Below are positions 1-15,561 of a stretch of 15,561 nt of DNA, in pieces. Within the stretch, counting starts at the first letter, position 1; every line of letters starts with the position of its first letter. Origin of the DNA: an uncultured Erysipelotrichaceae bacterium (GTDB lineage: Bacteria > Bacillota_I > Bacilli_A > Erysipelotrichales > Coprobacillaceae); contig CAMFRJ010000006.1 of assembly GCA_945981915.1 (NCBI GenBank), forward strand, positions 1 through 15,561, read 5' to 3'. The notes below the pieces were generated by a model. That model had not been told where the DNA came from and searched no databases. It was given only the letters and a program-made list of their open reading frames with translations. The translations under genes were made by a program, and so were the position numbers.

Positions 1-88
1 GTTTATTTTATTTATTTATTAAAATTATTTTCATTGTTTTTAAATGTTAAATCTTTTTGTTTAAATATTTATAATTTGCATATGGCCG
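1..88. other. AT-rich intergenic stretch after spoIVFB
   Basis: No open frame of note was seen. On the minus strand there is a weak sigma-A-like arrangement, TTAACA (45-50), 17-base spacer, TAATTT (22-27), which could drive the next gene to the left, outside the window. In B. subtilis the rplU-ysxB-rpmA ribosomal genes follow spoIVFB, so a ribosomal operon promoter here would be plausible, but this is inference from synteny. No convincing terminator hairpin follows the spoIVFB stop. Confidence 0.25.
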
Positions 89-700
89 TTAATATTTTAG
101 CTGATAATTGATCCTAACCGGTTGCGTATGATGATGGTCAGATAAGATTGTTTCAATCAATATCAAACGATAGTTTTTATAATAAATAATATTTTGGTAA
201 AATAAATACATAAAAACAATCATTCGACCTAATGAATGTGTCCATGCCAAGCCAATTGCAATCAACAATAATGACATTTTCAATTGAATTTGAAAACATA
301 ATTGGTAATCAAGAAAATATGATAATAATAAATGTAAGATCTTTGACCCATCTAAAGGATACACCGGTAATATATTAAATAAACAAATAAACATATTGAT
401 AATCAATAAATATCTTTGATGTAAAAAATAAAAAACAATCATGAAAAACACATTGACCAATGGTCCACACAATAACATGATTAATTCTTCTGTGACAGGG
501 TGCTTTCCAAAATCATTCAATGCTAAAAAAGCACCAAATGGTAAGACCATGATATATTGAATTTCAAATTGAAAATAACAGGCAGCCAAATAATGACCAA
601 ATTCATGTAATAAAGAAAATAGTAAAAAACCTATATAATTGGACATCTTCAAATAAAAAGCTAAGAAGATATATATGAAAGTAAAGGGATGTATTTTCAT
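89..700 (-). CDS. spoIVFB: SpoIVFB-like intramembrane metalloprotease (M50, site-2 protease)
   Basis: This is a 203-residue multi-pass membrane protease of the M50/S2P family. In Bacillus the orthologue cuts pro-sigma-K in the outer forespore membrane and so switches on late mother-cell transcription. The zinc motif HEFGH lies at residues 32-36 in the second hydrophobic segment, and the third metal ligand is in N-I-L-P-V-Y-P-L-D-G at 109-118 (D117). About five to six hydrophobic segments are visible. The chosen ATG (698-700) follows AGGGGATG and sits one base after the spoIVFA stop; a longer frame reading into spoIVFA has no reason to be used. B. subtilis SpoIVFB is about 288 residues with a C-terminal CBS domain. 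Here the protein ends soon after the last membrane segment with a short basic, His-rich tail, so the CBS domain is absent. It is the last gene of the mreC operon. Function is inferred from motif plus its spoIVFA neighbour. Confidence 0.9.
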   Translation of the reverse strand: MKIHPFTFIYIFLAFYLKMSNYIGFLLFSLLHEFGHYLAACYFQFEIQYIMVLPFGAFLALNDFGKHPVTEELIMLLCGPLVNVFFMIVFYFLHQRYLLIINMFICLFNILPVYPLDGSKILHLLLSYFLDYQLCFQIQLKMSLLLIAIGLAWTHSLGRMIVFMYLFYQNIIYYKNYRLILIETILSDHHHTQPVRINYQLKY

Positions 701-701
701 A

Positions 702-1256
702 TTACATCCCCTGATAATCTTGATATGTGATTGTTTTGCCCAAATATTCAAAAGTCATTTGGAATTTCTGATTGTATGTTGCTAGGACTGTATCTTTTTT
801 TATTTCCTGAAACTGTTTGACTTGTATTTCTTCTAAATGAGAATAAGTTATTTCAACTTCATTTTCATCTAAGACCACCAAATAATTACCCAATAATTGA
901 TCATTTTTTTTCACTTGTATCACTTTTCCTTTACCAAAAGCAATTAAACGATTACTATCACCCGTATAATAATCATCTTTCACTTTTTGATAGTCAACAC
1001 TTTGACTGACTTGATGATCTTCAGGTAAGAAGCTATATATACTTTGTGAAACAAAAGTTACAAACTGTTTCATATAACGATTATCAAATATTTGACTTTC
1101 AATTTCTGGATGATTGACAACAATCATCGCTCCAATCACGACAATCATCAAAACCATCATACGAATCATACCATTGTATAATTTATTAAAATGGGCATTC
1201 GTTAAAGGTTTTTTTCTTCTTTCAATTCTCTTTTTCACTTCATCGACTTCAGACAT
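702..1256 (-). CDS. spoIVFA: SpoIVFA-like regulator of SpoIVFB (degenerate M23 domain)
   Basis: This 184-residue protein has a basic cytoplasmic N-terminus (KKRIERRKK), a single membrane segment at about 31-48 and a C-terminal domain with a LytM/M23 peptidase outline (about 105-175). The outline is visible in G-N-Y-L-V-V-L followed by Y-S-H-L-E-E-I and an end strand F-Q-M-T-F-E-Y. In active M23 enzymes that last strand reads HLHFE; here both histidines are replaced (Q166, T168), so it is a non-catalytic scaffold, as known for SpoIVFA. In Bacillus, SpoIVFA holds SpoIVFB with BofA in the outer forespore membrane and is cleaved to release it. The SD is AGGTGA ahead of ATG 1254-1256. The gene lies 26 bases after minD and one base before spoIVFB. 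Identification rests on architecture and position; sequence divergence from Bacillus is clearly large. Confidence 0.82.
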   Translation of the reverse strand: MSEVDEVKKRIERRKKPLTNAHFNKLYNGMIRMMVLMIVVIGAMIVVNHPEIESQIFDNRYMKQFVTFVSQSIYSFLPEDHQVSQSVDYQKVKDDYYTGDSNRLIAFGKGKVIQVKKNDQLLGNYLVVLDENEVEITYSHLEEIQVKQFQEIKKDTVLATYNQKFQMTFEYLGKTITYQDYQGM

Positions 1257-1271
1257 TTTATCACCTGTTAT

Positions 1272-1299
1272 ATCATATGAAGTTATCCTGAAAAGATAC
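1272..1299 (-). promoter_or_regulatory. Possible sigma-E-like promoter before spoIVFA
   Basis: In the minD-spoIVFA junction the minus strand reads GTATCTT (1293-1299), 13 bases, CATATGAT (1272-1279). The -10 element is identical to the one before the SPOR gene (5114-5121) and the spacer has the same length as two other candidates in this window. The -35 fits KMATATT at five of seven places. The spoIVF operon of B. subtilis is sigma-E dependent, which is why this was considered. The site lies partly within the end of minD, and the predicted start would fall very close to the SD, so it is tentative. Confidence 0.3.
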
Positions 1300-2062
1300 G
1301 ACTTAATAGACTTCTTTTCTTATATTTCGTAAGTGCTCTATCATGACCTAAGATACGCATAGAAATATTTTCAAAACATTGATGCAACAATTGACCTTTT
1401 TGTAAATAAATTGGACGTCCTCGATTATTAGACTCAATCATTTCATGATCATCATAAACAATTCCCAAAAGAGGTAAAGCTAATATTTCTTTAGCATCAT
1501 TAATTGTTAAGGATCTTCCTTCTTCAATATCCTCAACATTGACACGATTAATGATCATTGAAATATTATGAATATTTTTTTTCATCAAAAGACCAACAAC
1601 GCGATCATTATCACGTAGTGTTGCAAGATCTAAATTGACAACAATGATGGCTTCATCAGCTATACTTGTTGCATAAGTAAATCCCTGTTCAATTCCAGCA
1701 GGACTATCAACCAAGATAAAGTCAAATTCTGTTTCTAAATATTTGATCAATGAAGCCATGACTGTAGCATCTAGATTTTGAAATGATAAAGATTTACAGG
1801 CAGGAAGGAGATATAAACTATTTTCTCTTTTGTCTTTGACCAAAACCTGATGAATATCACATCTTCCCTGAATCACATCATTTAAATCATAAACTACTCT
1901 ATTTTCTAACCCCATCATCACATCCAGATTTTTTAAACCAAAGTCGCCATCAATCAAGCATACTTTGTATTGGTGATGTGCTAATGCCATGGCTAGATTC
2001 ACACTCACACTGCTCTTCCCGACACCACCTTTTCCAGAAGTCATTGTTATAATTCTAGACAT
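1283..2062 (-). CDS. minD: Septum site-determining ATPase MinD
   Basis: This 259-residue ParA/MinD-type ATPase recruits MinC to the membrane to block FtsZ ring assembly away from midcell. The deviant Walker A G-K-G-G-V-G-K-S-S is at residues 10-18 (signature Lys11 and Lys16), the switch region L-I-D-G-D at about 36-40 and the Walker B I-L-V-D-S-P-A-G at about 116-123. The C-terminus ends in a short amphipathic stretch (KKRSLLSRIFSG), the expected membrane-targeting helix. Length is close to the B. subtilis protein (268). The SD GGGAGG lies nine bases ahead of ATG 2060-2062, and the start overlaps the minC stop by eight bases, so the two are translationally coupled. It is fourth in the mreC operon. 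No MinE or MinJ/DivIVA gene is present in the window. Confidence 0.97.
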   Translation of the reverse strand: MSRIITMTSGKGGVGKSSVSVNLAMALAHHQYKVCLIDGDFGLKNLDVMMGLENRVVYDLNDVIQGRCDIHQVLVKDKRENSLYLLPACKSLSFQNLDATVMASLIKYLETEFDFILVDSPAGIEQGFTYATSIADEAIIVVNLDLATLRDNDRVVGLLMKKNIHNISMIINRVNVEDIEEGRSLTINDAKEILALPLLGIVYDDHEMIESNNRGRPIYLQKGQLLHQCFENISMRILGHDRALTKYKKRSLLSRIFSG

Positions 2063-2630
2063 TTACACATTCCTCCCTATCACAGACAATTTCATTATCT
2101 TTATAATATAAAATAGACATTGTAAAACTTGTAAAACTATGTAATGTTTTTCCAAAAAACACAATAGTTGCATTCTTGTATTCTTGACATGATATCATCG
2201 CATCTTGAGACACAGCTTCAACTGTTCCATAAATTCCTTTTAATACATAGAGTTTCGCCTGCAAATAAACATAAGCACCCGGATTGATTGACCCTGAAAT
2301 CAAAGTATCTTCATGTATATATAAGATCTCACCAGCATGAATTGAACGGTCAATCATGATTAACTGTTTTTTCTCTGTAGGCTGTTCTTTTACAAATCCT
2401 CCAAATAAAATACATTTTGTTTCAATTAAGCATTGAAATAGTTGAATTAATTCTTCTTCGCTAAGAATTCGACTTTTAAAATCAAAAAAGGCCTTTGGGA
2501 AATAATCTTTATGTTTAAAAAAAGATTTTTCCAAAAGACCTTTTAATTCAATCAAAAGTTTATCAAATTGTATCTGATCATCAAAAATAAAAATCAAACG
2601 ACCATTTTGGTTCTTAACTAAAATATACAT
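2055..2630 (-). CDS. minC: Septum site-determining protein MinC (short, divergent)
   Basis: This 191-residue protein lies immediately upstream of minD and has a recognisable MinC C-terminal beta-helix (about 95-165). That helix starts with R-S-I-H-A-G-E-I (counterpart of the RSGQ region that contacts MinD) and continues with the repeating glycine turns of the family. The N-terminal about 75 residues (FtsZ-inhibiting domain in E. coli and Bacillus) are present but little conserved. The chosen ATG (2628-2630) has AAGGTG six bases ahead. An ATG two codons upstream would abut the SD, and frames starting further upstream lie inside mreD, so they are rejected. The start overlaps the end of mreD by 17 bases. 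The protein is shorter than B. subtilis MinC (226). Identity rests on the C-terminal domain plus the minD partner. Confidence 0.88.
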   Translation of the reverse strand: MYILVKNQNGRLIFIFDDQIQFDKLLIELKGLLEKSFFKHKDYFPKAFFDFKSRILSEEELIQLFQCLIETKCILFGGFVKEQPTEKKQLIMIDRSIHAGEILYIHEDTLISGSINPGAYVYLQAKLYVLKGIYGTVEAVSQDAMISCQEYKNATIVFFGKTLHSFTSFTMSILYYKDNEIVCDREECVNV

Positions 2631-3141
2631 CAACATCACCTTCCAATTTAATCTTATCGTGAACAATATATACAACATTGAAAACAACAGCATTGAAAAG
2701 TAATGTAGGTAATAACCTCCATAATAGAAATGTTATTATTGACAATTTTGTAACACCTGTTATCCACATCAAAGAGTATAACACAGCCTCTTGTATGAAA
2801 ATTGTCAAAATAACAATCGCTAACGCTTCAAAATAAGTAAAGGTCGCTTTTTTCATATATTCTTTTCCTATCAAAGCATATATGAGAAATAAAAGTGCAT
2901 AAATAAATAAAGAATATCCATAGATTACACTATAATAAATACCACAAATCAAAGCAAAGATATATCTTCTCTCTTCATCAATATCATTATTTAAGAAGGT
3001 AAACATCATCACCCCAATATAAGAGACAATTGTTAAATTGACCTTCAACAGATCATGAGGTAAATAATATCTTAAAAGACTATCTATCATAAAGCAGATA
3101 AACATGACCAGTAAAGAACGTGCCATTTTATTTTTCATCAT
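2614..3141 (-). CDS. mreD: Rod shape-determining membrane protein MreD
   Basis: This 175-residue, very hydrophobic protein has about five to six membrane segments and a short polar C-terminus, matching the MreD family in size (about 170 residues) and topology. MreD works with MreC, RodA and PBP2-type enzymes in the elongasome that builds the lateral wall. Sequence motifs in this family are weak, so the call relies on hydropathy and on its place directly between mreC and minC, the arrangement known from Bacillus. The SD AAAGGTGA precedes ATG ATG at 3136-3141; the first ATG is listed, with the second three bases on equally possible. The start is one base after the mreC stop, and the end overlaps minC. 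Confidence 0.88.
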   Translation of the reverse strand: MMKNKMARSLLVMFICFMIDSLLRYYLPHDLLKVNLTIVSYIGVMMFTFLNNDIDEERRYIFALICGIYYSVIYGYSLFIYALLFLIYALIGKEYMKKATFTYFEALAIVILTIFIQEAVLYSLMWITGVTKLSIITFLLWRLLPTLLFNAVVFNVVYIVHDKIKLEGDVDVYFS

Positions 3142-3142
3142 T

Positions 3143-3991
3143 TTAGTTCACCTTTTTAACCACAACAACATAAGAAAGATCATCAAAACGAGCTGCTGCT
3201 TGAATTCTTATTGATGTTGTTGTCCCATCACTTTTGGTATATAATTTTTTAGCTTTACCAATATATATTCCTTTTGGGCTTTTCCCTTCACCACCTAGAC
3301 CAGATGTATACACTTTTGCATTTTTTTCCAATTTATCTACCTGACTTAATAATGTCATATCTAAATAGCCATCATTGACATTATAACTATCTATAAGTCC
3401 ATAAACCGTCTGCTCTCCATTGATGATCATCACCGGTATCTTCATTTCAGGCTTTTCACAAGTCAAAAGAGTCACAGTTGCAGTTAACTCATTGACTGAT
3501 GTCACAATACCAATCATTCCTTGAGAATCACATACGACCATACCTTCTTCTATACTATTTTGACTCCCTACATCGATAATAATCTGATCATTCCAATTCG
3601 TTTGATCACGTGTTTGAACACCAGCAACTTTGGTTTGATACTCACTTGGCAGATATTTGATTTCAGTTGCTTCTTTTAATTTTTTGATCTCTGATTTCAT
3701 GACTTCGTTATCAGATTCTAGACTGGCATATGAATCTAATTTTTCTTTTAATATCTTATTTTCATCATAGACATCTCTTAATTCATGATATTCACTAAAA
3801 ATGTCGCTGATAAACGCTAGAGGTTTTTTAAATATGTAATATTCAACTGTTTGCACACTGGTACTTAAAAACTCTTCAATACTCGAACGATTTCTTTTTA
3901 CAAAAAATGAAAATAAACTTAAGATAATAATGATAACAATAGATACGATCATTATTCTTCTATTTCTTTTTTTTATTCTTCTATTGTCCAT
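3143..3991 (-). CDS. mreC: Rod shape-determining protein MreC
   Basis: This 282-residue bitopic protein has a basic cytoplasmic N-terminus (KKRNRR), one membrane segment at about 14-32, an extracytoplasmic coiled coil (about 62-100, E/K/L-rich) and the two-beta-barrel MreC domain to the end. Typical elements are visible: V-A-G-V-Q-T-R-D, the I-D-V-G-S-Q-N-S-I-E-E-G-M-V-V turn, and a late G-L-G-G-E-G-K-S-P-K-G-I-Y-I-G-K segment. MreC forms filaments outside the membrane that organise wall-elongation enzymes. The ATG at 3989-3991 is preceded by AGAGGTG at six bases; an ATG seven codons upstream has no SD and would contain this one, so it is rejected. It is the first gene of its operon. mreB, normally directly upstream, is missing here. 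Confidence 0.95.
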   Translation of the reverse strand: MDNRRIKKRNRRIMIVSIVIIIILSLFSFFVKRNRSSIEEFLSTSVQTVEYYIFKKPLAFISDIFSEYHELRDVYDENKILKEKLDSYASLESDNEVMKSEIKKLKEATEIKYLPSEYQTKVAGVQTRDQTNWNDQIIIDVGSQNSIEEGMVVCDSQGMIGIVTSVNELTATVTLLTCEKPEMKIPVMIINGEQTVYGLIDSYNVNDGYLDMTLLSQVDKLEKNAKVYTSGLGGEGKSPKGIYIGKAKKLYTKSDGTTTSIRIQAAARFDDLSYVVVVKKVN

Positions 3992-4014
3992 GAATATCAC
4001 CTCTAGTAACATTC

Positions 4015-4043
4015 ATTATATAGTCAATGATTAAAAAAATCAA
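4015..4043 (-). promoter_or_regulatory. Sigma-A promoter of the mreC-mreD-minCD-spoIVFAB operon
   Basis: The minus strand reads TTGATT (4038-4043), exactly 17 bases, TATAAT (4015-4020), close to the vegetative consensus. The -35 overlaps the TGA stop of radC, and the expected start near 4008 gives a leader of about 17 bases carrying the mreC SD. This implies that the shape and division genes can be transcribed independently of the SPOR-radC unit. Confidence 0.8.
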
Positions 4044-4720
4044 TTATCTTTACATTTATGAATTTGACCTGTTGCAAAACTATAAAAACAATGTGTGCCA
4101 ACAATCAGATGATCAACCATTTCAATTTGAAGAGATGCTGCCATCTCAATCATCCTTTCTGTAATCATTTTATCTTCAGCTGATGGACTAGGATTTCCAC
4201 TTGGATGATTGTGTACCAACATAAACCGACTGGCTCCACATTTGAAGATCTGTTGAAAAATCTTGATAGGTTCCATCATAGACGTAGATTCACCTCCTAC
4301 AAATAATACTTTTTCAAAGACCACCTCTAATTTTGCATTCAAACAGATTAAGATAACCTTTTCTTGTTGTTCAAATAACAATCTGTTTTTGACAAGATGA
4401 TATCCATCCATCGGTTCCTTGATCACATATCTGTTTTCTTTGATATTTTGCATTCTTTTTGCGAGTTCTATGCAAGCCAATAACTCTATAGCTTTGGCTT
4501 TTTTAATTCCTTTTATTTGAATCAACTGATAATAATCAACATCTTTTAAATGATGAAAACCACCAATTGTTTCTAATAATAATTGTGCCAATTCTAAAAC
4601 AGAAAGAGATTGATGACCCGTTCTTAAAATGATAGCGATCAATTCCTGGTGAGAAAGGGTTTCAATACCATAACGTATCGCTTTTTCTCTAGGTCTTTCT
4701 TCAACGGGATAATTGATCAT
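4040..4720 (-). CDS. radC: RadC/YsxA family JAMM-domain protein
   Basis: This 226-residue protein has the usual RadC layout: an N-terminal UPF0758 region with helix-hairpin-helix (I-K-G-I-K-K-A-K-A about 68-76) and a C-terminal JAMM/MPN+ domain. The metal-binding signature H-N-H-P-S-G-N-P-S-P-S-A-E-D spans 170-183 (H170, H172, D183). Size matches B. subtilis YsxA (231). The fold is that of a zinc-dependent isopeptidase; the old link to DNA repair is not well supported in Firmicutes, so the cellular role is open. The SD GAGGAG precedes ATG 4718-4720, which overlaps the upstream SPOR gene stop in an ATGA arrangement, indicating coupling. The stop lies inside the mreC -35 element. The position next to the shape genes is as in Bacillus, though maf and mreB are absent. 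Confidence 0.95.
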   Translation of the reverse strand: MINYPVEERPREKAIRYGIETLSHQELIAIILRTGHQSLSVLELAQLLLETIGGFHHLKDVDYYQLIQIKGIKKAKAIELLACIELAKRMQNIKENRYVIKEPMDGYHLVKNRLLFEQQEKVILICLNAKLEVVFEKVLFVGGESTSMMEPIKIFQQIFKCGASRFMLVHNHPSGNPSPSAEDKMITERMIEMAASLQIEMVDHLIVGTHCFYSFATGQIHKCKDN

Positions 4721-5097
4721 GATTTCAGCTCCTCATAAATATGTTCATATTTTTGTGATGTGACTTCATTTTTATATTTTTGATCAATCTGGTATTCTTT
4801 CACGACACATGACATTCCTTTTTGAGATATCTCTTTGGCCATCTGATTCGCTTCATCTTGCGTGCAAACAATCTTTGCAAGAACAACGATATCTTTGTCT
4901 TGATAACGATAACCCTGATATCCTGCTTTTTTTAATTGTTCAATCATTTGATTTGCATTTTCCTCCTTTTTATATCTTCCCATCTGTATGACATAGACAC
5001 TGATTTCTTGTTTCAATACATGATCCAGATATAAAAAAATAACTGTATTCATGATCATCATGACACAAGCTGTCATCAACATTGCTTTACGTTTCAT
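4717..5097 (-). CDS. Membrane-anchored SPOR-domain protein (SpoIIB-like position)
   Basis: This 126-residue protein has a short basic start, one membrane segment (about 6-26) and a SPOR domain at about 32-104 (V-Y-V-I-Q-M-G-R-Y opening strand, a helix rich in E/N/Q, a second strand with I-V-V-L-A-K-I). A polar K/E-rich tail follows. SPOR domains bind denuded glycan strands at septa. In B. subtilis the SPOR protein SpoIIB, which acts in engulfment and septal localisation of SpoIIDMP, lies close upstream of radC. Position and domain therefore suggest a shortened SpoIIB (B. subtilis about 332 residues), but this is inference and a division-linked SPOR protein is the alternative. The SD is GAGGTGA ahead of ATG 5095-5097. 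It overlaps radC by four bases. A sigma-E-like promoter lies upstream, which favours a sporulation role. Confidence 0.8.
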   Translation of the reverse strand: MKRKAMLMTACVMMIMNTVIFLYLDHVLKQEISVYVIQMGRYKKEENANQMIEQLKKAGYQGYRYQDKDIVVLAKIVCTQDEANQMAKEISQKGMSCVVKEYQIDQKYKNEVTSQKYEHIYEELKS

Positions 5098-5113
5098 GTC
5101 TTCACCTCAAAAC

Positions 5114-5141
5114 ATCATATGTTGGTAAGAAAAGAATATGA
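5114..5141 (-). promoter_or_regulatory. Candidate sigma-E-like promoter of the SPOR-radC unit
   Basis: The minus strand reads TCATATT (5135-5141), 13 bases, CATATGAT (5114-5121). TCATATT is a full match to the B. subtilis sigma-E -35 (KMATATT), and the -10 resembles CATACAnT. The spacer is about one base shorter than the Bacillus norm but equals that of the spoVID candidate. The -35 lies within the downstream arm of the terminator of the upstream peptide gene. Confidence 0.5.
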
Positions 5142-5163
5142 AAGAATACTTTCATATTCTTTT
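5130..5163 (-). terminator. Hairpin terminator after the 52-codon peptide gene
   Basis: There is a perfect 15-bp inverted repeat with a four-base loop (arms 5130-5144 and 5149-5163), beginning three bases after the stop of the small gene. The downstream arm ends in TTTT on the minus strand. The stem is AT-rich and the U-run belongs to the stem, so termination may be partial. Confidence 0.7.
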
Positions 5164-5166
5164 GTC

Positions 5167-5325
5167 TTAGCGCCATTCAATTGAGATCAATTTAGGAATA
5201 GATACACGTCCACTTCTTGAAAAAAGCATTTTATAGACTGCCGCTCCAACAACAACACAAACAATCCAAGTTCCAACACCTCCACCAACAATCTCCATTT
5301 GTTGTGCTATTTGTAATTCATTCAT
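5167..5325 (-). CDS. 52-residue putative double-glycine secreted peptide (bacteriocin- or pheromone-like)
   Basis: Translation of the minus strand gives 52 residues starting M-N-E-L-Q-I-A-Q-Q-M-E-I-V-G-G-G and ending I-E-W-R. The ATG (5323-5325) has GAGGAGG six bases ahead, among the strongest SDs in the window. Residues 1-16 look like a double-glycine leader: Met at -7, Val at -4 and Gly-Gly at -2/-1 if cut after G16, with two acidic residues. The remaining 36 residues are a hydrophobic stretch (about 17-35) with G-x-x-x-x-x-x-G-A-A spacing and one Cys (C23), then a basic tail with five K/R and one E. This is the pattern of class II bacteriocins and related peptide signals matured by peptidase-containing ABC exporters. 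No exporter or immunity gene is in the window. The gene is isolated between two terminators. Alternative: a small single-pass membrane protein, possibly of sporulation. I do not recognise the family. Confidence 0.72.
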   Translation of the reverse strand: MNELQIAQQMEIVGGGVGTWIVCVVVGAAVYKMLFSRSGRVSIPKLISIEWR

Positions 5326-5414
5326 TGTATTCCTCCTCTTTAATTATAAGGAAAAGACATTCCACTAACTTCCTCACTTATATATAATCCTTTTTTGACC
5401 ATTTTTCTTCTCAT
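5326..5414 (-). promoter_or_regulatory. Upstream region of the peptide gene with possible -10
   Basis: Between the valS terminator and the small gene the minus strand carries TATAAT at 5343-5348, but the -35 at 17 bases (AAGTTA) is poor, suggesting an activated promoter. The segment before it contains a GGAA-N6-TTCC inverted repeat and AAGTTAGT, which matches most of the LytTR-type response-regulator half-site; a properly spaced second half-site was not found. Control is therefore unresolved. Confidence 0.3.
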
Positions 5415-5446
5415 AAAAAAAGAATTAGGTATTTTACCTAATTCTT
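5415..5446 (-). terminator. Intrinsic terminator of the T-box/valS operon
   Basis: A perfect 12-bp stem (5420-5431 with 5435-5446) with a three-base loop is followed on the minus strand by a T run (5415-5419 continuing from the stem). The base of the stem includes part of the valS stop codon TAA (5445-5447), so termination starts right at the end of translation. Confidence 0.9.
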
Positions 5447-8057
5447 ACATAGTTTCTAATTTTTCTTTAACAGCTTGATATTTTGATGTATAATCTGCCA
5501 ATTTCTTTCTTTCACTATCAACCTTTGCCTGTGGTGCTTTAGAAACAAACTTTTCATTATTTAACATATTGTTACAACGTTTGATCTCACTTTCAAGCTT
5601 TTGAAGTTCAGCTTCTAATTTTTGTTTTTCAGCTTCTTTATCAACATAAGCTCCTAATTCAACAATTAAAGTATTTCCACCTTGAATTGTTGCAGTAGCA
5701 ACATCTTCAGATTTATTTGTATTATAACCTACACAACGTGCATGACACAATTTTTGTAAGTATGGAACACACATATCTAATAATGAACGTAATGAATCAT
5801 CTTTTGTATCAATCGAATATTCAACTTCAATAGCATTTTTAATTGTATAGTTCGCACGAATTTCACGAATACCCTTAACAATATCCATCAGATAAGTAAA
5901 TTGTTCATTAATTGTTTCATCATCAAATCTTGCATCTGGTTCAGGATACTTAGCAATACAGATTGATTCTTCTAAATGAGGAATCGCTTGATAAATTTCT
6001 TCTGTTACAAAAGGCATAAATGGATGAAGCATTCTGACAATTGCGTTTAATACATAAACGAGTGTATTAACGCTTGCTTGTTTTTCTTCATCATGATCAC
6101 TATTTAAATGAACTTTAGAAAGTTCAATATACCATGAGCAGAAATCATCCCAAATAAAGTTATATAAAGCTGTCCCAACATTGACAAATTCATATTTATC
6201 CATATTTATATTGACTTCTTTAATGACTTCATTCAAACGATTTAAGATCCATTTATCACAAAGATTAAGATGATCAAATGTTAAATCTTTATATTCTAGA
6301 TCTTCATCAATATTCATCAAGACAAATCTTGCTGAATTCCAAATTTTATTAATAAAATTCCATGAAGATTCTACTTTTTCTGGAATATATCTGAGATCTT
6401 GTCCAGGTGCTGAATTTGTTGTTAAGAAATATCTTAATGCATCACATCCATATTGATCGATAACATCCATTGGATCAACACCATTTCCAAGTGATTTAGA
6501 CATTTTTCTACCTTGTGAATCACGAATCAAACCATGAATCAAACAATCTTTAAATGGTCTTTGTCCTGTTAATTCAATTCCTTGGAAGACCATACGTGCT
6601 ACCCAGAAGAAAATAATATCATAGGCTGTTACTAAGACATCGTTTGGATAATAACGCTGTAAATCAATTGTATCATTTGGCCACCCTAAAGTACTAAAAG
6701 GCCATAATGCACTTGAAAACCACGTATCTAAAACATCTTCATCCTGTTTCCATCCATCACCTTCAGGTGCACTCACTCCTACATAAACTTCATCTCCACG
6801 ATACCAGGCAGGAATACGATGTCCCCACCATAACTGTCTGGAAATACACCAGTCATAACAGTTTTCCATCCATTGTTTTAATGTCTTTTCAAATCTTCCT
6901 GGTACAAAATTCACTTTTTTATCAGGATCTTTTTGATTTTCTAACACTTGAGCAGCCAATTTATCCATTTTTACAAACCATTGTTTCGATAAATATGGTT
7001 CTACAACACAATGTGTTCTTTCACTATGACCAACACTATGAACCATCGGTTCAATTTTAATTAATAGATCAGCAGCTTTTAAATCTTCCACTAATGCATC
7101 TCGACAAGCTTCTCTTGTCATACCACAGTATTTCCCTGCATTTTCATTCATTGTTGCATCCGGATTCATCACCACAACTCTTTCTAAGTTATGTCTATTT
7201 CCTACTTCAAAGTCGTTTGGATCATGTGCAGGTGTGATTTTAACAACCCCTGTTCCAAATTCTGGATCCGCATGTATATCGCCAACAATTGGAATTAATT
7301 TATTAACGATTGGTAAAATAACATGTTTTCCAATCAAATCTTTATATCTTTCATCCTTTGGATTAACTGCAACAGCAGTATCACCAAATAAAGTTTCTGG
7401 TCTTGTTGTCGCAACTTCTAAATAACGACTATGATCTTCTAAATAATATTTTAAATGATAGAACGCTCCTTCATCATCCTGATAGATAACTTCTTCATTA
7501 GATAAAGCTGTCTGTTGAATAGGATCCCAGTTAATGATCTTTTCTCCACGGTAAATAATACCTTTATTATAATAATCAACAAAGACTTTCGTAACAGCTT
7601 CATTTAAGCCTTCATCTAAAGTAAATCTTTCTTTAGAATAATCTAAAGATAGTCCTAATTTCGCCCATTGTTGTCTAATATTTCCAGCATATTCTTCTTT
7701 CCATTCCCATGCTTTTTCCAAGAAACCTTCTCTACCTAAATCACGTTTGTTGATGCCTTGTTTTTTTAATTTTTCAACAACTTTAACTTCTGTCGCAATC
7801 GCCGCATGATCCATTCCTGGAAGCCACAAAGCATCATAGCCCTGCATTCTTTTATAACGAATGATCATATCTTGTAACGTTGTATCCCACGCATGTCCTA
7901 AATGAAGTTTACCAGTAACATTTGGTGGTGGTATAACAATCGCATATGGTTTTTTAGATGTATCACCTGCTTTAAAATACTCTTTGTCTAACCATTGTTG
8001 ATATTTTCCTTCTTCAACACTTTGATGATTATATTTACTTGCAAGTTCCTTCTTCAT
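5445..8057 (-). CDS. valS: Valyl-tRNA synthetase
   Basis: This is an 870-residue class Ia synthetase that charges tRNA-Val in the cytoplasm. The HIGH motif appears as HLGH at 52-55 and KMSKS at 518-522. The CP1 editing domain, which hydrolyses Thr-tRNA-Val, is present from about 190 to 340 with T-T-R-P-E-T at 217-222. A tryptophan-rich catalytic segment [10 protein letters not shown] at about 410-419 and the C-terminal coiled coil (about 805-870, K/E/L-rich) that binds the tRNA elbow complete the architecture. Length is typical (B. subtilis 880). The ATG at 8055-8057 has AAAGGGGG at a suitable distance; a TTG six codons upstream would contain this SD and is rejected. It overlaps the upstream 224-residue gene by 23 bases and shares its T-box leader, so expression should rise when tRNA-Val is uncharged. 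A strong terminator follows. Confidence 0.99.
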
Positions 8058-8709
8058 ATGTATCCCCCTTTTCAATAAAGCTATCTTTATGAGCTCTTAT
8101 ATATTCTCCCGCTTTATTAAATAATCCAGATGATCTTAATAATGCTTTTAACTCATTAGTAAAATCAGAAAAATTATATGTTGCATAATCACTATTTTCA
8201 TCGATATCATCTTCTTGATCGTTTTCAATCATGATAGCTAATTTTTCTGCTTCTTCTAATAGATGAGCAATTTCATGACAGTTCATTAATTCATATGCTT
8301 CTTTATAATAAGGTCTACAAAGACAATAAGGTTCATCAATAAAGAAACTATGAATAGAACCATTTCTTTGTTGTAAAGAATTTTCTACTTGATATAAAGT
8401 ATAAATCATTAATTCATCATGTGTTAAATAAGGAATAATATTCCCATCATAATCATCATTATCAAATAAACGGTCTTCTTTTGCCTGTATATGAAAGATC
8501 ACAGCTTTTGTCAGATCATTTGTATCCACTTCATCAAAAACCGCACTTGTTAAATGAGAAAACAAATCTTTTTCTTCTTCAAATTTAGCTTCCTGTTGTT
8601 TTCTGGCATTTTTCACACGCATAATTCTTTTTCCAAAAAAACTAATCAGAAAAAAACAACATAATGCAAAAACAATCCAAATATAATAATATTTTGTAAA
8701 TACTTCCAT
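8035..8709 (-). CDS. Membrane-anchored unknown protein, first gene of the valine T-box operon
   Basis: This 224-residue protein has one N-terminal membrane segment (about 8-25), a basic stop-transfer stretch ([12 protein letters not shown]), a charged linker and a soluble, acidic helical domain. Residues 97-157 ([12 protein letters not shown], then [12 protein letters not shown], then an A-H-L-L-E-E-A helix) faintly resemble the DUF4375/DMP19 domain, where a core like N-G-G-F-x-Q-F-F-x-N follows a helix. This is pattern memory, not a search. The ATG 8707-8709 follows GAAGGAGG; an in-frame ATG ten codons upstream lies inside the T-box terminator hairpin and lacks an SD. It sits between the T-box and valS, overlapping valS, so it should be made when Val-tRNA is short. 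I do not know its function; a role in valine metabolism or translation stress is only suggested by context. Confidence 0.85.
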
Positions 8710-8727
8710 CGTTCTTCCTCCTTCAAT

Positions 8728-8755
8728 AAAAAAAGCCATCCATCTAAGGACGACT
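8728..8755 (-). terminator. Regulated terminator of the T-box leader
   Basis: The stem arms are 8748-8755 and 8734-8741 with a six-base loop; one G-U and one U-G pair are present. The U run is 8728-8734. Its 5' arm follows directly on, and competes with, the antiterminator strand carrying GUCCUU. The SD of the next gene begins only a few bases after the U run. Confidence 0.9.
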
Positions 8756-8944
8756 TGATCGCGTTACCACCTTAGTTCTAAGAATTGTCTTAGCACCTCA
8801 AAACTTTAACGCAGTTCTACGTGTTAAACTACTTTGATTTCATCTAACAAGCTCCTTGGCTACCTTCATTCTCTTTGACTATCCCTTTCCACCAAATAGG
8901 ACTCTCTATCAGACAAAAGAAGAATTACTCCTCCAATTCATCGC
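8728..8944 (-). ncRNA. T-box riboswitch leader, valine type
   Basis: The minus-strand leader holds the T-box sequence AAGGTGGTAACGCG (8760-8773), whose UGGU can pair with the uncharged NCCA end of a tRNA with discriminator A, as in tRNA-Val. A likely specifier is GUA (valine) at 8861-8863, in GAAGGUAGC on the 3' side of Stem I. The conserved GUCCUU closes the antiterminator. The alternative terminator is an 8-bp stem (AGTCGTCC with GGATGGCT, 8734-8755) followed by seven Us. Uncharged tRNA-Val is expected to stabilise the antiterminator and let transcription proceed into the 224-residue gene and valS. The 5' end is set from the promoter and is approximate; the specifier call uses the downstream valS as support. 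Confidence 0.93.
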
Positions 8945-8950
8945 ACTATC

Positions 8951-8979
8951 ATTCTAACAAATTGCCTACTTTGAGTCAA
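8951..8979 (-). promoter_or_regulatory. Sigma-A promoter of the T-box/valS operon
   Basis: The minus strand reads TTGACT (8974-8979), 17 bases, TAGAAT (8951-8956) with an extended TGT ahead of the -10. The start is expected near 8944, just before the T-box leader. The promoter overlaps the last codons of ysxE (stop at 8966-8968). Confidence 0.85.
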
Positions 8980-9892
8980 TCTTTAACTTTTGAATTATAC
9001 GATTTATACTCTCCATATAGCATAATATTTTAGACATCTCTAAAATATTATGTTCTTCATCATTTGTGAAATGAATTTGTGGAACAATTGACAATAAGCA
9101 GCTTAATAATATCTTTTCTTCTTGTAAGAGCTCAACGTTCTGTAAATAAATAGAAAATAAACTGTCATAGTTTTCATTCAATGGCTCAATTGTTTGAAAC
9201 ATATCATAGATATCATAGATACAAAAGTCAATATGCATGTGATCAATTGAGATCAATTGATCTTCATAAATAAAAATATGTTCATAAGAAAAATGATTAT
9301 ACGTTAACGATAATCTCATATCACTTTTCTCTTTCATCAATTCATCATAATCATTCAAATAACGATATGCTTGATGAAAACATTCTGTAATACGATAATA
9401 ATTCAAAACCAGCATCCATCCTGAGGGAGAACGAAATTTCATCAATTCAAATTGCTTCATATAACTTTCATACTGATTTTTTCTTTCTTGTATAATAGAA
9501 AACAAATCTTGTTTTTGTTGAGCTAAAAAATCTTTTTCAATATGTTGATAAAAAAAAGAATGATTATGAAGATAAGCCAAGTATTGATAATAAGCTTTTA
9601 ACTTCATTTCTTTCTTGATATCTTTATCAGCTTGTAAGTATTCCATGATATAAAAATAACGTTCTCCATAACAGGTCAGACAATGATGTTCCTGATTTGG
9701 AATCAAACGTACAAAATGTGCAAGTTTTAATGTTGTAATATGATTGTAAGCTATCTCTAATTTCTTATTTTCTACAATTTTTAAACAATAAAATTGGGTA
9801 TCTGTTTTCACTTTATAAACAAGTGGACTTAATTGAATAAGACCAAGTACATGAAAACAATAATTCTCATTCACTATCTTTTGTAGGGACAT
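8966..9892 (-). CDS. ysxE: YsxE/CotS-like spore coat protein with degenerate kinase fold
   Basis: This 308-residue protein has the outline of the CotS/aminoglycoside-phosphotransferase kinase-like family. Residues F-Y-C-L-K-I-V at 34-40 hold the position of the ATP-binding lysine (K38), Y-I-M-E-Y-L at 81-86 the hinge, and L-S-L-T-Y-N-H-F-S-Y-E-H-I at 194-206 the catalytic loop. The usual H-x-D-x-x-x-x-N is lost (Asp and Asn both appear as His, H200 and H205), while I-D-H-M-H-I-D at 216-222 and Y-D-I-Y-D-M at 226-231 fit the metal-binding and following segment. It is probably a pseudokinase. Its place directly after spoVID and before valS is exactly that of B. subtilis ysxE, which encodes a coat-associated protein. 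The start overlaps spoVID by 26 bases; no SD is evident before ATG 9890-9892, and GTG at 9872-9874 is an alternative. Translation is probably coupled to spoVID. Confidence 0.75.
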   Translation of the reverse strand: MSLQKIVNENYCFHVLGLIQLSPLVYKVKTDTQFYCLKIVENKKLEIAYNHITTLKLAHFVRLIPNQEHHCLTCYGERYFYIMEYLQADKDIKKEMKLKAYYQYLAYLHNHSFFYQHIEKDFLAQQKQDLFSIIQERKNQYESYMKQFELMKFRSPSGWMLVLNYYRITECFHQAYRYLNDYDELMKEKSDMRLSLTYNHFSYEHIFIYEDQLISIDHMHIDFCIYDIYDMFQTIEPLNENYDSLFSIYLQNVELLQEEKILLSCLLSIVPQIHFTNDEEHNILEMSKILCYMESINRIIQKLKIDSK

Positions 9893-10547
9893 ATGGAATG
9901 ATGAGAACTTGAGAGCTTACCAGATTCATATTATCATTATAATCTCTGATAATTTTTTCATCTATTTGATATCGTTCACTAATTGATGAATAAGTATCAT
10001 TCACTCCTATGACATAAAGATAATAAATGCCTGTATCTTCATCGCTGTCATCTTTTTCTTCTTTGACCTTTGTTTCATAGACTTTTTCTTGCAAAGGTTC
10101 TGAAGCGACTGCAACATCTTGAAGTGGCTCAGTCACTTCTTCTTGTGGCATTTGTTGTAAAGTTCTAGATAATGCTTCTATTTCCTCAAGAGGATCATCT
10201 TTTAAACGAACATATCTGTCTTTACCATCTTGTACACCATAAACACCTACTTCAATGGTCACAATCAAATTTCCATCATGAATCTCATAATCAAAATCTT
10301 CTACCTTTAAATGAAAATCTCTTTGATCAATAATCTTTTGATCATCTGCAAAAATATCTAATTCAATATTTTCTACAAACAGTTTACTTTCATCACTAAG
10401 ATACTCCCCTTTAATGATCAAAGAACCTCTTGCCCTTAATCCTTGGTCTTCTATCTTATAATCAATAGATTCATCAACAGTTAAACTGACCAGCTCTTTT
10501 AAACGATGAGACAAATCAATTTCTTTTTCATAATATATTTTTTGCAT
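9867..10547 (-). CDS. spoVID: SpoVID/SipL-like spore coat morphogenesis protein with LysM
   Basis: This is a 226-residue soluble protein in two parts. Residues 1-120 form a beta-rich domain like the N-terminus of SpoVID and SipL (E-I-D-L-S-H-R-L-K-E-L-V-S-L opening, then R-A-R-G-S-L-I-I-K-G-E-Y at 38-49). An acidic, low-complexity linker (about 121-171) leads to a LysM domain at about 176-220 (Y-V-I-G-V-N-D-T-Y-S-S-I-S-E-R-Y and L-I-I-P). SpoVID interacts with SpoIVA and drives encasement of the forespore by coat proteins from the mother cell. B. subtilis SpoVID is 575 residues, so this is a strongly shortened version lacking most of the middle region. The SD GGGAGG sits six bases ahead of ATG 10545-10547. 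A sigma-E-like promoter precedes it, and ysxE follows with overlap. The name rests on domain order and synteny together. Confidence 0.82.
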   Translation of the reverse strand: MQKIYYEKEIDLSHRLKELVSLTVDESIDYKIEDQGLRARGSLIIKGEYLSDESKLFVENIELDIFADDQKIIDQRDFHLKVEDFDYEIHDGNLIVTIEVGVYGVQDGKDRYVRLKDDPLEEIEALSRTLQQMPQEEVTEPLQDVAVASEPLQEKVYETKVKEEKDDSDEDTGIYYLYVIGVNDTYSSISERYQIDEKIIRDYNDNMNLVSSQVLIIPYVPTKDSE

Positions 10548-10564
10548 ATCTTTCCTCCCATATC

Positions 10565-10592
10565 ATTGTATGTTGAAAATAAAAAGATATGA
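10565..10592 (-). promoter_or_regulatory. Candidate sigma-E promoter of spoVID-ysxE
   Basis: The minus strand reads TCATATC (10586-10592), 13 bases, CATACAAT (10565-10572). The -10 is a full match to the B. subtilis sigma-E consensus CATACAnT, and the -35 differs from KMATATT only at the last base. spoVID is a sigma-E gene in Bacillus. The -35 adjoins the T run of the engB terminator, and the predicted start lies only about 11-13 bases before the ATG. Confidence 0.65.
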
Positions 10593-10617
10593 AAAAAAAT
10601 AGGTGTTTCCACCTATT
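10592..10617 (-). terminator. Intrinsic terminator of engB
   Basis: A perfect 8-bp stem (10598-10605 with 10610-10617) with a GAAA tetraloop on the minus strand is followed by eight Ts (10592-10599, partly in the stem). The engB stop codon TAG (10613-10615) is inside the upstream arm. Confidence 0.92.
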
Positions 10618-11212
10618 CAAAATCAATATCACATAATTGATAAATCGCATTCCAAGCTTCTTGGATACCTTTTTTTTTCAAACTTGAAAAACGTATAAAA
10701 TAATCATTTTTATCAAATTGAAGTGTATCTTTAATTATTTTCTCATTTTTCTTCAAATCATTTCTTTTTAATTTATCTTCTTTTGTCGCAACAACAATCA
10801 CAGGTACTCCTTGACTTTTCATAAAATGATACATTAAACAATCATCTTTTGTCGGTTTATGACGATAATCAACAATTAAGATCATCCCACAAAGTGTTTG
10901 TCTTTTATGAATATATGTTTCCATTGTTTTTCCAAACTGTTTTATTGTATCATCATTGACCTTAGCATAACCATAACCAGGAACATCCACAAAATATAAA
11001 GCATCATTGATATTGTAAAAATTCAATGTTCTTGTCTTTCCAGGAGTTGCTGATACTTTGGCTAGAGCCTTACGATTAACCATAGCATTGATAAAACTAC
11101 TTTTCCCAACGTTTGATCGACCTGCCAAACATATTTCTGGATATGATTCTTGAGGCCACTGTGACTGCCAGGCAGCCGATAAAATATATTCTGATTTATT
11201 AATTTTTACCAT
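10613..11212 (-). CDS. engB: Ribosome biogenesis GTPase EngB (YsxC/YihA)
   Basis: This 199-residue TrmE-Era-EngA-like GTPase is needed for assembly of the 50S subunit. G1 is G-R-S-N-V-G-K-S-S at 31-39, G2 is around the S-A-T-P-G-K-T-R-T segment at 54-62, G3 is D-V-P-G-Y-G-Y-A at 76-83, G4 is T-K-E-D at 143-146 and G5 is F-S-S-L at about 174-177. Length matches the family (B. subtilis 195). The ATG 11210-11212 has only a modest SD (GGTGA five bases ahead), and the promoter suggests a very short leader. In Bacillus this gene follows lonA directly; here a plus-strand gene separates the two, so engB needs its own promoter. The stop codon lies in its terminator hairpin. Confidence 0.98.
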   Translation of the reverse strand: MVKINKSEYILSAAWQSQWPQESYPEICLAGRSNVGKSSFINAMVNRKALAKVSATPGKTRTLNFYNINDALYFVDVPGYGYAKVNDDTIKQFGKTMETYIHKRQTLCGMILIVDYRHKPTKDDCLMYHFMKSQGVPVIVVATKEDKLKRNDLKKNEKIIKDTLQFDKNDYFIRFSSLKKKGIQEAWNAIYQLCDIDFE

Positions 11213-11227
11213 ATTATCACCAAGGAC

Positions 11228-11255
11228 ATTCTAACATAAAAATAAACAAATGCAA
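11228..11255 (-). promoter_or_regulatory. Sigma-A extended -10 promoter of engB
   Basis: The minus strand reads TTGCAT (11250-11255), 16 bases, TAGAAT (11228-11233), with TGT directly before the -10. The ATG of engB is only 15 bases after the -10 hexamer, so the expected leader is about 8 bases. Confidence 0.65.
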
Positions 11256-11314
11256 TCATTCACGAAAATGTATTTCTTTTTTGTTAAAAAGAGCATCATT
11301 TCATCACAATAGGA

Positions 11315-11344
11315 TTGATAAAATAAAAGATGGTTTGTTATAAT
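11315..11344 (+). promoter_or_regulatory. Sigma-A promoter of the DUF3592-like gene
   Basis: TTGATA (11315-11320), 18 bases, then a perfect TATAAT (11339-11344). The ATG is at 11398, giving a leader of about 46 bases that holds AAAGGA as SD. Together with the engB promoter it makes a divergent pair; between the two nothing else was recognised. Confidence 0.75.
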
Positions 11345-11397
11345 AGTAGATAATTTATAATATCATCAATTATTGATAAAAGACGAAAGGAATACCA

Positions 11398-11796
11398 ATG
11401 GATACAATAACTCTCATATTAATCATCATTTTTTTGCTACTATCTATCATTTTGATGAGCGTTTCTCGTATCATCAGTAAAAAAATAAAAAAGAATTGTT
11501 CATTAGAGATTGAAGCAATCGTTGAAAAATATAGTCAACATTATAGCTATACTAAAAACCATCGCTATCGCCTCCCACTCTATGGCTTTGATTATTGTGG
11601 AAATCATTATATAACAGAGGCAAAAGCACGTTTTGTAGGAGAAACTGAAATAGGAAAAAAACAGAAACTGATCATAGATCCTCACAATCCACAAGATAAT
11701 TATCGTAAAGATGATTTGATCTTACCACGATGTCTACTGATTTTGGGCATTTATTTTTTCTTTCTTTCCTTTTATATACTTCTTTCAACATTATAA
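11398..11796 (+). CDS. DUF3592-like membrane protein of unknown function
   Basis: This 132-residue protein has a membrane segment at each end (about 4-26 and 108-131) and a polar core of about 80 residues between them. The core has the pattern seen in DUF3592 proteins: a start like S-L-E-I-E-A-I-V-E-K-Y, then Y-R-L-P-L-Y-G-F-D-Y-C-G-N-H-Y, then an I-G-K-K-Q-K-L-I-I-D-P-H-N-P-Q-D motif. The family is common in gut bacteria and its role is not known to me. It is the only plus-strand gene in the window, inserted between lon and engB, which are neighbours in Bacillus. The SD AAAGGA lies seven bases before ATG 11398. It has its own promoter and shares its terminator with lon. The family call is from memory of the motif and should be checked by a profile search. 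Confidence 0.8.
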   Translation: MDTITLILIIIFLLLSIILMSVSRIISKKIKKNCSLEIEAIVEKYSQHYSYTKNHRYRLPLYGFDYCGNHYITEAKARFVGETEIGKKQKLIIDPHNPQDNYRKDDLILPRCLLILGIYFFFLSFYILLSTL

Positions 11797-11825
11797 AAAC
11801 AAGTATGAATTTCATACTTGTTTTT
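11795..11825. terminator. Bidirectional terminator shared by lon and the DUF3592-like gene
   Basis: A perfect 14-bp inverted repeat (11795-11808 with 11812-11825) has A5 at one end and T5 at the other, so it yields a hairpin plus U run in both directions. It contains most of the stop codons of both convergent genes: TAA 11794-11796 on the plus strand, and TAA 11824-11826 on the minus strand. Confidence 0.9.
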
Positions 11826-14148
11826 ATTGAATGACTGCATGTTCTAAAACTGTATCAATGTTATCAGCTAATACAATTTGAAGATCCTTTTGTACTGATT
11901 CTGGAATATCTTCAATATCCTTTTCATTTTCTCTAGGAATAATAATTGTTTTGATTCCCGAACGATGCGCCGAAATAGATTTTTCTTTTAATCCCCCAAT
12001 AGGTAAAACATTTCCTCTTAGAGTAATTTCACCAGTCATCGCAACATCATTTCTCACTGGTTTATTCGTAAATGCTGAATAGATAGCTGTTGTTAAAGTG
12101 ACACCCGCACTTGGTCCATCTTTTTTAACTGCTCCTTCAGGAACATGGATATGAATATCTTCTTTATCAAAAGCAATATCTTTAAGACCATATTTTTCAC
12201 TATTTGCTTTCATATAGTCTAATGCAATGGATGCAGATTCTTTCATAACATCACCTAACTGTCCAGTAATGATAAACTTACCACTACCTTCAAAATGATT
12301 AACTTCTATTGGTAAGATGTCTCCACCAAATTGTGTATAAGCCATTCCTGTAACAACACCAACTTGTGGTTTATCAAGTTTCTTTGTATGATCAAATGGT
12401 GCTTTTCCTAAATAATCTACTAATTTACCATGATCAATTGTTACACAATCAACTTTATCTTTTAAAATAGCAAGAACTGTTTTACGACATAATTTCGCAA
12501 TATATCTTTCTAATTCACGAACTCCTGCTTCTCTTGTGTAATGTTGAATAATTTCCATTAATGTTTCATCTGGAATAATCATTTGATTTTCTTTTAAAGC
12601 GTGATTTTCTAACTGTTTTTTAATCAAATGATTTTTTGCGATCATTAATTTTTCTTGTTCAGTATAGCTTGAAACTTCAATGATTTCCATTCTGTCTCTA
12701 AGTGGTGCAGGAATTCCACCTAAATCATTAGCTGTAGCAATGAATAAGACTTTCGATAAGTCATAAGGCTCTTCAATATAGTTATCAGAAAATTGATTAT
12801 TTTGTTCTGGATCAAGAACTTCTAACATAGCACTTGTTGGATCACCTTTATAATCACTTGACATTTTATCAATTTCATCTAATAAGAAGACTGGATTGAT
12901 AACACCTGCTTTTTTCATACCTTGAATAATTCTTCCAGGCATAGATCCTAAATAAGTTCTTCGATGCCCTCTGATTTCAGATTCATCTTTAACCCCACCT
13001 AATGAAGCTTTCACAAATTTTCTATTTAAAGCACGTGCAATGCTTTTTGCGATACTTGTTTTTCCAACACCTGGTGGCCCAGCTAAACAAATAATTGGTG
13101 CTTTCAATGACTGTGTCATTTGTTTAACAGCCAAATATTCTACAATTCTTTCTTTAACTTTTTCTAACCCATAATGATCTTCTTCCAAGATCTGTTCAAT
13201 TTTTCGAATATCTTCTTCATCTTTGCTTTCTTGATACCAAGGTGTCTTCATGACCCAATCAATATATGTTCTGACAACATTGGCTTCTGAAGAAGCAGCT
13301 GGCATTGCTTCAAAGCGATTTAATTCCTCTTCAATCTTATCCTTAATATATTGTGGATAAGGGTTATCTTTTAATTTTTGACGAATATCATCTGCATCAT
13401 CTTCTTTAGGAACAGTATCTCCTAATTCATCTTTGATTGCTCTTAATTTTTCTCTTAAATAATATTCCTTTTGATTTTCATCAATACTTTCTTTCACTTT
13501 ACGATTAATCGTATCTTCTAACTGATTAATTATTTTTTCAGATTCAATTGAACTAGCGACCATTAATAATCGCTCATTGATCCTTTGTTCTTCTAAAATC
13601 TGTTGTCTTCTTTTTAAATCAATTGGTAAGTATTGCGCAATAGTATCTGCTAGTAAACTTGCAGAAGTCCCATTAGCAAGTAAAGCTAAGCTTTCTGCTG
13701 GAATATGAGGCATAGAACGTTTTGCCTGTTCAAAATATGACGTTGTTTTTCTCACTAATGCAATTTCTTCATTAGTATCGCCAAAAATATCTTCTAAAAT
13801 TGCTGCTCTTGTAAAGATACAGTTGTTTTCAATATAAAATTCAGACAAAGAAACTCTCTTTTCACCGACTACAGTTAATTTAATCGTTCCCGCACTGTCT
13901 CTACGTACTTTTCTTTCAATTTTGCATAATGTTCCCACATGGAATACATCATTATATTTTGGATCATCTACAACAGGATTCATTTGTGAAACAAAGATAA
14001 TATTGTTATCGTAATTTTGACTTGAAAGTTCTAAGGCTTTTAAACTTAATGGACGCCCAACATCCAAAGTTAAACGATTCCCTGGAAAAACGATCATTCC
14101 TCTTGTACAAACAACAGGAAGAGTTAATACTGTACTTTCGTTCATCAT
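11824..14148 (-). CDS. lon: ATP-dependent protease Lon (LonA type)
   Basis: This 774-residue cytoplasmic AAA+ protease degrades misfolded and regulatory proteins. The N-terminal substrate-binding LAN domain covers about 7-200, a coiled-coil linker about 200-300 and the AAA+ module about 305-580. Walker A is G-P-P-G-V-G-K-T-S at 357-365 and Walker B is F-L-L-D-E-I-D at 421-427. The C-terminal protease domain has the Ser-Lys dyad in D-G-P-S-A-G (S680) and G-G-L-K-E-K (K723), spaced as in E. coli Lon (S679/K722). Length equals B. subtilis LonA (774). Two adjacent ATGs follow AAAGGGGG; the first (14146-14148) is listed, but the second (14143-14145) has the better spacing. No clear promoter, CIRCE or CtsR site was seen between the tig terminator and lon, so read-through or a promoter within tig is likely. 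Confidence 0.99.
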   Translation of the reverse strand: MMNESTVLTLPVVCTRGMIVFPGNRLTLDVGRPLSLKALELSSQNYDNNIIFVSQMNPVVDDPKYNDVFHVGTLCKIERKVRRDSAGTIKLTVVGEKRVSLSEFYIENNCIFTRAAILEDIFGDTNEEIALVRKTTSYFEQAKRSMPHIPAESLALLANGTSASLLADTIAQYLPIDLKRRQQILEEQRINERLLMVASSIESEKIINQLEDTINRKVKESIDENQKEYYLREKLRAIKDELGDTVPKEDDADDIRQKLKDNPYPQYIKDKIEEELNRFEAMPAASSEANVVRTYIDWVMKTPWYQESKDEEDIRKIEQILEEDHYGLEKVKERIVEYLAVKQMTQSLKAPIICLAGPPGVGKTSIAKSIARALNRKFVKASLGGVKDESEIRGHRRTYLGSMPGRIIQGMKKAGVINPVFLLDEIDKMSSDYKGDPTSAMLEVLDPEQNNQFSDNYIEEPYDLSKVLFIATANDLGGIPAPLRDRMEIIEVSSYTEQEKLMIAKNHLIKKQLENHALKENQMIIPDETLMEIIQHYTREAGVRELERYIAKLCRKTVLAILKDKVDCVTIDHGKLVDYLGKAPFDHTKKLDKPQVGVVTGMAYTQFGGDILPIEVNHFEGSGKFIITGQLGDVMKESASIALDYMKANSEKYGLKDIAFDKEDIHIHVPEGAVKKDGPSAGVTLTTAIYSAFTNKPVRNDVAMTGEITLRGNVLPIGGLKEKSISAHRSGIKTIIIPRENEKDIEDIPESVQKDLQIVLADNIDTVLEHAVIQ

Positions 14149-14164
14149 AAAACCCCCTTTTATG

Positions 14165-14186
14165 AAAAAGACGCTTAAGCGTCTTT
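14165..14186 (-). terminator. Intrinsic terminator of tig
   Basis: An 8-bp GC-containing stem AAAGACGC/GCGTCTTT (14167-14186) with a TTAA loop runs into a short T run on the minus strand (to 14165). It lies five bases after the tig stop and just ahead of the lon SD; read-through into lon would be needed unless lon has an internal promoter. Confidence 0.85.
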
Positions 14187-14191
14187 ATGAA

Positions 14192-15475
14192 TTATTTTTT
14201 TAAATTGTCTTTAACAACATCGATTGCTTTTTTATTTAAGATATCCATATCAATTTGGTACATGTTTTGAGCAAATAGATTTTTGATATCTTCTAATTCT
14301 CTGTTATAAGTTTTTGCAATATCAGCTAATTCTGCTTCACGATCTTCATCAGTTACTTTCAATTCTTCTGCTTCAACGATTGCAGCTAAAATAGCATTTA
14401 ATTTCACACGATCTTTTGCTTGATCTTTAATATCTTCTTTAATTGCATCTTTATTTTTACCAGTGAATTGTTCATATAATTCAAATGTTAAACCTTGTTG
14501 TTTTAAATTCATTTCGATTTCTCTTAACATTAAATCTAATTCAGATTGTAATAAAGCTTCACTGTCTTCTACTTTACAACAAGCTAATAATGCTTGAGTT
14601 AAATCTTCTGAGAATTTATTTTCAACTTCGTTTTCTTTTTGCGCTTTTAATTGTTTTTTAATATGTTCTTTTAATTGTTCTAATGTTTCAACACCATCAA
14701 TGTTGACATCCATTGCTAATTCATCATCAGCTTCTGGTAAAGTTTTTTCTTTAATTTCATGAACAACAACTTTGAATGTTGCTTCTTTACCAGCTAAATC
14801 AGCTGCTTGATAATCTTCTGGGAAAGTGACAACGATATCTTTTTCGTTTTCACAAGTCATACCGATCATTTGATCTTCAAATCCAGGAATAAATTGTCCT
14901 GAACCAATTTCTAATGAATGGTTTTCTGATTTTCCACCTTCAAAAGCTACACCATCAATGAATCCTTCAAAATCCATGACAACTGTATCACCTTTAGCAA
15001 CTTCTCCATTTTCTTTAACTGTTAATTCAGCAAATTGTTGACGATAGTTTTCGATTTGTGCTTCAACATCTTTTTTAGAAACAGTTGCACGTCCTTTTTT
15101 CACTTCTAATCCTTTATATTCACCTAATTCAACTTCAGGTTTAACAGGACATAAGATAGTGACTTTTAAGTTATCTTTATCAGCTTTATCAACTGTTAAA
15201 GATGGTTGAGCAATTGGAGTCACTTCTGCTTTTTTCATGATATCCATATATTTCTTTTGAAGTAATTGATCAGTTGCTTCTTCATAGATAGCAGCTTTTC
15301 CAATTCTTGCTTTGACCATAGCTGCAGGTGCTTTCCCTGGTCTGAATCCATCGATTCTTACTCTAGCAGCTAACTTATTTAAAGCAGTCTTTTGAGCGTC
15401 TGCCCATTCGTTTTTATCAAATGTTACTTTAATTTGAGTAACAGCATTTTCTAATCTTTTTGTAGTTGTTCTCAT
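14192..15475 (-). CDS. tig: Trigger factor (ribosome-bound chaperone, PPIase)
   Basis: This 427-residue protein has all three trigger-factor domains. The N-terminal ribosome-binding domain carries the signature G-F-R-P-G-K-A-P at 43-50, the FKBP-type PPIase domain is at about 150-243 (G-D-T-V-V-M-D-F-E-G-F and I-P-G-F-E-D-Q-M-I-G-M), and the helical C-terminal chaperone domain runs from about 250 to the end. It binds nascent chains at the tunnel exit next to L23. Length matches B. subtilis Tig (424). The ATG 15473-15475 has AAGGAG about 11 bases ahead. It is the first gene from the right edge, and its upstream region is cut by the contig end. Confidence 0.98.
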   Translation of the reverse strand: MRTTTKRLENAVTQIKVTFDKNEWADAQKTALNKLAARVRIDGFRPGKAPAAMVKARIGKAAIYEEATDQLLQKKYMDIMKKAEVTPIAQPSLTVDKADKDNLKVTILCPVKPEVELGEYKGLEVKKGRATVSKKDVEAQIENYRQQFAELTVKENGEVAKGDTVVMDFEGFIDGVAFEGGKSENHSLEIGSGQFIPGFEDQMIGMTCENEKDIVVTFPEDYQAADLAGKEATFKVVVHEIKEKTLPEADDELAMDVNIDGVETLEQLKEHIKKQLKAQKENEVENKFSEDLTQALLACCKVEDSEALLQSELDLMLREIEMNLKQQGLTFELYEQFTGKNKDAIKEDIKDQAKDRVKLNAILAAIVEAEELKVTDEDREAELADIAKTYNRELEDIKNLFAQNMYQIDMDILNKKAIDVVKDNLKK

Positions 15476-15509
15476 TATTAATTATTCTCCTTATTCCGTG
15501 TCACAAGAC

Positions 15510-15515
15510 ATTATA
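15510..15515 (-). promoter_or_regulatory. Probable -10 element of the tig promoter, -35 lost at contig end
   Basis: The minus strand has a perfect TATAAT here, 34 bases before the tig ATG. The -35 expected at about 15533-15538 falls within the adapter sequence that ends the contig, so the promoter cannot be completed from this window. Confidence 0.5.
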
Positions 15516-15518
15516 TAC

Positions 15519-15561
15519 CTGTCTCTTATACACATCTGACGCTGCCGACGATATGCAGTGT
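15519..15561 (+). other. Nextera sequencing adapter (non-genomic contig end)
   Basis: CTGTCTCTTATACACATCT (15519-15537) is the 19-base Tn5 mosaic end used in Nextera libraries. GACGCTGCCGACGA (15538-15551) is the following adapter part. TATGCAGT (15552-15559) is the reverse complement of the i5 index ACTGCATA (S506, from memory of the index list), and the final GT starts the flow-cell sequence. The base composition also jumps from AT-rich to GC-rich here. This is library adapter left in the assembly, not a transposon. Confidence 0.97.

Follow-up and report, generated by a model that had tools for sequence, protein, structure and literature searches.

The window analysed here, a stretch of DNA of 15,561 nucleotides, carries a short gene between valS and radC. 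The features of this locus are listed below.

4040-4720, minus: radC, downstream of the short gene, present in 33 of 34 loci of the window's own family and in 52 of 53 further loci
4717-5097, minus: gene with a SPOR domain (Pfam), the downstream neighbour
5131-5162, minus: terminator-like hairpin 3' of the precursor gene, with a main stem of 14 pairs
5167-5325, minus: 52-codon precursor gene (stop codon included), ATG start
5170-5280, minus: predicted mature peptide of 37 residues, with a hydrophobic helix at about residues 19-35 of the precursor and a basic tail
5281-5325, minus: 15-residue leader MNELQIAQQMEIVGG, with Leu at -12, Gln at -7, Ile at -4 and Gly-Gly at -2/-1, based on the alignment and family-wide leader counts
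5332-5338, minus: Shine-Dalgarno sequence GAGGAGG, six bases from the precursor ATG
5350-5387, minus: upstream stretch with a conserved TTAGTGG core, from an alignment of 11 relatives
5420-5446, minus: valS terminator, upstream border of the putative unit, a 12-pair stem followed by a T run
5445-8075, minus: valS, the upstream neighbour, present in 32 of 34 loci of the window's own family

The 52-codon frame, first proposed in an earlier note on this DNA, was confirmed at 5167-5325 together with its ribosome-binding site. The same note had placed the frame between two hairpin terminators. Both hairpins exist, and the one on the valS side was called a terminator by consensus scan (fold of -12.6 kcal/mol, z -4.1), but the downstream hairpin (-18.2 kcal/mol, z -8.5) has a short T run and received no terminator call from that scan. 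Since a terminator closes valS upstream and a strong hairpin lies 3' of the gene, the precursor gene looks like a transcription unit of its own. A promoter consensus scan returned nothing convincing (three sites over both strands versus 2.4 expected). The stretch with the TTAGTGG core was conserved in 10 of the 11 aligned relatives, and a TAGGGGCTAC-like sequence occupies the same position in other family members; a hairpin in this stretch was considered as an RNA element and rejected, its fold being no better than those of shuffled sequences. The sole Rfam match in the window was a T-box leader (8743-8950, 133.7 bits), which is found 5' of a DMP19-domain gene (8035-8739) that itself lies just upstream of valS; a DMP19-like gene adjoining valS recurs in 32 clustered loci. 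Further along, a 132-residue frame on the plus strand (11398-11796), opposite to its neighbours, lies between a lon-like gene and a GTPase-like gene at 10613, and none of the remaining clustered loci, most of which end before this point, showed a counterpart.

The genomic place of the peptide gene was compared among loci of the window's own family (f1), a second family of the order (f2) and two further families of the class (f8 and f19). In f1, valS was on the same strand in 32 of 34 loci, and the exceptions for valS and radC were loci in which the contig ends on that side. Among 53 further loci (49 of f2 and 4 of f1), radC came next on the same strand in 52; no radC match was found in G192, where mreC and valS are present. 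By comparison, valS was found in just 6 of these 53 stretches, and the valS side is not general for f2 there. Twenty loci of f8 and f19 were read and had radC in 19 cases, valS in 16 and at least one of the two in each. The genes mreC and mreD come after radC, and many f1 loci add minC, minD and further genes. The SPOR-domain gene is putatively spoIIB-like by its position, and most gene names at the compared loci are putative assignments from sequence. The place of the peptide gene upstream of radC is fixed nearly everywhere. As the earlier note had supposed, no exporter adjoins the gene, its neighbours being valS, the SPOR-domain gene, radC and mreCD; an adjacent immunity gene was not evident either, although frames of fewer than 70 residues were not clustered, such that a very small one could be missed.

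Conservation of the frame, a check suggested in the same note, extended far beyond chance, with matches at E<=1 in 41 of 60 genomes (its own included), the weakest of these being chance matches. Full-length matches had E values of 1e-25 for members of the genus, falling off to about 1e-8 for more distant members of the family; among named relatives, Faecalibacillus faecis and F. intestinalis were 81% identical and [Clostridium] spiroforme 73%, which puts the window within or close to Faecalibacillus (Coprobacillaceae). An order-level search with a 32-row profile (A3) matched 102 of 294 genomes at E<=0.01, of which 40 were in f1 and 61-62 in f2, where the match in G147, inside a 304-residue frame, is probably spurious. 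The f1 genomes with no peptide match under this profile were G014, G015 and G028. The class-wide search matched 64 of 346 genomes, and 42 of these lay outside the order, in f8 and f19. Within the genus, dN/dS was 0.09-0.23 in the 11 of 15 pairs for which it was computable and non-zero; the proteins were identical in one of the remaining pairs and dS was saturated in three. The 52-codon gene is real and, as measured within the genus, under purifying selection. Copy number varied in places: one genus (g8) has three to four tandem, diverging copies of the peptide gene (L051, L055, L040 and L023), in the g4 genomes and G017 the gene is followed by a second double-glycine (GG) leader peptide whose core differs, and further GG peptides stand ahead of it in G007 (loci L046, L047, L048, L049, L050 and L021 for these extra peptides).

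We then compared the anatomy of the precursor, which divides into the leader MNELQIAQQMEIVGG and the mature part GVGTWIVCVVVGAAVYKMLFSRSGRVSIPKLISIEWR. A leader ending in GGG, a single Cys (C23) within a hydrophobic stretch and a basic tail were seen as described in the earlier note, with a net charge of +4 after the GG. C23 is kept in near relatives only, and the S, GR, P and W of the tail are conserved in the family alignment. The cut after the third Gly and the 36-residue product starting V-G-T-W that had been proposed are probably one residue off. In the family alignment the GG occupies residues 14-15, and the next residue varies among G, S and A. Of 41 f1 peptides counted (tandem copies included), 40 have a leader of 15 residues, the odd one arising from an upstream start; thus, a product of 37 residues starting G-V-G-T-W, cut after the second Gly, is expected. 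This count took GG-bearing peptides and left out G009, an f1 genome whose leader ends in VGE and yet has the exporter. A prepilin-type leader, suggested by the position of comC near this locus in B. subtilis, was dropped on inspection. Leader position -12 is L or I in 41 of 41 f1 peptides, -4 is I, L or V in 38, and -7 is Q in 33 and M in 6. According to two reports, C39 domains bind the leader through a hydrophobic groove that accommodates its residues -12, -7 and -4, and they cleave directly behind the double Gly (PMC6363468, PMC10885120). Measured against this rule, -12 and -4 of the family leaders fit, whereas -7 is mostly Gln. The earlier note had claimed a hydrophobic residue at -7, but this position is Gln once the cut follows the second Gly. 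Leaders of this class are short and end in GG, GA or GS, as the 15-residue leader here does, and the assignment as a precursor of double-glycine type is supported.

Part of f2 encodes the peptide with no leader. Among f2 peptides with no leader, 25 distinct sequences span 39-42 residues, and the f2 GG peptides have 42 residues after the GG in five of six cases and 39 in the sixth. Because these lengths match, the leaderless frames start close to the predicted N-terminus of the mature peptide. Conservation as a membrane protein devoid of the GG leader, which the earlier note had set against its own reading, was found in this part of f2 and not in f1. The N-terminal side of the leaderless forms is uncharged and the tail carries a charge of +2 to +6, which by the positive-inside rule suggests an N-out/C-in orientation. 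The candidate cleavage site also drifts, to GK, GS and GR in f2 and to GE in f8 and f19. Structure prediction of the precursor from five sequences was of low confidence (mean pLDDT 63.5), and a PDB sequence search with the peptide profile gave three matches at E 0.97-1 that were taken as chance.

The earlier note had called the peptide a possible orphan and advised a genome search for a C39 peptidase ABC transporter. By this approach, one C39 peptidase-ABC protein was found in the window's own genome (73% complete), its copy cut by a contig end. It stands at the ybeY site, where relatives have the same gene, and together with the co-occurrence of leader and C39 across f2 (below) this speaks against an orphan. 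In f1, a C39-membrane-ABC protein is encoded directly before ybeY-cdd-era-recO, the ybeY start being within 80 bases in 28 of 33 cases and ybeY not found in the examined stretch in four. Of these 33 exporters, 30 are 663-688 residues in length; those not full length are the window's (contig end), G012 (split) and G032 (a 395-residue frame near a contig end). Pfam detected C39, membrane and ABC domains in the F. faecis-type exporter of L070, ABC motifs are kept in most f1 copies, and the Cys-His-Asp triad is present in 33 of 33 f1 proteins, six further peptide-bearing f1 genomes lying outside this sample. In part of f2, the same position is occupied by a bare C39 that is 111-129 residues long, and its distance from ybeY is at most 118 bases in 16 of 16 genomes. 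In f8 and f19 (loci L300-L340), the C39 is joined to 4-6 hydrophobic segments in proteins of about 400 residues (371-415 in total, two shorter) with neither a Walker A nor a signature motif, and Pfam found C39 alone in the two proteins searched; ybeY is within 215 bases in 31 of 41, further off in two and undetected in the stretch for eight. The triad was seen in 15 of 16 f2 and 39 of 41 f8/f19 proteins; a shifted alignment, or a short frame in the case of G539, may account for the exceptions. The combination that defines a peptidase-containing ABC transporter (PCAT), namely C39 triad, membrane part and ABC in one protein, is thus present in the f1 partner and absent from those of f2, f8 and f19.

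The relationship among these C39 proteins was less clear. The stand-alone C39 profile matches C39 domains in the PDB (6mpz, E 6.6e-6). Homology between the membrane parts of the f1 exporters and the f8/f19 proteins is weak (hhalign 54.8%, versus 0.1% for five column-shuffled controls). In a C39 tree of 54 rows, the f1 exporters join unrelated exporters (95/97), with the bare C39s and C39-membrane proteins outside, and a single clade of ybeY-locus C39s is not rejected (p 0.07). The tree fails to confirm one ybeY-locus C39 lineage, and an exporter may have taken the place of an older C39 at the ybeY site.

The distribution of leader and C39 was most informative in f2. Among 20 f2 genomes with a leader-bearing peptide, a profile search (A2) detected a bare C39 in 15, and a divergent one missed by this profile was found by reading in G063. 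Four others (G198, G222, G224 and G247) have no ybeY match in their assemblies and were excluded; hence, a bare C39 is present in 16 of 16 genomes in which the peptide has a leader and the ybeY locus could be read. By contrast, the A2 profile at E<=0.01 found a bare C39 in 0 of 41 leaderless f2 genomes. The leaderless G284 gave a weak match (E 0.003) that was partial and interrupted by a stop, and it was not counted. As the profile had missed G063, a C39 model was run at full sensitivity over the frames preceding ybeY in a subset of 15 from the 41 leaderless genomes; none of the 15 had one, and the positive controls were detected in six of six cases, G063 included and none of the six in the model seed. 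The leaderless set comprises 32 peptides read as sequence, G221 and G227 (partly read), G075 and five g21 genomes classed by frame length, and the ambiguous G189, which has a longer hydrophobic N-terminus at another locus. At genus level, C39 was present in 6 of 6 leader-bearing versus 0 of 12 leaderless genera (Fisher 5e-5, a value that ignores kinship). Intact small C39 frames (116-141 residues) were confined to leader-bearing genomes in the A2 search; the leaderless G087 and G120 have unrelated full exporters. Outside the order, a C39 protein accompanied the peptide in 41 of 42 genomes, the miss being G581, and G349, G365 and G385 have a full exporter as well. In a RadC tree, the leaderless rows do not form one clade (AU p 0.0004), and therefore the leader state changed more than once. 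Independent leader/C39 contrasts number 2-3, too few to reach significance.

Losses were also seen within f1. In G014, the room between valS and the SPOR-domain gene is too small for the peptide gene, and the catalytic Cys is gone from its exporter, which shows no Walker A either. The exporter of G028 has lost all three triad residues, and neither the peptide nor radC was found in this incomplete genome (L107 and L102, respectively, for these eroded proteins before ybeY). In G015, radC was not found and the exporter is cut by a contig end and so is uninformative.

Taken together, we estimate at roughly three in four the probability that the gene encodes a precursor paired with the C39 protein and matured to a 37-residue product, a proposal built on sequence comparison. 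The findings counted for it are conservation, selection, the place at radC, leader anatomy, the C39 triad in three architectures, the co-occurrence of leader and C39, the length of the leaderless forms, and the loss in G014 of both the peptide and the exporter Cys. The gene would encode the precursor of a small membrane peptide within the vertically inherited core. A C39 cysteine peptidase, encoded far off just before ybeY, would bind the 15-residue leader and, as comparison suggests, cut after Gly14-Gly15 to release a product consisting of a single hydrophobic helix and a basic tail. In Faecalibacillus, where C39 is the first domain of an ABC exporter, the peptide would probably be moved into or across the membrane during the cut, and the ABC part would drive this transfer in f1. 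Counted against the pairing are the few contrasts, the C39 tree, Gln at -7, the drifting cut sites and G009, as well as the tandem copies and extra GG peptides, which in some genera resemble secreted-peptide loci.

What becomes of the mature peptide is a more tentative matter. It may, with slightly less than an even chance, stay in or on the cell's own membrane and serve envelope housekeeping beside MreCD and MinCD, because the charges suggest an N-out/C-in orientation, the f8/f19 proteins have no ATPase motifs, the f2 partner has no transporter, and at E<=1e-5 none of the 16 bare-C39 genomes shows a C39 exporter of full length, although they might use other ABC exporters. A bolder reading, likewise with slightly less than an even chance, is that C39 leader cutting has here been uncoupled from ABC export, forming a dispersed two-gene maturation system for a membrane peptide of the cell itself, in which the exporter parts would be optional and which would have been dismantled more than once by joint loss of leader and protease, the mature peptide then being encoded directly.

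Secretion of the mature peptide by the C39-ABC protein as a signal or developmental peptide, sensed by other cells or by mother cell and spore, is less likely but deserves consideration. The retained ABC motifs of most f1 exporters and the complete domain set of the F. faecis exporter are as this explanation would have them, as are the tandem copies of g8 and the additional GG peptides at the g4, G017 and G007 loci; moreover, PCATs serve heterocyst development (PMC10986499) and GG proteins serve biofilm formation (PMC4997328). However, no sensor gene was seen adjoining the peptide gene in the clustered loci, and the same peptide is kept at the same place with ATPase-less or bare C39s and in leaderless forms. 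An accidental likeness, with an ordinary small membrane protein whose N-terminus stays uncut, is improbable: leaderless and altered-site orthologues and the small number of independent contrasts would agree with it, but almost every f1 peptide counted retains the leader length and the residues at -12 and -4, intact stand-alone C39 frames were confined to leader-bearing genomes in the A2 search, and G014, with no peptide, has a C39 devoid of its catalytic Cys. Slightly less probable still is a class II-like bacteriocin or toxin whose exporter is encoded elsewhere, a bacteriocin having been entertained in the earlier note, since the GG leader, the hydrophobic core and a weak match to lactobin A/cerein 7B (17.7 bits; 5 of 32 profile members at E<=0.1) are outweighed by a curated NCBIfam cut-off of 21.5 bits, on which together with gene context membership was rejected, by the lack of an evident immunity gene beside the peptide gene, by vertical inheritance, cross-family synteny and purifying selection unlike those of arms-race peptides, and by leaderless orthologues at the same locus in genomes with no partner C39.

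Most of what is known of C39 peptidases and GG leaders comes from the export of bacteriocins and pheromones. The pairing of leader and C39 described here looks like housekeeping, being found in four families at fixed core loci and under purifying selection where measured, and the series from exporter to membrane part with no ATPase, to bare peptidase, to nothing suggests which part is dispensable. Whether cleavage by C39 could serve a resident membrane protein is directly testable with an enzyme of about 120 residues and a substrate of about 57, and the peptide gene is short enough for annotation of human gut commensals to overlook. GG peptides and their exporters are of an already known kind; in the open-licence literature searched, nothing was found on this peptide family, on the C39 series, on a stand-alone C39 that works with a GG peptide encoded far away, or on C39-membrane proteins lacking the ATPase.

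Compared to the PCAT/AMS systems (ComA-ComC, LahT), the window's family is alike in its GG leader of about 15 residues with Leu at -12 and an aliphatic -4, its C39 Cys-His-Asp and its full PCAT architecture. It differs in that the genes for peptide and C39 lie far apart, each in a housekeeping locus, in that Gln predominates at -7, in that other families have a C39 with no ATPase or alone, and in that leaderless orthologues exist. The class IIb bacteriocins lactobin A and cerein 7B (TIGR03949) similarly have a GG leader followed by a hydrophobic stretch, but the window peptide falls below their cut-off, has no immunity gene in view and is vertical and syntenic. HetC of Nostoc, a PCAT needed for heterocyst formation and of unknown substrate, is likewise chromosomal and serves the cell itself, and no neighbouring GG peptide was found (PMC10986499). 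Here, unlike for HetC, co-variation provides a substrate candidate, and an ATPase-less or bare form of HetC was not seen in the available part of that source (PMC10986499). In Synechococcus elongatus, biofilm formation involves the GG proteins EbfG1-4 and the peptidase transporter PteB, a case that resembles the present one in having GG proteins which are no bacteriocins and depend on a C39 Cys (PMC4997328). The EbfG proteins are secreted (PMC4997328), whereas here leaderless orthologues exist and a resident membrane role would be as likely.
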